From Bryobacteraceae bacterium (GTDB lineage: Bacteria; Acidobacteriota; Terriglobia; Bryobacterales; Bryobacteraceae): DNA of 64,000 nucleotides. Of the stretch, positions 1-64,000 are shown in pieces (position 1 is the first letter of the stretch; every line of letters begins with the position of its first letter). The position numbers and the translations under genes are program-made. The notes beneath the pieces were generated by a model, which had not been told where the DNA came from, did no database searches, and was given only the letters and a program-made list of their open reading frames with translations. Location of the stretch: assembly GCA_019748195.1 (NCBI GenBank), contig JAIEPW010000065.1, forward strand, positions 30,532-94,531. Direction: 5' to 3'.

Positions 1-486
1 GGCGCCCAGCGGCTTCGAGAATGCCTCCACCATGCGTCCGTTTTCGCTGGCGATGATCTCCGCGCTGCCGCCGCCCACGTCGATCGCGAGGGTCTTTTGG
101 CGCGGATGGGGCCATCGCGCCTGGATCCCCAAGTGCACCAGCCGGGACTCCTCCTGGCCGGTGATGATCTCCACCGGGGCGCCCAGTGCGTCGCCGGCCC
201 GCGACAGGAATTCCTGCTGATTGCCGGCGTCGCGGACGGCGCTGGTGGCGACGGCGCGCACGGCACGCACCTCGTACTTGCGGTACGTTTCCGACATCCG
301 CTCCAGGCTGTCGCACACGAAGCGCATGGCGTCCTGGCTGATGCGCCCGCCGCGAAATACGCTCTCGCCCAGGCGCGTTACCTGGCGCTCCGCCGCCAGC
401 GTCTGCATCTTCTGCCCGGAATCGATCTCCGCCACCAGCAAGCGAACGGAGTTGCTTCCGATATCGACAGCGGCGTAGCGCGGCAT
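1..486 (-). CDS. Ppx/GppA exopolyphosphatase family protein, N-terminal part (runs off the window edge)
   Basis: Reverse complement from 486 reads MPRYAAVDIGSNSVRLLVAEIDSGQKMQTLAAERQVTRLGESV...; DIGSNSVRLLVAEI and AIDVGGGSAEI phosphate-binding motifs of the ASKHA Ppx/GppA family. Confidence 0.9.
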   Translation of the reverse strand, partial: MPRYAAVDIGSNSVRLLVAEIDSGQKMQTLAAERQVTRLGESVFRGGRISQDAMRFVCDSLERMSETYRKYEVRAVRAVATSAVRDAGNQQEFLSRAGDALGAPVEIITGQEESRLVHLGIQARWPHPRQKTLAIDVGGGSAEIIASENGRMVEAFSKPLGA

Positions 487-512
487 TCAGCCTTATGTTG
501 GCACAACAACCC

Positions 513-2957
<2,445 letters not shown>

Positions 2958-3005
2958 TCCGGATATTTTGTCACAAAACTCGCACCGGTTCCGGCCCCGC
3001 CTCAG

Positions 3006-3926
3006 CTATTTCCCGAAATAGGTTTCATCCAGAACGATGCCGGCCTTCTTGCGGATCTCCTCTACTGCCTGCTGGGCCATCTGCGGCTTCAACTGCTTTT
3101 CGATGTCCGGCCGCGCAGCGGCGAGATCCTTGGTTTTGTGATCGGTAACCAGGATCAGGTGATAGCCGAAGGGTGACTTCACCGGCTCACTCAGTTCGCC
3201 CGGTTTGGCGGCAAAGGCCGCGGTCTCGAACGCAGGGACCATTTGCCCGCGTCCAAAGGTGCCCAATTCGCCGCCGCGCGCGCCCGTACCGGTATCGTCG
3301 GAATCCGCCTTGGCGACTTCGTCGAACTTCGCGCCTTCGGTAAGCTTCTTCCGCAGCTCCTGCGCGCGTGCCAGGGCTTCGGCCTCGGTCAGGTCTTTCT
3401 GCCCCTCGCGGACGGGAACTCGCGATCCCTGGAAGCGCACCAGAATGTGCTTGGCGGTCACCTGCTCCCATTCATTCTTATGCTGATCGTAGTAAGCCTG
3501 GACCTGGGCGTCCGTCACCTTCAGATTGGCCAGCATCTGCTGGTACATCGTGCTGGCGAGGAAGGTGTCGCGCTGCAAGCCGAGCTGCAGCTTCACCTGC
3601 TCCTGCTGGTCAATCTTGCGAGCTTCCGCTTCCGTCACCATCGCGCGGATTTCGGCGATCTGCTCGGCGAAACGCCGCCGGTTGGGGCCGCTGGCCTCGG
3701 CTCGAGTCCGCTCCGGCAGCGCCTCGATCAGCTTCTCGTACTGCGATTGAGTAATCTTTTGTGTCCCCACCGTGATCACAACAGGGTCGGCGGAAGCAGT
3801 CTTGGGGGCCGCGGCCGCCGGCTTGGGCTTCACCACCGCGGGCTTCACCGCGGCTGGCTTGGGCGCGGGAACGGGCGCCTGCGCGCACAGCAGGCCGAGC
3901 GGTAGAAGCGGAAAAAACAATTTCAT
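3006..3926 (-). CDS. PpiC/parvulin-type peptidyl-prolyl cis-trans isomerase (SurA-like, secreted)
   Basis: Signal peptide, Ala/Pro/Lys linker, then KHILVRFQGS...GGELGTFGRGQMVPAFETAAFAAKPGELSEPVKSPFGYHLILV rotamase signature. Confidence 0.92.
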   Translation of the reverse strand: MKLFFPLLPLGLLCAQAPVPAPKPAAVKPAVVKPKPAAAAPKTASADPVVITVGTQKITQSQYEKLIEALPERTRAEASGPNRRRFAEQIAEIRAMVTEAEARKIDQQEQVKLQLGLQRDTFLASTMYQQMLANLKVTDAQVQAYYDQHKNEWEQVTAKHILVRFQGSRVPVREGQKDLTEAEALARAQELRKKLTEGAKFDEVAKADSDDTGTGARGGELGTFGRGQMVPAFETAAFAAKPGELSEPVKSPFGYHLILVTDHKTKDLAAARPDIEKQLKPQMAQQAVEEIRKKAGIVLDETYFGK

Positions 3927-4001
3927 ATGTTCCCAGGATAACCCGCGAGCTTGGAAATCCGCCGCCCTAACCGATCCTGGGCGGCCGCGTCCATCCGTCC
4001 A

Positions 4002-4907
4002 ATGATCCGCCGTCTGGTTCCGCTCGTCCTGATTGTTGCTTTCGCCGCCACCGCCGCGGGCCCTCGTTTCGAAACCTGGACCCGAGCCAACGGGCTTCCC
4101 GAAGACGATCTACGCACCATTTTCCAGGACCGCTCCGGCCGCCTGTGGTTCGGCACCTTCAACCGGGGAATCGGCGTATTCAACGGAAAAAGCTGGACGT
4201 ACTTCACCATCGCGGACGGCATGCACTCCAATCGTGTGCTGACCATCGTCGAGGACGGCAAGGGCCGGATCTGGGCCGGCGGCGAGAAGGGCTATTCCGT
4301 TTTCGACGGTAAGAGCTGGTCCGCGTTCAACCGGATTGGCGTTGTTTCCCCCGAAGTGGTGTATGACATCGCGCGCGGACGTTCCGGCCAGCTCCTGTTC
4401 GCCGCTAACGGCATCGCCTCAGTACTGGATGGCGAGCAGTGGACGCACTACCTGCCTTCCGACGGATTGAGTCACCCGGTAGTTCACAGGCTGTGGCGAA
4501 GCCGCTCCGGCGACCTGTGGTTTGCCTGCCGCGCCGGGCTTACCCAGCTTTCGAACGGAAACTGGACAGTCCACATGCCCCAGGAGAACCTGCGGACGAT
4601 TCTGGAGGATCGCCGCGGCAATCTGTGGTTCGGCACCCACGACAGCGGCGCGGTCGAGTTTGACGGCAAAACCTGGAAGAAGCACCTGGAAGGGAAGAGC
4701 ATCCATCCAACGTTTATCGACCGGCGAGGCAACATCTGGTCCAAGACCGGCAATCTCGGCGCGTATCGCTACAACGGCTCCAACTGGACGGAATTCACCA
4801 CCAGTGACGGACTGGCCAGCAACCTGATCTTCCGCATCTCCGAGGACCGGCAGGGCGTCATCTGGTTCGCGACGGACAAAGGCGCCTCGCGCCTCCTTCC
4901 CCGCTAA
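4002..4907 (+). CDS. Secreted stand-alone reg_prop (two-component regulator propeller) repeat protein
   Basis: Signal peptide MIRRLVPLVLIVAFAATAA then seven repeats of the type DRSGRLWFGTFNRGIGVFNGKSWTYF; no kinase domain. Confidence 0.85.
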   Translation: MIRRLVPLVLIVAFAATAAGPRFETWTRANGLPEDDLRTIFQDRSGRLWFGTFNRGIGVFNGKSWTYFTIADGMHSNRVLTIVEDGKGRIWAGGEKGYSVFDGKSWSAFNRIGVVSPEVVYDIARGRSGQLLFAANGIASVLDGEQWTHYLPSDGLSHPVVHRLWRSRSGDLWFACRAGLTQLSNGNWTVHMPQENLRTILEDRRGNLWFGTHDSGAVEFDGKTWKKHLEGKSIHPTFIDRRGNIWSKTGNLGAYRYNGSNWTEFTTSDGLASNLIFRISEDRQGVIWFATDKGASRLLPR

Positions 4908-5896
4908 GGCTGCACCAGCAGCCGGATGAGGAAGTAAGCCGCCGCCGACATCGCCAGGCAGGAGGCCAGCCCGGCGCCCAGCGCCGCGCCGCCCACCTTC
5001 ACCAGAGATCGCAGATTGACCTCCAGTCCCACGGCCGCCATGGCGATGGTCAGCACCAGGTTGCCGGCTTCGGTCATCCATCTCGCTACCGGACCCAGCC
5101 AGCCGAGGCTGTTCAGGACGAAAATCGCAAGGAAGCCCCAAAGGAAAATGGGCACCAGGCCGAGGTAATCCACCTTGCCGCCGTCCTTGCGGCGCCGCGC
5201 CGCCATGGCGACGAACAGGAGCGCAAGCGGCGCCAGCATGCCCACGCGAACCAGCTTGGTCAGCGTCGCCACGCTGCCCGCTTTCGCCGAGAACGCAAAG
5301 CCGCCGGCGATCGCCTGCGGCACCGCGTGAATCGTCGCGCCCGCCCAGATGCCCACCGCGGCGTCCGGCATGGCCAGCCATCCACCAGCCACGGGCAAGG
5401 TCAGCATCAGAAGCAGGCCCAGCAGATTCACTACGCCTACCGACAGAAACAGGTCATCTTCATGAGCTTCGAGGATGGGAGCGGCCGCGGCGATGGCGGA
5501 GTTGCCGCAGATGGCGGTTCCCGCTCCCAGCAGCAGCGCGGTTTCGCGCGTGGTTCCCAGCAGCTTCCCGGCCACCACTGCCGTGACCAGCGCCACCGCG
5601 ATGGCGCCCAGAATCACGACCAGTACGGGGAAGCCGATTTCGGCGACGTTGCGGAAGCTGATGCTCGCGCCCAGCAGTATCACGGTGAGCGGCAGCGATT
5701 TTTTCGCCACCAGCTTCGCCGCGGCCTGCGCGCCCGGGGAAAGGCTGATCAAGTTGCGCGCCATTACACCGAGCACGATGGCCAGGATCGCCGCGGAGAT
5801 CGGACGCCGCCCGTCCACTAGAAACGGGCGGACGGGCAGATAATGAAGGACGTAGGCGGCAACGGCGATGCCGGCGGGCGCCAGGTAGCTGAGCAC
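4904..5896 (-). CDS. YeiH/UPF0324 family putative sulfate exporter (membrane protein)
   Basis: 330 aa polytopic protein; LLGAGTAICGNSAIAAAAPIL is characteristic of the Cons_hypoth698/YeiH family. Confidence 0.88.
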   Translation of the reverse strand: MLSYLAPAGIAVAAYVLHYLPVRPFLVDGRRPISAAILAIVLGVMARNLISLSPGAQAAAKLVAKKSLPLTVILLGASISFRNVAEIGFPVLVVILGAIAVALVTAVVAGKLLGTTRETALLLGAGTAICGNSAIAAAAPILEAHEDDLFLSVGVVNLLGLLLMLTLPVAGGWLAMPDAAVGIWAGATIHAVPQAIAGGFAFSAKAGSVATLTKLVRVGMLAPLALLFVAMAARRRKDGGKVDYLGLVPIFLWGFLAIFVLNSLGWLGPVARWMTEAGNLVLTIAMAAVGLEVNLRSLVKVGGAALGAGLASCLAMSAAAYFLIRLLVQP

Positions 5897-5898
5897 GA

Positions 5899-8664
5899 TT
5901 ACTGGTTTATACCAGCTTTCTTCAGGTCCGCTGCCTTGACGTACGACAATTGCGCCGGATCGATGTGCTTCTTCACGGCCGCATTCACCACTTCCGGGGT
6001 CAGCGCCGCGATCCTCTTTTCGAAGTCCGCCTGCCAGGCCATGGTTCGTCCGAAGCGCGAGTTCGAATTTAGAAAAGCGGCCAGCGCCCGGTCATTGGCG
6101 CGCTGCAACTGCTCCTGCTGCGCCCAGGCTTTCTTGGCGAGGTCCACTTCCTCCGCCGTGAACCCGGATCTGGCTGCCTTTTCGATTTCCTCTTTCATTG
6201 CGGCCTCCAGCTTGGCCAGATTCTGCGGATTGGCCACCGCCAGCGCGAGAAACGCGGTGACGTCTTCCTTCGGCTCATTCGCCATCGCGGATTGCGTGGC
6301 GTAGCTCAATCCGTCCTTCTGGCGCAGCCGCTCGAACAAGCGGGCCTTGGCGCTTCCGCCGATCATGAAATTGGCCAGGACCACGGCGGGATAATCCGGA
6401 TGGTCGTCGCCCAGGTTCAACGTGTTGGCGGCTACCAGGAAGGCATTCGCCTTGTCCGGCGTGTCGATCGTCCGCCCGATCGGGTTCAGTTTTGTATACT
6501 TCGAGATCACGCGCGCGTACGGTTTCGGACTCTTCCAGCTACCGAACAGCTCGCCGGCCAGCTTCTCGGCCTCGGCGGCGTCGAAATCGCCCACGATGCT
6601 GATCTCCGCGTTGGACGCGCCGTAGAAGTCCGCATGGAACTGCCTGGCTTCTTCCAGCGTGGCCGACTTCAGGTTTGCGAGATTCTCGTCGATGGTGGGC
6701 ACATAGCGGACATCGCCCTTTGGATACGGCGCGAGATGCCGCTGGACCTCGAGAAACGCGAGCGCCTGCGGCTCACTGCGCTGGTTTTCCGCGTTCGCCA
6801 GGCGCTGATTGCGGATCTGCTCGAATTCGGTATCGGGGAACGAGGGTTCCTTCAGCACCTCCGCCATCAGGCGCAGCGCGCCGGGCAGGTTGGCCCGCGT
6901 GGTTTCGAGGATCGCGTTCACGCCGGTGGCCCCTCCCCCCAACTGCAGACGGGCTTTCAACTTGTCGAGCTCATCCTGAATCTGCTGCCGGCTCTTGTTC
7001 TTGGTGCCGCGCATCAGCATCTGCGAGGTGAATCCCGCCGCGGTGCTGCGATTCATCAGGCTTTTTTCGTCGCCGAAATGCAGCGCCGCCATGGCGATCA
7101 CGGTCTCGCCGCGGTTCTTCTTCGATAGCAGGTTCAGGTCGGCGCCGTTCGCCAGCTTCACCTTCCTGGCGCGCGCTTCGATGTTGGCCGGCGATGGATC
7201 GAACGCCTCGCCCTGCGCCATCTCGGCCTTGCCTTTGTAATCCTTCACCACCGCCGAGGCATCCGGCGCGGTGGGGATCTCGGCGCGGTCGGGAGTTGCT
7301 TCCGGAATGAACCGGCCCAAGGTCAGGTTCGATTTCTTCAGGTAGGCCTTCGCCACACGCTCGACATCGGTCGGCGTCACCTGCCCGATGCGGTCGCGAT
7401 GCAGGAAGATCATGCGCCAGTCGCCCATCGATTCCCACTCGCTCAGCTCCACGCCGACCTGCGACGCGTTCGCCAGATTCAGTTCGATCTGCTTCAGGAT
7501 GCGAGCCTTGGCCCGGTCCACCTCTTCCTTCGAAGGCGGCTCCTTCACCATGCTCTCAACGGTCGCCAGCAGCGTTTTCTCGGCTTCTTCGAGCGAGTTC
7601 TCCTTGCGGACGCGGGCGTTCGCCAGCAGCATCCCCGATTCGCGAAGCTGGAAGTCCATCGAGCTCGCCGCCGAGGCTTTCTTGGTATCCACCAGCGCCT
7701 TGTACAGCCGTCCGGACGGAACTTCGCCCAGGATTCCGGACAGTACCGCGACGGCGGCGTAATCGGGATGCGTGCCCGGAGGCACGTGATACAGCGCCGT
7801 GAGCGCCTGCACGTCTCCGACGCGGCGCAAGGTCACCTCGCGCTCTCCGTCCTGCGTGGGCTCCGCCGTATAGGTGGCGTCCAGCTTGCGAGCAGGCTTG
7901 GGGATCTTGCCGAAAGTCGCGTTGATGTATTCCAGCGCTTTTGCCGTGTCGAACTTGCCCGCCACCACCAGGATGGCGTTATCGGGCTGGTAGTATTTGC
8001 GATAGAACGCCTGCAGCCGCTCGATGGGCACGTTCTCCAAATCGGCCTTGTTGCCGATGGTCGATTTGCCGTAGTTGTGCCACAGGAACGCGGTGGCCAT
8101 GGTGCGCTGCATCAGCACGTTCGCGGGGCTGTTCTCGCCGATCTCGAACTCGCTGCGGACCACCGTCATCTCCGTGTCCAGATCGCTTTTGGCGATCTTG
8201 GCATTCACCATCCGGTCGGCTTCCATCTCCAGCGCCCACTTCAGATTCTCATCGGAGGCGGTCAGAACTTCGAAGTAGTTGGTCCGGTCGTACCACGTCG
8301 TCCCGTTGAATTGGGCTCCGCGATCTTCCAGTTCCTTGATGATGTTGGGGCGGTTGGTGGTTGGCTTGAACACCATGTGCTCCAGCAGGTGCGCCATGCC
8401 GGTCTCGCCATAGCCTTCATGGCGGGAGCCCACCAGGTAGGTGACGTTCACCGTGACGGTCGGCTTGGATGGGTCCGGGAACAGCAGCACCTTCATGCCG
8501 TTCGCCAGCCTGTACTCGGTAATGCCTTCCACCGCGGGGCCTTTACTTACCCCGGCCGGTTGAGCGCTCAGAATTGAGGCGCACGCCAGCGCCGTCAGCA
8601 TGATTCGAATCTGCATGTGGGATACTCCGGAGCCAAACTTACTAGAAAATGGACGAACCTTCAT
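5899..8664 (-). CDS. M16 family (insulinase/pitrilysin) zinc peptidase, two fused halves
   Basis: HLLEHMVFK inverted zinc motif (HxxEH) plus C-terminal second M16 domain; 921 aa, signal peptide after an internal Met. Confidence 0.93.
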   Translation of the reverse strand: MKVRPFSSKFGSGVSHMQIRIMLTALACASILSAQPAGVSKGPAVEGITEYRLANGMKVLLFPDPSKPTVTVNVTYLVGSRHEGYGETGMAHLLEHMVFKPTTNRPNIIKELEDRGAQFNGTTWYDRTNYFEVLTASDENLKWALEMEADRMVNAKIAKSDLDTEMTVVRSEFEIGENSPANVLMQRTMATAFLWHNYGKSTIGNKADLENVPIERLQAFYRKYYQPDNAILVVAGKFDTAKALEYINATFGKIPKPARKLDATYTAEPTQDGEREVTLRRVGDVQALTALYHVPPGTHPDYAAVAVLSGILGEVPSGRLYKALVDTKKASAASSMDFQLRESGMLLANARVRKENSLEEAEKTLLATVESMVKEPPSKEEVDRAKARILKQIELNLANASQVGVELSEWESMGDWRMIFLHRDRIGQVTPTDVERVAKAYLKKSNLTLGRFIPEATPDRAEIPTAPDASAVVKDYKGKAEMAQGEAFDPSPANIEARARKVKLANGADLNLLSKKNRGETVIAMAALHFGDEKSLMNRSTAAGFTSQMLMRGTKNKSRQQIQDELDKLKARLQLGGGATGVNAILETTRANLPGALRLMAEVLKEPSFPDTEFEQIRNQRLANAENQRSEPQALAFLEVQRHLAPYPKGDVRYVPTIDENLANLKSATLEEARQFHADFYGASNAEISIVGDFDAAEAEKLAGELFGSWKSPKPYARVISKYTKLNPIGRTIDTPDKANAFLVAANTLNLGDDHPDYPAVVLANFMIGGSAKARLFERLRQKDGLSYATQSAMANEPKEDVTAFLALAVANPQNLAKLEAAMKEEIEKAARSGFTAEEVDLAKKAWAQQEQLQRANDRALAAFLNSNSRFGRTMAWQADFEKRIAALTPEVVNAAVKKHIDPAQLSYVKAADLKKAGINQ

Positions 8665-8761
8665 GATATCAGCAACTCCGGGCCGGACCCCGCTATAATC
8701 GGGAAGTAACGTAAGCGATCGCGTGCGTTCCGTCGCATGCGTTTCAAGGACACGATTCCAG

Positions 8762-9880
8762 ATGCCTGTCCCAATTTCCCAGATGTGGACCGTTGCCAGC
8801 TATGTCATCCGGCAGAAGTTGGCCGGGCGCGAGCGCTATCCGCTGGTGATGATGCTGGAACCGCTGTTCCGCTGCAACCTGGCCTGCGCCGGCTGCGGCA
8901 AGATCCAGTATCCGGCGCATATCCTGAAGCGGAACCTGTCGCCCGAAGAGTGCTTCAAGGCGGTGGACGAATGCGGCGCGCCCCTGGTTGCGATTCCCGG
9001 CGGAGAACCGCTGATGCACCCCGAGATTGACAAGATTGTCGCCGGACTGGTGGCCCGCCGGAAGTATATCTACCTGTGCACCAACGCCCTTCTGTTGAAG
9101 GAGAAGCTGGACCTGTTCCAGCCTTCCAAGTACCTGTCCTTCAGCGTTCACATGGACGGGCAGCGGGACCATCACGACTTCTCGGTATGCCGCGAAGGCG
9201 GCTACGACATCGCCTATGAAGCGATTCAGGAAGCGCTCCGCCGCGGTTTCCGCGTCACCACCAACACCACGCTGTTCGACGGGGCGGACCCGGTGAGCGT
9301 GCGCCAGTTCTTCGACGAAATGATGGACCTGGGCGTCGAGGGCATGATGGTGTCGCCGGGCTATTCCTACGATAAAGCTCCCGATCAGCAGCACTTCCTT
9401 GGCCGCGCCCGCACCCGGCGCCTGTTCAACGCTATCCTGTCCAACCGCAAGCCCAATTGGCGGTTCAACATGTCGCCGTTGTTCCTGGAGTTCCTGATGG
9501 GCAAGCGCGATTATCCCTGCACCGCGTGGGGCATGCCCACCTACAACCTGTTCGGCTGGCAGAAGCCTTGCTACCTGCTGCAGGACGGCTATGCCGACAC
9601 GTTTCAAGAACTGATCGAAACCACTGATTGGGATCAGTACGGGACGCAGAACGGCAATCCCAAGTGCGCCAACTGCATGGTGCATTCGGGATTCGAGGCT
9701 TCGGCGGTCAACCACACATTTAGTTCGCTCGGAGGCCTGTTCGCCACCGCGCGCGCCACTCTGTTCGCCCGCTATCCGGACGAGAAAGCTCGCGCGATGC
9801 TGAATGAACCGGTCAAGCCGGTGCACGATCATCCGCTGGTGAAGATCAAACCCGCGCAGGCTGAGAAGACCACGGCATGA
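8762..9880 (+). CDS. hpnH: Adenosyl-hopene transferase HpnH (radical SAM)
   Basis: [51 protein letters not shown] (CxxxCxxC), [11 protein letters not shown]-terminal Cys-rich region; strong match to my recollection of HpnH. Confidence 0.9.
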
Positions 9881-10281
9881 GCCAGCCGGATTTCGATTCG
9901 CTGGAAGTGGCTCCCGGCGCGGAGCGCGAAAACCTGGAAGGCTGGATTCCCGCGCTGGCTTCGGAAGAGGAAATCCGCGCCGCGCTCGAAAAAGCCTTCG
10001 ATTACCGCGGCGATGTCACCATCACCCGCAAGAACGGCGAAAAGATCGAGTGCTATCTCTATGACCGCCGCAGCGGCAAGACGCTGGCCGATTCCCTGGT
10101 CCGAGTGATGACCCGCGCCGGCGACAAAATCGCGATCTCCTACTCCGACATCGCCGGGCTCGCGTTCACCGGCCGCGATACCGCCGCCGGCAAGAGCTGG
10201 GAAGCCTGGGTTCGGAAGTACATGGAGAAGAAGCAGGCGGGCGAGAAGAACATCGCCCTCGAACCGGAATCGCTGGAGTAA
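9877..10281 (+). CDS. Hypothetical protein translationally coupled to hpnH (134 aa)
   Basis: ATGA overlap with hpnH stop; ORF read-through and same strand. Confidence 0.75.
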
Positions 10282-10286
10282 GCCTG

Positions 10287-10514
10287 GTGACGCTCAAGGA
10301 GCAGCTCGAGGAACGCGAGCGCATGTGGCGGTCGTTTCACGAATGGGAGCGCCGCAACCCACCCCCGATGCGCAGCTTTGACGCTGTGCTGCGGGACCTG
10401 GACTTTCTTCTGACCTTCATTTCGCCGGAAGAGATCCTGCGTGATCCCGATCCGGAAAAGAATGGCATCCAGAAGATGCGGGCGGCGCTGGCATTGCTGA
10501 AACGACATGACTGA
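10287..10514 (+). CDS. Small hypothetical protein (75 aa), possible partner of the downstream nucleotidyltransferase
   Basis: Same-strand ORF overlapping the next ORF by 8 nt. Confidence 0.55.
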   Translation: MTLKEQLEERERMWRSFHEWERRNPPPMRSFDAVLRDLDFLLTFISPEEILRDPDPEKNGIQKMRAALALLKRHD

Positions 10515-11064
10515 GCTCTCGCGCGCGCTGCTCCGGCTGGTGGAAGAACTGGAATCAGCAGGGATTCCGTACGGACTGATTGGGGGCCTGGCAGTGGCGG
10601 CTTGGGGTGAGCCGCGATCCACGCTCGATGTAGATGTCACCGTTTGGACGGAAGCGGACCAAACGAGTGTCCTGGTGCAGCGCCTGACCAGCGTGTTTCT
10701 GGCCCGTTCCGCCGATCCAGTCGCGTTCGTTCGTGACCGGGGCGTGCTACCGCTGGAGTTCGAAGGAGTGCGCCTGGACGTAGTTTTCGCCCGTCTCCCG
10801 TTCGAGCGGGACATCATTGAGCGGGCGGCCAAGCGAGAGGTCGCCGGCCGGATGGTCAACGTGATCGCCGTGGAGGATTTGGTGTTGATGAAAATGATCT
10901 CCGAGCGGGAAAAGGATCTGGATGACGCCCGCAAGCTGATCCGGCGGTTTTGCAGCAGCTTGGATGTGGGCTATCTCGAGCCTAGGCTCGTCGAGATTAC
11001 CGAGGCGCTAGCCATCCCGGACAGGCTGGCTCTCTTCCGCAAGGAACTTAAGAACAAAACCTAA
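10507..11064 (+). CDS. Nucleotidyltransferase-fold protein (AbiEii/MNT-like)
   Basis: YGLIGGLAVAAWGEPRSTLDVDVTV (GG...DxD) plus VEDLVLMKMISEREKDLDDARKL. Confidence 0.75.
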   Translation: MTELSRALLRLVEELESAGIPYGLIGGLAVAAWGEPRSTLDVDVTVWTEADQTSVLVQRLTSVFLARSADPVAFVRDRGVLPLEFEGVRLDVVFARLPFERDIIERAAKREVAGRMVNVIAVEDLVLMKMISEREKDLDDARKLIRRFCSSLDVGYLEPRLVEITEALAIPDRLALFRKELKNKT

Positions 11065-11065
11065 G

Positions 11066-11419
11066 CTACTTCGCCCGGCCTTTCTTGATCCGCTTCAACA
11101 ACTGCGGCACCCTTCCGGAAAGCGAATCGCCCATGTCGCCCTCGAAATACAGGTCGGGGATGCGGAACATCTCTACCCGCTCCGCTAACTGATGCCGCAG
11201 AAAGGCCTTGGCGTGCTCCAGGGCTTCTATGGTGGCGGTCCGGTCCGCCGTATCGCCTTCCAGCGACAGCCGCACCATGGCTCGCTTCATGTCCGGCGCG
11301 AGTTGGACCTCCGTCACCGCCGCCACCCGCACCCGCGGGTCCTGCAGTTCATAGCAGATCAGCTCCTCCAACTCGCTCCGCAGAGCTTCGGAGACCCGTT
11401 CGGCGCGATGTCCTTCCAC
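11066..11419 (-). CDS. rbfA: Ribosome-binding factor A
   Basis: MEGHRAERVSEALRSELEELICYELQDPRVRVAAVTEVQLAPDMKRAMVRLSL... Confidence 0.9.
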   Translation of the reverse strand: MEGHRAERVSEALRSELEELICYELQDPRVRVAAVTEVQLAPDMKRAMVRLSLEGDTADRTATIEALEHAKAFLRHQLAERVEMFRIPDLYFEGDMGDSLSGRVPQLLKRIKKGRAK

Positions 11420-11463
11420 GTCTGTTATGCTACCGCTCTGGGCGGAGAACCGTCCAACCAGCC

Positions 11464-13773
11464 ATGCTTAGCGCCATCCAGACCGCTTGCAGAACACTGG
11501 CCCGCAGTCCGGGATTCAGCCTGACCATCGTCGCCACCTTGGGACTGGGCGTGGCCGCCAACCTCATCGTGCTGGCGTTGTCGTCCGCCTATCTGTTGAA
11601 GCCGCTGCCCTATCCGGAATCGGACCGCCTGTATCAGATCCGCTACACAGCCGAAGGACAGCCCTTCCTCCGCGGCCTGGAGAAGCTCGACTGGAGCGGA
11701 ATGTCGGACCTGTACGAGCACGCCATCACCTGGGATCTGGACATGTTCTATGTCACCAGCAACGGCAGTACCGAGGGTAAGCAGGGGGCCTGGGTGACCC
11801 AGGGCTTCCTGGACGCGCTAGGCGTTTCCGTTCAGCTCGGGCGATCGCTGGGTGCGGAGGACTTCCGCAGGGGAGCGCCGCAGGCGGTGCTGATCAGCGA
11901 GACTTACTGGCGATCCCGCTTCGCGGGCGATCCCAATGTCATTGGCCGCTCCTTCGATGCTTACTCCAGCGACCGCCCCGATGAGGCGGAGAAGTACACG
12001 ATCGCGGGCGTGGTGCGGGCCGACTTCTGGCACCTGAATCCCTATACGGACGTGTTCGCGCCCTTGCGAACGCCCAACGTGCCCTATATGGCGCGGCTGC
12101 GCCCCGGCGTCTCGCCCGAAGCCGCCGCGCGGCGCATCGAGCAGATCATCGGGGTCAAGGGCGCCAGCCTGGTCCAGGTGCAGGCTGCCTACGTCGAGCA
12201 GTTGAAGCCGGTGCTGACCACGGTGGCCATCGCCACCGGGCTGCTGCTATTGATCGCCTGCGCGAATGCCTCCTTCCTGTTGCTGGTTCGCTGGCGAGGA
12301 CGGATGAAGGAAATCGCGGTGCGCGAGGCCCTGGGAGCGACCTCGGGCGCCATTCTGCGGATGCTGCTGGCGGAGGGAATCGCTCTCAGCACGGCGGCCA
12401 CGGCCTTGGGCCTTGGCCTGAGCTGGCTGTTTCTGGGCGCCATCGCCCCTTTCGCGGAGCAATACCTGGGGCGCCGCGTCCCCGGCGGCCTCGGACGCGC
12501 CCAGCTTGATCCCGGCGCGGTTGGAATCACCCTGCTGTTTGCGTTCGCCGCCGCCGTTCTCTTCGCCACCGGCCCGTACCTGGTGGCGCGCCATGCCACC
12601 TTGGCCGGCGCCATCCAGGCGGGCGGCCGGGGCGGCCGCCGCGCGATGTTCGGCTGGATCGCCATCGAAGTTGCCGCCTCCGTGGCGCTGTTGACCGCCG
12701 GAACCATGATGCTGCGCAGCGTCGCGGGCATTCTCAGCGTCCCCATGGGCTTCGAAGCCGGCCCGATCGTGACGTACCGCCTGACTCTGCGCCAGGCATC
12801 CTATCCCGATCCAGCGGCGAAAAACGCACTCTATGCGCGGGCGATGGAAAGCCTCCGGGCCAAGGGGTTGGAATCGGTGGCGATGTCCAACTTCTGGCCG
12901 CTGCAGCAGCCGCAGGAGATTCCGGTGGCGTCGGAGAACGCGGAGCAGGCCGCGGCGGCGATCGCCGTCTCGCCCGGATACTTCAACACGTTGGCGATCC
13001 CTCTACGCGAGGGGCGCGAATTCAACGCCGGCGACCGGCCCGGCACGCCGCCGGTGGTAGTCGTCTCCCAGACCCTCGCCCGCTCTCTCTGGCCGGACGG
13101 CGGCGCCGTCAGCGGACGCCGCATCCGCATCCAGGACCAGTGGTACAACGTGGCCGGGGTCGCCGGCGATGTGCGGCAAACACCTGCCGATGTGAAGCTG
13201 GCTGACGTGTATCTGTGCCTCACACAGAACCCTTCGCGATTCGCCACTTTCTTTTTCCGGATGCAGAACAGCGCCCGTATGGAGGCAATGCTGCGGGAAA
13301 CGTTCACGGCGCTCGATCCGGGCATCGCGCTCAGCGACATGCAGGCCTTGGGCGAAATGGTGGACCGGCAGACGTTGCGCCCGCGCTTCCTGGCCTCTGT
13401 GTTAAGTGGATTCGCCGGCTTCTCGGCGGTTCTGGCGATGCTCGGCCTGGCGGGCGTGATCGCTTACACCGTGCGGCAGCGGGAGCATGAAGTGGCGGTC
13501 CGGATCGCCGTGGGAGCGTCCGGGGGCGATGTCACCCGGCTGTTCTTGACGCAGGGAGCGCGCGTCCTCGCCCTGGGCGTCGCAGCCGGCGCGGCCGGCG
13601 CGCTGTTGATCGGCCGCGCCATGCAAAGCCAGCTCTTCGCCGTGCAAGCCTTCGACGCAACCTCCCTGGCCGCCGCCTGCGCCTTGTTCGCCGGGGCGGG
13701 CTTGTTCGCCATCTGGTGGCCGGCGCGCCTGGCCTCGCGCACCGATCCAATCGCGGCGTTGCGCAAGGATTAG
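11464..13773 (+). CDS. ADOP/MacB-FtsX type ABC transporter permease (769 aa)
   Basis: MacB_PCD and two FtsX domains; ends ARLASRTDPIAALRKD. Confidence 0.92.
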   Translation: MLSAIQTACRTLARSPGFSLTIVATLGLGVAANLIVLALSSAYLLKPLPYPESDRLYQIRYTAEGQPFLRGLEKLDWSGMSDLYEHAITWDLDMFYVTSNGSTEGKQGAWVTQGFLDALGVSVQLGRSLGAEDFRRGAPQAVLISETYWRSRFAGDPNVIGRSFDAYSSDRPDEAEKYTIAGVVRADFWHLNPYTDVFAPLRTPNVPYMARLRPGVSPEAAARRIEQIIGVKGASLVQVQAAYVEQLKPVLTTVAIATGLLLLIACANASFLLLVRWRGRMKEIAVREALGATSGAILRMLLAEGIALSTAATALGLGLSWLFLGAIAPFAEQYLGRRVPGGLGRAQLDPGAVGITLLFAFAAAVLFATGPYLVARHATLAGAIQAGGRGGRRAMFGWIAIEVAASVALLTAGTMMLRSVAGILSVPMGFEAGPIVTYRLTLRQASYPDPAAKNALYARAMESLRAKGLESVAMSNFWPLQQPQEIPVASENAEQAAAAIAVSPGYFNTLAIPLREGREFNAGDRPGTPPVVVVSQTLARSLWPDGGAVSGRRIRIQDQWYNVAGVAGDVRQTPADVKLADVYLCLTQNPSRFATFFFRMQNSARMEAMLRETFTALDPGIALSDMQALGEMVDRQTLRPRFLASVLSGFAGFSAVLAMLGLAGVIAYTVRQREHEVAVRIAVGASGGDVTRLFLTQGARVLALGVAAGAAGALLIGRAMQSQLFAVQAFDATSLAAACALFAGAGLFAIWWPARLASRTDPIAALRKD

Positions 13774-14057
13774 CTCAGCCACTCCACCGACGTCCCGGAC
13801 AACATGCCGCCCAGAAAATGGGCGGCTTCGCGTTCCGCGCTTTGCAACAACTGCTCAGCGAAGGCTTTGTCCTTGGACACCGCTGCCACAGCGATCACGC
13901 TGCGCTGCCACGTGTCGTGGCCGTCAATCTCCGCCACGCTGACGTTGAACCGGACCCGAAGGCGGTCCTTCAACCCCTTGACCACGCTACGTTTATCCTT
14001 CAGCGAGTGGGCGTCTTCCACGTGTATCTCCAAAATGAGAACGCCGACGGCTGGCAT
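13770..14057 (-). CDS. DUF503 (YlxP-like) protein
   Basis: MPAVGVLILEIHVEDAHSLKDKRSVVKGLKDRLRVRFNVSVAEIDGHDTWQRSVIAVAAVS; classic DUF503 pattern. Confidence 0.9.
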   Translation of the reverse strand: MPAVGVLILEIHVEDAHSLKDKRSVVKGLKDRLRVRFNVSVAEIDGHDTWQRSVIAVAAVSKDKAFAEQLLQSAEREAAHFLGGMLSGTSVEWLS

Positions 14058-14201
14058 GTACGGTCTGATTCTAGCGTGGCCGCGGGCCAATGTGCGTCAA
14101 CGCACCCGTGCGCCGAAAGCGGGGCTTGTATCGACCTCGCACTCGGGTTAGGGTTGGTCTAGCCCGCTCCAAACGGGCTCCACGATATCGGAGGAACGAC
14201 C

Positions 14202-14783
14202 TTGAAACGCACTCTGGGAATCGCGCTCTTGCTCTGCTCAAGCGTGGTTGCGGGAAACGCCGCCACCATTCTTTGGGCTGGTACCTTGACCGGAAGCCAG
14301 GAGATCCCACCCGCGAACACGCCGGCGACCGGGTTCGGCGAAGTCCGCTACGACACGGACACCAACATTCTTTCGGTGATCATGAACTGGACCGGGCTGA
14401 CGTCGACGGCCACGATGTCGCATATTCATTGCTGCGTGGCCACCCCGCCGGGCAACACCGGCATCGCCATCGATCTGTGGCTGGCCGACAGCCCGCGTCC
14501 GGCCGCCGGAACCTATACGAACTCCTGGGATCTGGATCTGGTGAACCCGTTCCGCGCCTCCTTCGTCGCCGCGAACGGCGGAACCGTAGCCAGCGCGTTC
14601 CAGGCGCTGCGCGCGGCGATGGACGCAAATCAGGGAAGGTCTTACTTCAACATCCACACCACCAATTTCCCCGGCGGAGAGATACGGGGTGACATCGCAC
14701 CGGTGCCCGAGCCCTCCACCATCGCGCTGGCCGCGGCCGGACTCGCCGCGCTGGTCGCGCGGCGCCGCCTGGCTTCCCGGTAG
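14202..14783 (+). CDS. CHRD-domain protein with PEP-CTERM sorting signal
   Basis: GTLTGSQEIPP...SHIHCC...IHTTNFPGGEIRG (CHRD) and C-terminal VPEPSTIALAAAGLAALVARRRLASR. Confidence 0.88.
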   Translation: MKRTLGIALLLCSSVVAGNAATILWAGTLTGSQEIPPANTPATGFGEVRYDTDTNILSVIMNWTGLTSTATMSHIHCCVATPPGNTGIAIDLWLADSPRPAAGTYTNSWDLDLVNPFRASFVAANGGTVASAFQALRAAMDANQGRSYFNIHTTNFPGGEIRGDIAPVPEPSTIALAAAGLAALVARRRLASR

Positions 14784-14846
14784 AATTTCCACCCCGGCTC
14801 GGAACCATCGCCGGTTTCTCTCGTATCAGCATCAGGGAAATCGGCG

Positions 14847-17279
14847 ATGAACATCTTACGGGACCTGCGATACGCGGCGCGGCTGCTCTGGAATTCGAAG
14901 GGATACGCCTTCTTCGCGATCGCCATTCTGGGGCTTTGCCTCGGCGCCAACACGGCGATCCTATCGATCGGCAGCGCCATGTTTCTCCGTCCGCTCCCCT
15001 ACCCGGAGCCGGAACGCCTGCTGCAGGTGGTCACCAATTTCCGCGCCGGCGGCGCCGCCGGGCAGCGGGAGTCGCAGGACGGCAGCGCTTGGGAAGCGAT
15101 CCGCGACAGCGCCACCGCCCTGGACGCCGCCGTGTTCTCCGATTGGACCACCGGCGTAAATTTCAGCGCCGGTAAGACGCCGGGATACGTGCAACAGCAG
15201 CGGGTGTCGGCGGGATTCTTTCGCGTGCTGGGAGTGGCCCCCGCGCTCGGCCGCGAGTTCGACCCCACCGAAGATCGGGAGGGCGGCCCGCGCGCGGTGA
15301 TTCTCAGCCATGGCCTGTGGAAGTCCACGCTGGGCGGCGATTCCGGCGTGGTCGGCCGTGCCGTACTGCTGCGCGGCGAGCCATACACCGTGGTCGGCGT
15401 GATGCCCGCGGGGTTCCGCTCCAGCGCGCCCGCCGACCTCTGGACTCCCCTAAAACCCAACACAAAAGGCGAAGGCAGCGGCTCCAACTACGCCATCGTG
15501 AGCCGGTTAAAACCGGGCGCGACGCTCGCGCAAGCCGAAGGGCAGTTGGCCGGCATCACCGCGGATCTGGTGCGCGCCCGTGCCCTGTCCTCAAACTCAG
15601 AAGCCCGCCTGGGGCTGATCCCGCTACGCCAGGGCATGACTTCGGAAATGCGCAAGCCGGTGACACTGCTGTGGGCCGCGGTGGGCGTCCTGCTTCTGTT
15701 GGGATGCGTGAACGTCAGCGGCATGGTGCTGGAGCGGACCTCGCGCCGCACCGGTGAGATCGCCACGCGGCTGGCCCTGGGCGCCAGCCCGGCGGCGATT
15801 GTCCGGCAGTTGCTGGCGGAAAGCATACTGCTCGCCCTATTGGGCTGCGTGGCGGCTATCGCGATCGGCGCCGCGGCCTTGCGTGGCTTGAAAGCCCTGG
15901 CAGGCGACCTATTCCCGTTTGTGGAAACCGCCACCCTGGATGTAACGACGCTGGCGGGTGCGGCCTTGCTGGCGACGCTTGCCGCCGCGGCGTTCGGAAC
16001 CTTCCCGGCGCTGCAGGCGCGCCGCTCCGAACTGCGTCCGGCTCATGGCGGACGTAGCATCGCCGGACCGCGGCGCTTCGTCTCAATGGGTGCGATGCTG
16101 GGCGTCCAGGCGGCGCTCACCGTCACCCTCCTGGCCGGCGCGGGTCTCCTCATCCGTTCCTTCCATCACCTGTGGACGCTGGACCCCGGCTTCGACCCGC
16201 GCAACGTGCTCACCGCGCGGTTCTCATTGCAGGATGCCCGGTACGCCGACGCCGGGGACGTGCGCAAGCTGGTGGACCGCACTCTCGCCAACCTGTCCAA
16301 TTCCCCCGGCGTCGAAGCCGCCGCCGTCACCCTGAGCCTCCCCTTCGAACGCGGCCTGAACATGCCGCTGCGGCAGTTGAAGGACACCGAAACCGGGCGG
16401 CCGGGACTCACCAACCTCACCTACGCCTCACCCGGCCTGCTCGATGCGCTGCGCATCCCGCTGCGCGCCGGCCGCTGGATCTCCGATGCCGATCGTCCGG
16501 ACACCGCGCCCGTGGCCGTGATCAACGAAGCCTTCCGCAAGGCGTATTTGAGGGACACAGAGCCCGTTGGACAAATGGTTCATCTGGGCCGCGACCTCCG
16601 TGCGCAGGTGATCGGCGTCATCGGCGATGTCCAGCAGCGGCCCGGCTGGGGGAACGTAGGCCCGCTCGCGCCCGTCCCGTCGCTGTACATCCCGGTTACC
16701 CAGGCGCCGGCCGACTTTCTGAATCTGGTGCACACCTGGTTTTCGCCCAACTGGGTGATTCGCGGATCCATGCCGCAAGCGATGATGGCGCAGACGATTC
16801 GCGCCGCCATGGAACAGGTGGATCCACTGCTGCCGGTGGCGAAGTTCCGCCGGTTGGACGAGATCAAGGCGGGGACGCTGCAACTCGAACAACTGCTCAG
16901 CGTTCTGCTGGGCGCGCTGGCAACGCTCGCGGCGTTGCTGACGGCTCTCGGCATCTACGGCATGACTTCCAACCTGGTCACCTCCCGCAAGCGCGAGCTT
17001 GGGGTCCGTCTGGCGCTGGGCGCGAGCACCGGAGAAGCCGTGGGCGCGGCGGTCCGCCCGGCGATCGCATGGGTGGCGGCCGGCGCGGCCATCGGCATCC
17101 TCGCGGCAGTGGCGATGAGCCAACTGATTGAGTCTTTCCTGTGGGGTGTCCGTCCCGCCGATCCGCTGACATTGGGCGCGGTTTCGCTGGGAGTGGCGCT
17201 GCTGACCGTGCTCGGAACCACGGCCCCGGCATTGCGCGTGGCCCGGCTGAATCCGGCGGACACGATCCGGGCGGAGTAA
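14847..17279 (+). CDS. ADOP/MacB-FtsX type ABC transporter permease (810 aa)
   Basis: MNILRDLRYAARLLWNSKGYAFFAIAILGLCLGANTAIL...; ends VARLNPADTIRAE. Confidence 0.92.
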   Translation: MNILRDLRYAARLLWNSKGYAFFAIAILGLCLGANTAILSIGSAMFLRPLPYPEPERLLQVVTNFRAGGAAGQRESQDGSAWEAIRDSATALDAAVFSDWTTGVNFSAGKTPGYVQQQRVSAGFFRVLGVAPALGREFDPTEDREGGPRAVILSHGLWKSTLGGDSGVVGRAVLLRGEPYTVVGVMPAGFRSSAPADLWTPLKPNTKGEGSGSNYAIVSRLKPGATLAQAEGQLAGITADLVRARALSSNSEARLGLIPLRQGMTSEMRKPVTLLWAAVGVLLLLGCVNVSGMVLERTSRRTGEIATRLALGASPAAIVRQLLAESILLALLGCVAAIAIGAAALRGLKALAGDLFPFVETATLDVTTLAGAALLATLAAAAFGTFPALQARRSELRPAHGGRSIAGPRRFVSMGAMLGVQAALTVTLLAGAGLLIRSFHHLWTLDPGFDPRNVLTARFSLQDARYADAGDVRKLVDRTLANLSNSPGVEAAAVTLSLPFERGLNMPLRQLKDTETGRPGLTNLTYASPGLLDALRIPLRAGRWISDADRPDTAPVAVINEAFRKAYLRDTEPVGQMVHLGRDLRAQVIGVIGDVQQRPGWGNVGPLAPVPSLYIPVTQAPADFLNLVHTWFSPNWVIRGSMPQAMMAQTIRAAMEQVDPLLPVAKFRRLDEIKAGTLQLEQLLSVLLGALATLAALLTALGIYGMTSNLVTSRKRELGVRLALGASTGEAVGAAVRPAIAWVAAGAAIGILAAVAMSQLIESFLWGVRPADPLTLGAVSLGVALLTVLGTTAPALRVARLNPADTIRAE

Positions 17280-17296
17280 TCGCGGACTGTCGGAAT

Positions 17297-17322
17297 AAGG
17301 AGCGGCCCTCCGGCCGCTCCTT
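17297..17322. terminator. Hairpin between convergent genes, candidate bidirectional terminator
   Basis: AAGGAGCGGCC-CTCC-GGCCGCTCCTT, perfect 11-bp stem between two convergent stop codons; U-tract weak on both sides. Confidence 0.55.
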
Positions 17323-17330
17323 TGCGGAGT

Positions 17331-20315
17331 TTAGACGAATGCTTCCTGCGCCACCTTCTCGGTGACGAAGCATTCGAAGATATCGCCCGGCTTCACGTCG
17401 CTGTAGTTGGCGATGGTGATGCCGCACTCGAAGCCGGATTTCACTTCGCTGGCGTCGTTCTTAAACCGCTTCAGCGACTCGACGCGGCCGGTATGCACCA
17501 CCACGTTGTCGCGCAGCACGCGGACTTCACTGTCGCGGGTGATCACGCCATCCAGCACCATGCAGCCGGCCACGTTACCCACCTTGGTGATGCGGAACGT
17601 CTCCCGCACTTCCGCGCGGCCCTTGTAGGTTTCCTTGAAGACGGGCTCCAGCAGGCCGGTCATGGCCTTCTTGATCTCGTCGGTCAGGTTGTAAATGATG
17701 GTGTGCAGGCGGACATCCACCTTCTCCTGCTCCGCCAGCGCCGCCGCGTTCCGTTCCGGACGCACGTTGAAGCCGATGATGATCGCCTCCGACGCCGAAG
17801 CCAGCAGGATGTCCGTTTCCGTGATCGCGCCCACGCCGGAGTGGATCACGCGGATCTTCACCTTTTCGTTCGACAGCTTCTGCAGCGTGTCGGACAGCAC
17901 TTCCGCGGTGCCGCCCACATCGGTCTTGACGATGATGTTCAGCTCCTTTTGCTCGCCCTCCCGCAGTTGCGAATGGAGCTGATCGAGCGTGATGCGCGTC
18001 TTGGCCATCGCCACTTCACGCGCCTTGGTCTCGCGGTACATCACGATCTGCTTGGCCTTGGCGGTATCCGTCACCACCTGGAACGTGTCGCCGACTTCGG
18101 GCAGAGCTTCGAGTCCGAGCACTTCGACAGGCGTGGACGGCTCGGCTTCCTTCACCGGCTCGCCCCAGTCGTTGAACATCGCGCGGACCTTGCCGAATAC
18201 GGTTCCGCAGATGAAGTAATCCCCCACCCGCATGGTTCCGTTCTGAACCAGCACGGTCGCCACCGGTCCGCGGCCCTTGTCTAGCTTGGCTTCAAGCACG
18301 TTGCCCATGCCGGGACGCGCGGGATTGGCCTTCAGATCCTGGATGTCCGCCACCAGCAGAATCATTTCCAGCAGCAGGTCCAGGTTGGTTCGGGCCTTGG
18401 CTGACACGGGAACCATCACCGTTTCGCCGCCCCAATCCTCGGACAACAATCCGCGATCGGCGAGCTGCTGCTTGATGCGCTCCGGCATGGCGTCCGGCTT
18501 GTCGATCTTGTTGATGGCGACGATGATCGGCACCTTCGCCGCCCGGGCATGGTCGATCGCTTCCAGCGTTTGCGGCATCACGCCGTCGTCCGCCGCTACC
18601 ACCAGGATGACGATGTCGGTGACCTTCGCGCCGCGGGCGCGCATCCGGGTGAACGCTTCGTGGCCGGGGGTGTCGATAAAGACGATCTTGCGGTCGTTCT
18701 TCACCACGTGGTACGCGCCGATGTGCTGGGTAATGCCGCCGGCTTCCTTGGCCGCGACATTCGCCGAGCGGATGGCGTCCAGCAGCGAGGTTTTTCCGTG
18801 GTCGACGTGGCCCATGATGGTGACCACCGGCGCGCGCCGCACCCGGTCCACTTCCACTTCCGTCTGCTGAATCTCGTGCGTGGATTCTTCCTCGTAGCTG
18901 ATCTTGTTGGTGGATGCGCCGAACGCGCGCGACATCTCCTCGGCCAGCTTTACGTCCAGGCTCTGGTTGATGGTGGCGAAAATCTTCTTCTCCACCAGTT
19001 TCTTGATCACCAGGTTGGCCTTCACGCCCAGTTTATCGGCCAGTTCCTTGACGGTGATGCCTTCGGAAATCGTGATTTCGCGGTCAATGGGCGGCGGCGC
19101 CGCCGGCTCATTGCGGCGGCGCTCCGGCCGCAGCATCCGCTCTTCTTCTTCACGCCGGCGTCCCGCATCCCGCGCCCCCGGCTTGGTCTGCAGCCGGCGC
19201 TGCTGTTCGGTCGGCATCGGCGCGGGCATTTCCGGCCGCAGTCCGCCGCCCGAGGTGGGATGCATGGTGCGCGGCCGCTGTGGGCGGCCGCCCGGACCAG
19301 GCGCGCCGGGAGTCCCGGGACGCAATGGCTGGCCGGGACGCACCGGACCCGTGTAAATCGGCTGACCCGGCCGCGGAGTACTGGTGGGCCGGCCCGGCAT
19401 CGGCGGCCGTAAAGCCTGCGGCGCGCCCGGTCCGGTCTTGTTCAATCTCGCCACCATGTCGGGACGCGGCGGCACTACCGGACGAGCCGCTGGTTGTCCC
19501 GCCAAGCCAGGCGGCCGCTGCTGCGGCGGCGGTTGCGGAGCGCCGGGCTGCGCGGCGGGCGCGGCCTGCGGGGCGGAAGGAGCCGGCCTGGCCGGAGCTT
19601 GCCGGGGAGGAGTCGGGATGCTGGGCACTTGCCTCGGCATCGCCGGACCGGGCGCCGCCGGACGGGGCATTTCCCCGGCGTCCGCCGGCAGAGGTTGCCG
19701 CGGTCCCGATAAGATCTGGCCCGGACGGGTTGCCGGAGCCGAAGGCACCGGCCGCGCCGGAATTCCCTGAGGCCGGGGCGCGACCGGCGGACGCAGGCCC
19801 GCTGCTTCGGGCCTTGGCTGCGGCTCCCGCGGGGCGACCGGCATGGATGGAAGCTCCCGTGGCGGAGCGTGCTCGCGAACCGGCGGCGCGGCATGCGTTC
19901 CAGAGGCCAGCGGAGGACGAAGCGGCGCGGCCGGGCGGACCGGCGGAGTATCCACGGATGCCTCCGGCGCAGCCTGCCGGGCAGCCGGCGCGGGCTCGGG
20001 CGTTTCCGCCGCAGCCGTCTCCACCGCGCGCGGCGCTTCCGCAACCGCGAGCGTCTGCTCCACTTCCGGTTCCGCTACCGCTGTGTGCGTGTCCGGACCG
20101 CTTCCGTTGGAGGCGCTGTCGTGATCGTAGCCGTGCTGTTCCCGCTCATGAGGCGCACCACTCACGTGACGCCGGATCATGTCGGCGACATCGTCGTCTA
20201 GTGAACTCGAATGCGTTTTCTTGTCGCTGATGCCGAGCTCTGGCAGAAGCTCGAGAATGCGGTTCGGCTTGACTTCCAGCTCCCGCGCCAGCTCGTTGAT
20301 CCGGATTTTACTCAT
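17331..20315 (-). CDS. infB: Translation initiation factor IF-2
   Basis: [45 protein letters not shown]; long Pro/Ala/Arg-rich N-terminal region. Confidence 0.97.
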
Positions 20316-20436
20316 ACTAAACGACTACTTCTCGAAAGCGCTCCCTCCTTTGGTTCGCCTCGATTGCTGCTCCCAACTACGCGTAACTCAATGGCGATGC
20401 GAGCCCCAAGCCCCACACTCCGCGCTCCCTATCCTA

Positions 20437-21879
20437 TCAAATCCCGGTTGGGGACTCTCTTGGTTGCTCCAGATCCGCTTCCGGCGGCGCCGCATCGCTG
20501 GCCGGCTCATCCGCTCCGGCGATCTCGGGATCGGCAGGAGGTTCCGATGCTTCGAGTTCCGGTTCGGCAGGCGCTTCCACCGCCGCGGCCACCGGCGGCG
20601 AATCCACTGATCCCTCAAACTGTCCGTAATAGCCGACTACCGCCGACTGAATCCGCTCCACCATCTTGGGGCCGATGCCCGGAATCGCTTCCAGGTCTTC
20701 CGGCGTCATGTAGCCCAGCTTTTCCACGGTCGCGATTCCCGCTTCCGACAACTTCTCCAGAATTTCCTCGGTCAGGCCGTATTCGAGCAAAGCCGACACC
20801 GGAGCGCCCGGCACCACCAGCGCCGCCATCTGCGACTCCACTTCCTGGCGCTTCTCTTCCTCGCTCTTGATGTCGATCTTCCAACCCAACAGCTTGGCCG
20901 CGAGCCTCACGTTTTGGCCCTTTTTCCCGATCGCCAGCGAAAGCTGGCTGTCGTCCACGATCACTTCCATGTGGCGTTCGAGCGGATCGAGAACGGTTAC
21001 GCGCGAGATCTTCGCCGGACTCAGCGCGTGCGTGGCGAAAGACACCGGGTCGTCGGAAAACTCGATGATGTCGATCTTTTCGCCCCGCAACTCGCGGATG
21101 ATCGACTGCACGCGCATGCCCTTCATGCCCACGCAGGCGCCGACGCTGTCCACATCACGGTCACGGCTCCACACCGCGATCTTCGTCCGCTCCCCTGCCT
21201 CGCGCGCGCAGGCCTTGATCACCACCGTGTTGTCGTATATCTCCGGCACTTCCTGCTCGAACAGGCGCATCACCAGCTCCGGCGCCGCCCGCGAGACGAT
21301 GACGCCCGCGTTCTTGCCGGTCTTCTCCACGCTGCGGATCACGCAGCGCACGCGGTCGCCGACGGAAAAATTCTCGGTGCGCGACTGCTCCTTCTTGGGC
21401 AGCCTCGCTTCCGTCTTGCCCAGATCCATCACCAGGTCCGGACCCTCGATGCGCTTCACCACGCAGTTCACCAGCTCGCCCACGCGGCCCGAGTACTCCG
21501 AATGCACGTTCTCGCGCTCCGCCTCGCGCACTTTCTGCAGAATCACCTGCTTGGCCGTCTGCGCGGAAATGCGGCCCAGGCCCTCGGTGGGCTTCGGGAA
21601 GCGGATTTCGGTATCCAACTGCGCGTCCGGAACCACGGCGCGCGCTTCCTCGAGCGACATCTCCTTGAGCGGATCCGTTACCTGCTCCACTACCCGCCGC
21701 ACTCCGAAAATCTGAATCGCGCCGGTCTTAGGGTCCAACTCCGCGATCAGATCCTCGGCGGTGCGGAAGTGCTTGCGCGCAGCCACCAGCATCGCGTCCT
21801 TCACCGCGTCCAGGACGACCTGCGAATCGATTCCCTTCTCCTTGCTGAGAATCTCGATGGATTGAATCAGCGTTCCCAA
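20437..21879 (-). CDS. nusA: Transcription termination/antitermination factor NusA
   Basis: S1, KH domains (GACVGMKGMRVQSIIRELRGEKIDII; LAIGKKGQNVRLAAKLLGWKIDI) and C-terminal HhH region. Confidence 0.96.
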   Translation of the reverse strand: MGTLIQSIEILSKEKGIDSQVVLDAVKDAMLVAARKHFRTAEDLIAELDPKTGAIQIFGVRRVVEQVTDPLKEMSLEEARAVVPDAQLDTEIRFPKPTEGLGRISAQTAKQVILQKVREAERENVHSEYSGRVGELVNCVVKRIEGPDLVMDLGKTEARLPKKEQSRTENFSVGDRVRCVIRSVEKTGKNAGVIVSRAAPELVMRLFEQEVPEIYDNTVVIKACAREAGERTKIAVWSRDRDVDSVGACVGMKGMRVQSIIRELRGEKIDIIEFSDDPVSFATHALSPAKISRVTVLDPLERHMEVIVDDSQLSLAIGKKGQNVRLAAKLLGWKIDIKSEEEKRQEVESQMAALVVPGAPVSALLEYGLTEEILEKLSEAGIATVEKLGYMTPEDLEAIPGIGPKMVERIQSAVVGYYGQFEGSVDSPPVAAAVEAPAEPELEASEPPADPEIAGADEPASDAAPPEADLEQPRESPTGI

Positions 21880-21913
21880 AGTCTGTACCTCTTCGTCGGA
21901 TGAATTCCGGAAC

Positions 21914-22390
21914 TTACCAGTCGAACTTCAGATTGGCCCTGCGGACCTGATCGAGGGGGACATGAACCACCCGCCCGTCTTGCGGCTCGATCGCGATCAC
22001 GCCGTCCTGAATGCCCCGGAGAACCCCTTCCCAGTGTTTCTGGTTCTCCACCGGCTCCTTCAGCACCACTTTGGCCTTCTGCCCGGCGAACCGCTCGAAG
22101 TCGCTGGGGCGGCTGAGCTTCCGTTCCACACCAGGGGAACTTACCTCCAGCGTGTAGCTCCCTCCTGGAATGACGTCCTCGACGTCCAGAACGGTGCCGA
22201 TCTGTTGCGACATCAACTCGCAGTCGCCGTGGGTCACCCCGCCCGGCTTGTCGATATAAATGCGCAGAAGACGGCTGTTGCCCCCGCCGAGCAGCTCCAG
22301 TTCGACCACTTCGAGCCCCTCGCGCGCGGCCGAACGATCAGCGATCTCTTGTATTTTGTTCAAGATCGTGCTCTTGTCCGTTCCCGGCAT
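21914..22390 (-). CDS. rimP: Ribosome maturation factor RimP
   Basis: GLEVVELELLGGGNSRLLRIYIDKPGGVTHGDCELMSQQIGTVLDVEDVIPGGSYTLEVSSPGVERKL; start placed at internal Met because the track start (22450) lies inside a TATAAT-like box. Confidence 0.9.
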   Translation of the reverse strand: MPGTDKSTILNKIQEIADRSAAREGLEVVELELLGGGNSRLLRIYIDKPGGVTHGDCELMSQQIGTVLDVEDVIPGGSYTLEVSSPGVERKLSRPSDFERFAGQKAKVVLKEPVENQKHWEGVLRGIQDGVIAIEPQDGRVVHVPLDQVRRANLKFDW

Positions 22391-22406
22391 CTCGCTGCCC
22401 CAGAAT

Positions 22407-22429
22407 AAAAAAGTGGGCTTTCGCCCACT
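22407..22429 (-). promoter_or_regulatory. Terminator-like hairpin (candidate attenuator) in rimP-nusA-infB leader
   Basis: Minus strand AGTGGGC-GAAA-GCCCACT-TTTTT, 17 nt before the RimP ATG. Confidence 0.65.
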
Positions 22430-22448
22430 GGTTCTGTTCGACCCTTTC

Positions 22449-22454
22449 ATTATA
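22449..22454 (-). promoter_or_regulatory. Candidate -10 box (TATAAT) of the rimP operon
   Basis: Minus strand GCGTATAATGAAAGGG; weak TTGCGG about 19 bp upstream. Confidence 0.5.
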
Positions 22455-22533
22455 CGCTCAGCGCCGGGTCCCGCCGCAATAGACGCTCCGGAGTATTCCT
22501 GGCTGCCCCGCTTCGCTACACTGAAGGTTCGCC

Positions 22534-23718
22534 ATGCCAGCCCAAGTCTCCTCCTCCGCGATGGCCATCCCCCATTCGCGCATTCGCGAACTGGCCGAAA
22601 TCGCCATGGGCATGCCCGGGGTGCTGAAGCTCTACTTCGGCGAATCGAGCATCCCCACGCCCGATTACATCAAGCGCGCGGCCCAGAAGGCGATGGCCGA
22701 CGGCTATACGTTCTACACCGAAAACGCCGGCTTGCCGTCGCTCCGCAACTCGCTGGCGCGGTACTACCAGGAACGGCATCAGGTGGAACTCGACCCGGCG
22801 CGGCAGATCGTGGTCACCGCCTCCGGAGTGCAGGCGCTGAACCTCTCCATTCGCTGCGTTCTCGATCCCGGCGACGACGCCCTGATCCTGACTCCGGCGT
22901 GGCCCAACGGCTCCTCCATCGTGCAGATGTTCCACGCCAGGGCGGTGCAGATCGCGCAGCCGCTGTGCGGGCAGCGATTCGAAATCGACTTCGAGGCGCT
23001 GGAGCGCGCGATGACCCCGCGCACCCGCATGCTGCTGTACACCTCGCCCTCCAATCCGCTGGGTTGGGTGGCCACGGATCGCGATCAGGAGCGGCTGCTT
23101 GACTTCTGCCGCCGCCATCACCTGTGGCTGCTGGCTGACGAAGTTTATGAGCGGCTCCATTATCCAGAAGGCCAACCGCTCGGCAACCCCGTGCCTACCA
23201 TCCTCACCAAGGCCACGCGGGAAGACGCGGTGATCGTAGTCCAGTCTTTCTCCAAAGCCTGGTGCATGACCGGATGGCGGCTCGGCTGGATCGTCTCGCG
23301 CCCCGACCTGATCGCGCGCGCCACGCCGTTGAACGAGTTCATCGTGTCTCACGCGCCCAGCTTTACCCAGCGCGCCGGCGAAACCGCGCTGCTGTGGGGC
23401 GAGGCCGCCATCCGCGAGTTCCTGGCCAAGCTGAAGGTGAATCGGGATTTCTGCCTGGCCCAGTTGCAGAAGATGCCGGGCCTTAAGGTGCCCAAGCCGG
23501 AAGGCGCGTTCTACTTGTTTCCCCGGGTGGAAGGCGTCAGTGATTCCTTCGAGTTCTGCAAGCAGGTATTGATGGATACGCAGGTGGGTCTCGCGCCCGG
23601 AGTGGCGTTTGGCGAGGGCGGGGAGGGGTCGATCCGCCTGTGCTATGCCTCGGAGATGCCGATCCTGCGGGAAGCCATGCAACGGTTGGGCGACTTCATG
23701 AGCTCGCGCAAACGGTAA
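22534..23718 (+). CDS. PLP-dependent class I/II aminotransferase
   Basis: VIVVQSFSKAWCMTGWRLGW (PLP Lys), YTSPSNPLGWV, GSIRLCYA. Confidence 0.92.
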   Translation: MPAQVSSSAMAIPHSRIRELAEIAMGMPGVLKLYFGESSIPTPDYIKRAAQKAMADGYTFYTENAGLPSLRNSLARYYQERHQVELDPARQIVVTASGVQALNLSIRCVLDPGDDALILTPAWPNGSSIVQMFHARAVQIAQPLCGQRFEIDFEALERAMTPRTRMLLYTSPSNPLGWVATDRDQERLLDFCRRHHLWLLADEVYERLHYPEGQPLGNPVPTILTKATREDAVIVVQSFSKAWCMTGWRLGWIVSRPDLIARATPLNEFIVSHAPSFTQRAGETALLWGEAAIREFLAKLKVNRDFCLAQLQKMPGLKVPKPEGAFYLFPRVEGVSDSFEFCKQVLMDTQVGLAPGVAFGEGGEGSIRLCYASEMPILREAMQRLGDFMSSRKR

Positions 23719-23756
23719 GTCGCGGCGCCCGCCACCCGGACGCCGCGCAGGCAACG

Positions 23757-24743
23757 TCAGTCGCTGAGCGCGGCGATCAGCGCGCCCTTCGCGGTGGAGT
23801 GCAGCGGATTGGCCGCCATCCGGATCTCGGAAATCTGCACCGGGAACGTCTGCTCCCGCAGGATCGTTTCGAAGCGGTCCCGGAATCCCTTGGGCAGCGC
23901 CGTGCCGCCCGACAGCACCACCGGCACGGGCCGGTTCATCTTCGGCAGATTGCGCGAGTTGGCGAAGGCCTCACGCAGCCCTGTCACCAGCGTGCGGATC
24001 ATGTCGTCGTAATAGACGTTGATCACCTGGTGCACCTTGTCCGCGTAGTGTCCGTTGAAGTGGAAGCTCTGCTCCTTCTCGATGCGGATGCGGTTGGCGC
24101 GTTCGCCCGTGATCGAGGCCGCGCTGTGGTCGATGTAATCGCCGGCCTTGGGAACACTGAAGCTCATCACCGGGACCGAGAGGTAGGAGACGCAGACGTT
24201 GCATAGCCCGCCCCCGCAACTGATGCCGATGCCGGTGAAATTCGTCGACTCCAACTCGCCGTAAACCACCGCTTGGCCTTCGTTGATCGCCTTGGCCTGA
24301 AAGCCTAGATCGCCGAGCACCTGCTTGAGTGTCGCCTCATGATAGGTCAGGTTCTTTTCATGACCCAGCGGCGCCGCCGGCACCGTGAAGCATAGCTTGG
24401 CGCCTTTCCCCTTGCCAACCAGCGACTCGATCAGCCGCCCGATCTGGGTAAGGCTCTCGGGCTCCTTCGCATCCAGCACGCCGGAGGTCATCGTTCTGCG
24501 GATCTCCGCGTTCATCAGGTCCGCGAATTTCTCGCTCTCATTTCCCTGCACCACGATCTCGCCGTTTTCGACCGAGTGCGGGATGCCCTCGCGCTCCAGC
24601 ACGCCGGCCGTGATCTTCGAGTACGGGATGGTGACGAACGCATTCAGCTCGCTCGAGTACTTGTACTCCTCGCCGCTGCGCTCCGCTTTCACGATCCGGC
24701 TGGTTCCCACGTCGAGGCCCAAGGCAGTGTCATTCGTTCGCAT
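23757..24743 (-). CDS. Actin-like ATPase (MamK/FtsA/Hsp70-superfamily)
   Basis: ALGLDVGTSRIVKA (phosphate 1), GIGISCGGGLCNVCV (phosphate 2), VPVVLSGGTALPKGF (adenosine motif). Confidence 0.78.
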   Translation of the reverse strand: MRTNDTALGLDVGTSRIVKAERSGEEYKYSSELNAFVTIPYSKITAGVLEREGIPHSVENGEIVVQGNESEKFADLMNAEIRRTMTSGVLDAKEPESLTQIGRLIESLVGKGKGAKLCFTVPAAPLGHEKNLTYHEATLKQVLGDLGFQAKAINEGQAVVYGELESTNFTGIGISCGGGLCNVCVSYLSVPVMSFSVPKAGDYIDHSAASITGERANRIRIEKEQSFHFNGHYADKVHQVINVYYDDMIRTLVTGLREAFANSRNLPKMNRPVPVVLSGGTALPKGFRDRFETILREQTFPVQISEIRMAANPLHSTAKGALIAALSD

Positions 24744-25899
24744 GTGCTTTTTCTCCTGTAGCGGCCGGGATTGCCAGGGCCGCGGCTAGCTTCCGATAGC
24801 GCTGCTCGAGAGCAGATTTGTAGCGGACGACGGAGACGCCGGCCGCCGCAGCCTGTTGCCGGACCTGCTCTCGCGCCCGCAACAGTCCTTTCCAGGGCTC
24901 GCCGCTCATCACTTGCAGGAACACCTGGTCATACTCGAAGCCGAACACCGCGACGCTCGCCGGCGCGAGCGCGTAGTTGTCCGTAAGTCCAACTTCCAGA
25001 TACGGAAAACGGTTCGCCCAGTCGGTGTGATAGGCGATCTTCATGAACCCCGGGTTCACCGACACCTGCGCGTGGGTGACGCAATTACCCATTGGAATCT
25101 TGTACTTGGCACGCAGCATTTCGGTCAGAATGCGAAGCGAGTGGATCTGCCCCGAACTGGCGGTCTGCTCCTCGCCGGTTTGCGTCTCCACCGCGACGCC
25201 CAGAAAGCTCTCATTGAGACCTACATACGCGTTTTCCGGATCCGCCCACACCGACGGCCCGGCATGGTTGGCGACATCGCTTTCCGGCACCACGCGAAAT
25301 ACGCGCCCGAACCGGTCAATCAGGAAGTGATAGGCGTGAATGGACTTAACGTAGTCCAGCAGGCCCCGTCCCAAGCGCAGCATCTCCCGCGTCCGCCCCG
25401 GTTCGAAGGGAACAATCAGGCTTTCGGTGGTGTGAAACACGATGCCGCGCGGCTCGGACAGCCAGCGAACGGCCGGACGATCCAGATTGCCCGAATAGCC
25501 CGGAAACGGCTTACGGGGCCGGTGACCGGCGGTGTACTGGGTTTCGATCCGCAAACCGTTCGAATAGGTCTCATAAAGCGCCGCTTTTTCCACCAGCCAC
25601 ACGTTTGGGACTGCCGCCGTCCAGGGATGCGCGTCGCGCTGCGGCAATGGCAGGGGTCGATCGACAGTGACGGAGCCCGAGGTCGAGGGGCCGGGCACGA
25701 AAACTAAGCCTAGTAGAATCAACGGCGTATAGGCTCGCCAGTTGCGAGGCAGGCGGACCAGCAGGCGGCGTTTCGGCCGCGGCGCGTGATCCGTCGCGGC
25801 GCGCAGATAACGGAGCCGTTCCACCGGGTCGGAGATATGGCTCGCCCGCCACTCCACCAGCGGTTTGCGGTCTCCGGTAATCAGGCCTGACAGTCGCAT
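24730..25899 (-). CDS. Membrane-anchored N-acetylmuramoyl-L-alanine amidase (Amidase_2/PGRP-like)
   Basis: FHTTESL...HAYHFLIDRFGRVFRVV...ANHAG...GVAVETQTG...THAQVS; one TM segment (TPLILLGLVFVPG) after a ~60 aa basic N-terminal region. Confidence 0.75.
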   Translation of the reverse strand: MRLSGLITGDRKPLVEWRASHISDPVERLRYLRAATDHAPRPKRRLLVRLPRNWRAYTPLILLGLVFVPGPSTSGSVTVDRPLPLPQRDAHPWTAAVPNVWLVEKAALYETYSNGLRIETQYTAGHRPRKPFPGYSGNLDRPAVRWLSEPRGIVFHTTESLIVPFEPGRTREMLRLGRGLLDYVKSIHAYHFLIDRFGRVFRVVPESDVANHAGPSVWADPENAYVGLNESFLGVAVETQTGEEQTASSGQIHSLRILTEMLRAKYKIPMGNCVTHAQVSVNPGFMKIAYHTDWANRFPYLEVGLTDNYALAPASVAVFGFEYDQVFLQVMSGEPWKGLLRAREQVRQQAAAAGVSVVRYKSALEQRYRKLAAALAIPAATGEKAHANE

Positions 25900-26006
25900 C
25901 TATCCAAGGAAGTCTGTTGAGACAGACAAAGCTCTCTTGGAGAATCGGGCGGTATGCGGAAAAACCTTAGATCCACCTGAGAAGGCGGTCTATCGATTAG
26001 GGTTAA

Positions 26007-26879
26007 CTACGAAACATTGGCGGCTTCAAGCAGGTGATCCTGCCGAGGCGTCCACGCGCCGCTCTCTTCGGCCTGGTCCACGCCCTTGGCGGTGATCACA
26101 TACCGGCCATTATCGGCGCGCTGGATCCAACCCTGCTCCCGCAAATACCACAGGCTGAATTCGAGATGTTCCCTCGGAACCGAGAGCATGTCCTCGAGTT
26201 CATGCAGGTTCAGCGACGGGTTCTCATGCGCGGTCACGCGCTTGGTGTACAGCAGGGACAGAATGCCCTTACGCTTGCTTTTTTCGCCGTCCAAGCCTCG
26301 CGCGGCTTCCGGCTTGTCGAAGATCTTCCACTTGTGGCGCTGGTACGATCCCAGTTGGACATCATAGGCTGCACGCTGTTCGGGATCGCTCAGCACGTTG
26401 TAGGCTTCCAGAACCTGACGGAAAACGCTTTCGTCGCCGGTCTCCGGGTTATCCGGGTGATAGCGTTGCGCCAGGATGCGATAGACGCGGTGGATGGTGT
26501 CCGCCGACGCCTTTTCATGTACTTGCAGGACTTCGTAGTAGTCGTTCACCGAGGTAGCGGACGTTGCCGGCTTCGGCGCGGACGCTTCGGTGAAGGCAAA
26601 CCCGGCGCGATACACGCCGGTGCGCACCTCCGAGCAACTCACCACCCGTACCCGCTGGTCCCGGAACGTGCGCGTGACGCCGCTCTGCGTGAGGTCGCCG
26701 TGCAGGGTGAGGATCGCGCCGACGCCAAGCGGCTCGATCAGCTCCGCGCCGACTCCATCTGGGCCGCAGTCGACGACCTTCAACGTCAGGCGCCGCGAGC
26801 CCACCCCGGTCAGGTGGAGCAACTGCGTTTCCGTGATGCTCTTGCGCGGGTGCTTGCGGCGTTCCTTAGCGGGCCTCAT
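26007..26879 (-). CDS. PilZ domain - DnaJ J-domain fusion with C-terminal winged-helix-like region
   Basis: RRKHPRKS...VVDCGPDGVGAEL (PilZ RxxxR and DxGxxG) then YYEVLQVHEKASADTIHRVYRILAQRYHPDNPE...AYNVLSDPEQRAAYD (J domain with HPD). Confidence 0.85.
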   Translation of the reverse strand: MRPAKERRKHPRKSITETQLLHLTGVGSRRLTLKVVDCGPDGVGAELIEPLGVGAILTLHGDLTQSGVTRTFRDQRVRVVSCSEVRTGVYRAGFAFTEASAPKPATSATSVNDYYEVLQVHEKASADTIHRVYRILAQRYHPDNPETGDESVFRQVLEAYNVLSDPEQRAAYDVQLGSYQRHKWKIFDKPEAARGLDGEKSKRKGILSLLYTKRVTAHENPSLNLHELEDMLSVPREHLEFSLWYLREQGWIQRADNGRYVITAKGVDQAEESGAWTPRQDHLLEAANVS

Positions 26880-26935
26880 CCTATCCGGGTCTATCGACCC
26901 CCGGCCCGCACGGCATTAGACGAGCGATCCCGGAG

Positions 26936-29134
26936 CTACTTCGCCTCCACCGGCGCGGGACGATCGTTCTTCGAATACCGTTCAAAGAACTCCACGATCC
27001 GCATCATATGGTCCATCCGCGCCAGCGGAGGACCCGAGCGGGTCTGCTCATGCCCAATGTTCGGATAACGCACGTATTCCACCGGCCGTCCAAGCTGTTT
27101 CAGTGCTTTGTAGATCATTTCACTTTGCGATACGCCGGTCCGGAAGTCTTGCGAGCCGTGGAGAATCAGGAACGGTGTCCTGATCCTGTCGACGTAAGTA
27201 AACGGAGACTGCTGGTCCAGCAGCTTCTTCGACTCCGGCTCCCACGGGAAGCCGCCGAAATGGTTCTCCACCAGCCGGAACGCGTTGCCCTCACCGAAAA
27301 ACGTGTTCAGCTCATAGACTCCCCGCTGCGCGGCGGCGGCCTGGAAGCGATTGTCGTGGCCGATAATCCAGGCGGTCAAGTACCCGGCATACGATCCCCC
27401 GGTCAGAAACAGGCGATCGCGATCGATCATGGCATTCCGGCTCATGGCATCGTCCAGCGCCGCGAGCACATCTCCCGCCGGTCCCTCGCCCCAGTTCTTG
27501 TAATTGGCGCGCTGGAACTCGTATCCGTAGCCCGATGAACCGCGGGGGTTGGAGTACACGACGCCGTAACCCCAGGAGCAGAACAACTGGAACTCGTGCC
27601 ACATACTGAATTCGCCCGGGCCCCACATCGCGCTGGGTCCGCCGTGCATGTCGAGCACCCAGGGGTACTTCTTTCCCGGCTGGGCATTCACCGGATTCAT
27701 TACCCAATACTGCACCTTGGTTCCGTCCGGCCGGGTGATCCAACGCTGCTCGGGAAGGGAGATGGTCTTGGCGGCCAGCCAAACGGAATTCAATTCGGTC
27801 AACTGTTTCGGCCGTCCGTCCTTGCCGATCAGGTACAGCTCGCTCGGATTCGGCACACTGATCAGAGCGGCCACCACCTTGCCGCCTCCCTCATCGAACG
27901 CCGCGACACCGGTCTGCGGCGGGGTCAGCGTGATCGCGCGGCCGTCCGCCATCTCCAGCAGCGGTTCGCCTCCGTGCCAGCTCGAAGTAAAGCGGACGAT
28001 ACCGTCCCGTCCCACCTGATAAGCGCTGACGGCGGACTTCCAGTCGGGAGCCAGCCAGGAGATCTCTTTCGACGCCAGATTCAGGCGCCCGACCTTCGCT
28101 TGCCGGAACCCCGGCTGATCGGATTCCGAGGCGGTGAAATACAGCGACGCGCCGTCGGCGGAAAACCGGGGCTGGCCGTACGACCATGCTTCGTTGTCCA
28201 GAACGGTGCGCGCTCCGCTGCCGTCCGCGTTCATCATCCAGACGGAGGCGCGGCGCAGCCGGTCGGGATGCGTGGCCACGGGAGGCGTCGAGTTGTATAC
28301 GATCTGTTTGCCGTCCGGCGAGAACGAGAACGCGCCGCGGCTATAGAAGTCGCGCGTCAACTGCGTGGCTTTGTTGCCGACGGCAAGATCGATGAGGAAC
28401 AAAGTGGCGACCGTTTGTTCCGGACTCAGCGCCTGCTCGCCAATGAAATTGATGCGATTGATGACTGTCGGATTGTCCTTGGAAGCGTTCTTCTCCAGCC
28501 AGGCGCGGATCGCCTTGCGATCCCCGTCGGGTCGCGCGTCCACCTTGGTCTGCTGATCCCCCGGCTTGGGACGCTCCCAGTCGAACCATTCGCGGTTCGG
28601 GCGCTCCAGATCCCAATGGGGCTTGCCTTCAATCTTCGAGATCGGGATCGCGGAGGAGACGAGCAGCGCCAGGCCATCCGGCCGCCAGACGGGATTGCCC
28701 GCGCCGTGTTCGAGTGAAGTGACCGGTTTGGGTTCGCCGGGAGACCGGAGGGGCAGCAACCAAACCTGCCCGCGGGGACGGTCCCGCGCCGAATCATCCG
28801 ATCTCACGAAGGCCAGGTTGCGCCCGTCCGGGCTGATGGAAAACGCCCCATCGTTGCGAGCCCCGAAGGTGAGTTGCGCCGGCTTCGCCTGCGCGTCGTT
28901 CAAATCGATGAACCAGAGATTGGAGCGGTAGCTGTACTCGGGCTCGCCGTTCTTCATCTCGGTATGAATCGATCGCACCGCGTACACGGCAAAAGATCCG
29001 TCACGCGCCACCTCGACATCGGTAACGTTACGGATCTTCAACATGTCCGTCATCGTGATGGGCTGTTTGACGCCTTCCGCGGCGGAGTACAGCAAAACCG
29101 GGAAGATGGCGATTTTCCAGATCGACGCTCGCAT
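26936..29134 (-). CDS. S9 family prolyl oligopeptidase/acylaminoacyl peptidase
   Basis: N-terminal propeller repeats; FLTGGSYAGYLTAW serine motif; DFRTGVSQSEMIYKAL, GHEQTR. Confidence 0.92.
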   Translation of the reverse strand: MRASIWKIAIFPVLLYSAAEGVKQPITMTDMLKIRNVTDVEVARDGSFAVYAVRSIHTEMKNGEPEYSYRSNLWFIDLNDAQAKPAQLTFGARNDGAFSISPDGRNLAFVRSDDSARDRPRGQVWLLPLRSPGEPKPVTSLEHGAGNPVWRPDGLALLVSSAIPISKIEGKPHWDLERPNREWFDWERPKPGDQQTKVDARPDGDRKAIRAWLEKNASKDNPTVINRINFIGEQALSPEQTVATLFLIDLAVGNKATQLTRDFYSRGAFSFSPDGKQIVYNSTPPVATHPDRLRRASVWMMNADGSGARTVLDNEAWSYGQPRFSADGASLYFTASESDQPGFRQAKVGRLNLASKEISWLAPDWKSAVSAYQVGRDGIVRFTSSWHGGEPLLEMADGRAITLTPPQTGVAAFDEGGGKVVAALISVPNPSELYLIGKDGRPKQLTELNSVWLAAKTISLPEQRWITRPDGTKVQYWVMNPVNAQPGKKYPWVLDMHGGPSAMWGPGEFSMWHEFQLFCSWGYGVVYSNPRGSSGYGYEFQRANYKNWGEGPAGDVLAALDDAMSRNAMIDRDRLFLTGGSYAGYLTAWIIGHDNRFQAAAAQRGVYELNTFFGEGNAFRLVENHFGGFPWEPESKKLLDQQSPFTYVDRIRTPFLILHGSQDFRTGVSQSEMIYKALKQLGRPVEYVRYPNIGHEQTRSGPPLARMDHMMRIVEFFERYSKNDRPAPVEAK

Positions 29135-29159
29135 GAAGGTGATTCTACACTGAAGGTAT

Positions 29160-29714
29160 ATGCGAGGCCTTATTTTCCTGCTCGCGGCCGTGAATTTGTT
29201 GGGGCAGGATGCTGTCTACAAGTCGGCCCGCCACAAGCAGAAGGCGATTGCGGACGGCAGAGCGCCGCGCGGATCCACGGTGACGTTCAGCCAGGACGAA
29301 ATCACTGCTTTTGCAAAGGTCCACGTGCCGCTTTGGGTTCCCGCCGGGATTCGCGGTCAGAAGGTGACGGTGGGGTCCGGAACGGCGCAAGGCAATGCGA
29401 TGGTCGACTTCCTGAATATGCAGCACGCCCGAGGCGTGCAGTATCACTGGACCATTGAACGGCTGATTCGCGGGGAGCGTCCGCTGCAGGTGAACATTTC
29501 GCTGCAATCGGACAAGGGCCGCGCCACCGTGCATCTGGACCGGGTGGAGATCTCGCGCGTGCCCGCCAGCGGATCCGTGCTGGACTTCATGGTGGACACG
29601 TTTTTTCTTTCCTTGTTTCCTCAGGCGAAGATCAACCAGCCGTTTGAGCTGGACTACAACATCCAGCAGATCCGGCTGGTCCCAGGGCGTGTCCTGGTGA
29701 CCATGAAGCCGTAA
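29160..29714 (+). CDS. Secreted hypothetical protein (184 aa)
   Basis: Signal peptide MRGLIFLLAAVNLLGQ; ORF isolated between divergent/same-strand genes. Confidence 0.65.
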   Translation: MRGLIFLLAAVNLLGQDAVYKSARHKQKAIADGRAPRGSTVTFSQDEITAFAKVHVPLWVPAGIRGQKVTVGSGTAQGNAMVDFLNMQHARGVQYHWTIERLIRGERPLQVNISLQSDKGRATVHLDRVEISRVPASGSVLDFMVDTFFLSLFPQAKINQPFELDYNIQQIRLVPGRVLVTMKP

Positions 29715-29759
29715 CCGGAGCTGGACTCCGGCGGTATAGTACAGGCGGAGGAGTACGAA

Positions 29760-32138
29760 ATGAACCTCTGGCCCGATTTGCGCTACGCGGCGCGCACGCT
29801 ACTCGCCCGCAAGAGCATCACTGGTCTCGCCATGATTTCTCTTGCCCTCGGAATCGCGGCGAATTCCACGGTATTCAGTCTGGTGGACGCGATGTTCCTG
29901 CGACCGCTGGCCGTCACCGATCCGGAGCGGATCGTGGAGTTGGTTCGCGATCCCGCGTCCGGCCGCGGGGAAGTGATCTCCTTCGCCGATTATCTCGATC
30001 TGCGGCGCGACATCAGCGCGCTTGAAGGACTGGCTGCGATCAGCCGCCGTGGCACGGTGCTGCACCTGGGAGAGCTGGAGGAATCCCTCTCGGTGGCCGT
30101 AGTCTCGGACAACTTCTTTGAGGTCACCGGCGTGGGCGCGGACCGTGGCCGGCTGTTTGACAGGGTCGAGGATGCCCGCCTGGCGGAACCTCCGGTGATC
30201 CTGAGCCACGGTTTGTGGCAGCGCCGCTTTCAGGGCGATCCGGCGGCGATCGGCAAGGTGATCCGGCTGATGAACGATCAGTTCACCGTGGTCGGCGTGC
30301 TGCCGCGCGAATTCCGAGGCTTCGATCGCGGGATGTCGCTGGAGATCTGGATGCCGCGGATTTCATGGTCGCGGATGGGCGGCACGGCGGATTTCGAGAG
30401 CCGGCGCGCGCGCCACTTCGAGGCGATCGGGCGGATGCGGCCCGGCGCGGGGATCGGCGAGGTTCGCGCGCAGGCGGATACCGTGGCGGCCAGGCTCGCG
30501 GCCGCCTATCCGGACACCAACCGCAATACACGTTACCTGGTCCGGCCGCTGGAAACGCCGGCGGGCGGCAGAACGCTGCTCATCCTGGCGCCGATCGCCA
30601 TCGTGCTTCTGATCGCCTGCGCGAACGTGGCCACGCTGCTGCTGGCGCAAGGCGAGGCGCGCTCGCGGGAGCTGGCGATCCGGCAGGCGGTGGGCGCGGG
30701 ACGCTGGCGCCTGGTGCGCCAGGCGCTGATCGAGGGGTCGCTGCTGGCGGCCGGCGCCGCCGCGCTCGGGCTTCTCCTTACCGCGTGGCTCATCGAACTG
30801 TCGCCGGTGCTGATGCCGCCGGGACCTTCGTGGGTCGGATTCGATGTGCTGCTGGATCGCCGCGTGGTGGCGTTCACGATGGCCATCACTGTTGTAGCTA
30901 CCATGATCTTCGCGATCGCTCCGGCGCTCCGGTTCTCGCGCCTGGAGATTACTAACGTGCTGCGCAGTTCCGGCGGCGAATCGGCGCGGCTGGCGGGCTC
31001 GCGCCTGCTGGTGATCTCCGAAATCGCGCTTTCCGTCGTCCTGCTGACCGGCGCGGGACTACTGTGGCGCAGCCTGGAACATTCCAGCCGCAAACCCACG
31101 GGATTACCCAAGGACAAGAACGTGCTGATCACCCTCGGGTACTTTCCGCGCGAGGATCTGACGCGCGTGCAATTGCTCGAGATTGCGGCCGCGAAAGTGC
31201 AATCGCTGCCGGGCGTGAAGGCGGTTAGCTATGCGCGCCGCATTCCCATGGCCGGCTACGGCGGGGGCGCGAGCCGCGAGGTGATGCTCCCCGGCTGGAC
31301 GGAAGCCGTGCCGGTGAAGTTCAACCAGGTTTCGCCCGGTTATTTTTCGATGATGAACCTGACGCTGGAGCGCGGGCGCGGATTCACGGCCCAGGATGAC
31401 GAGAACTCGCCCGCGGTGGCGATCGCCACGCGCGCCTTCGCGCGCAGGTTCTTCGGCGATGCCGACCCGGTGGGACGTGTCATCCACATTCGCGACAAGG
31501 GTTACCAGATCGTGGGTCTCAGCTCCGATGCGCCGGTGAATCAACTGCATGAGCAGGCTCAGCCGTTCCTGTATTTCCCGTTCGCGCAGGCGCCGTCGGA
31601 GGACTTCACCCTGCTGGTGGAAACCGAAGGAGAGCCCCTGGGAACGCTGGCCGCGATCCGCCGCGCGCTGCGCGAGATCGATCCCAAGGCGAGCCTGTCG
31701 AGCGAGACATCGCTGCGGGAGCACATTCGCGATTCCTTGTACTGGGATTGGATGCCCGCGCGGATCGCGGGAGCGCTGGCGGCGCTGGGCGTCCTGCTGG
31801 CGTTCGCGGGCCTGTTCGGCGTGGTGTCCCACAGCGTCACCCGGCGCCGCCGCGAGTTCGGAATTCGCATGGCCGTGGGCGCGGATTCGGCGGCGATTCA
31901 CCGGGAAGTGCTGCTGCGTTCGCTGCGGACCACGGCGTGGGGCGTCGTCCTGGGGCTCGCCTGCGCGGCGGCGGCGGGACGCCTGCTCCATTCCTTCCTC
32001 CACGGCACCAGCCCCTGGGATCCGCCGGTGTTCGCCTTCAGCGCGCTGGCGGCCACGATTTTGTCGCTGTTCGCCTCGCAAATCCCGGCAATTCGTGCCT
32101 CACGGGTGGACCCGATGACCGTTTTGCGTGCAGACTAG
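29760..32138 (+). CDS. ADOP/MacB-FtsX type ABC transporter permease (792 aa)
   Basis: MNLWPDLRYAARTLLARKSITGLAMISLALGIAANSTVFSLVDAMFLRPL; ends IRASRVDPMTVLRAD. Confidence 0.92.
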   Translation: MNLWPDLRYAARTLLARKSITGLAMISLALGIAANSTVFSLVDAMFLRPLAVTDPERIVELVRDPASGRGEVISFADYLDLRRDISALEGLAAISRRGTVLHLGELEESLSVAVVSDNFFEVTGVGADRGRLFDRVEDARLAEPPVILSHGLWQRRFQGDPAAIGKVIRLMNDQFTVVGVLPREFRGFDRGMSLEIWMPRISWSRMGGTADFESRRARHFEAIGRMRPGAGIGEVRAQADTVAARLAAAYPDTNRNTRYLVRPLETPAGGRTLLILAPIAIVLLIACANVATLLLAQGEARSRELAIRQAVGAGRWRLVRQALIEGSLLAAGAAALGLLLTAWLIELSPVLMPPGPSWVGFDVLLDRRVVAFTMAITVVATMIFAIAPALRFSRLEITNVLRSSGGESARLAGSRLLVISEIALSVVLLTGAGLLWRSLEHSSRKPTGLPKDKNVLITLGYFPREDLTRVQLLEIAAAKVQSLPGVKAVSYARRIPMAGYGGGASREVMLPGWTEAVPVKFNQVSPGYFSMMNLTLERGRGFTAQDDENSPAVAIATRAFARRFFGDADPVGRVIHIRDKGYQIVGLSSDAPVNQLHEQAQPFLYFPFAQAPSEDFTLLVETEGEPLGTLAAIRRALREIDPKASLSSETSLREHIRDSLYWDWMPARIAGALAALGVLLAFAGLFGVVSHSVTRRRREFGIRMAVGADSAAIHREVLLRSLRTTAWGVVLGLACAAAAGRLLHSFLHGTSPWDPPVFAFSALAATILSLFASQIPAIRASRVDPMTVLRAD

Positions 32139-32142
32139 TTTC

Positions 32143-32631
32143 ATGGCCACCAGCGCATTGAACCCGTACGCCGCTTTTGTCGGCGGCGGGAACCTTCTGG
32201 ATTCGATCGCCGGGACGACGGCGAAGTTGACGGACCTTCTGGCGCAGCTCGGCGACCGGGTCGGGCAACCGATCGCGCCCGGCAAGTGGAGTCCCGCCCA
32301 GATCCTGTGCCACCTCGCCGATGCGGAAATCGCTTTTGCGTTTCGCCTGCGGCAGGGTATGGCCGAGGATCATCACGTGATTCAACCGTTCGATCAGGAC
32401 GGGTGGTCCTGCTGGTATGCCACGGCGGATTCCGCCACTGCGCTGGCCGCCTTCACGGCATTGCGCAACTGGAATCTGTGCCTGCTGAAATCGCTGACGC
32501 CGGAGCAGATGGCGAAGCCGGTGACGCATCCGGAGCGCGGGACCATGAAGCTGGCGACGATTCTGGAGACCATGGCGGGCCACGATCAGAATCACATCCG
32601 GCAACTGGAAGCGATGTTAAAGGCCGCGTAA
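32143..32631 (+). CDS. DinB family protein
   Basis: GKWSPAQILCHLADAEIAFAFRLRQ...MAGHDQNHIRQLEAM (DinB metal-binding His pattern). Confidence 0.85.
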   Translation: MATSALNPYAAFVGGGNLLDSIAGTTAKLTDLLAQLGDRVGQPIAPGKWSPAQILCHLADAEIAFAFRLRQGMAEDHHVIQPFDQDGWSCWYATADSATALAAFTALRNWNLCLLKSLTPEQMAKPVTHPERGTMKLATILETMAGHDQNHIRQLEAMLKAA

Positions 32632-33783
32632 GGCGATCAGCGTCAGATCGTCGGCCAGATGATCGTGGCTGATGGCGTTGGCGGCGCGAATCACCCCGTC
32701 GATCACCGCGTCGACGGGCTCGTTCGCGTGTGCCCGCAGGACGCTTGCCAGGCCGTCCTCGCCCAGTTCCTTGCCGTCGTCGATCCCGGCTTCCATGGCG
32801 CCGTCGGAGAACGCGAGCAGGGTATCGCCGGCGCCGATGGCAACCTTGCCTTCCACGCCGCTCCACTCCTCGAAAATGGCCAGCGGCAATGCTCCGGCCT
32901 CCAGCTTCTCCAACGTGCCGTCGCCGCGCGCCAGCAGCGCCGCGGGATGCCCGCAATTCACGTAGCGCAATTCGCGCCGGTGGTCGTCGTAGATGCCGAA
33001 GAACAGCGTGACAAAAAACTGTGTGGGTGTCGAGGCGTAGAACAGCTTGTGCACGCTTTCCAGCATCGCCACCGGGTTCCGCACCGCCAGCGCGCTCTGG
33101 CTTCGAAACGTGGCCTGCAGGTTGGCCATCAGCATCGCGCCGGCGATCCCCTTGCCGGAAACGTCGGCCAGCACGAAGCCCAACTGATCCGCGCCGAAAT
33201 CGAAGAAATCGAAGTAATCGCCGCCCACCTGCTGCGCGGGGATACACCGCCCGCTGTAAGCGAGCGTCTCCAACGTCCGGAATTTCTGTGGCAGCAACCG
33301 CTGTTGCACGTGGCGCGCCAGATCGAGCTCTGACTTGCGTTCCTTCTCGGCGCGCGTGCGATCCGCCGCCTGCTGCGCCTGCTTGTGAACGGTATTCAAC
33401 AACCGCGCGTTATCCCAGGGTTTCTGCACGAAGTCCGCCGCGCCGCGCCGCATGGCTTCCACCGCGAGATCGACGCTGGACCAAGCGGTCATCACAATGA
33501 CCGGCGCCTCCACCTCGCGCTCCAGCAAGTCCTTTAAGAGTTGCAGCCCTTCCTCGCCCGATGTGGTGTCGCGGGAGTAATTCATGTCGATCAGAATCGC
33601 GTCAAACTGCTGGCGATCCACGGCAACCAGCGCGGCCGCGGGAGATTCCGCCGTTTCGGCCTTGTAGCCCGCTCCCTTTAACATCAGGCGCAGCGCTTCG
33701 CGGACGTCGATCTGGTCATCGCAAACCAAGACCCGCAGCGGCTCCGAGCGCATTGTCTCTGTCATCGCTGCCGATCCGGACAT
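32617..33783 (-). CDS. Response regulator with PP2C-like SpoIIE phosphatase output (RsbU-like)
   Basis: PLRVLVCDDQIDVREALRLML...ILIDMNYS...VIVMTAWSS receiver; then CIPAQQVGGDYFDFFDFG...ADVSGKGIAGAMLMANLQA...LLAFSDGAMEA. Confidence 0.9.
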   Translation of the reverse strand: MSGSAAMTETMRSEPLRVLVCDDQIDVREALRLMLKGAGYKAETAESPAAALVAVDRQQFDAILIDMNYSRDTTSGEEGLQLLKDLLEREVEAPVIVMTAWSSVDLAVEAMRRGAADFVQKPWDNARLLNTVHKQAQQAADRTRAEKERKSELDLARHVQQRLLPQKFRTLETLAYSGRCIPAQQVGGDYFDFFDFGADQLGFVLADVSGKGIAGAMLMANLQATFRSQSALAVRNPVAMLESVHKLFYASTPTQFFVTLFFGIYDDHRRELRYVNCGHPAALLARGDGTLEKLEAGALPLAIFEEWSGVEGKVAIGAGDTLLAFSDGAMEAGIDDGKELGEDGLASVLRAHANEPVDAVIDGVIRAANAISHDHLADDLTLIALRGL

Positions 33784-33987
33784 CTGCTCCACACTGGTCT
33801 TGACTGCAAACCCCTTACCATCAGTATCTCGTTTCGCTCCAACAAGACGCGAGCCGCGCAGTGTCCGAAAATGGGACGCGCTGTTTTGCCGCTGGCCGGA
33901 GTCTATCATTGTCGGACGCAGCTAAGAAAGAAACGCATTGCGGCGCCGAAGGTTCGCGGAATCGGCGTCCGGTTACACTGGGCAGGA

Positions 33988-35802
33988 ATGCACCGATGGC
34001 TGCGAATTGTCCTTCTGCCGTGCTGTGTGGCGGCGCAGGAGACCAAATGGATCGATCGCGCGGCGGACCCGTGCGCGGATTTTTATCAATTCGCCTGCGG
34101 CGGCTGGATGCGCGCCACGCAACTGAGCGGAGGGCGGTCGCGATGGTCGCGGTTCGACGAAGCGCGGGAGCGCAATCTGGAGATCCTCCGATCGCAATTG
34201 GAGAAAGACACCGGGCGCGCGGGCGACTTTTACGCATCCTGCATGGACCAGGCGGCAATTGCCCGCAACGATCTTACGCCGGCCGGGCCGCTGCTCAAAA
34301 GGATCCTGGAGTTGAAGGACCGCCGCGGCATCCCGGCGTTGCTCGCGTCCCTGCATATCGCGGGTGTCAACGCGCTTTTCGGCTTCGGCAGCGAGCCCGA
34401 CCTGCAGGACGCCGCTCTGACCAATGCCGTGATCGACCAGGGCGGGCTGGGGCTCCCGGATCGCCGGGCATATTTCCAGGACACCAGCCTGACCACGCGG
34501 TATGAGGCCCACGTGGAGCGGACGCTGGTCCTCGGCGGAGTAACCGTCGCGCAGGGAGCGGCGCTGGCGAAGGCAGTGGTGCGAATCGAAGCTGCGTTGG
34601 CCCAGGCTTCGCTGGATGAGGCGTCGCGCCAGGACCCGGCCCGCATCTACAACCCCATGCCTCGGCGGGAGGCTTTCGCGCTCGCGCCGGAGTTCGATTT
34701 CGAAGCGTATCTGAAAGCGGCCGGCGCCCCCCCGTTTGAAACCGTGAACGTCTCCGTTCCGGGATTCGTGCGGCAAATCAACCGGCTGCTGTCGGAGACC
34801 GGGATGGAGGCCTGGCGCGCTTACTTCGCCTGGGCCCTGCTGCGCGATTCCGCATCGCTGCTGCCGGCGCGGCTGGACGAAGAGAGCTTCGCGTTTTACG
34901 GGCGAACGCTCCTGGGGGAGCGGGAGATGATGCCGCGCTGGAAGCGGTGCGCCGGGCTGGTGGAGCGGCAGTTGCCGCAGGCGTCGGACCGGCTGTTCAT
35001 CGCCAGGGCGCTGCCGGACGCCACGAATGCCTTGCGCATGGCGCGTGAGATCGCCGCCGCGCTCGATTCGCGCGTGCCGCGGTTCGCGTGGTTGTCGGAG
35101 GAGGCTCGGGCGGAGGCGCGGCGGCGCATTGAGTCGCTGCGCTTCCGGATCGGCCAGCCAACCGCGGAACCGGACGGGGAATTCGAAATTAGCCGCGGCG
35201 ATGCCCTGGGGAATCTGCTGCGCGCTAACGAATCGGCCTGGCGTCAGGACCTGAAGCGAATTGGCAAGAAGCGCGAGCCGGAGACTGCGGCGATCCCGGC
35301 CGCGGCGCCGGACGCGGCTTACGATCCGGAAACCAATACGTTGGTTTTCGCCGCGGGGCTGCTGCAGCCGCCGTTCTACGCGGGCGTGGGACCGGGCAGC
35401 TACGGATCGGCCGGAGCGTTGATGGCGCGCGAGCTTTCGCGGCTGATCGAGCCCCTTCCGGCCTCCACCGAGTGTTTGGAGAAGCAGATGGGAACGCGCG
35501 AGACCCTGGCCAGCGATGTGGCGGATCAGGCGGGGCTGCTGTTCGCCTGGCTCGCGCGGCCGCGATTGCCGGGGCGGATCGCCGGGTTCACGAGCGATCA
35601 GCGATTCCTGCTGGCGTGGGCGCAGACCTGGTGCGAGACCGAATTGGAGGTGGCGGCGCGGGAGCGGGCTCGCATCCGGCCGTACACGACCGTGCGGCGG
35701 CGTGTGAATGTGGGTGTTTCGAATCTTCCGGAGTTTCCCAAGGCGTTTGCGTGTGGCGCGGGCCTGCCGTTGACTTCGGGTCCGGCCTGCCGGGTGTGGT
35801 GA
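33988..35802 (+). CDS. M13 (neprilysin-like) peptidase homologue, apparently catalytically dead
   Basis: DRAADPCADFYQFACGGWM...; LLQPPFYAG; terminal CRVW; zinc motif replaced (ARELSR for GHEITH). Confidence 0.85.
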   Translation: MHRWLRIVLLPCCVAAQETKWIDRAADPCADFYQFACGGWMRATQLSGGRSRWSRFDEARERNLEILRSQLEKDTGRAGDFYASCMDQAAIARNDLTPAGPLLKRILELKDRRGIPALLASLHIAGVNALFGFGSEPDLQDAALTNAVIDQGGLGLPDRRAYFQDTSLTTRYEAHVERTLVLGGVTVAQGAALAKAVVRIEAALAQASLDEASRQDPARIYNPMPRREAFALAPEFDFEAYLKAAGAPPFETVNVSVPGFVRQINRLLSETGMEAWRAYFAWALLRDSASLLPARLDEESFAFYGRTLLGEREMMPRWKRCAGLVERQLPQASDRLFIARALPDATNALRMAREIAAALDSRVPRFAWLSEEARAEARRRIESLRFRIGQPTAEPDGEFEISRGDALGNLLRANESAWRQDLKRIGKKREPETAAIPAAAPDAAYDPETNTLVFAAGLLQPPFYAGVGPGSYGSAGALMARELSRLIEPLPASTECLEKQMGTRETLASDVADQAGLLFAWLARPRLPGRIAGFTSDQRFLLAWAQTWCETELEVAARERARIRPYTTVRRRVNVGVSNLPEFPKAFACGAGLPLTSGPACRVW

Positions 35803-35856
35803 TGGCCGCCCTTGATTGACTCCGCCCCCGGGGTCTCATAAGATCCTCAATAAGCC

Positions 35857-38292
35857 ATGAAAACCCGAGCCTTGCTGCTTTGCCTCGTCGCTTTCGCCCT
35901 TGCGGCGGAAACCACGTACCAGAAACCTCCCCAGGCTGTTCAGGACATTCTCAACGCACCCGCTCCGCCCGCCCTGGTGGTGAGCCCCACCAAGAAGCAC
36001 GCTCTGGTCATTCAGCCCGTGCGCTACCCCTCGATTGCCGAGGTTTCCGCCCCGATGCTTCGCCTGGCGGGCGTTCGCGTCGATCCCCGGACCAACGGTG
36101 TGCACCTGGCGGGCAACATCATCGGGCTCAGCCTGATGGCGCTGCCGGAAGGCAAGACGATGCCGGTGCAGCTTCCCGCGAAGGCCAAGATCGGCCGGCC
36201 GGCTTTCTCCCCCGACGGCAGCAAGTTCGCTTTCCCGAACTACACGGACCAGGGCATCGAGTTGTGGGTTGCCGAGACCGCCACGGGCAAGGCGCGCATG
36301 ATCCCGGGCATCAAGTTGAACCTGGTGATGTCGCGCTCGAATCCGTTAGACGATCGCTCCGACCTCGATTGGCTGGGCGACTCGAAGACCCTGCTGGTTC
36401 CGGCGGTGCCTGCCGGGCGGGGACCCGCGCCGGTCTCGGCCGGCGCGCCCAAGGGCCCGGCGATCCAGGAGTCCTACGGTAAGGGCGGCGCGGTGCCCAC
36501 CTTCCAGGACATGCTGAAGAATCCGCACGATGAGGCGCTGTTCACTTATTTCGCCACGGCACAGCTCACCTTCGTGGATGTGCAAGGCGGCAAGGCGACT
36601 GCCGTGGGCAAGCCGGCGATCATCCTGGGGGCACAGCCTTCCCCTAGCGGGAAGTTCGTCCTGGTGACGCACGCCCATGCGCCGTTCTCCTACCTCCATC
36701 CGGCGACGATGTTCCCGCAGGAAATCGAGGTCTGGACCGGCACGGGCGAGGTCGCACGGAAAATCGCGAGCAAGCCGCTACAGGAGCGCGCCAGCCTCGG
36801 CGGGGAATACGTGCCGCCCGGACCGAGGTCGCCGGAGTGGCTTCCCACCGAGCCCAGCACCGTGGTCTGGGTGGAAGCGATGGACGGCGGCAATCTAAAG
36901 GAGAAAGTGCCGCATCGCGACCGCGTGATGATGGCGCGCCTGCCTGCGCAAGCGGAGCCGGTGGAACTCGTGAAGACCGAACACCGCTTCCAGGGAATCG
37001 AGTTCGGCGAGAAAGGCGACCTGGCCTTCGTCAAGGACTTCGAGCGCGATCGCCGCTGGGTGCGCACCTTCCGCATTAATCCCAGGAATCCGTCAGCGCC
37101 TCCGGTTCTGGTGTGGAGCCGCAACAACCAGGATCGCTACAAGGACCCCGGCAACCCGGTCACCAGGATGCTTCCCAGCGGACACCGCGCCATCGCGCAG
37201 GACGGCGACTCGATTTACCTCGCCGGCAACGGAGCTTCCCCCAAGGGCGATTATCCCTTCCTGGACCGCTTCAACCTCGCCACCGCGAAGTCGGATCGCG
37301 TGTTTCAGAGCGATCCGGAACGCTACGAGACTTTTGTGTCGCTGCTCGCCGACGACGGATCGAGCATGGTCATCAAGCGCGAATCCCCCACCGAACCCCC
37401 GAATTACTACCTGAAGACCTGCTGCAGCGGAGAGAAGATGCTGACGTCTTATAAGGACCCCGCTCCGGCGATGCGCGGCGTGAAGAAGCAACTGGTGACT
37501 TACAAGCGAGCCGACGGCGTGCCGCTGTCATTCACCCTGTACCTGCCGCCGGACTACAAGGCAGGCACGCGCCTGCCTGCGATGATGTGGTCGTATCCGC
37601 GTGAGTTCAACGACTCCGATACCGCGGGCCAGATCACGGGATCGCAGAAGCGCTTCAACTACCCCACCGGCGCCTCCCACCTGTTCTATCTGCTGGCAGG
37701 TTACGCGATCCTGGATGACGCCACCATCCCGATCATCGGCACGCCGGAAACCGTCAACGACACCTATGTCGAGCAACTGGTGGCCGGAGCGAAAGCTGCC
37801 ATCGACAAGGGCGCGGAAATGGGCGTGATCGATCCTGAACGCGTCGGGGTCGGCGGCCATAGCTACGGCGGCTTCATGACCGCCAACCTGTTGGCCCATT
37901 CCGACCTGTTCCGCGCGGGGGTGGCGCGGTCCGGCGCCTACAACCGGACCCTGACCCCGTTCGGATTCCAGACCGAGCGCCGCACTTTCTGGGAAGCCCG
38001 CGACACCTACCTGCGAATGTCCCCGTTCCTGATCGCCGACAAGATCAAGGAGCCGATCCTGTTCATTCACGGCGAGGCGGACAACAACACGGGCACCTTC
38101 CCAATCCAGAGCGAACGCATGTACGCCGCCGTTCGCGGCAACGGCGGATTCACCCGGTTGGTGATGCTCCCGCACGAATCGCACGGCTACCAGGCCAAGG
38201 AGTCCGTGGAGCACGCGCTCTACGAGATGATCGCCTGGTTCGACAAATACGTGAAGAACGCGCCGCCTCGCGGCGCGGCCAGCGGACAGTAG
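35857..38292 (+). CDS. S9 family prolyl oligopeptidase (glutamyl-peptidase-like)
   Basis: VGVGGHSYGGFMTANLLAHSDLF; FIHGEADNNTGTFPIQSERMYAAV; HESHGY. Confidence 0.92.
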   Translation: MKTRALLLCLVAFALAAETTYQKPPQAVQDILNAPAPPALVVSPTKKHALVIQPVRYPSIAEVSAPMLRLAGVRVDPRTNGVHLAGNIIGLSLMALPEGKTMPVQLPAKAKIGRPAFSPDGSKFAFPNYTDQGIELWVAETATGKARMIPGIKLNLVMSRSNPLDDRSDLDWLGDSKTLLVPAVPAGRGPAPVSAGAPKGPAIQESYGKGGAVPTFQDMLKNPHDEALFTYFATAQLTFVDVQGGKATAVGKPAIILGAQPSPSGKFVLVTHAHAPFSYLHPATMFPQEIEVWTGTGEVARKIASKPLQERASLGGEYVPPGPRSPEWLPTEPSTVVWVEAMDGGNLKEKVPHRDRVMMARLPAQAEPVELVKTEHRFQGIEFGEKGDLAFVKDFERDRRWVRTFRINPRNPSAPPVLVWSRNNQDRYKDPGNPVTRMLPSGHRAIAQDGDSIYLAGNGASPKGDYPFLDRFNLATAKSDRVFQSDPERYETFVSLLADDGSSMVIKRESPTEPPNYYLKTCCSGEKMLTSYKDPAPAMRGVKKQLVTYKRADGVPLSFTLYLPPDYKAGTRLPAMMWSYPREFNDSDTAGQITGSQKRFNYPTGASHLFYLLAGYAILDDATIPIIGTPETVNDTYVEQLVAGAKAAIDKGAEMGVIDPERVGVGGHSYGGFMTANLLAHSDLFRAGVARSGAYNRTLTPFGFQTERRTFWEARDTYLRMSPFLIADKIKEPILFIHGEADNNTGTFPIQSERMYAAVRGNGGFTRLVMLPHESHGYQAKESVEHALYEMIAWFDKYVKNAPPRGAASGQ

Positions 38293-38332
38293 CGCCGCGG
38301 CGCGGGCGGGGTCCGACGCATCGAACACCCAG

Positions 38333-39016
38333 CTAGCCCGTGAACTTGTACCCCAGTCCGCGCAGCGTCAGGAAGTATTGAGGCTGCTTCGCGTTCGGCT
38401 CCAGCTTCTGCCGCAGCCACGCCATGTGAACATCCACGGTCCGCGTCAGCGGCAAAGCCTGGTAGCCCCACACCTCGCGCAGCAGTTGATCGCGGGAAAG
38501 GATCTTGCCGCGATGTTCCACCAGGAATCGCAGCAGTTGAAACTCGCGAGCCGACAATTCCACGGGTTTGCCGTCACGAATCACTTCGCCCGCGCGAAAA
38601 TCGATCCGCACTCTCCCGAACTCGAACCGCTCCACCGGCTGATCCCGCTTCGGTGACCGCCTGAGCAGCGCTTCCACCCGCGCCAGCAGCTCCATCATGT
38701 CGAACGGCTTGGTCAGGTAGTCATCGGCCCCGATCTGCAACCCCACCACCTTGTCCACCACCTGCGCGCGAGCCGTCAGCATCAGCACCGGAACGCCATT
38801 GCCGGTGGACCGCAGCTTGCGGCAGATGTCCAACCCGTTGCGGCCGGGCAGCGTGATATCCAGCAGCAGTAGATCGAACGGCTCGGCCAGCGCGCGTTCC
38901 AGGCCTTTCTCCCCGTCCGATTCGCTCGAGACGCTGAAGCCCTCAGCCTCCAGCCGGTCCGTGAGCGTCAGCACGACACCCGGCTCGTCCTCGACAATCA
39001 GGATTCGCGCGCTCAT
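38333..39016 (-). CDS. OmpR/PhoB-type response regulator
   Basis: MSARILIVEDEPGVVLTLTDRL...LLLDITLPGRNGLDICRKLR...; wHTH ELSAREFQLLRFLVEHRGKILSRDQLLREVWGY. Confidence 0.93.
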   Translation of the reverse strand: MSARILIVEDEPGVVLTLTDRLEAEGFSVSSESDGEKGLERALAEPFDLLLLDITLPGRNGLDICRKLRSTGNGVPVLMLTARAQVVDKVVGLQIGADDYLTKPFDMMELLARVEALLRRSPKRDQPVERFEFGRVRIDFRAGEVIRDGKPVELSAREFQLLRFLVEHRGKILSRDQLLREVWGYQALPLTRTVDVHMAWLRQKLEPNAKQPQYFLTLRGLGYKFTG

Positions 39017-40704
39017 GCCGGCAGCGGCAGGTGCAGCGTGAACCGCGTGCCCGCGCCGGGATCGCTGTTCACCTCCACTCGCCCTCCATGTGCTTCGATC
39101 ATGTCCCGCACCAGGCTCAGGCCAAGCCCGGCGCCATGGTGGCCGTCCGAGCTCCTCCCACGATAGAACGGGTCGAAGACGCGCGGCAGGTCCGCCGGGT
39201 CGATCCCCGGACCGCGGTCTTCCACTTGAAGAATCACTTCTCCACCGCGCTTCTCCGCGCGCACGCCGATCCACTGCCCGCGCGCCGCGTACTTGCCGGC
39301 ATTGCTGATTAGATTCCGGACGGATTGCGTCAACGCGGTCACGTCGGCATCGAGCGTGGGGAGCCCGTCCGCCACGAACTTCTCCACCTGGCAGCCGGCC
39401 GTGTCCGGCGCGGCGGCTTCAATCGCGCGATCGATGACAGCGGCGATGTCCACAGGCTGGAAGTCCAGCTTGCGCCGGCCGGCTTGCGCCCCGGCGAACG
39501 TCAGGATCTGCTCCACCTGGTCCGTCAGCGATCGCGCCTGATCCCGCATGAGTGCGCCGTACTTGCGAACCTGTTCCGGCTTCGCCACCACGCCGTCCGC
39601 AAGATTCGCGGCGGCGGACCCGATGACGGTCAGCGGAGTCCGCAGCTCATGCGAAACGCCGGCGACAAATTCCATCTGCAACCGCGCGAGCTTCTGCGCG
39701 CGCCGCGCCGACAGGATCAGCATCGCGATCGCGGAGCCCGTCAGCAGCAGCGCCGCCAGCGCGATCATCTGATTGCGCCGGCGATTCACCTCCACGGCAG
39801 CTTCCAGCGAGCCTGCCACGTTGGTCGCCTGCAGCAACCAGGCTCCTCCGGCGGCCCGCGGACCCGGCCGAGCCGTACCGTCGGGCCCGGGACCTCCTCC
39901 AGGACCCCGGCGGACCGGCTGCAGCTCCAGAAAACGGATCTGCCCATCCCGGCTGGCGGATTCCGTTCCGCCCGCCGACGCGAACAACTGCACTCCCCGC
40001 GCATTGGTCACACGAAAACGGTATTCCGGCTGCTCCCCGAAATGCCGCCGCAGCAAATCGGGAAGCAGTTGCTTCTCCAGCGCCTCTTTACTCAACTGGA
40101 CCACCCATACCATCCCCGCGCCGCCGGGGCTCGGCGGGCGGCAGAAACCGCGGCCGGGAGGTCCGAAGCCGGGTTGCATCCACGGCGGGCGGCCGAATCC
40201 CGAACCGCCTTCCCGCCCCGAAGCCGGACCCGGACCCGGCCGGAAACGCGGAATCACGAACGCCGGCCAGTCGAGCTGCTCCAGCAGTACCCCATCCGGG
40301 ATCTCGGGCAGCCGCTGCCGAAGCTGCTCCAACTCCTGCGGCGCTTCCGCCCGATTGGCCTGGTACGTCTTCGGATCCATGCGCTGGATCTGCCCTTCGC
40401 GCAGAATCCAAATCGCTTGTACCAGCTCGGGGTACACGGTGGAGGACTGCCACGTCGCCAGCCGCTCGGCCAGCAAGGGAAGCTCGGATTCGGGATCGCC
40501 TGGCGGACCCCCGCCCAGCGCCGGCGCGATCCGCACCAGCTCGTACTGGAAGTCCTGCCGGAAGTTGTTTAAGGAAGTGTCCAGCAGTCGCTGCCGCCGC
40601 TCGCGATCCGCGTCCCGCAACTGGTCGATCCAGCGCGATTGCAGCCAGGCCACGGCGCCCAGCAGCGCCAGCACCAGCCCGATCCCGCCCCAGAACAGCT
40701 TCAT
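39013..40704 (-). CDS. Membrane sensor histidine kinase
   Basis: FVAGVSHELRTPLTVIGSAAANLADG; HATPase_c DRGPGIDPADLPRVFDPFYRG; ATGA overlap with response regulator. Confidence 0.93.
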   Translation of the reverse strand: MKLFWGGIGLVLALLGAVAWLQSRWIDQLRDADRERRQRLLDTSLNNFRQDFQYELVRIAPALGGGPPGDPESELPLLAERLATWQSSTVYPELVQAIWILREGQIQRMDPKTYQANRAEAPQELEQLRQRLPEIPDGVLLEQLDWPAFVIPRFRPGPGPASGREGGSGFGRPPWMQPGFGPPGRGFCRPPSPGGAGMVWVVQLSKEALEKQLLPDLLRRHFGEQPEYRFRVTNARGVQLFASAGGTESASRDGQIRFLELQPVRRGPGGGPGPDGTARPGPRAAGGAWLLQATNVAGSLEAAVEVNRRRNQMIALAALLLTGSAIAMLILSARRAQKLARLQMEFVAGVSHELRTPLTVIGSAAANLADGVVAKPEQVRKYGALMRDQARSLTDQVEQILTFAGAQAGRRKLDFQPVDIAAVIDRAIEAAAPDTAGCQVEKFVADGLPTLDADVTALTQSVRNLISNAGKYAARGQWIGVRAEKRGGEVILQVEDRGPGIDPADLPRVFDPFYRGRSSDGHHGAGLGLSLVRDMIEAHGGRVEVNSDPGAGTRFTLHLPLPA

Positions 40705-40856
40705 CCGGTTCTCAGCTTAGCCGATTCGCCGATAACCTCGGGCAAACTGTTTGTTAAGAATGTAAAGACAGTCTTTTCCTATGTTTAACCTGCGGAAAAC
40801 GAGATCCGGGGCATACTGGTGTTGGGCGTTCGACCCCCCTTCGAGAGGAGAAAAAA

Positions 40857-41378
40857 ATGAAATGTTCCTTGTTTGTATTACTTTCCGCGGCGGCTCTTCT
40901 TGCACAACCCGGACCCGGACGGTTTGGACCGGGCGAGGGCATGCAACCTTCGGCGGACGCGATCAAAGCGTACTTGAACCTGACCGACAGCCAGTTGACG
41001 GCGCTCCGCACACTGCAGACCAACCAGCGCAACGCCATGCAGACCGCGATGAACGAGATCGGCACGAAGGAGCGCGCCCTGCGCGAAAGGCTGCAGGCGG
41101 GCAGCACCGATGCGCCGGCGCTCGGCGCCGCGCTGATCGAAATCGAAACCCTGCGCAAACGGCTGCAGACTCTGCGTGACGGCTTTGAAGCTCAGTCCTT
41201 GGGCGTCCTGTCCGCGGAACAGCGTTCCCGCCTGAAAAACTTGTCGGATGCCGCGGCGCTGCAGGACACAATCCGCCAGGCGACCATGCTGAACCTGCTG
41301 GATCCCCCGGCCGGTCCTGGCTTCGGCGGTCCCGGCGGTCCCGGATTGCAGCGCATGCCCGGCCCGTTCGGCCGCTAA
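40857..41378 (+). CDS. Spy/CpxP-like (LTXXQ-type) periplasmic protein
   Basis: Signal peptide; AIKAYLNLTDSQLTALRTLQTNQRNAMQ...LSAEQRSRLKNL. Confidence 0.72.
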   Translation: MKCSLFVLLSAAALLAQPGPGRFGPGEGMQPSADAIKAYLNLTDSQLTALRTLQTNQRNAMQTAMNEIGTKERALRERLQAGSTDAPALGAALIEIETLRKRLQTLRDGFEAQSLGVLSAEQRSRLKNLSDAAALQDTIRQATMLNLLDPPAGPGFGGPGGPGLQRMPGPFGR

Positions 41379-41402
41379 CCACTTTCCCACAACAGCCAAC
41401 TC

Positions 41403-41432
41403 GGGCGGCGAGCAATCGCCGCCCTTTTTTTT
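41403..41432 (+). terminator. Rho-independent terminator after the Spy-like gene
   Basis: GGGCGGCGA-GCAA-TCGCCGCCC-TTTTTTTT, perfect 9-bp stem and U8. Confidence 0.93.
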
Positions 41433-41568
41433 GCTTGCAGGGGTCCACGAGCCGTTAAAGTGGAGAGGTGCGGGGAGCGGCGAAAAGGTCGCGATTGAAA
41501 AAGGGCGTTTGTCTTCGAACGAAAGGGAGGGTCCGGTTGACGCGCCTGCCCTGGGGAGGAGCGGTATC

Positions 41569-41970
41569 GTGAAGACTTCGGCAGGACATTGGTATCTCGC
41601 GACGTTGGTTGTGGAATTCAACTATGGTGGGGACACCTCGCCGCTCCACCTGAATACTTATCTGATCAGGGCTACGAGCGCCGAAGAAGCTTTGGACAAG
41701 GCTCAGCGTCTGGAGCAGCCGGATTACGAGTACACGAACTTGCTTGGCGGCAAAGTTAAGAGCGTGTTTCGCGGAGTGAACCAGTTGCTTTGCCTTCCGG
41801 ACGAGTTGGAGGACGGGTGTGAGATGTTCTGGAAGGAAGTTCCCGAGGCTACTGAGGAGGAGATTCGACGGCTGATCCGGAGACCCTCAGAGATGGCTGC
41901 ATTCTCCAAGCCCCCGCGACACGAAAAGGAGTTTCCATTCTCACCGATTGAAGACGAAGATGAGAGCTAG
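41569..41970 (+). CDS. DUF4288-like protein
   Basis: GTG start after GGAGGAGC; VKTSAGHWYLATLVVEFNYGGDTSPLHLNTYLIRATSAEEALDKAQRL...EDELEDGCEMFWKEV-like pattern. Confidence 0.65.
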   Translation: MKTSAGHWYLATLVVEFNYGGDTSPLHLNTYLIRATSAEEALDKAQRLEQPDYEYTNLLGGKVKSVFRGVNQLLCLPDELEDGCEMFWKEVPEATEEEIRRLIRRPSEMAAFSKPPRHEKEFPFSPIEDEDES

Positions 41971-42066
41971 CCATGGTTTCGGAAAGCCAACGTGGAGCAA
42001 GGAATCCTGTGTGTCGAGAGATCGGGTGCAAGGGCCGCTTTGAGATTCCGGGATTCGGAAACGGCG

Positions 42067-42309
42067 TCACGCATAGTCCCCGTGGAGCCAGCGGAATAGC
42101 CGCCCCAGAGCCACCTCGTTCCGCGGGACCAGAATCAGGTGGACGTGATTCGGCATAAGGCAATATCGGAGTTGACGGGCATAGTCGGCGAGCAAGTTCA
42201 AGTAAAGGCGATAGTCTTCGGAGCGGAAGAAAATCTTCTGTCGATAATTACCCCGTTGGGTGATATGGTGGGGAAGGCCAGGGATTACAATGCGCGCAAC
42301 GCGGGGCAT
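42067..42309 (-). pseudogene. Truncated RAYT (REP-associated Y1/HUH transposase) with internal deletion
   Basis: MPRVARIVIPGLPHHITQRGNYRQKIFFRSEDYRLYLNLLADYARQLRYCLMPNHVHLILVPRNE, near-identical to 47267..47920 but missing HYGVAILG and the C-terminal Tyr region. Confidence 0.9.
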
Positions 42310-42405
42310 ACCAGGAAGTGCGATCCACGCCAGATTCCTCGCAAGGGAAATGAGGCGACTTCCATGAGCGGGCTGGTCTCAGTCAAGAGCAATCTGCAAT
42401 TTAGA

Positions 42406-42558
42406 GAGTTTCCGCCGGAGCCGCCCGTCGCATAGCCGCGGAGCGCCAGGGAGCGCAGACGGCAAGGGCGCGCGCCGAGCGCGGCGTAGCGAACCCTTGG
42501 CCAGCGAGCACCATTGCGCTACGGCTGAAATGCGACGGGCCGCTTCGCGCGGAAACTC
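42406..42558. repeat. Imperfect ~153-bp palindromic element (MITE/REP-like or structured RNA)
   Basis: GAGTTTCCG (42406) / CGGAAACTC (42550-42558) and GCCCGTCGCAT (42423-42433) / ATGCGACGGGC (42530-42540), plus inner AGCCG/CGGCT. Confidence 0.7.
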
Positions 42559-42760
42559 GGTTTCCGCTGGTGAGCCTCTGAGCTTCTTCTCCGGCTTCCA
42601 TACGCAGTCGTTCTGATCTCCGCAAACGAGATCGCTGCTCGAGAGGTTCCGGTTGGAAGCTGGCGCTGCTCACTGTCCCGCGAGCTTAGAAGCTCTCGTG
42701 ACACCTCCCGCAGTCGCCAGAACCCGAGATTGGCTCACCTGAACCAGACCACAGACTACT

Positions 42761-43612
42761 TCAAGCGGCTTGCGGGAACGGCCGGAACACTTCCTGGCGG
42801 CGCCACAACCGGTGGAGCAAAACCGCGAGCTTCCGCGCCACCGCCACTACGGTGCGCTTTTTCTGCGCGCGACTCTGCGCGTGGCGCAGACCCCACTGCC
42901 GTAGCGCACAATCATCGCCCCAGCGCCCCAGCAGCACGTGCGCACACTGCACTAACAACCGCCTCAAGTAACGGTCACCCGACTTGGTGATACCGAGCCG
43001 TGGGTCGCGTTCGCCGCTTTGGCGTCGTCGTGGGACCAGGCCGAGGAACGCGCCCGCGTCACGACTCCGCTCGAACCGCTCTGGCGCTCCCACTGTCAAC
43101 ACGAACGTCAGCGCGGTGAGAGTGCCGACACCCGGCACCTGCGTCAGCCATCGCGTTTCCGGATACCGTTCGCGAGCGAGCCTGTCCAACTCAGCATCGT
43201 AGCCGGCAATCTGTTGCTCGATCTGCTCCAGCACCGCCAGCAGCGGCTCCACGGCGGGCGCGAGCGCTTCCGGAACCGCCTCACGCACCCGTATCGCGAA
43301 TCGGTGCGCTCCGCCGCACGGCAGCCGGTGGCCCATCCCCTTCGTCACCGCTCGCGCGAAGTTGATCAGCTTCGTCCGCATGTCCACCAGCGTGGCGCGA
43401 GCCCGCACCACAAACAAGTCCGCTTGCCGCCCGGCATCGCGCAGCTTCACCGGATTCAACAGTTCAGGATCGAGGCGCGCCAACCGCGCCAACTGCCGCG
43501 CGTCGCGCTGATCAAGCCCGATGGTCCGGGCCGGTGGTGGGGAGATGGTGGTATGCTTCGGCATGGCTGGTCTCTTTCTGCACCCCAATGGAGTGCGTTT
43601 ATTTACTTTCAC
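42761..43612 (-). pseudogene. IS110 family transposase, N-terminally truncated
   Basis: Transposase_20 region WLTQVPGVGTLTALTFVLTVGAPERFERSRDAGAFLGLVPRRRQSGERDPRLGITKSGDRYLRRLLVQCA; retains LDQRDARQLARL but lacks the first DEDD acidic residues. Confidence 0.85.
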
Positions 43613-43669
43613 CAGCGAGCTTACCGCCGCTGGAGAGAGGCCAGCCCGCTCATCCTATCTGTCCCCCGA

Positions 43670-43800
43670 AGGCAGTCTACAACAACACCGCTTACCTGCA
43701 ATCCACGTCTCAACCCGAATCCGGCACAACCAACTACTACTACAATCCGGACAAGACGGTAAGTCACAAGATCGATGCGGACAATCGCATGACGACGTAG
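43670..43800 (+). pseudogene. RHS/YD-repeat fragment
   Basis: Frame reads QPESGTTNYYYNPDKTVSHKIDADNRMTT-stop, a YD-repeat-like scrap ending where repeat copy R1 starts. Confidence 0.6.
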
Positions 43801-43802
43801 GT

Positions 43803-44017
43803 GTTCGGTGCCTGTTCCACCTGCTCCGACTCCAAAATAACCCGGTGGTAAGGAGGAATAGCCCGTCGGGATATGCCGCTCTGATTCCAAAGGCCTTGCG
43901 CGATGCGAAGGATCAGCCTGCGTCCAGAAGCCGCCAGAAAAGAGATAAGGATCGACACCAACTGAGCGCCTGTAACCCTTTGATTCCACGTACCAGCCAC
44001 GCGAACTTGGAACAGCC
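43803..44017 (+). repeat. Interspersed repeat R1 (GGTGCCTGTTCC ... GGAACAGCC)
   Basis: Full copy aligned by eye with R2, R5, R7, R10. Confidence 0.85.
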
Positions 44018-44037
44018 GTAAACCCAGTTACAAGCCC

Positions 44038-44249
44038 GGTGCCTGTTCCACCTGCTCCGACTCCAAAATAACCCGGTGGTAAGGAGGAGTAGTCCGTTGG
44101 GATATGCCGCTCTGATTCCAAAGGCCTTGCGCCATCCCAACGTTCAGCCGGCGTCCGGAAGCCGCCAGAAACGCGATAAGGATCCACGCCAACTGAGCGC
44201 CTGTAAGCCCATGATTCCACGTACCGACCGACGAAATCCGGAACAGCCG
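44038..44249 (+). repeat. Interspersed repeat R2
   Basis: Same start and end motifs; tandem with R1. Confidence 0.85.
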
Positions 44250-44381
44250 AAAACACCACTTCCATGTCCTGTGCCAGTTCCGGCTGTTCCTTCGGAACCG
44301 CTCCGCCCACTTTCCCCGAGTCACACTCGCACTCACCAATCTAACCGCCACCCCCTCAGCAACTTACACCAACATGGATTT

Positions 44382-44670
44382 CGGGACGGTCACCTCATTT
44401 CCCTTCGACCTCCGTCCTCGATGTCCGGTAACTTCAACCTCCCTCGCGACTTGCCTTCCGCCCCGCCCTCTTCCGCCGGGCCTCGATCCGAAAGTCCTCC
44501 CCAATCCGCCGCAGCCACTCCTCGCTACCCAACGGCAAGCCCGAGCGCCGTCGCCTCATGGATTTCGGGACGGTCACCTAATTTCCCTTCGACCTCCGTC
44601 CTTGATGTCCGGTAACTTCAACCTCCCTCGCGACTTGCCTTCCGCGCCGCCCTCTTCCGCCGGGCCTTGC
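44382..44670 (-). pseudogene. Two RAYT 3'-end fragments, each starting at GGGACGGTCACCT
   Basis: 44387-44559 and 44568-44670 match the 3' end of the RAYT at 47267..47440 (e.g. CTTCCGCC..CCTCGATCCG.AAGTCCTCCCCAATCCGCCGCAGCCACTCCTCGCTACCCAACGGCA). Confidence 0.85.
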
Positions 44671-44676
44671 CGGGCC

Positions 44677-44889
44677 GGTGCCTGTTCCAGTTGTTCCGAC
44701 TCGAAAATAGCCCGGTGGTAAGGGGGAATACTCCGATGGCGTACGCGGCGCTGATTTCAAGGGCCTTATCGCTTCCCCGCCGAGCGCAGGCCTGATACCA
44801 GGCCCCGAAAATGGGATAAGGATCAGCGCCTCCTCACCGCCCGCAAGCTCATGAATCCACGTCCAACGCCGCCGTTGTCCGGAACAGCC
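44677..44889 (+). repeat. Interspersed repeat R3 (divergent subtype), contains the ATG of RHS cassette 1
   Basis: GGTGCCTGTTCCAGTTGTTCCGACTCGAAAATAGCCCGG ... CATGAATCCACGTCC...GGAACAGCC. Confidence 0.8.
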
Positions 44890-46788
44890 GGAACAGCTCC
44901 CGAATCGGGACAGCCAGTCTGGGGTTGGGTGGAACAGCCGTGCCAGCGCAAGGAGTTCTTCTACGACACCAACCCGTTCGACGCGGCGTATTCCCAGAAC
45001 ATCCAGGGCCGCCTGGCCGCCGTGCGCTACAAGTCATGCAACCTGTACCAGGCGCCGTACTCACAGACGTTCCTGGAGATGTACAGCTACACGCCCGGCG
45101 GCCTCACCACCAAGAAGCGCTTCCGCGTGGAGCGATCGCCCGGCGGCAACGGCGACCTCGACGGCGTGTGGACCTACGACAGCGAAGGCAAGATGACCTC
45201 GGTTGCGATCCCCAAGTCGTCCACGTACAGTTATGGGTACGACTCGATGGGCCGAGTTTACAGCATGAATCGGGACGGCGAAGGTCCAGTGGTGAACGGG
45301 ATTGGCTACGGCCCCGCGGGCGAGCTGATGACGATGGTCAAGGGCGGGGCGCTTTATGAAAACCGCACCTACAATGACCGGCTGCAGCTTCGCACGTTGC
45401 AGGTGGGCACGCGAAATATCACCTACAATTACGGCGCGGGTGGAACAAACAACGGGCAAATTGTTTCGCAGGTCGAAGACGGCGAAACGATCGCCTATCA
45501 GTACGACGAGCTGAAACGCCTCGCCTCGGCGAGCGCCACCGGCGCCATGACCTGGACCCAGAGCTACAACTATGACGGCTTCGGCAACCTGGTCTCGATG
45601 GGAGCGAGCGGCAACGGCGGCGGCGGAGGCCCCACCGCGGGCAGCCAAGTGATCAATCCGGCGACGAACAAGCCGTTCAGCGGCTACTCCGCCGCCGGGC
45701 TGCCGAATTTCGGCGGCTGGGACAACGACAATCGGATGGTTACGGCGTTTGGGCCTGGCAGCAATCCAGAGTATTTGGTTTACTCGCCCTCGGGCAAGCG
45801 GGTGTGGAATCAGGGCGTGCGGCTGGTCGACCCGTTCACCCAGGAAACCGTGCAGGAGGTCTGGTTCTGGAGCCCGCAAGGCCAGCGGCTCGCGTTTTAT
45901 TCGCTGTCGAATACCGGCGCGCCGGTGTTCACCTTCCAGTCGGCGAACTTGTATATGGGCGGCAAGCTGATCAACCAGCCGACGGACCGGCTCGGCTCGG
46001 TGGGCAAGTTCTATCCCTACGGCGCAGAGCGCAACCCGACCGGCCAATCTGGCGAGAAGTTCGCGACCTATTTCCATGACGCGAATGTCGGGCTGTATTA
46101 CGCGGACCAGCGCTGGCATCTCGGGACTCGCTTCGCGACCCCGGACCCCTACCAGGCAAGCGGCGGCCCCGCCGACCCGGGGAGTTGGAATCGGTATGCG
46201 TATGTGGGTGGTGACCCGGGAAACCGTGTTGATCCGGCTGGCCTTTTCTTTTGCGAGGTCGGGACGCAGTTCCTGGGCCAGCAAGGTCAGATGGAGTGGT
46301 GGTGTTATAACTACGTACCAACGGTTGCTCTTTGCCCGCCGGGACTGCTGAACCTCGGAGGCGTCTGTTCCCCTGCAATCGATGTACCCGCCATTGATCC
46401 GCAACTCGTTTCAATTGGGGGTCTCCGACAAGTTGGTGCCATTAGTGGGTGGCAGCGGGAATTGGACGGGTACACGCTTTCCTTCCGGAGTGCTGAGGCC
46501 TTGAAGATCGCTCTCCCGATCTGTATCGCCCAGCCGCAACTATGTGCGGTGGTCGGGGGTGCGATCGCAATCTACGTGACTTACCCAGTACTGGAGCAAA
46601 TCATTCGTGATTTGATCGCGTTGTATCAACAAAAGCCTACTACAATCACGATCGAGGATGATCTCTGTATGGAGATATTGCAAGCAGACCTTCGTGCTTG
46701 CCGTCAGGCGCCGATACCTTCTCTAACGTGCTTCGAAAAAGCTTACCTAAATTACGATCGCTGCTTGAAGAAGCTGCCCAGGGTCTGA
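44851..46788 (+). CDS. RHS repeat-associated core protein, 5'-truncated cassette 1 with Cys-rich tip
   Basis: YTPGGLTTKKRF, YGYDSMGRVYSMNR, YNYDGFGNLVSM repeats; core end FATPDPYQASGGPADPGSWNRYAYVGGDPGNRVDPAGLF then unique tip. Confidence 0.85.
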   Translation: MNPRPTPPLSGTAGTAPESGQPVWGWVEQPCQRKEFFYDTNPFDAAYSQNIQGRLAAVRYKSCNLYQAPYSQTFLEMYSYTPGGLTTKKRFRVERSPGGNGDLDGVWTYDSEGKMTSVAIPKSSTYSYGYDSMGRVYSMNRDGEGPVVNGIGYGPAGELMTMVKGGALYENRTYNDRLQLRTLQVGTRNITYNYGAGGTNNGQIVSQVEDGETIAYQYDELKRLASASATGAMTWTQSYNYDGFGNLVSMGASGNGGGGGPTAGSQVINPATNKPFSGYSAAGLPNFGGWDNDNRMVTAFGPGSNPEYLVYSPSGKRVWNQGVRLVDPFTQETVQEVWFWSPQGQRLAFYSLSNTGAPVFTFQSANLYMGGKLINQPTDRLGSVGKFYPYGAERNPTGQSGEKFATYFHDANVGLYYADQRWHLGTRFATPDPYQASGGPADPGSWNRYAYVGGDPGNRVDPAGLFFCEVGTQFLGQQGQMEWWCYNYVPTVALCPPGLLNLGGVCSPAIDVPAIDPQLVSIGGLRQVGAISGWQRELDGYTLSFRSAEALKIALPICIAQPQLCAVVGGAIAIYVTYPVLEQIIRDLIALYQQKPTTITIEDDLCMEILQADLRACRQAPIPSLTCFEKAYLNYDRCLKKLPRV

Positions 46789-46792
46789 GGTT

Positions 46793-47215
46793 ATGCGAAC
46801 TCCGGCTGACGAATTCCTGCTTGCGTGGGATCACGAATTAGCGGGCGAATGGCAGAGGGCTGAGAGGATGCTCGAACTACGCCTGGAAGAACTAATCCGC
46901 TCAGACCACGACTGCGGGTGGATCGACATCTACGCCCAAGCGTTGGCGAGGCTGCGGACATCCAAGGGCAATGTGTTGGGGGCACGTGAAGCACTAAGAT
47001 CAGCCAGTCAAGCTTGTCCGGATCGCCTTGGAATCTGCTACGGACTTGTGTGTGTGGAGATCAAGTTGGGAAGGCGCTCTGATGCTGAGGCCGCCTTCCA
47101 GCGGTTCCTAGCGCTAACACGCACCTCGCCCGCGGAACTGGCCCCGGCTTACCTTGAGCTCGTCCCGTTAGTTGCCAAGGACTTTGAAATTGCCTTCGGT
47201 AACCCGCCTGTCTAA
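46793..47215 (+). CDS. TPR-like hypothetical protein (140 aa), candidate RHS tip partner
   Basis: Starts 4 nt after RHS cassette 1 stop; helical repeat character (ALARLRTSKGNVLGAREALRSASQACPDRLG...). Confidence 0.65.
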   Translation: MRTPADEFLLAWDHELAGEWQRAERMLELRLEELIRSDHDCGWIDIYAQALARLRTSKGNVLGAREALRSASQACPDRLGICYGLVCVEIKLGRRSDAEAAFQRFLALTRTSPAELAPAYLELVPLVAKDFEIAFGNPPV

Positions 47216-47233
47216 ATTTTGCATTTCGGATTC

Positions 47234-47267
47234 GGGGACGGTCACCTGGATCGGGGGACGGTCACCT
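47234..47267. repeat. Tandem GGGGACGGTCACCT motif at the 3' boundary of the RAYT gene
   Basis: GGGGACGGTCACCTGGATCGGGGGACGGTCACCT; also at 44382, 44567 and 51544. Confidence 0.8.
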
Positions 47268-47920
47268 CATTCCCCTTCAGCCTCAACAGCATCCCGGTAA
47301 GTTCCACCTCCCGCGCGACTTACCTTTCGCCCCGCCCTCTTCCGCCGAGCCTCGATCCGGAAGTCCTCCCCAATCCGCCGCAGCCACTCCTCGCTACCCA
47401 ACGGCAGCCCGAGCGCCGTCGCCTCACGAATCCGCTGCACCATCGCCGCATCTGCTAAACCCAGCTCTCTGGCGTGTACCGTTGCCGCCACCGCACCAGG
47501 TCCAGAAGGCCGTTCCGCAAGTGCGCCTGTGCCTAATCGGGCTCTCTGCGGATTTTGCTCGACATAAACCATTGCCGCCCGGAAATGTTCTTCATCCATT
47601 GGAACCGATTGAAAACGAGCCTGAAACAGGTGCCCCTTGCGGCGCAGCCGCACGTGGATCGCCCGCGCATAGTCCCCGTGGAGCCGGCGAAATAGCCGCC
47701 CCAGAGCTTGCTCGTTCCGCGGGACCAGAATCAGGTGGACGTGATTCGGCATAAGGCAATATCCGAGGATAGCCACGCCGTAGTGGCGGGCATACTCGGC
47801 GCGCAAGTTCAAGTCAAGGCGATAGTCTTCAGAGCGGAAGAAAATCTTCTGTCGATAATTACCCCGTTGGGTGATATGGTGGGGAAGGCCAGGGATTACA
47901 GTGCGCGCGACGCGGGGCAT
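47267..47920 (-). mobile_element. Intact RAYT (TnpA_REP-like Y1 transposase)
   Basis: GLPHHITQRGNYRQKIFF..., HUH motif NHVHLI, YVEQNPQRARL tyrosine region; 217 aa. Confidence 0.92.
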
Positions 47921-47931
47921 ACCAGTGGTTC

Positions 47932-48063
47932 GGTGCCTGTTCCACCTGCTCCGACTCCAAAATAACCCGGTGGTAAGGAGGAATAGCCCGCTGGGGGATG
48001 CCGCTCTGATTCCAATGGCCTTGCGCGATGCGAAGGATCAGCCGACGTCTAGTAATTTCGAGG
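47932..48063 (+). repeat. Interspersed repeat R4 (truncated by R5)
   Basis: Starts 12 nt from the RAYT start codon; truncated at GACGTCTAGTAATTTCGAGGTG. Confidence 0.8.
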
Positions 48064-48290
48064 TGTTCGGTGCCTGTTCGGTGCCTGTTCCGGCTGCTCC
48101 GACTCCAAACTAACCCGGTTGTAAGGAGGAGTAGTCCGTTGGGGGATGCCGCGTTGATTCCACAGGCTTTAAGCGATACGCATGATAAGCTTACGCCCAG
48201 AATCGGCCAGAAAAGGGGTAAGCATCAACGCTTTCTGAGCGTCCGTAAGCCCTTGATTCCACGTTCGCGCGGCTGACATTCGGAACAGCC
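48064..48290 (+). repeat. Interspersed repeat R5
   Basis: Full copy with duplicated TTCGGTGCCTG at its left end. Confidence 0.85.
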
Positions 48291-48319
48291 GTAAAGCCCG
48301 CCGACGGCCGGTGCCGGGC

Positions 48320-48358
48320 CGGTGCCTGTTCCAGCTGTTCCGACTCGAAAATAGCCCA
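48320..48358 (+). repeat. Interspersed repeat R6 (short left-end fragment)
   Basis: GGTGCCTGTTCCAGCTGTTCCGACTCGAAAATAGCCC then R7. Confidence 0.75.
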
Positions 48359-48361
48359 GGT

Positions 48362-48576
48362 GTTCGGTGCCTGTTCCGGCTGCTCCGACTCCAAACTAAC
48401 CCGGTTGTGAGGAGGAGTAGTCCGTTGGGGGATGCCGCGTTGATTCCACAGGCTGCAAGCGATACGCATGATAAGCTTACGCCCAGAATCGGCCAGAAAA
48501 GGGGTAAGCATCAACGCCTTTTGAGCGTCCGTAAGCCCTTGATTCCACGTTCGCGCGGCTGACATTCGGAACAGCC
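48362..48576 (+). repeat. Interspersed repeat R7, near-identical to R5
   Basis: Alignment by eye. Confidence 0.85.
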
Positions 48577-48596
48577 GTAAAGCCCGCCTTACGGCC

Positions 48597-48810
48597 GGTG
48601 CCTGTTCCAGACTGTTCCGACTCGAAAATAGCCCGGTGGTAAGGGGGAGTACTCCGATGGCGTACGCGGCGCTGATTTCAAGGGCCTTATCGCTTCCCCG
48701 CCGAGCGCAGGCCTGATACCAGGCCCCGAAAATGGGATAAGGATCAGCGCCTCCTCACCGCCCGCAAGCTCATGAATCCACGTCCAACGCCGCCGTTGTC
48801 CGGAACAGCC
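48597..48810 (+). repeat. Interspersed repeat R8, near-identical to R3, contains the ATG of RHS cassette 2
   Basis: Differs from R3 by few substitutions and one indel by eye. Confidence 0.8.
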
Positions 48811-50883
48811 GGAACAGCTCCCGAATCGGGACAGCCAGTCTGGGGTTGGGTGGAACAGCCGTGCCAGCGCAAGGAGTTCTTCTACGACACCAACCCGTTC
48901 GACGCGGCGTATTCCCAGAACATCCAGGGCCGCCTGGCCGCCGTGCGCTACAAGTCATGCAACCTGTACCAGGCGCCGTACTCACAGACGTTCCTGGAGA
49001 TGTACAGCTACACGCCCGGCGGCCTCACCACCAAGAAGCGCTTCCGCGTGGAGCGATCGCCCGGCGGCAACGGCGACCTCGACGGCGTGTGGACCTACGA
49101 CAGCGAAGGCAAGATGACCTCGGTTGCGATCCCCAAGTCGTCCACGTACAGTTATGGGTACGACTCGATGGGCCGAGTTTACAGCATGAATCGGGACGGC
49201 GAAGGTCCAGTGGTGAACGGGATTGGCTACGGCCCCGCGGGCGAGCTGATGACGATGGTCAAGGGCGGGGCGCTTTATGAAAACCGCACCTACAATGACC
49301 GGCTGCAGCTTCGCACGTTGCAGGTGGGCACGCGAAATATCACCTACAATTACGGCGCGGGTGGAACAAACAACGGGCAAATTGTTTCGCAGGTCGAAGA
49401 CGGCGAAACGATCGCCTATCAGTACGACGAGCTGAAACGCCTCGCCTCGGCGAGCGCCACCGGCGCCATGACCTGGACCCAGAGCTACAACTATGACGGC
49501 TTCGGCAACCTGGTCTCGATGGGAGCGAGCGGCAACGGCGGCGGCGGAGGCCCCACCGCGGGCAGCCAAGTGATCAATCCGGCGACGAACAAGCCGTTCA
49601 GCGGCTACTCCGCCGCGGGGCTGCCCAATTTTGGCGGCTGGGACAACGACAACCGGATGGTTGTGGCGACCGGTCCGGGTAGCAACCCGGAATATTTGGC
49701 TTACTCGCCCTCTGGCAAGCGGGTGTGGAACCAGGGCGTGCGGCTGGTCGACCCGTTCACCCAGGAAACCGTGCAGGAGGTCTGGTTCTGGAGCCCGCAG
49801 GGCCAGCGGCTCGCGTTTTATTCGCTGTCGAACACCGGCGCGCCGGTGTTCACCTTCCAGTCGGCCAATTTATATATGGGCGGCAAGTTGATCAACCAGC
49901 CGACGGACCGGCTCGGCTCGGTGGGCAAGTTCTATCCCTACGGCGCAGAGCGCAACCCGACCGGGCAATCCGGCGAGAAATTCGCGACCTATTTCCATGA
50001 CGCGAATGTCGGGCTGTATTACGCGGACCAGCGCTGGCATGGAACTTGGGGTCGCTTCGCAACGCCCGACCCCTACCAGGCGAGCGGCGGTCCCGCCGAC
50101 CCAGGGAGTTGGAATCGGTATGCGTATACGTGGGGTGATCCCATCAACAACATCGACCCTGAAGGTACGACGGTCTGCTACAACTTAGGGGTTTTTGTGT
50201 TTTGTTTCGACAGCGTCACGGTATCCGCTCAGATTTCCGGCGGTGGAGGTCCCAGGGGCGGCGGTGGTGGCGGGGTCAACTTGCCATCCTTGGAAATCGG
50301 ACCAGATGGGATGTTGTTTCTTTTCTTAAACAATGTCGGACCCTCCATCTCTTCTGGTAGTTCGTCACGCGGTGAGATGGGGGGCAACCGACGCGGTTCC
50401 GGAGAGCCCACGAGAGGACGCGTCGGGAATGACACGCCCACGGTCCCAGGCACGTACGCCTGCAGGAGCACGCTCCACGTAGCTCCGTTTGATCGCCTTG
50501 GACCGACCGGGGCCGGGCCGCTCCGTCATGATTACCTGTGCACTTTAGATGGCCAAGGTAACTGGACTTGCGGTGGCCAAGGGCCTTCTGGCAATCCGTT
50601 CGGTAGCCCCGGCGCGAACGATTCTGGTTCTGGATTCACCAGGACAAATTGCGCCTTGATAAGCACCAATTCAGCCTTAACGGAATGCGTTGACAATCGT
50701 CTGCAGGATCCAGATCGCGGGTACTACGATGTCACATGCTTGAGCGGTGTGAACTGTCAGAGGTGGGCCAGGGATGTTCGGTCCGCCTGCGGCCTTAATC
50801 CTCCCAGTACTCCTCCAACTAATCTGGGTCCTGATGGTAATCCGCAGAATTGCTCTTTGGGTAGACTGTTATGCAACAATTAG
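48772..50883 (+). CDS. RHS repeat-associated core protein, 5'-truncated cassette 2 with different tip
   Basis: First ~294 aa identical to cassette 1; tip after NNIDPEGTT is unrelated (Gly-rich, Cys-containing). Confidence 0.85.
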   Translation: MNPRPTPPLSGTAGTAPESGQPVWGWVEQPCQRKEFFYDTNPFDAAYSQNIQGRLAAVRYKSCNLYQAPYSQTFLEMYSYTPGGLTTKKRFRVERSPGGNGDLDGVWTYDSEGKMTSVAIPKSSTYSYGYDSMGRVYSMNRDGEGPVVNGIGYGPAGELMTMVKGGALYENRTYNDRLQLRTLQVGTRNITYNYGAGGTNNGQIVSQVEDGETIAYQYDELKRLASASATGAMTWTQSYNYDGFGNLVSMGASGNGGGGGPTAGSQVINPATNKPFSGYSAAGLPNFGGWDNDNRMVVATGPGSNPEYLAYSPSGKRVWNQGVRLVDPFTQETVQEVWFWSPQGQRLAFYSLSNTGAPVFTFQSANLYMGGKLINQPTDRLGSVGKFYPYGAERNPTGQSGEKFATYFHDANVGLYYADQRWHGTWGRFATPDPYQASGGPADPGSWNRYAYTWGDPINNIDPEGTTVCYNLGVFVFCFDSVTVSAQISGGGGPRGGGGGGVNLPSLEIGPDGMLFLFLNNVGPSISSGSSSRGEMGGNRRGSGEPTRGRVGNDTPTVPGTYACRSTLHVAPFDRLGPTGAGPLRHDYLCTLDGQGNWTCGGQGPSGNPFGSPGANDSGSGFTRTNCALISTNSALTECVDNRLQDPDRGYYDVTCLSGVNCQRWARDVRSACGLNPPSTPPTNLGPDGNPQNCSLGRLLCNN

Positions 50884-51269
50884 CACGAACCTCATTCCGG
50901 CTGGTTCGACTGGTTTGGCTCATTTTCTGCCTCTTCACAATCGGTTTCGCGTTGTACCTCAAGGCTGTTGGCGAGGACGCAGAGATCTTCTGCGTCTTAA
51001 CGATGGAGATGCTCACTTTTCCTGTTGGCGGGATCTGTTTTCGACTAGTCGGGAAACTAGCATACGCCTGGGTTCCGGGAACGGGTACGTTCATGACTAG
51101 CGGTGGATTCGGTCCGATCATTGCTGTCTGGTTTCTTTACTTTGTATTTGGAATCATTCAGTGGTTTTGGTTTGTGCCGCGTTTACCAAATTGGTTGAAG
51201 GGTTGCTTCGCAAGCAGCTCCGCTTCCCGGAGTTCGGTGCCGGTTCCACCTGCTCCGACTTCAAAATAA
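50871..51269 (+). CDS. Small membrane protein, candidate RHS tip partner; C-terminus derived from repeat R9
   Basis: Overlaps RHS cassette 2 by 13 nt; hydrophobic segments LVWLIFCLFTIGFALYL and FGPIIAVWFLYFVFGIIQWFWF. Confidence 0.6.
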   Translation: MQQLARTSFRLVRLVWLIFCLFTIGFALYLKAVGEDAEIFCVLTMEMLTFPVGGICFRLVGKLAYAWVPGTGTFMTSGGFGPIIAVWFLYFVFGIIQWFWFVPRLPNWLKGCFASSSASRSSVPVPPAPTSK

Positions 51270-51332
51270 CCCGGTGGTAAGGAGGAGTAGTCCACCTGGG
51301 GATGCCGCTTTGGTTCGGTGCCTGGTTTGGGT
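51236..51332 (+). repeat. Interspersed repeat R9 (truncated)
   Basis: GGTGCCGGTTCCACCTGCTCCGACTTCAAAATAACCCGGTGGTAAGGAGGAGTAGTCC. Confidence 0.8.
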
Positions 51333-51336
51333 GTTC

Positions 51337-51540
51337 GGTGCCTGTTCCACCTGCTCCGACTCCAAAATAACCCGGTGGTAAGGAGGAATAGCCCGCCGGG
51401 GGATGCCGCCATGATTCCAAAGGCCCTGCGCGATGCGAAGGATCAGCCGACGTCTCGAAGCGGCCAGAAAAAGGCGTAAGGATCGACGCCAACTGAGCCC
51501 CCGTACCCCCCTGATTCCACGTACCAGCCAACGACCTGGG
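51337..51540 (+). repeat. Interspersed repeat R10
   Basis: Full-length-like copy whose right end runs into GGGGACGGTCACCT at 51544. Confidence 0.82.
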
Positions 51541-51630
51541 TCCGGGGACGGTCACCTCATTAACCTCCGGCCTCTTGTCCGCGATTCGGGTAACTTCAGC
51601 CACCCGCGCGACTTACCTTTCCCCACGCGT

Positions 51631-52065
51631 TCAGGTGGTTTCCCAAGGATTGACTAACGGAACCGCCAAGGTGACGAAGTCCTTGACGTTGCGCGTGGCC
51701 AGTGTAAGCCCATGTTCCAGAGCGGTTGCCGCGATCAGCCCGTCTATGACACCGAGGTGGACGCCGCGTTCTTGAGCTCGCGCCGACAAGACCGCCCAGC
51801 GGTCGCCGATGTTCTTTGTTACCGGCAGGACATTTGCACCAGGAAAGGACGCGATCAGGTCTGCTTCAAGCCAGCGTTCTAACTCCTCGCGGCGTTTGCC
51901 GGGCGGCAGCAGTTCGATGCCCCTGCGGATTTCGGCCAGCGTCAGGATACTTACGTAGAGCGATTCGGACTCGACCGATTTAAGCCAATTCCTGACGTTC
52001 GGATTCGGGTCGCCCCGTCTTGAAAATTCGGAAAGGACGTTGGTGTCAACCAGGAACCCGCTCAC
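51631..52065 (-). CDS. VapC-like PIN domain toxin
   Basis: FLVDTNVLSEFSRRG; LAEIRRGIELLP; VIDGLIAATALEHGLTLATRNVKDF. Confidence 0.9.
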   Translation of the reverse strand: MSGFLVDTNVLSEFSRRGDPNPNVRNWLKSVESESLYVSILTLAEIRRGIELLPPGKRREELERWLEADLIASFPGANVLPVTKNIGDRWAVLSARAQERGVHLGVIDGLIAATALEHGLTLATRNVKDFVTLAVPLVNPWETT

Positions 52066-52307
52066 AGCTCAATCGGCCTGGGGTAATCCTTCTGCCGTTC
52101 CAGATTGAGCTCGGAACCGGCAAATGGAGGTTGGCTTAGAACATCCACCAGGTTCTTGCGAGGTTTGGCTGTGCCCGATACCTTCGACTCTTTTTCCAGC
52201 AACGCCGCAAGGGCGTGATCCAACACTTCGGCAGCGTCGCGAAAATGGCCGCTACGGATCTCTTCCTGGATGATCCGTTCCTGCTCGGGCTTGAGATGGA
52301 TCGTCAC
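52062..52307 (-). CDS. ParD/RHH-like antitoxin of the VapC-like toxin
   Basis: MTIHLKPEQERIIQEEIRSGHFRDAAEVLDHALAALLEKE; 4-nt overlap with toxin gene. Confidence 0.82.
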   Translation of the reverse strand: MTIHLKPEQERIIQEEIRSGHFRDAAEVLDHALAALLEKESKVSGTAKPRKNLVDVLSQPPFAGSELNLERQKDYPRPIEL

Positions 52308-52431
52308 ACCTTCAAATTACGGCATGAACACCCTCGGGTCAACCCTGTCGTGCCACAGACGCGCATTGCCGAACCCGCACACGGAAGGCGTCTAGACGAC
52401 GCTGAGCATCATCGATCCCGATGTTCCGGTG

Positions 52432-52876
52432 AACCGCTCCGCCCACTTCCCCGAGTCACACTCCCACGCGCCAATCTAACCACAACTTCCTCAGCAACTT
52501 ACCCGCTATCCTCAAGGACGCCGCCCCCCTCCGCCCGACGCCAACGTCCACCCGCGATACCTCCGCCAGGCCCGCACCCTCCACGCCAACTCCGGAGCCG
52601 AAGGCGCCTTCGGCTTGTCCCGCGTCAACCGCGAATACGAAAAAGCCTCCGGCTCTTGCACACGTCCAGCCCTCGCCTGACCCCGATCTCCCCGAGCCCA
52701 CCATCGCCCTGCCAATCGAACTCCCCCCTCGCCTCGTCGAGCTCACCGAAAACACCTTCAAACCCTTCCCTGACGCCTTCGCCGCCTTCCTCAAAGCCGT
52801 CTCCGCGGACCTCGAACGCGAACGCCGCGAACGCCTCACCGCCCCGGACTGCGCGCGATCTCGCATGGCAGCGTAA
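52432..52876 (+). pseudogene. Degraded coding remnant (no start codon)
   Basis: Open frame ...NFLSNLPAILKDAAPLRPTPTSTRDTS...IELPPRLVELTENTFKPFPDAFAAFLKAVSADLERERRERLTAPDC-; start shared with 44297-44367. Confidence 0.4.
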
Positions 52877-52929
52877 GCGAAACGCAATACAGCCTTTGTA
52901 TCCAGGTGGGTCGTGTGCCGGGCTTTCGC

Positions 52930-53919
52930 TTAGCCGCGTCCCGGAATCTTCGGTACCTGGGGCATGCCGGGCATTCCCGGCAGCGGGGGCGCCTGCGGGA
53001 CACCGGGCATCCCAGGCGCTTGCGGCATCTGCGCCAACTGCGGCATCGGCGGCAGCTTGCCCATGCCGGGAACCTGGCCGAGCCTCGACTGCAGATTCTG
53101 CACGGTCTGGTTGTGCAGATCCTGCGGCGTCAGGATGCGGAAGCCGGCGGGCGGCTGGAACAGGGCGGGATCGAGCGGCGGGCTCTTAACAACATTGAAG
53201 AAGCGCTTCGCGCTGACCATGCCAGGCTGTTCGCTTTTGTTGCGAAGCTCCAACCCGAGTTCCTCGGACATCCAGGATTGGGACACGATGGGGGGCAACT
53301 GCGGGGGCGGCATCCCGGGTAGGGGCGGCATGCCCGGAACCTGCGGCATTGCGGGTATGGGCGGCATGCCGGGAGCCTGCGGCATTCCAGCCATGCCCGG
53401 GACCTGGGGCATCCCCGGGACCTGGGGCATGCCGGGCATTTGCGGAACGCCGGGCATCCCGGGCATCTGCGGAGGTGGTGGCAGTTGCGGGATGGTGAAT
53501 TCCGTGCCCCGGCACTTGAAGCCCTCGATCATCTGGGTGCCGAGGTCCTTCATCTGGAAGTCGGGCATTTGCGGCATCTGCGGCAACGCGGGCACGCCAG
53601 GCATTTGCGGCGGCCGCGGCATCCCCGGGACCGGCGGCGGGGCCGGAGGTTGCGCCAGCGGAATCGCCATTGCGACCTTCTTCTGCGGATCCACCAGGTA
53701 GATCATCTGCGCCACCGGATCCTGAATGGTGGTCATTTGCGGCATATCCACGCGGGTGCGGCCGAAGGCGTCGCGCGTATATTGGCCGGTATCCCGGGTG
53801 ATCTGCTGCTTGCCCTGGACGTCGACGCTGGTGAGCGTTTCGAACGCCGCGGAAACCGCGGGGAGTTGCGGCGGAGCCGGCGCTTGCGGAAAACCCATGC
53901 CACTCATTCCGGGAATCAT
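52930..53919 (-). CDS. Met/Pro/Gly-rich low-complexity protein
   Basis: PGMPQVPGMPQVPGMAGMPQAPGMPPIPAMPQVPGMPPLPGMPP blocks separated by globular segments. Confidence 0.7.
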   Translation of the reverse strand: MIPGMSGMGFPQAPAPPQLPAVSAAFETLTSVDVQGKQQITRDTGQYTRDAFGRTRVDMPQMTTIQDPVAQMIYLVDPQKKVAMAIPLAQPPAPPPVPGMPRPPQMPGVPALPQMPQMPDFQMKDLGTQMIEGFKCRGTEFTIPQLPPPPQMPGMPGVPQMPGMPQVPGMPQVPGMAGMPQAPGMPPIPAMPQVPGMPPLPGMPPPQLPPIVSQSWMSEELGLELRNKSEQPGMVSAKRFFNVVKSPPLDPALFQPPAGFRILTPQDLHNQTVQNLQSRLGQVPGMGKLPPMPQLAQMPQAPGMPGVPQAPPLPGMPGMPQVPKIPGRG

Positions 53920-53964
53920 GATCCGAATTCTATCAGGCGAACTGATCCGGCTTACAATACGGGG

Positions 53965-55164
53965 GTGCTCCCGTCAGCGCAGCGGCCGCTGGTCAGTATC
54001 GTCACTCCTTCCTTGAATAAGGCCCGGTTCTTGCGGGCGACTATCGAAAGCGTTCTCAGCCAGGACTACCCGCGTGTGGAGTACCTGGTTATGGACGGCG
54101 GGTCCACCGACGGCAGCCTGGAGATTCTCGCGGGCTACGGCGACCGCATCCGCTACATCGCGGAGCCGGATGCCGGGCAAGCGGACGCTGTCAACCGCGG
54201 CTTCCAGTTCACTTCCGGTGAGATCTTCGCGTTTCTGAACGCCGACGATACGTACCAGCCGGGGGCGATCTCCGCCGCCGTCCGCGGCTTCGCCGACCAC
54301 CCCGGCGCGGGCATGATCTACGGGGAAGCGGATTACATGGACGCCAATGGCGGGACTCTCGGACGCTATCCGACCCGCGACTTCGAATCCGGGAGCCTGG
54401 GCGGCGAATGTTTCATCTGCCAGCCCGCGGCTTTTCTGCGCCGCGAGGTTTTCGAGCAGGCCGGCATGTTGGATTGCACTTATCATTGCGCGCTCGACTA
54501 CGAACTCTGGATGCGGGTGAGCCGGGTAGCGAAAATCCGCCGTATCCCCGGCTGCCTCGCCTGCTCCCGCGTGTATCGCGAGACCAAGACGATCGCCCAG
54601 CGCGGGATCGCATTGCGGGAAGCCATGCGCGCCCAGCGGCGGCACTTCGCCTACGTCCCCCATCGGAGCATCCATACGTATACGCGCTATCTGGTGGACG
54701 GACGGGATCAATTTTTCGAGCATGCTCCGCCCACGGTCCGGTCCTACGCCCTCAGCCTGGCGGTGGGCCTATGGGAGAACCGGAGCCAACCCCTTCGCTA
54801 CCTGAAGGAATGGGGAGCGCTGGAGGGATTGCGCGGTGTTTTCAGCGGCCGGTGGGACGACGGATTCATCTCCCGCCAGTACCTTGAAGCGAGGTTCATC
54901 CCGGAGGATCAACCCATGCTGCGGATACAAGGTTTCGCGCCCAGGAAGCGGATGCGGCTGGAAGTGCGGCTGGACGGCGAGGAAGTGGCGGAGGCGGAAC
55001 TCCCGCCCGGACGTTTCGAACTCGCCCTCGAGTGCCCGGAAGCGTTTCGCGGCAGGGAGTGCGAATTGATGCTCCTGGCCAGCCCGGTGACGCGTTCGCT
55101 GCGCGACTATCGCGCGGTGTCGCTACGCCTGGACGCGATCGAAGCTTCGAAGGCGGGAGTCTGA
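53965..55164 (+). CDS. Family 2 glycosyltransferase
   Basis: GTG start; LVSIVTPSLNKARFLRATIESVLSQDYPRVEYLVMDGGSTDGSLEIL...GEIFAFLNADDTYQPGA. Confidence 0.9.
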   Translation: MLPSAQRPLVSIVTPSLNKARFLRATIESVLSQDYPRVEYLVMDGGSTDGSLEILAGYGDRIRYIAEPDAGQADAVNRGFQFTSGEIFAFLNADDTYQPGAISAAVRGFADHPGAGMIYGEADYMDANGGTLGRYPTRDFESGSLGGECFICQPAAFLRREVFEQAGMLDCTYHCALDYELWMRVSRVAKIRRIPGCLACSRVYRETKTIAQRGIALREAMRAQRRHFAYVPHRSIHTYTRYLVDGRDQFFEHAPPTVRSYALSLAVGLWENRSQPLRYLKEWGALEGLRGVFSGRWDDGFISRQYLEARFIPEDQPMLRIQGFAPRKRMRLEVRLDGEEVAEAELPPGRFELALECPEAFRGRECELMLLASPVTRSLRDYRAVSLRLDAIEASKAGV

Positions 55165-55189
55165 GCCGAAGGCTCGACTCCCGCTCTGC

Positions 55190-58100
55190 CTAACGGACGG
55201 CGATGGTCGCCGGCGGACTCTGCTGCCCGGCCATGTTGAGGACCACGGGCACGTTGTTGCCAGCGGCGACGCCGGCGGGCACCACCGCGTTTACCTGGTA
55301 CAGGCCGACGAAACCCGGAGCGATTCCGGAGAACTGCACCGGAGCTGGGACGCCGCCGATGGTGACCGTGACCGGATTGACGGTCCGGCTCAGAACGGTG
55401 AGCGACGCCGCGACGCCTTCCGTCACCGGCGGGTTCACCAGGCCGAGTCCCGTGCAGTAGATGCTGATGACGTCGCCGGCGCGAACCGGGTTGGACCCGT
55501 CGGCGAGAATGTTGGTGACGCCGTTGACGATGGCCCCCTGTCCGGTGCCGGCCTGGTTCTGGGTGAAAATAGCTGGCTGCGAGGGTCCGAGGCTCAGGGT
55601 TTCCGGAACGGACAGGGCGGTCCCGCGGCGAACGATGAGCTGGTGCTGGGTGTTCAGCGGCAGATCGTAGGGGATCTGGGCGTTGATCTGGCTCGGTCCG
55701 GCGTAGAGCAGGGGCAGTCGGCGATCGCCCAACCGGACATCAATGCCGGCGAGTTCGAAGGGAAGCGGCGATTGGCCCAAGCCGACTTCGGCCCGGTCAG
55801 CGAGGTTCTGGCCGAGGATCGAGATCAGCGTGCCGGGGGCTTGCGCACCCCCGATCTGGAAGCTGGCGCCGTTGGCGATCGCCCCGGATGCAATCTGCGG
55901 GATTTGCGCGCCCGAACTCAGGTTGATCTGGACATCCACCTGGTCGGCCAGAAAACGGCCGTTTGGGAGCGCGACAAACGCCGTCACAGAGGCGGTGACG
56001 GTGTTGGTGTTCGGATTCCGCACCTGGACGGTACGCGCCCAGTTGCCATCCTTGCTGTGAATCAGCGGCACGGCGGGATCCGGGCTGGTGAACGCCGCGG
56101 TCACCGACGCTCCAGGCCGCGAGTTGGTAACCGGCGTGGCGCAATTGTCCAGGACCTTTACCTCCAGGCTCGCGGGTTGGCCCGAGGGCACCGCCAGCGG
56201 CGAAGGCGTCCCGGTGAGCGCCATCGTAAGCCGGGAGGGAGAGCAGGGGGCGGCTACCGGCTCTCCGTTCTTGCTGACCTCCGCCGCGGTATCCGCGGGC
56301 GCCACGATGGTCGTCACGCGCACCGGCTGGCTGGTGCCGTCGGAGAACTGAAGGGTCAGCAGCCCGGTATAGGCGCCGGCGGGCAAATTGCGGAAATCCG
56401 GTTGGACCACGATGGTCCCGACCTGGTTGGGCCGCACCGTGCCGCTGGAGGGCACATGCACGAACCAGCCGCCGCCGCTGTTGGTGGATCGCGTGGAGGT
56501 GTAGTTCACCGGCTGCGATCCCAGCGGCGCGATGCGCACGGTCTGGCTGCCGGGGCTGCTGCCCTCGATGCCCGCAAACAGCAGCCCGGCGGGCCGGACC
56601 TCCGGCGGCAGGCTGACGTTCGACGCCAGTACATTCAACAGGATCGAAACGGTCTGCGGCGTGTTGTTCGGCGACTGAACGTCGACGCGGCCGTAGTAGT
56701 CTCCAGGCGCGAGACCGGCGTGGTTGATCCGCACGGCTACATTCGATGCATCCTCGGGATTGGCGACGGCGCCCGAGGTGGAAGAGATGGAGAGCCATCC
56801 GGCGGGACCGCTCAAGGTGCGGGTCTGCGCCGTCCATCCCATCGAACCCTGTCCCAGGTTCAACACGGCAAACTCCTGCGGAAGGGGGGCGCCGCCGCCG
56901 GAAACGGCGCGGAAGGTAAGCCCCACTTCCGACACCGAGAGCTTAGTTTGCGAGACCGCGACGGTCATGATCACGGGCACCGTAACCCGCTCGTTGGCGC
57001 CGGCAGACTCGACTTCCACGCTGCCGGTATAAGTTCCCGCGCCGAGACCGGCGGGCGACCCGGTGACCTGGATGTTGCCCGGTTGCGACGGTGTGGCGCC
57101 ACCGGTATTGTCGGCGAGGGTGAGCCAGGGCGTCTGGCTGGTGACCCGCGCGGTGTAATTCAAGGTGCCGCCGCCGGCGTTGCTGACCGTGAGGGCGTTC
57201 GCGGTGGGCGATCCGCCGACGATATAGGAAAACGTAATCGACTTGGTTTCCACGTTCAGCCTCGCCGGGCTGGCGGGCGTGACGTTGAGCGTGACCGCGA
57301 TGCCGCGCTCGGTCGGGTTCCCGGTAGGCGTACGGAGCAGCAGCGTGGAGCGGTAGGTTCCAGGAGTGAGATTGGCGGCGTTGGCGCGGAAGCGGATTGT
57401 CGCCGGCATCACGCCGGCGGGATTCTCAATCTCGATCCAAGGTTGGTCGGCACTGGCCGAGTACACCACTCCGACGAACGATGCCGCGAGCACCGCCTCG
57501 GAGCGATCGGAGCGCCCCCCGGCGGGCAGAGTCAGGGTGACGCTGCCGTTGCCGGGCAGCGAGGAGGTGACACCCGGAGGCGTGGCCCGAATCTGGCGCA
57601 GCCGGTTGTTGCCGCGGTCGGCGAAAGTGACATGGCCGGCGCTATCGACCACGATTCCCTCGGGACGGTACATGCTGGCCTGGGTAGCCGTCAGGCCATC
57701 CCCGGCGAAACGCTGCACGCCGTCGCCGGCGAACGTGGTGATCACGTTGTTCAACACGCGCCGCAAGCGGTGATTTTCGAAATCCGAGATGATGAGCGCG
57801 TTCTGGCTATCGATCGCCAAGCCGCGCGGGCGGTTCAGGCGGGCGCTGGTGGCGGGACCGTTATCGCCCGCGAAACCGGCGACGCCCGCTCCGGCGAACG
57901 TGGAGATGATGCCCCGCGAATCGATGCGGCGCACGCGATGGTTGGCGGTGTCCGAGATGTAGAGGTTGCCGGCGGCATCCAGCGCCATGCCGGAGGGTTC
58001 ATTCAGCAGAGCTTGGGTGGCCACGCCGCCGTCGCCGGAAGATCCGGAGCGCCCGGCGATACCAGCCACGATGGTCCACAAGCCCCGGCTGTCGACGCGG

Positions 58101-59638
58101 ATCACGCGATGGCAGCCGGTGTCGGCCACGAGCAGATCGCCGTTGGGCAGCGTCAGGATGCCGGAGGGCCGCAGCAGTCCGCTGGGGGTGCATGTCGTGC
58201 CGTCCCCGGCGATCGTTTCGATGGCTCCGCCCGGAATGATCCGCCGCACGCGGTTGTTCAGCGTGTCCGCGAAGAAAACGTTGTTGTTGGCGTCGACGGC
58301 GAGGGCTTCGGGCGCGTTCACCTGGGCGTTGAGGGCTGGGCCGCCGTCACCGGAGAACCCGAAAAAGCCGGTACCGCCGATGCGGGAAATAGCGCCGTCC
58401 GGCGCGACACGGCGAATCACCTGCGCGAAGGCGTCGGTGAAGTAATAGCTGCCGTCGCGGCCGAGGCCGATGCCCATGGGTCCGTTCAACACCGCGGACA
58501 ACGCGGGCAGGCCATCCGGGCTCGCCACCTGGCGGCCGGTGCCCGCCACCACGCGGATGCTGCCCGAAGGGCTGACTTCCAGGGCGCGGAAGGAGGCGGT
58601 GTCGGCGATCAGGATGGTTCCGTCCGGATCCACATGGATGCTGAAGGGATAGTTCAGCGCAGCCTGGGTGGCGACGCCGGGAATTCCGGAGAAGCCGTCG
58701 CGTCCGTTGCCGGCCACGGTGCTGATGATTCCCTGCGGCGTGATGCGGCGGACGCGATTGTTTACGTAGTCACTGAAATAGAGATTGCCCGCGGCATCAA
58801 AGCCCAGCGCGTACGGCCAGTACAGGGCGGCGCCGCGCGCCTGTCCGCCATCGCCGGAGAATCCGGCCGCGCCGGTGCCGGCGAACGTGGTGATGACGCC
58901 CTGCGCGTCGATCCTGCGGATGCGGTTATTGAAGGTGTCCGCGATATAGATTTCGTTGCCGGGGCCCACGGCGACGCCGTATCCGGTGATGCTGGCTTGC
59001 GTGGCGGGACCGCCGTCGCCCGCGAATCCGTCGCGGCCGTTGCCGGCGATGGTCGTGATGACGCCCTGCGGGTCCACCCTGCGGATGCGGTTGTTGCCGG
59101 AGTCCGTGATGTAAACATTGCCCTGGCCGTCCACCGCGAGGCCGACGGGGAAGTTCAATTGCGCGCTCGCTGCCTGGCCGCCGTCGCCCGAAAAGCCGCG
59201 CTCGCCCGTCCCGGCAAAGGTGCTGATCACGCCCGAGGGCGTCACGCGGCGGACGCGATGGCTGGATGCGTCGGTGATGTACAGATTTCCGGCGCGGTCG
59301 AAGACAACGCGTTCGGAATCGTTCATGCCGGCGTCCACGGCCTGGCCGCCATCGCCCGAATAAGTCGGGATGCCGTTGCCCGCCACCCGGAACAGGCGTC
59401 CGTCCCGGTCGATCCGGACCACGACATCGCGGAAGATGTCCGCGATGTAGACCTCGCCGTTGAGTCCGCGGGTGACGCCGGTTGCGCCCACAGACGCTTC
59501 CAAGGCGGGCGTGCCGTCGGCCGCGGGCACTACATCGGTGCCTGCCAGGGTCCGGATGATGCCTTGCGCGTTAGCGGCCTGGGGTACCGCGCAGCCGGCA
59601 AGGACGGAAAGGAGTACGAAGGATCGAATTGCAGTCAT
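55190..59638 (-). CDS. Secreted NHL-repeat/BACON-like protein with Solibacter-type (TIGR03437-like) C-terminal domain
   Basis: Many GVITTFAGTGAAGFSGDGGQA..NLYISDTANHRVRRID repeats; C-term ELAGIDVRLGDRRLPLLYAGPSQINAQIPYDLPL...VPVVLNMAGQQSPPATIAVR. Confidence 0.9.
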   Translation of the reverse strand: MTAIRSFVLLSVLAGCAVPQAANAQGIIRTLAGTDVVPAADGTPALEASVGATGVTRGLNGEVYIADIFRDVVVRIDRDGRLFRVAGNGIPTYSGDGGQAVDAGMNDSERVVFDRAGNLYITDASSHRVRRVTPSGVISTFAGTGERGFSGDGGQAASAQLNFPVGLAVDGQGNVYITDSGNNRIRRVDPQGVITTIAGNGRDGFAGDGGPATQASITGYGVAVGPGNEIYIADTFNNRIRRIDAQGVITTFAGTGAAGFSGDGGQARGAALYWPYALGFDAAGNLYFSDYVNNRVRRITPQGIISTVAGNGRDGFSGIPGVATQAALNYPFSIHVDPDGTILIADTASFRALEVSPSGSIRVVAGTGRQVASPDGLPALSAVLNGPMGIGLGRDGSYYFTDAFAQVIRRVAPDGAISRIGGTGFFGFSGDGGPALNAQVNAPEALAVDANNNVFFADTLNNRVRRIIPGGAIETIAGDGTTCTPSGLLRPSGILTLPNGDLLVADTGCHRVIRVDSRGLWTIVAGIAGRSGSSGDGGVATQALLNEPSGMALDAAGNLYISDTANHRVRRIDSRGIISTFAGAGVAGFAGDNGPATSARLNRPRGLAIDSQNALIISDFENHRLRRVLNNVITTFAGDGVQRFAGDGLTATQASMYRPEGIVVDSAGHVTFADRGNNRLRQIRATPPGVTSSLPGNGSVTLTLPAGGRSDRSEAVLAASFVGVVYSASADQPWIEIENPAGVMPATIRFRANAANLTPGTYRSTLLLRTPTGNPTERGIAVTLNVTPASPARLNVETKSITFSYIVGGSPTANALTVSNAGGGTLNYTARVTSQTPWLTLADNTGGATPSQPGNIQVTGSPAGLGAGTYTGSVEVESAGANERVTVPVIMTVAVSQTKLSVSEVGLTFRAVSGGGAPLPQEFAVLNLGQGSMGWTAQTRTLSGPAGWLSISSTSGAVANPEDASNVAVRINHAGLAPGDYYGRVDVQSPNNTPQTVSILLNVLASNVSLPPEVRPAGLLFAGIEGSSPGSQTVRIAPLGSQPVNYTSTRSTNSGGGWFVHVPSSGTVRPNQVGTIVVQPDFRNLPAGAYTGLLTLQFSDGTSQPVRVTTIVAPADTAAEVSKNGEPVAAPCSPSRLTMALTGTPSPLAVPSGQPASLEVKVLDNCATPVTNSRPGASVTAAFTSPDPAVPLIHSKDGNWARTVQVRNPNTNTVTASVTAFVALPNGRFLADQVDVQINLSSGAQIPQIASGAIANGASFQIGGAQAPGTLISILGQNLADRAEVGLGQSPLPFELAGIDVRLGDRRLPLLYAGPSQINAQIPYDLPLNTQHQLIVRRGTALSVPETLSLGPSQPAIFTQNQAGTGQGAIVNGVTNILADGSNPVRAGDVISIYCTGLGLVNPPVTEGVAASLTVLSRTVNPVTVTIGGVPAPVQFSGIAPGFVGLYQVNAVVPAGVAAGNNVPVVLNMAGQQSPPATIAVR

Positions 59639-59726
59639 AGAGACACCTATCTCGGGGCGGGACGCTCGCTCTCGTAATTATACGCGCAGGATGGCGCAAT
59701 ACCCGGTCAAAACGACCGTGCCCCAA

Positions 59727-61892
59727 TCAAGGCAGGTAAACGAACTCGTTTCGATTCAACATCGCCAGGGCGAACTCGGTGACCGTGCCCCCGCGCGCGA
59801 GAAAATCCGCACTCAACTTTCGTTCGGCGGGCGACGGAGGGCGGGACAGCGCCAGGCGGTGCGCCTCCCGAACGATACAAGCCGCGCCGCCCCTGCAAAG
59901 CTGCTCCAACCGGGAGGCGAACGCCGCCGCCTGCTCCTGCATGAAGTCGCTGTTGATGCCGTTCAGTGCCTGCAGGGCGTGGGTAGATACCGGACGCTCC
60001 GGGCAGGAGGTCATGGCGTCGGGCTGATCGAAGTTGGCGAGCATCGGCAGGCGGACGGTTCGCTTGTTCAGCAGGTACAACGACCTCCGGTAGCGCTCGC
60101 TGACATCCCTGGGCAGCGGCCAAAGGTTGTCGGGTTCGAACTCAGTGAAGATCAGGTCGTAGACCTCTTTTTCGATGGGAACGCGCACCGGGGGACCGCC
60201 GGCCTTGAGATTCAGCTTGCCGCTGACGGCGAGTATGGAATCGCGGATCTGCTCGGCGTCCATGCGGCGGCGGTTGGCGCGCCAATAGAAGCGATTTTCA
60301 CTATCGATGGCGGCGTTGGCGGCGACCGTGCCTGTCGCTTGCCGGTACGCGGCGGAGGTGACGATGAGGCGGTCGAGCTTGCGGATGTCCCAGCCCGAGG
60401 CAACAAACTCGGCCGCCAGCCAGTCCAGCAGCTTGCGGTTGCTAGGGCGCTTGCCCAGGGCGCCGAAATCGTTGGGAGTTCCCACCAGCCCCGCGCCCAT
60501 GCGGAACTGCCAGATGCGATTGACCATCACCCGCGCAGTGAGCGGATGATCGGGCGAGACGAGCCAGCGGGCGAGGGCCGCGCGCCTGCCGGACACCGGC
60601 TGCGGAAACGCGGCATCGGGCGCGGTCAGCACCTTGGGCAGCCCCGCCTCCACGCGATCGAGCTTGTGCCGGTGATCGCCGCCTTTCAGGATGAAAGAGG
60701 CGGGCGCTTCAGCCATATTCGCCACGGCGTACGCGGTGGCCGGCGGCGGCGGCTCGTCCAGGTCGATGTCGTGCAGGCGGCGGCGCAGTCCGGCACGCCG
60801 GGAGCGTTCCGGCTCGGGAATGCGGGCGACTAACTCATCCCACAGGACTTCCGTCAGATCCTCGGCCTCCTTGGCCAGGATCTTCTCTTCCTCGCTGCGC
60901 TGATCCGCGGGCTTAGCCATGGCCGCGAGCTGAGGCGCGTTCAGCCGGGCGCGCTTCTCGGCTTGAATGGCTTCGCGGTACGGTTTCTCCAGCGCGCGGA
61001 TCTCGCCGGCGATGGGCTTGCGGCGGGCCTCGTGCGCCGCCTTGGCCTTGGCGTACGCCTCCTTTTCCGCCGCGGTGGCGATCTCGATGTCTTTCCCTTC
61101 GGTCGCGGCCAGCACTGCCTGCAAGCGGTAGTAATCGCTTTGCAGAATCGGATCGAACTTGTGGTTGTGGCAGCGGGCGCAGCCCACGGTGATGCCCAGG
61201 AACACGCTGCCGATAGCCCCGGTCATTTCCGTCAGCACTTCCTGGCGGTTCATTTCCTCATCCTGATTTCCCGCGACCAGGTGAATCGGGCCGGCGCGAT
61301 GGAAACCGGTGGCGATCAAAGCGTCGTGGTCGCCGGGGAACAGTTCGTCCCCGGCGATCTGCTCCTGCACGAAACGATCGAAGGGCTTGTTGGCTTGAAA
61401 CGAGCGCACGACATAGTCGCGATAGCGCCAGGCGTGGGGGCGTTCGGCGTCGATCTCGTAACCGTTCGTGTCGGCGTAGCGGACCACATCCAACCAGCGC
61501 TGCGCCCACCGTTCCCCGTACCGCGGCGACGCCATCAGGCGGTCCACCAGCTTCTCGTACGCCGTGGAGGAGCGGTCCTGGAGGAATGCATCCACTTCCC
61601 CGGGCGCCGGCGGCAGGCCCGTCAGGTCCAGGGAGACGCGCCGGATCAGCTTTTCGCGCGCGGCCGGCGGCGAGGGCGCGAGCTGCTTCTCCCGCATCGC
61701 CTCCAGAAGAAAGGCGTCGACAGGCGTGCGGATCCATGGATCGGTAAGCGACGGGAGCGCCGGACGGGCCACTTTCTGGAAGGACCAGAAGTTGCGGCGG
61801 CTGTTGATGAAAGCGTCCTCCCGGTCGTCCCAGGCGCTAAGAGCGAACGCGGAAGCGATAGCGAAGGCGGCGATGGCGCCCCGGACATTCAT
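59727..61892 (-). CDS. DUF1549/DUF1553 domain protein
   Basis: RRVSLDLTGLPPAPGEVDAFL...YEKLVDRLMASPRYGERWAQRWLDVVRYADTNGYE; RALARWLVSPDHPLTARVMVNRIWQ. Confidence 0.9.
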   Translation of the reverse strand: MNVRGAIAAFAIASAFALSAWDDREDAFINSRRNFWSFQKVARPALPSLTDPWIRTPVDAFLLEAMREKQLAPSPPAAREKLIRRVSLDLTGLPPAPGEVDAFLQDRSSTAYEKLVDRLMASPRYGERWAQRWLDVVRYADTNGYEIDAERPHAWRYRDYVVRSFQANKPFDRFVQEQIAGDELFPGDHDALIATGFHRAGPIHLVAGNQDEEMNRQEVLTEMTGAIGSVFLGITVGCARCHNHKFDPILQSDYYRLQAVLAATEGKDIEIATAAEKEAYAKAKAAHEARRKPIAGEIRALEKPYREAIQAEKRARLNAPQLAAMAKPADQRSEEEKILAKEAEDLTEVLWDELVARIPEPERSRRAGLRRRLHDIDLDEPPPPATAYAVANMAEAPASFILKGGDHRHKLDRVEAGLPKVLTAPDAAFPQPVSGRRAALARWLVSPDHPLTARVMVNRIWQFRMGAGLVGTPNDFGALGKRPSNRKLLDWLAAEFVASGWDIRKLDRLIVTSAAYRQATGTVAANAAIDSENRFYWRANRRRMDAEQIRDSILAVSGKLNLKAGGPPVRVPIEKEVYDLIFTEFEPDNLWPLPRDVSERYRRSLYLLNKRTVRLPMLANFDQPDAMTSCPERPVSTHALQALNGINSDFMQEQAAAFASRLEQLCRGGAACIVREAHRLALSRPPSPAERKLSADFLARGGTVTEFALAMLNRNEFVYLP

Positions 61893-61982
61893 CGCCCCTA
61901 TTCTAGAACGCGGAAACAGCGGAGAAGGATGGGAGCGCTTCCCGCTCGGCTATACTGGTGATTACTCCCCCGAGTGGTTCCG

Positions 61983-64000
61983 ATGTCCCAACGGCCATTC
62001 GTCCATCTTCACTGTCATACGGACTACTCGCTTCTCGACGGAGCGTGCGAGATCACGCAGCTCATGGAGTTGGTGGCCGAGCAGCAGCAGCCCGCCGTGG
62101 CCATGACCGATCACGGCAACCTGTTCGGCGCGGTGGAGTTCTACAACGCCGCGAAGGAAAAGGGCGTGCACCCGATCATCGGCTGCGAGCTCTATGTCAG
62201 CCGGCAGAGCTACACGGTCAAGAACGATTCGAATCCCTACAACCACCTGGTGGTCCTGTGCGAGAACCAGGAAGGCTATCGCAATCTGATTCAACTCGTG
62301 TCGACGGGATACCTGGACGGGTTTTACTACAAGCCGAGGATCGACAAGGACCTGCTGGCGAGGCACTCGAAGGGGCTGATCGCGTTTTCGGCCTGCCTGC
62401 GGGGCGACATCAACGAAGCTCTTCGGGACAGCCGCGAGGAGGAAGCGCTGCGGCTCGCGGGTGAATACGCCGATATCTTCGGCCCCGGCAACTTTTTCCT
62501 GGAAATGCAGGATCACGGCCTGGCGTTGGATACTCCGGTGATGCGGGGCGTGCGCAAGCTCGCCTCTCAGACAGGACTACCGCTAGTGGTTACCAATGAC
62601 GCGCACTACATGCGCGACAGCGACGCCCGGGCGCACGAAATCCTGCTGTGCATCCAGACCGGCAAGACCATGGCGCTGCCGCGCGAGCAGCGAATGCACT
62701 TCTCCACCGAGGAGTTCTACATCAAGTCTCGCGCGGAGATGGAGAAGCTGTTCGGCGATCTGCCGGAGGCCCTGGACCGCACCTGGGAGATCGCCCAGCG
62801 ATGCCAGTTGAAGCTCGAAAAGGTTAAGGACCCGTTCCCGGACTTTGAGGTCCCCCAAGAGCACGACATCCACAGCTACTTCGAGTTTGTCGCCAAGGCC
62901 GGCTTTGAGAAACGCCGCGAGCGTCTGGAAATGCTGCGCCGGGAGGGCAAACTGAAGCACGACATCCCGGAGTATTACGAGCGGCTGCGCAAGGAAGTCG
63001 GGATCATCCAGCAGATGAACTTCTCGGGCTACTTCCTCATCGTCTGGGATTTCATCCGCTTCGCCAAGCAGAGGCGTATCCCGGTGGGTCCGGGCCGCGG
63101 CTCCGCCGCGGGATCGCTGGTCAGCTACGCGATGGAGATCACCGACATCGATCCGCTGGAGTACGGGCTGCTGTTCGAACGCTTCCTGAATCCGGAGCGC
63201 GTCTCGATGCCCGACATCGATATCGATTTCTGCACGCGCGGCCGCGCCGAAGTGATCCAGTACGTCACCGAGAAATACGGGCGGGAGAAGGTGGCGCAGA
63301 TCATCACCTTCGGCACGCTGGGGGCGCGCGCCGCCATCAAGGACGTGGGACGCGCGCTGAACCTGGAGTTCGGGGAGGTGGAGAAGCTCACCAAGCTGAT
63401 TCCCACCCAGCCGCTGAACATCAAGCTGAAGGACGCGATCGCGGCGGAGCCCGGCCTGGAGGAAAGCGCACGCAAGGACCAGCGGGTGAAGGATGTGCTG
63501 CAGATCGCGCAGCGGCTGGAGGGCATGGCTCGCAACGCCAGCGTCCACGCCGCCGGGGTGGTGATCTCGCCGCTCCCGCTGAAGGAGCTGGTGCCGCTCT
63601 ACAAGACGAACAAGGATGAAATCGTCACCCAGTACGACATGGTGGGCCTCGAGAAGCTGTCTCTTCTCAAGATGGACTTCCTGGGCCTGACGACGCTCAC
63701 CATTATCGCCGACGCCTTGAAGCTGATCGAGAAACACCGCGGAACGGTCCTGACCATTGACGACATCCCCATCACGGACAAGGTGACGTTCGAGCGCATC
63801 TTCCACCGGGCTTTCACCAGCGGCGTGTTCCAATTCGAATCGCCTGGAATGCGCGACATCCTGCGGCGCTACCAGCCGGACCGCGTGGAGGACCTGATCG
63901 CGCTGAACGCGTTGTACCGTCCGGGTCCCATGGACATGATCGACGACTTCATCGACCGCAAGCACGGCCGCAAGGAAGTCGCCTACGATCTGCCGGAGAT
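61983..64000 (+). CDS. dnaE: DNA polymerase III alpha subunit (partial, runs off the window edge)
   Basis: MSQRPFVHLHCHTDYSLLDGACEI PHP domain; FSGYFLIVWDFIRFAKQRRIPVGPGRGSAAGSLVSYAM; PDIDIDF. Confidence 0.96.
   Translation, partial: MSQRPFVHLHCHTDYSLLDGACEITQLMELVAEQQQPAVAMTDHGNLFGAVEFYNAAKEKGVHPIIGCELYVSRQSYTVKNDSNPYNHLVVLCENQEGYRNLIQLVSTGYLDGFYYKPRIDKDLLARHSKGLIAFSACLRGDINEALRDSREEEALRLAGEYADIFGPGNFFLEMQDHGLALDTPVMRGVRKLASQTGLPLVVTNDAHYMRDSDARAHEILLCIQTGKTMALPREQRMHFSTEEFYIKSRAEMEKLFGDLPEALDRTWEIAQRCQLKLEKVKDPFPDFEVPQEHDIHSYFEFVAKAGFEKRRERLEMLRREGKLKHDIPEYYERLRKEVGIIQQMNFSGYFLIVWDFIRFAKQRRIPVGPGRGSAAGSLVSYAMEITDIDPLEYGLLFERFLNPERVSMPDIDIDFCTRGRAEVIQYVTEKYGREKVAQIITFGTLGARAAIKDVGRALNLEFGEVEKLTKLIPTQPLNIKLKDAIAAEPGLEESARKDQRVKDVLQIAQRLEGMARNASVHAAGVVISPLPLKELVPLYKTNKDEIVTQYDMVGLEKLSLLKMDFLGLTTLTIIADALKLIEKHRGTVLTIDDIPITDKVTFERIFHRAFTSGVFQFESPGMRDILRRYQPDRVEDLIALNALYRPGPMDMIDDFIDRKHGRKEVAYDLPE

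Follow-up and report, generated by a model that had tools for sequence, protein, structure and literature searches.

Two neighboring genes within the stretch of DNA analyzed here (64,000 nucleotides, hereafter the window) form a tight unit that is inherited together almost without exception: one encodes a bitopic AmpD-like amidase and the other an actin-like ATPase of the Volactin family. The pair, carried by soil-dwelling Acidobacteria, looks like a new route by which an internal filament directs from across the membrane how the wall is cut. We consider it reasonably probable that the two genes are a FliA-controlled operon whose volactin-type actin filament recruits the bitopic wall amidase by means of the enzyme's cytoplasmic tail. 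A Shine-Dalgarno-like AGGAGA sits immediately 5' of the actin ATG, and the 14-nt overlap between the two reading frames (Table 1) makes translational coupling likely.

Table 1. Features of the amidase-actin locus and its neighbor, numbered from the first nucleotide of the window
Feature	Position	Strand	Basis
PilZ-DnaJ-winged-helix protein, 290 aa; neighbor in the window, judged to lie outside the module	26007..26879	-	Beside the pair in 0/80 and 0/27 loci
Sigma-28 (FliA/WhiG)-like promoter element TAAGGTTT-N12-CCCGAT, ~44 nt 5' of the amidase start	25944..25969	-	k-mers, scans, presence of the sigma factor
N-acetylmuramoyl-L-alanine amidase of 389 aa, bitopic and AmpD-like; upstream member of the pair	24730..25899	-	Pfam Amidase_2, Foldseek, invariant ligands
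Conserved tail motif WRASHISDPVERLRYLR, amidase codons 16-37; candidate actin-docking element	25789..25854	-	Sequence identity, motif counts, structure model
Single transmembrane helix, amidase codons 53-69	25693..25743	-	Model helix 54-67; hydropathy of homologues
Overlap of amidase end and actin start, 14 nt	24730..24743	-	Sequence
Actin-like ATPase of 328 aa, of the Volactin family; downstream member of the pair	23757..24743	-	Pfam PF25216, structure model, Foldseek, identity to haloarchaeal proteins

The amidase gene adjoins the actin gene in all 27 primary loci of relatives, mostly lying upstream on the same strand and within tens of bases; some relatives' loci carry the two genes in divergent orientation, and the linkage has thus outlasted rearrangement. 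In a second set, drawn from named GTDB genomes that are nearly all Acidobacteria with labels mostly of Bryobacterales, Bryobacteraceae or Solibacteraceae, the amidase lies beside the actin in 78 of 80 loci, some genomes being common to the two sets. Adjacency extends to 10 of 15 volactin loci from more distant Acidobacteriota. The genes flanking the pair turn over between loci, and unbiased clustering of all ORFs from 125 loci yielded no third conserved neighbor; besides the actin and the amidase, it recovered nothing but shadow ORFs and dispersed genes. One subclade alone (L045, L050, L053, L057, L059, L061, L209, L211, L212 and L216) carries a coiled-coil gene beside the actin; it is duplicated in L061 and possibly encodes an adaptor.

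The earlier note had described three minus-strand genes and the 14-nt overlap, all of which are present in the sequence, and had read the three genes as one module in which a PilZ-DnaJ co-chaperone, responsive to cyclic di-GMP, controls the actin and the amidase. The genes do adjoin on a single strand in the window, and both parts of the proposed controller are real at the family level. Its DnaJ domain is matched in Pfam with an E value of 1.1e-19; the PilZ part of the window copy receives no Pfam score by itself, yet family members reach 4.7e-8 at best, and the RxxxR and D-x-[SG]-x-x-G motifs of PilZ are visible in the alignment. The neighborhood argues otherwise. None of the window's PilZ-DnaJ, S9 peptidase and aminotransferase genes holds a conserved position near the pair in the 27 primary loci, and the PilZ-DnaJ gene is beside the pair in 0 of the 80 loci of the second set. 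Its homologues lie on contigs unrelated to the pair and occur also in genomes without the actin (e.g., G009, G011, G049 and G053), and the pair has a predicted promoter of its own inside the 107-nt gap between the PilZ-DnaJ and amidase genes. Gene-neighborhood comparison, which the earlier note had proposed as a check and whose failure in relatives it had named as a refutation, thus upholds the link between amidase and actin and not that with the PilZ-DnaJ gene; the module is two genes, not three. The larger arrangement is refuted as a conserved module and control by the PilZ-DnaJ protein is highly improbable, although a link specific to this species is possible. The PilZ-DnaJ-winged-helix family itself (26007-26879 in the window, L217-L231) occurs widely in these Acidobacteria without linkage to the actin, and is an unusual domain fusion. 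The earlier note was silent on its C-terminal winged-helix-like part, as it was on the volactin identity of the actin and on the sigma-28-like element.

Presence and absence of the two genes agree with their linkage. Among 61 relatives, 30 genomes carry both genes, none the actin only, 2 the amidase only and 29 neither. The same tally for 170 genomes of the family with a completeness of at least 90%, in which 3 weak amidase matches (E values of 5e-6 to 6e-4) were disregarded, gave 116 with both, 52 with neither and one of each exception (Fisher p of 1.5e-41 for co-occurrence, not corrected for phylogeny). The actin-only exception (G479) is a decayed remnant that retains the last 89 residues, with stops in the longer match, and the amidase-only exception (G410) has its amidase cut by the end of a contig. 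The pair is also found in other Acidobacteriota families, in one of which (f83) the two genes are on different contigs. Two near-complete genomes of distant Acidobacteriota (G206 and G122) have a volactin and lack such an amidase, implying that the actin can work without it.

The actin matches the Volactin family of Pfam (PF25216) with an E value of 2.5e-78 and 264.2 bits against a cut-off of 35, its residues 7-325 aligning to positions 2-321 of a 321-position profile. Its match to MreB_Mbl reaches 13.2 bits against a curated cut-off of 27, which places it outside MreB. A sequence search for relatives of solved structure found none; the structure model (pLDDT 91, pTM 0.90) has MreB, Mbl and MamK as its nearest structures in Foldseek, and the phosphate and adenosine motifs are conserved, with D10, G12, T13, G176, G178, G278 and G279 invariant. 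The protein probably polymerizes. Among 61 genomes, 60 encode a true MreB, which in the source genome lies elsewhere than the pair. We therefore rejected the idea that the volactin-type actin replaces MreB, and regard it as an additional actin rather than the main shape actin.

The partner gene product matches Amidase_2 (E value of 1.8e-13, 51.4 bits against a cut-off of 26), and Foldseek relates its model to AmpD (E value of 2e-7), AmiD and AmpDh2/3. The earlier note had placed about 60 residues ahead of a single transmembrane helix; the helix is there, preceded by ~52 cytoplasmic residues and followed by an unconserved periplasmic linker and the AmpD-like domain. Conservation within the protein is highest in that domain, at a mean pairwise identity of 0.58. 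Across 27 homologues H156, H276 and D293 are invariant, and by analogy to AmpD we take these to be the zinc ligands. His291, at the position of the AmpD catalytic Lys, is likewise invariant in these homologues. The protein is predicted to cut the wall.

A second island of conservation lies on the cytoplasmic side. Residues 16-37 have a mean pairwise identity of 0.48, compared to 0.13-0.14 in the flanking segments, and follow the consensus E-[WR]-R-A-x2-I-x-D-P-V-x-R-L-R-[FY]-L-R. Of 105 amidase ORFs, 92 contain this pattern; the others are mostly variant or truncated. In the AlphaFold2 model the tail is a predicted helical hairpin (helices 12-20 and 25-36, pLDDT 85-89), and a profile search of the source genome with the tail returned the amidase itself and the motif in no other protein. 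One genome (G021) has the amidase and no detected actin; in that genome none of the frames encodes the tail motif, although the enzymatic part has stayed intact. This loss is what docking on the actin predicts, in a single case and a genome that is 87% complete. The coupling of an actin-like filament to a wall amidase across the membrane, which the earlier note had put forward, thus has strong support: the two genes are conserved together, the cytoplasmic tail is conserved, and the tail is lost where the actin is missing. We infer that the tail contacts the actin filament.

Two other readings of the same tail have to be weighed. The amidase could serve mainly to tether the actin filament to membrane and wall, in the manner of RodZ but with a wall-binding domain, catalysis being secondary or lost. 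In Haloferax the tips of volactin filaments attach to the membrane through an anchor that is unknown (PMC10869688), the tail would suit an anchor equally well, and the invariant His in place of the AmpD catalytic Lys fits such a role. A pure anchor would, however, not be expected to keep three invariant predicted zinc ligands within the protein's most conserved domain, and G021 retains the catalytic domain where the actin is missing; we regard this reading as unlikely. Alternatively, the two proteins might act in one pathway, for example wall remodeling in motile cells, and be co-inherited without ever touching, with the tail binding lipid or another cytoplasmic protein. Operon structure and co-inheritance alone are indeed no proof of contact, and the tail is basic and amphipathic, a composition usual for lipid binding. 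Yet its motif is more specific than charge would demand (an invariant Leu, D-P-V and R-L-R-[FY]-L-R), and the tail is missing where the actin is missing, and we find separate action rather unlikely in turn.

Upstream of the amidase, the k-mers TAAGGTTT and CCGCCGAT are enriched and combine into TAAGGTTT-N12-GCCGAT. The published sigma-28 consensus is TAAAGTTT-N11-GCCGATAA (PMC2859248), which the element approximates, given a spacing of 12 rather than 11. A score of at least 12 of 15 is reached by 46 of the 88 non-redundant upstream regions, compared to ~1.2 expected from shuffles, and a spacing of 12 dominates among the matches when 9-13 is allowed. A strict search of 3.1 Mb on both strands gave 23 distinct matches, every one of them before the amidase. 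With a looser score, the 17.7 kb of upstream sequence contain 38 sites and 2.95 Mb of other sequence 21, a density ~300 times higher upstream. The element was not convincing in other Acidobacteriota classes, a scan of the flagellar contig gave nothing useful, and no riboswitch or other Rfam RNA was found near the pair. A FliA/WhiG sigma factor scores above cut-off in 30 of 30 pair-bearing relatives, compared to 14 of 31 others, and one copy in the source genome lies near flhA, flhB, flgE and flgI. Transcription of the pair thus apparently depends on sigma-28, as judged from the sequence. A second FliA/WhiG-type sigma gene (L277:7731-8381, G000:C152) is located near genes that, by eye, resemble those for type IV pilus assembly.

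In the mechanism that we favor, one operon would supply both the volactin-type actin and the bitopic peptidoglycan amidase. The actin would polymerize in the cytoplasm, the helical hairpin at the cytoplasmic N terminus of the amidase would dock on the filament, and the docked filament would place, and perhaps activate, wall cutting in the periplasm. Transcription from a FliA-type sigma-28 promoter would tie the pair to the flagellated cell state, with daughter-cell separation, perhaps in the manner of the SigD-controlled autolysins of Bacillus subtilis, or local wall remodeling as its most likely role. Endolysin-like amidases are among the structural neighbors of the enzyme, and one could instead imagine a lysis or defense cassette in which a cue perceived by the actin frees the amidase to lyse the cell. 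We give this very little credence, since the pair has a core-genome-like distribution within the family and a FliA-type promoter, and its flanks turn over, with no conserved toxin-antitoxin or defense neighbors.

The closest design among known systems is that of the bactofilin BacA and the M23 endopeptidase LmdC in Hyphomonas neptunium and Rhodospirillum rubrum, in which the LmdC tail has been shown to bind the polymer (PMC10945521). Both systems consist of adjacent genes for a cytoskeletal polymer and a bitopic peptidoglycan hydrolase, in which a short, conserved N-terminal tail in the cytoplasm is joined by one transmembrane helix to the enzyme in the periplasm, and the pair displays both the gene adjacency and the conserved tail ahead of a single helix. 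The pair differs in having an actin-type ATPase rather than a bactofilin, an AmpD-like amidase rather than an M23 endopeptidase, a tail predicted to be a helical rather than a beta-hairpin, and a sigma-28-like promoter. Because its proteins are Volactin and Amidase_2, we rejected the possibility that it is the bactofilin-LmdC system itself. In Bacillus subtilis, MreBH interacts with LytE and Mbl supports FtsEX-CwlO (PMC3817527). As proposed for the pair, actin homologues there govern both where and whether wall hydrolases act; unlike the pair's actin, they are MreB paralogues, and the genes do not form a conserved pair. The hydrolases LytE and CwlO are secreted and are not known to have a cytoplasmic tail. 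Polymer, enzyme and tail all differ, and the pair therefore falls outside both the bactofilin-LmdC and the B. subtilis actin-hydrolase systems.

Individual components of the pair also have known counterparts. AmpD, AmiD and AmpDh2-3 share the fold and the predicted zinc-ligand pattern of the amidase, but they are cytoplasmic, lipoproteins or periplasmic, whereas the pair's enzyme is bitopic with a cytoplasmic tail, and the catalytic Lys position of AmpD is occupied by His in it. The B. subtilis autolysins lytC, lytD and lytF are SigD controlled (regulation table, PMC10653849). They resemble the pair as wall hydrolases under a FliA-type sigma factor, a dependence that in the pair rests on sequence, and differ from it in being other enzymes with no actin partner in the operon. 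The volactin of Haloferax volcanii belongs to the same Pfam family as the pair's actin, and two haloarchaeal volactin loci that we inspected hold no amidase partner; haloarchaea are without peptidoglycan. That volactin, HVO_2015, forms dynamic filaments and is needed for a timely rod-to-disk transition (PMC10869688).

It has long been asked how a filament inside the cell can tell enzymes on the far side of the membrane at which sites to cut the wall. Most actins make this connection indirectly, through many proteins; here the entire connection may consist of a single polypeptide, next to its actin, that carries a short docking tail. We can extend the argument, as a possibility that we hold more tentatively, to a volactin actin that is common to haloarchaea and Acidobacteria and has been wired by the flagellar sigma factor to an amidase via a docking tail, such that filaments would switch on wall cutting as cells enter the motile state. 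If true, this would add a third class of cytoskeleton-hydrolase module to those of MreB-type actins and bactofilins. The pair also extends volactin, known for its part in archaeal cell shape, to bacteria and gives it a partner gene, and suggests that flagellar regulation reaches the wall through an actin.

The Volactin family has so far been described only in haloarchaea, and a search confined to open-access journal papers turned up no description of a volactin from bacteria or of this actin-amidase pair. The actin of the window is 35% identical to haloarchaeal (plasmid-copy) proteins over 98%. In a tree, the pair-bearing actins form a group of their own, to which neither haloarchaeal nor phage members belong; its support is modest. 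Two uncultured huge phages of 595 and 485 kb (L237:4971-6014 and L238:4926-5987; LR756511.1 and LR745208.1) encode volactin-family actins that are 28-31% identical, and an amidase of the pair's type is not adjacent to them. Some Bryobacteraceae carry second, divergent actin copies that are ~38-42% identical (L060:7794-8813 and L061:2-799), with no amidase beside them. The best Pfam Volactin scores of the phylum belong to two further loci, L120 (G349) and L121 (G325), which by eye lie near DnaK-like, Hsp20-like and GvpO-like genes, perhaps a gas-vesicle context.

Follow-up and report, generated by a model that had tools for sequence, protein, structure and literature searches.

In rhs genes, core and tips become decoupled and are displaced through homologous recombination, and dissociated cores are identical within a locus (PMC2935791). 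Orphan rhs-CT and cdiA-CT modules usually have no translation initiation signals, are linked to immunity genes, and are deployed by recombination with the main gene (PMC3967940, PMC3150448). The orphan rhs-CT/rhsI modules of the Enterobacteriaceae (Salmonella LT2, Dickeya dadantii) have a partial core, a unique tip after a DPxG motif, and a small gene directly downstream. They carry no start signals, stand several in a row, and typically follow a main full-length rhs gene.

The window analyzed here (the whole stretch of DNA, which is the right-hand, last 64 kb of contig C142) contains two RHS cassettes, A and B, that resemble these modules in composition and arrangement. There are two differences, however: the cassettes are headed by interspersed repeats, and no main full-length rhs gene is found in the assembly. 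The combination of identical core fragments and unrelated tips in one locus is similar to the C-terminal displacement that Jackson et al. (2009) described for rhs genes, but here only the 5′ 967 bp are identical, the 3′ core has diverged, and the parent gene is missing. Overall the feature is real and mostly ordinary, and fits the described kind of orphan rhs-CT cassette. The missing parent gene, together with the presence of element ends at several 5′ borders, makes it a little unusual.

A and B are most likely orphan rhs-CT cassettes whose 5′ ends were cut at elements linked to REP-associated tyrosine transposases (RAYT), and whose cores were homogenized by recombination or gene conversion, or by duplication. 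Each would be a 5′-truncated RHS gene fragment, with a core stretch, a unique tip (presumed toxin) and a small gene (presumed immunity), and would be one of at least three such cassettes, the third being inverted and lying across the C150/C142 contig break. Homologous recombination, gene conversion or recent duplication would have produced the identical 5′ core, with the 3′ core and the tips remaining distinct. The 5′ ends would have arisen by insertion or recombination of interspersed RAYT-linked elements in RHS genes.

Overall organization of the locus

The features of the locus are as follows.

43670–43800, + strand: RHS scrap, flanked by an IS110-type transposase gene and repeat R1
43802–44290, + strand: repeats R1 and R2, with 231-bp spacing
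44383–44622, − strand: C-terminal remnant of a RAYT gene, with a single element end (44383)
44673–44904, + strand: repeat R3, heading copy A; starts with CGGTGCCTGTTCC and ends with GGAACAGCCG
44729–45695, + strand: identical stretch, 967 bp, with 0 differences from copy B 48650–49616
44851–46788, + strand: orphan RHS ORF A, 645 aa as called; matches TIGR03696 and PF05593; RHS proper from 44905
45696–46217, + strand: diverged core of copy A, homologous to copy B 49617–50141
46243–46788, + strand: tip A, 181 aa, with no family match
46793–47215, + strand: candidate immunity gene A, 140 aa and TPR-like; its start lies 4 bp past the tip A stop
47255–47920, − strand: RAYT-like element with a Y1 transposase gene (47267–47920); end GGGACGGTCACCTCATT at 47255
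48593–48825, + strand: repeat R8, heading copy B
48772–50883, + strand: orphan RHS ORF B, 703 aa as called; matches TIGR03696 and PF05593
50167–50883, + strand: tip B, 238 aa, with no family match
50871–51269, + strand: candidate immunity gene B, 132 aa and hydrophobic, with a 13-bp overlap with the tip B stop

The scrap at 43670–43800, noted earlier as a third piece of RHS, is true RHS sequence, as it matches the full-length RHS of a relative.

Comparison of the two cassettes

Copy A (44673–46788) and copy B (48593–50883) were compared by base-by-base nucleotide alignment. The preliminary description had reported near identity of 44677–45693 and 48597–49614, with about 294 identical N-terminal residues, no visible differences in the core, a few in the leading repeat, and an abrupt drop around 45693/49614. 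The alignment bears this out and maps the proposed conversion tract to 44729–45695. The homology extends from 44673/48593, the left end of repeats R3 and R8, to about 46217/50141. Three differences (at 44690, 44691 and 44728) fall in the initial 52 bp of the leading repeat, followed by the tract of 967 bp with none. At the protein level, the two called ORFs agree in all of their first 297 residues. The length and identity of this match exclude a chance origin.

The onset of divergence is sharp, at 45696/49617, where the difference changes from 0% to about 6%. The first 423 bp of the diverged core have 27 differences, and the last stretch is more strongly diverged. At the rate of these adjoining 423 bp, the 967-bp tract should contain about 60 differences, and 0 are seen. 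In the 423 bp, 24 codons of the shared core differ, 21 of them by synonymous and 3 by nonsynonymous changes (dN 0.016, dS 0.26, dN/dS about 0.06). As most of the changed codons are silent, the 3′ core has diverged under constraint.

Tips and candidate immunity genes

Both ORFs contain the Rhs_assc_core domain (TIGR03696) at residues 387–465, with scores of 38.3 bits in ORF A and 44.5 bits in ORF B (cut-off 32.5), as well as RHS repeats (PF05593). The domain ends exactly at the border of the tip in both ORFs, the canonical position, and the homology between A and B stops just before DPAG in A and DPEG in B. The tips beyond this point are unrelated to each other. The earlier reading of the pair as orphan RHS C-terminal cassettes with a shared core and different tips thus stands. 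A search of the Protein Data Bank gives a weak match of ORF B to the solved Rhs chains 8h8a and 8h8b (7.6e-5).

No recognizable toxin domain or family match was found for the tips in searches of Pfam, NCBIfam and PADLOC, and their single-sequence AlphaFold models are not usable (pLDDT 36 and 52). Among 236 other genomes of the family, tips A and B each have only one marginal, partial match, and tip B has no match in a phylum-wide sample of 395 further genomes. The range of orphan RHS tip cassettes thereby extends to a poorly sampled lineage, in which the tips are private.

The small ORFs directly 3′ of the tips are candidate immunity genes by virtue of their position, and they may be expressed. 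The product of gene A has a match to PF13428 (24.5 bits, cut-off 23.5). Gene B ends within repeat R9, and its last residues (51229–51269) are thus encoded by the repeat.

A third copy and the assembly graph

The start of contig C142 (C142:1–546, minus strand) carries the same core, preceded by about 150 further RHS residues rather than by the repeat. The end of contig C150 contains the last part of the core, then a third tip with a small ORF of its own downstream. Both contig ends overlap the core in the window by exactly 77 bp, with one overlap ending at 44993, which is the hallmark of a k=77 de Bruijn graph broken at a merged (collapsed) repeat. Exact 77-mers are also shared by the ends of further contigs with RHS or RAYT sequences (C14–C142, C10–C42 and C35–C72). 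The RHS fragment at the end of C14 (1–190, L084) has its 77-mer in common with C142:354–430, and the upstream RHS stretch is therefore present at one more locus.

Three prefixes and three tips share one merged core, and at least three copies are likely present in the genome. The third copy has the opposite orientation to A and B, so the intervening 75 kb may lie in either direction. The copy at the start of C142 was considered as the full-length parent and was ruled out, being 5′-truncated just downstream of an OmpA-like gene.

These observations bear on the perfect identity of the cores, which could be a product of assembly, as could the pairing of prefixes with tips. The k=77 graph would have merged at least three similar cores, and the merged path would have been walked twice in C142, since tip A and prefix B, which are joined by unique DNA, form a simple loop. 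The 77-bp overlaps at both broken ends and the 77-mers shared by the other three pairs of contigs are consistent with this explanation. Moreover, among the RHS matches listed for relatives, 9 of 28 are located within 300 bp of a contig end (about 1.1 expected), and contigs near 1 kb would probably be lost in binning, so that a diverged copy of the core could be missing. On the other hand, the three distinct prefixes and three distinct tips suggest that at least three copies are real, a diverged core holding some 60 differences would not have been treated as a simple bubble and merged, and no leftover diverged copy was found. We consider an assembly product rather unlikely. The prefix–tip pairing and the perfect identity nevertheless rest on the k=77 graph and are unproven, and the identical tract is possibly overstated. 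This caveat limits the claim of gene conversion. The jump at 45696 is as expected for the recombination or gene conversion proposed earlier, but the perfect identity upstream of it may reflect graph collapse. More generally, short-read assemblies break in RHS cores, and long reads are required to establish orphan arrays and the pairing of tips in such genomes.

Parent gene and relatives

The 2275-residue RHS protein of a relative (L074) was used as the query for a parent gene. It matches this genome only in the core (residues 1584–2031) and in a short stretch upstream, and its first 980 residues have no match. The shared core of A and B corresponds to these core residues, which agrees with the earlier remark that both ORFs lack the usual RHS N-terminus. 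No full-length RHS gene of this core type is found in the assembly, which is 99.7% complete. The usual partner for tip swapping is therefore missing, as the third copy is 5′-truncated too.

The expectation of a full-length RHS gene with a homologous core was borne out in relatives, with open frames of 900–2400 aa, but not in this genome. Several of these full-length genes have orphan cassettes adjoining them. Three genomes (G032, G035 and G099) have full-length genes together with orphan or paired cassettes, and the core identity there is patchy, at 67–100% per 100 bp, as recurrent recombination between neighboring cassettes would leave it.

If the full-length gene was lost, the RHS pieces could be functionless, decaying pseudogenes left in a repeat-rich island. 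Every RHS locus of this core type found in the genome is 5′-truncated, there are RHS scraps at 43670 and on C140 and C14, and remnants of IS110 and RAYT lie all around. In comparison, both frames are open over their full 645 and 703 codons, an intact ORF has been kept beside each tip, and the diverged core has a low dN/dS, though this constraint possibly dates from before truncation. Decay is a possibility we take seriously but do not favor over orphan cassettes that retain their tips and downstream genes.

The interspersed repeat

The repeat unit is about 225 bp long, with CGGTGCCTGTTCC at its start and GGAACAGCCG at its end. R3 is 98–100% identical to R8 and about 70–80% identical to the remaining repeats. 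RHS sequence proper begins at 44905, about 25 bp past the end of the repeat, as mapped against the third copy. At the position of the junction the third copy reads TCGGGACAGCCGG, similar to the repeat end, and this short similarity may be where the junction arose.

As described earlier, both called ORFs open with ATGAATCCACGTCC within R3 and R8. The frame stays open from this ATG into the core, and the left limit of the A/B homology coincides with the left end of the repeat. The repeat might then provide a promoter and a start codon, with the cassettes expressed as independent short RHS proteins. However, only three of the eight full copies of the repeat in the window and C150 (R2, R3 and R8) have the ATG, the others having TTG or CTG. 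No Shine-Dalgarno sequence was found before the ATG, and promoter-like sites in the repeats occur at chance level and on the wrong strand. As most copies have no ATG, no ribosome-binding site is present, and orphan cassettes are known without start signals, the suggested role of the repeat family as start-codon donor is rejected, and expression launched from the repeat is highly improbable. If RAYT-linked elements made the 5′ ends, the ATG is incidental and marks the site of truncation of the RHS gene. Translation of the cassettes as called is improbable, and they may well be silent.

Two other assignments of the repeat were also rejected. Some copies have an open reverse strand, but the substitutions have no codon-position bias, which argues against a coding repeat. 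The 225-bp unit folds no better than shuffled sequences (z = +1.57), which does not support a classic REP hairpin.

RAYT-like elements at RHS borders

The gene at 47267–47920 encodes a Y1_Tnp domain (PF01797, 1.2e-12). Its NF047646 score is 52.6 bits, below the curated cut-off of 80, and the gene is referred to as RAYT-like only. As in RAYT systems, a Y1 gene (HUH type) is located between inverted ends of about 17–21 bp, in several copies. It differs from the RAYT/REP systems in the score below the NCBIfam cut-off, in the lack of a stable hairpin in the 225-bp repeat, and in ends that abut truncated RHS genes.

Near-complete elements with the inverted ends GGGACGGTCACCTCATT and GGGACAGTCGCCTCATT are found on C140 (43873–44603; L083 1874–2604) and C10 (90–873; L085). 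In both, an RHS core begins within a few bases of the element end. These cores belong to two different RHS types and are cut at different positions. The genome has nine exact copies of the end motif, all on C10, C140 and C142 and within about 3.3 kb of RHS sequence. The association is incomplete, as no RHS neighbor was detected for the close RAYT copies on C77, C35 and C72.

RAYT of this type was absent from the RHS loci of 34 relatives, and its placement beside RHS as a family-wide rule was rejected on these grounds. A literature search on RAYT, REP sequences and rhs together found no paper. That several RHS fragments are cut at or near RAYT-element ends, unlike in the relatives, is only a mildly new point. 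In a broader form, RAYT-type elements and their non-autonomous repeats would bound RHS tip cassettes, inserting in cores, capping the unit of tip and immunity gene on its 5′ side, and letting such units duplicate and move as element-headed cassettes with no full-length parent. This generalization is improbable. If element boundaries were general, they would suggest how RHS cassettes get cut loose from parent genes.

A second, distantly related pair of RHS cassettes is located on C42 (560–4626, L011). Their cores are 94% identical over 675 bp, their tips differ, and a RAYT remnant lies between them. C10 2441–3317 (L085) corresponds to C42 4551–5430 (L011), with 98.8% identity over 880 bp and both flanks shared at about 99%. 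C10 has an extra 2.3 kb that includes a RAYT element as well as a kinase-like ORF, and another element end is located at 3326. C10 may be a strain variant or a paralogue of the C42 locus.

Beside the RHS region, a PIN-domain protein (PF01850) is encoded at 51631–52307 on the − strand of the window, with a small upstream ORF. The two likely form a type II toxin–antitoxin pair.
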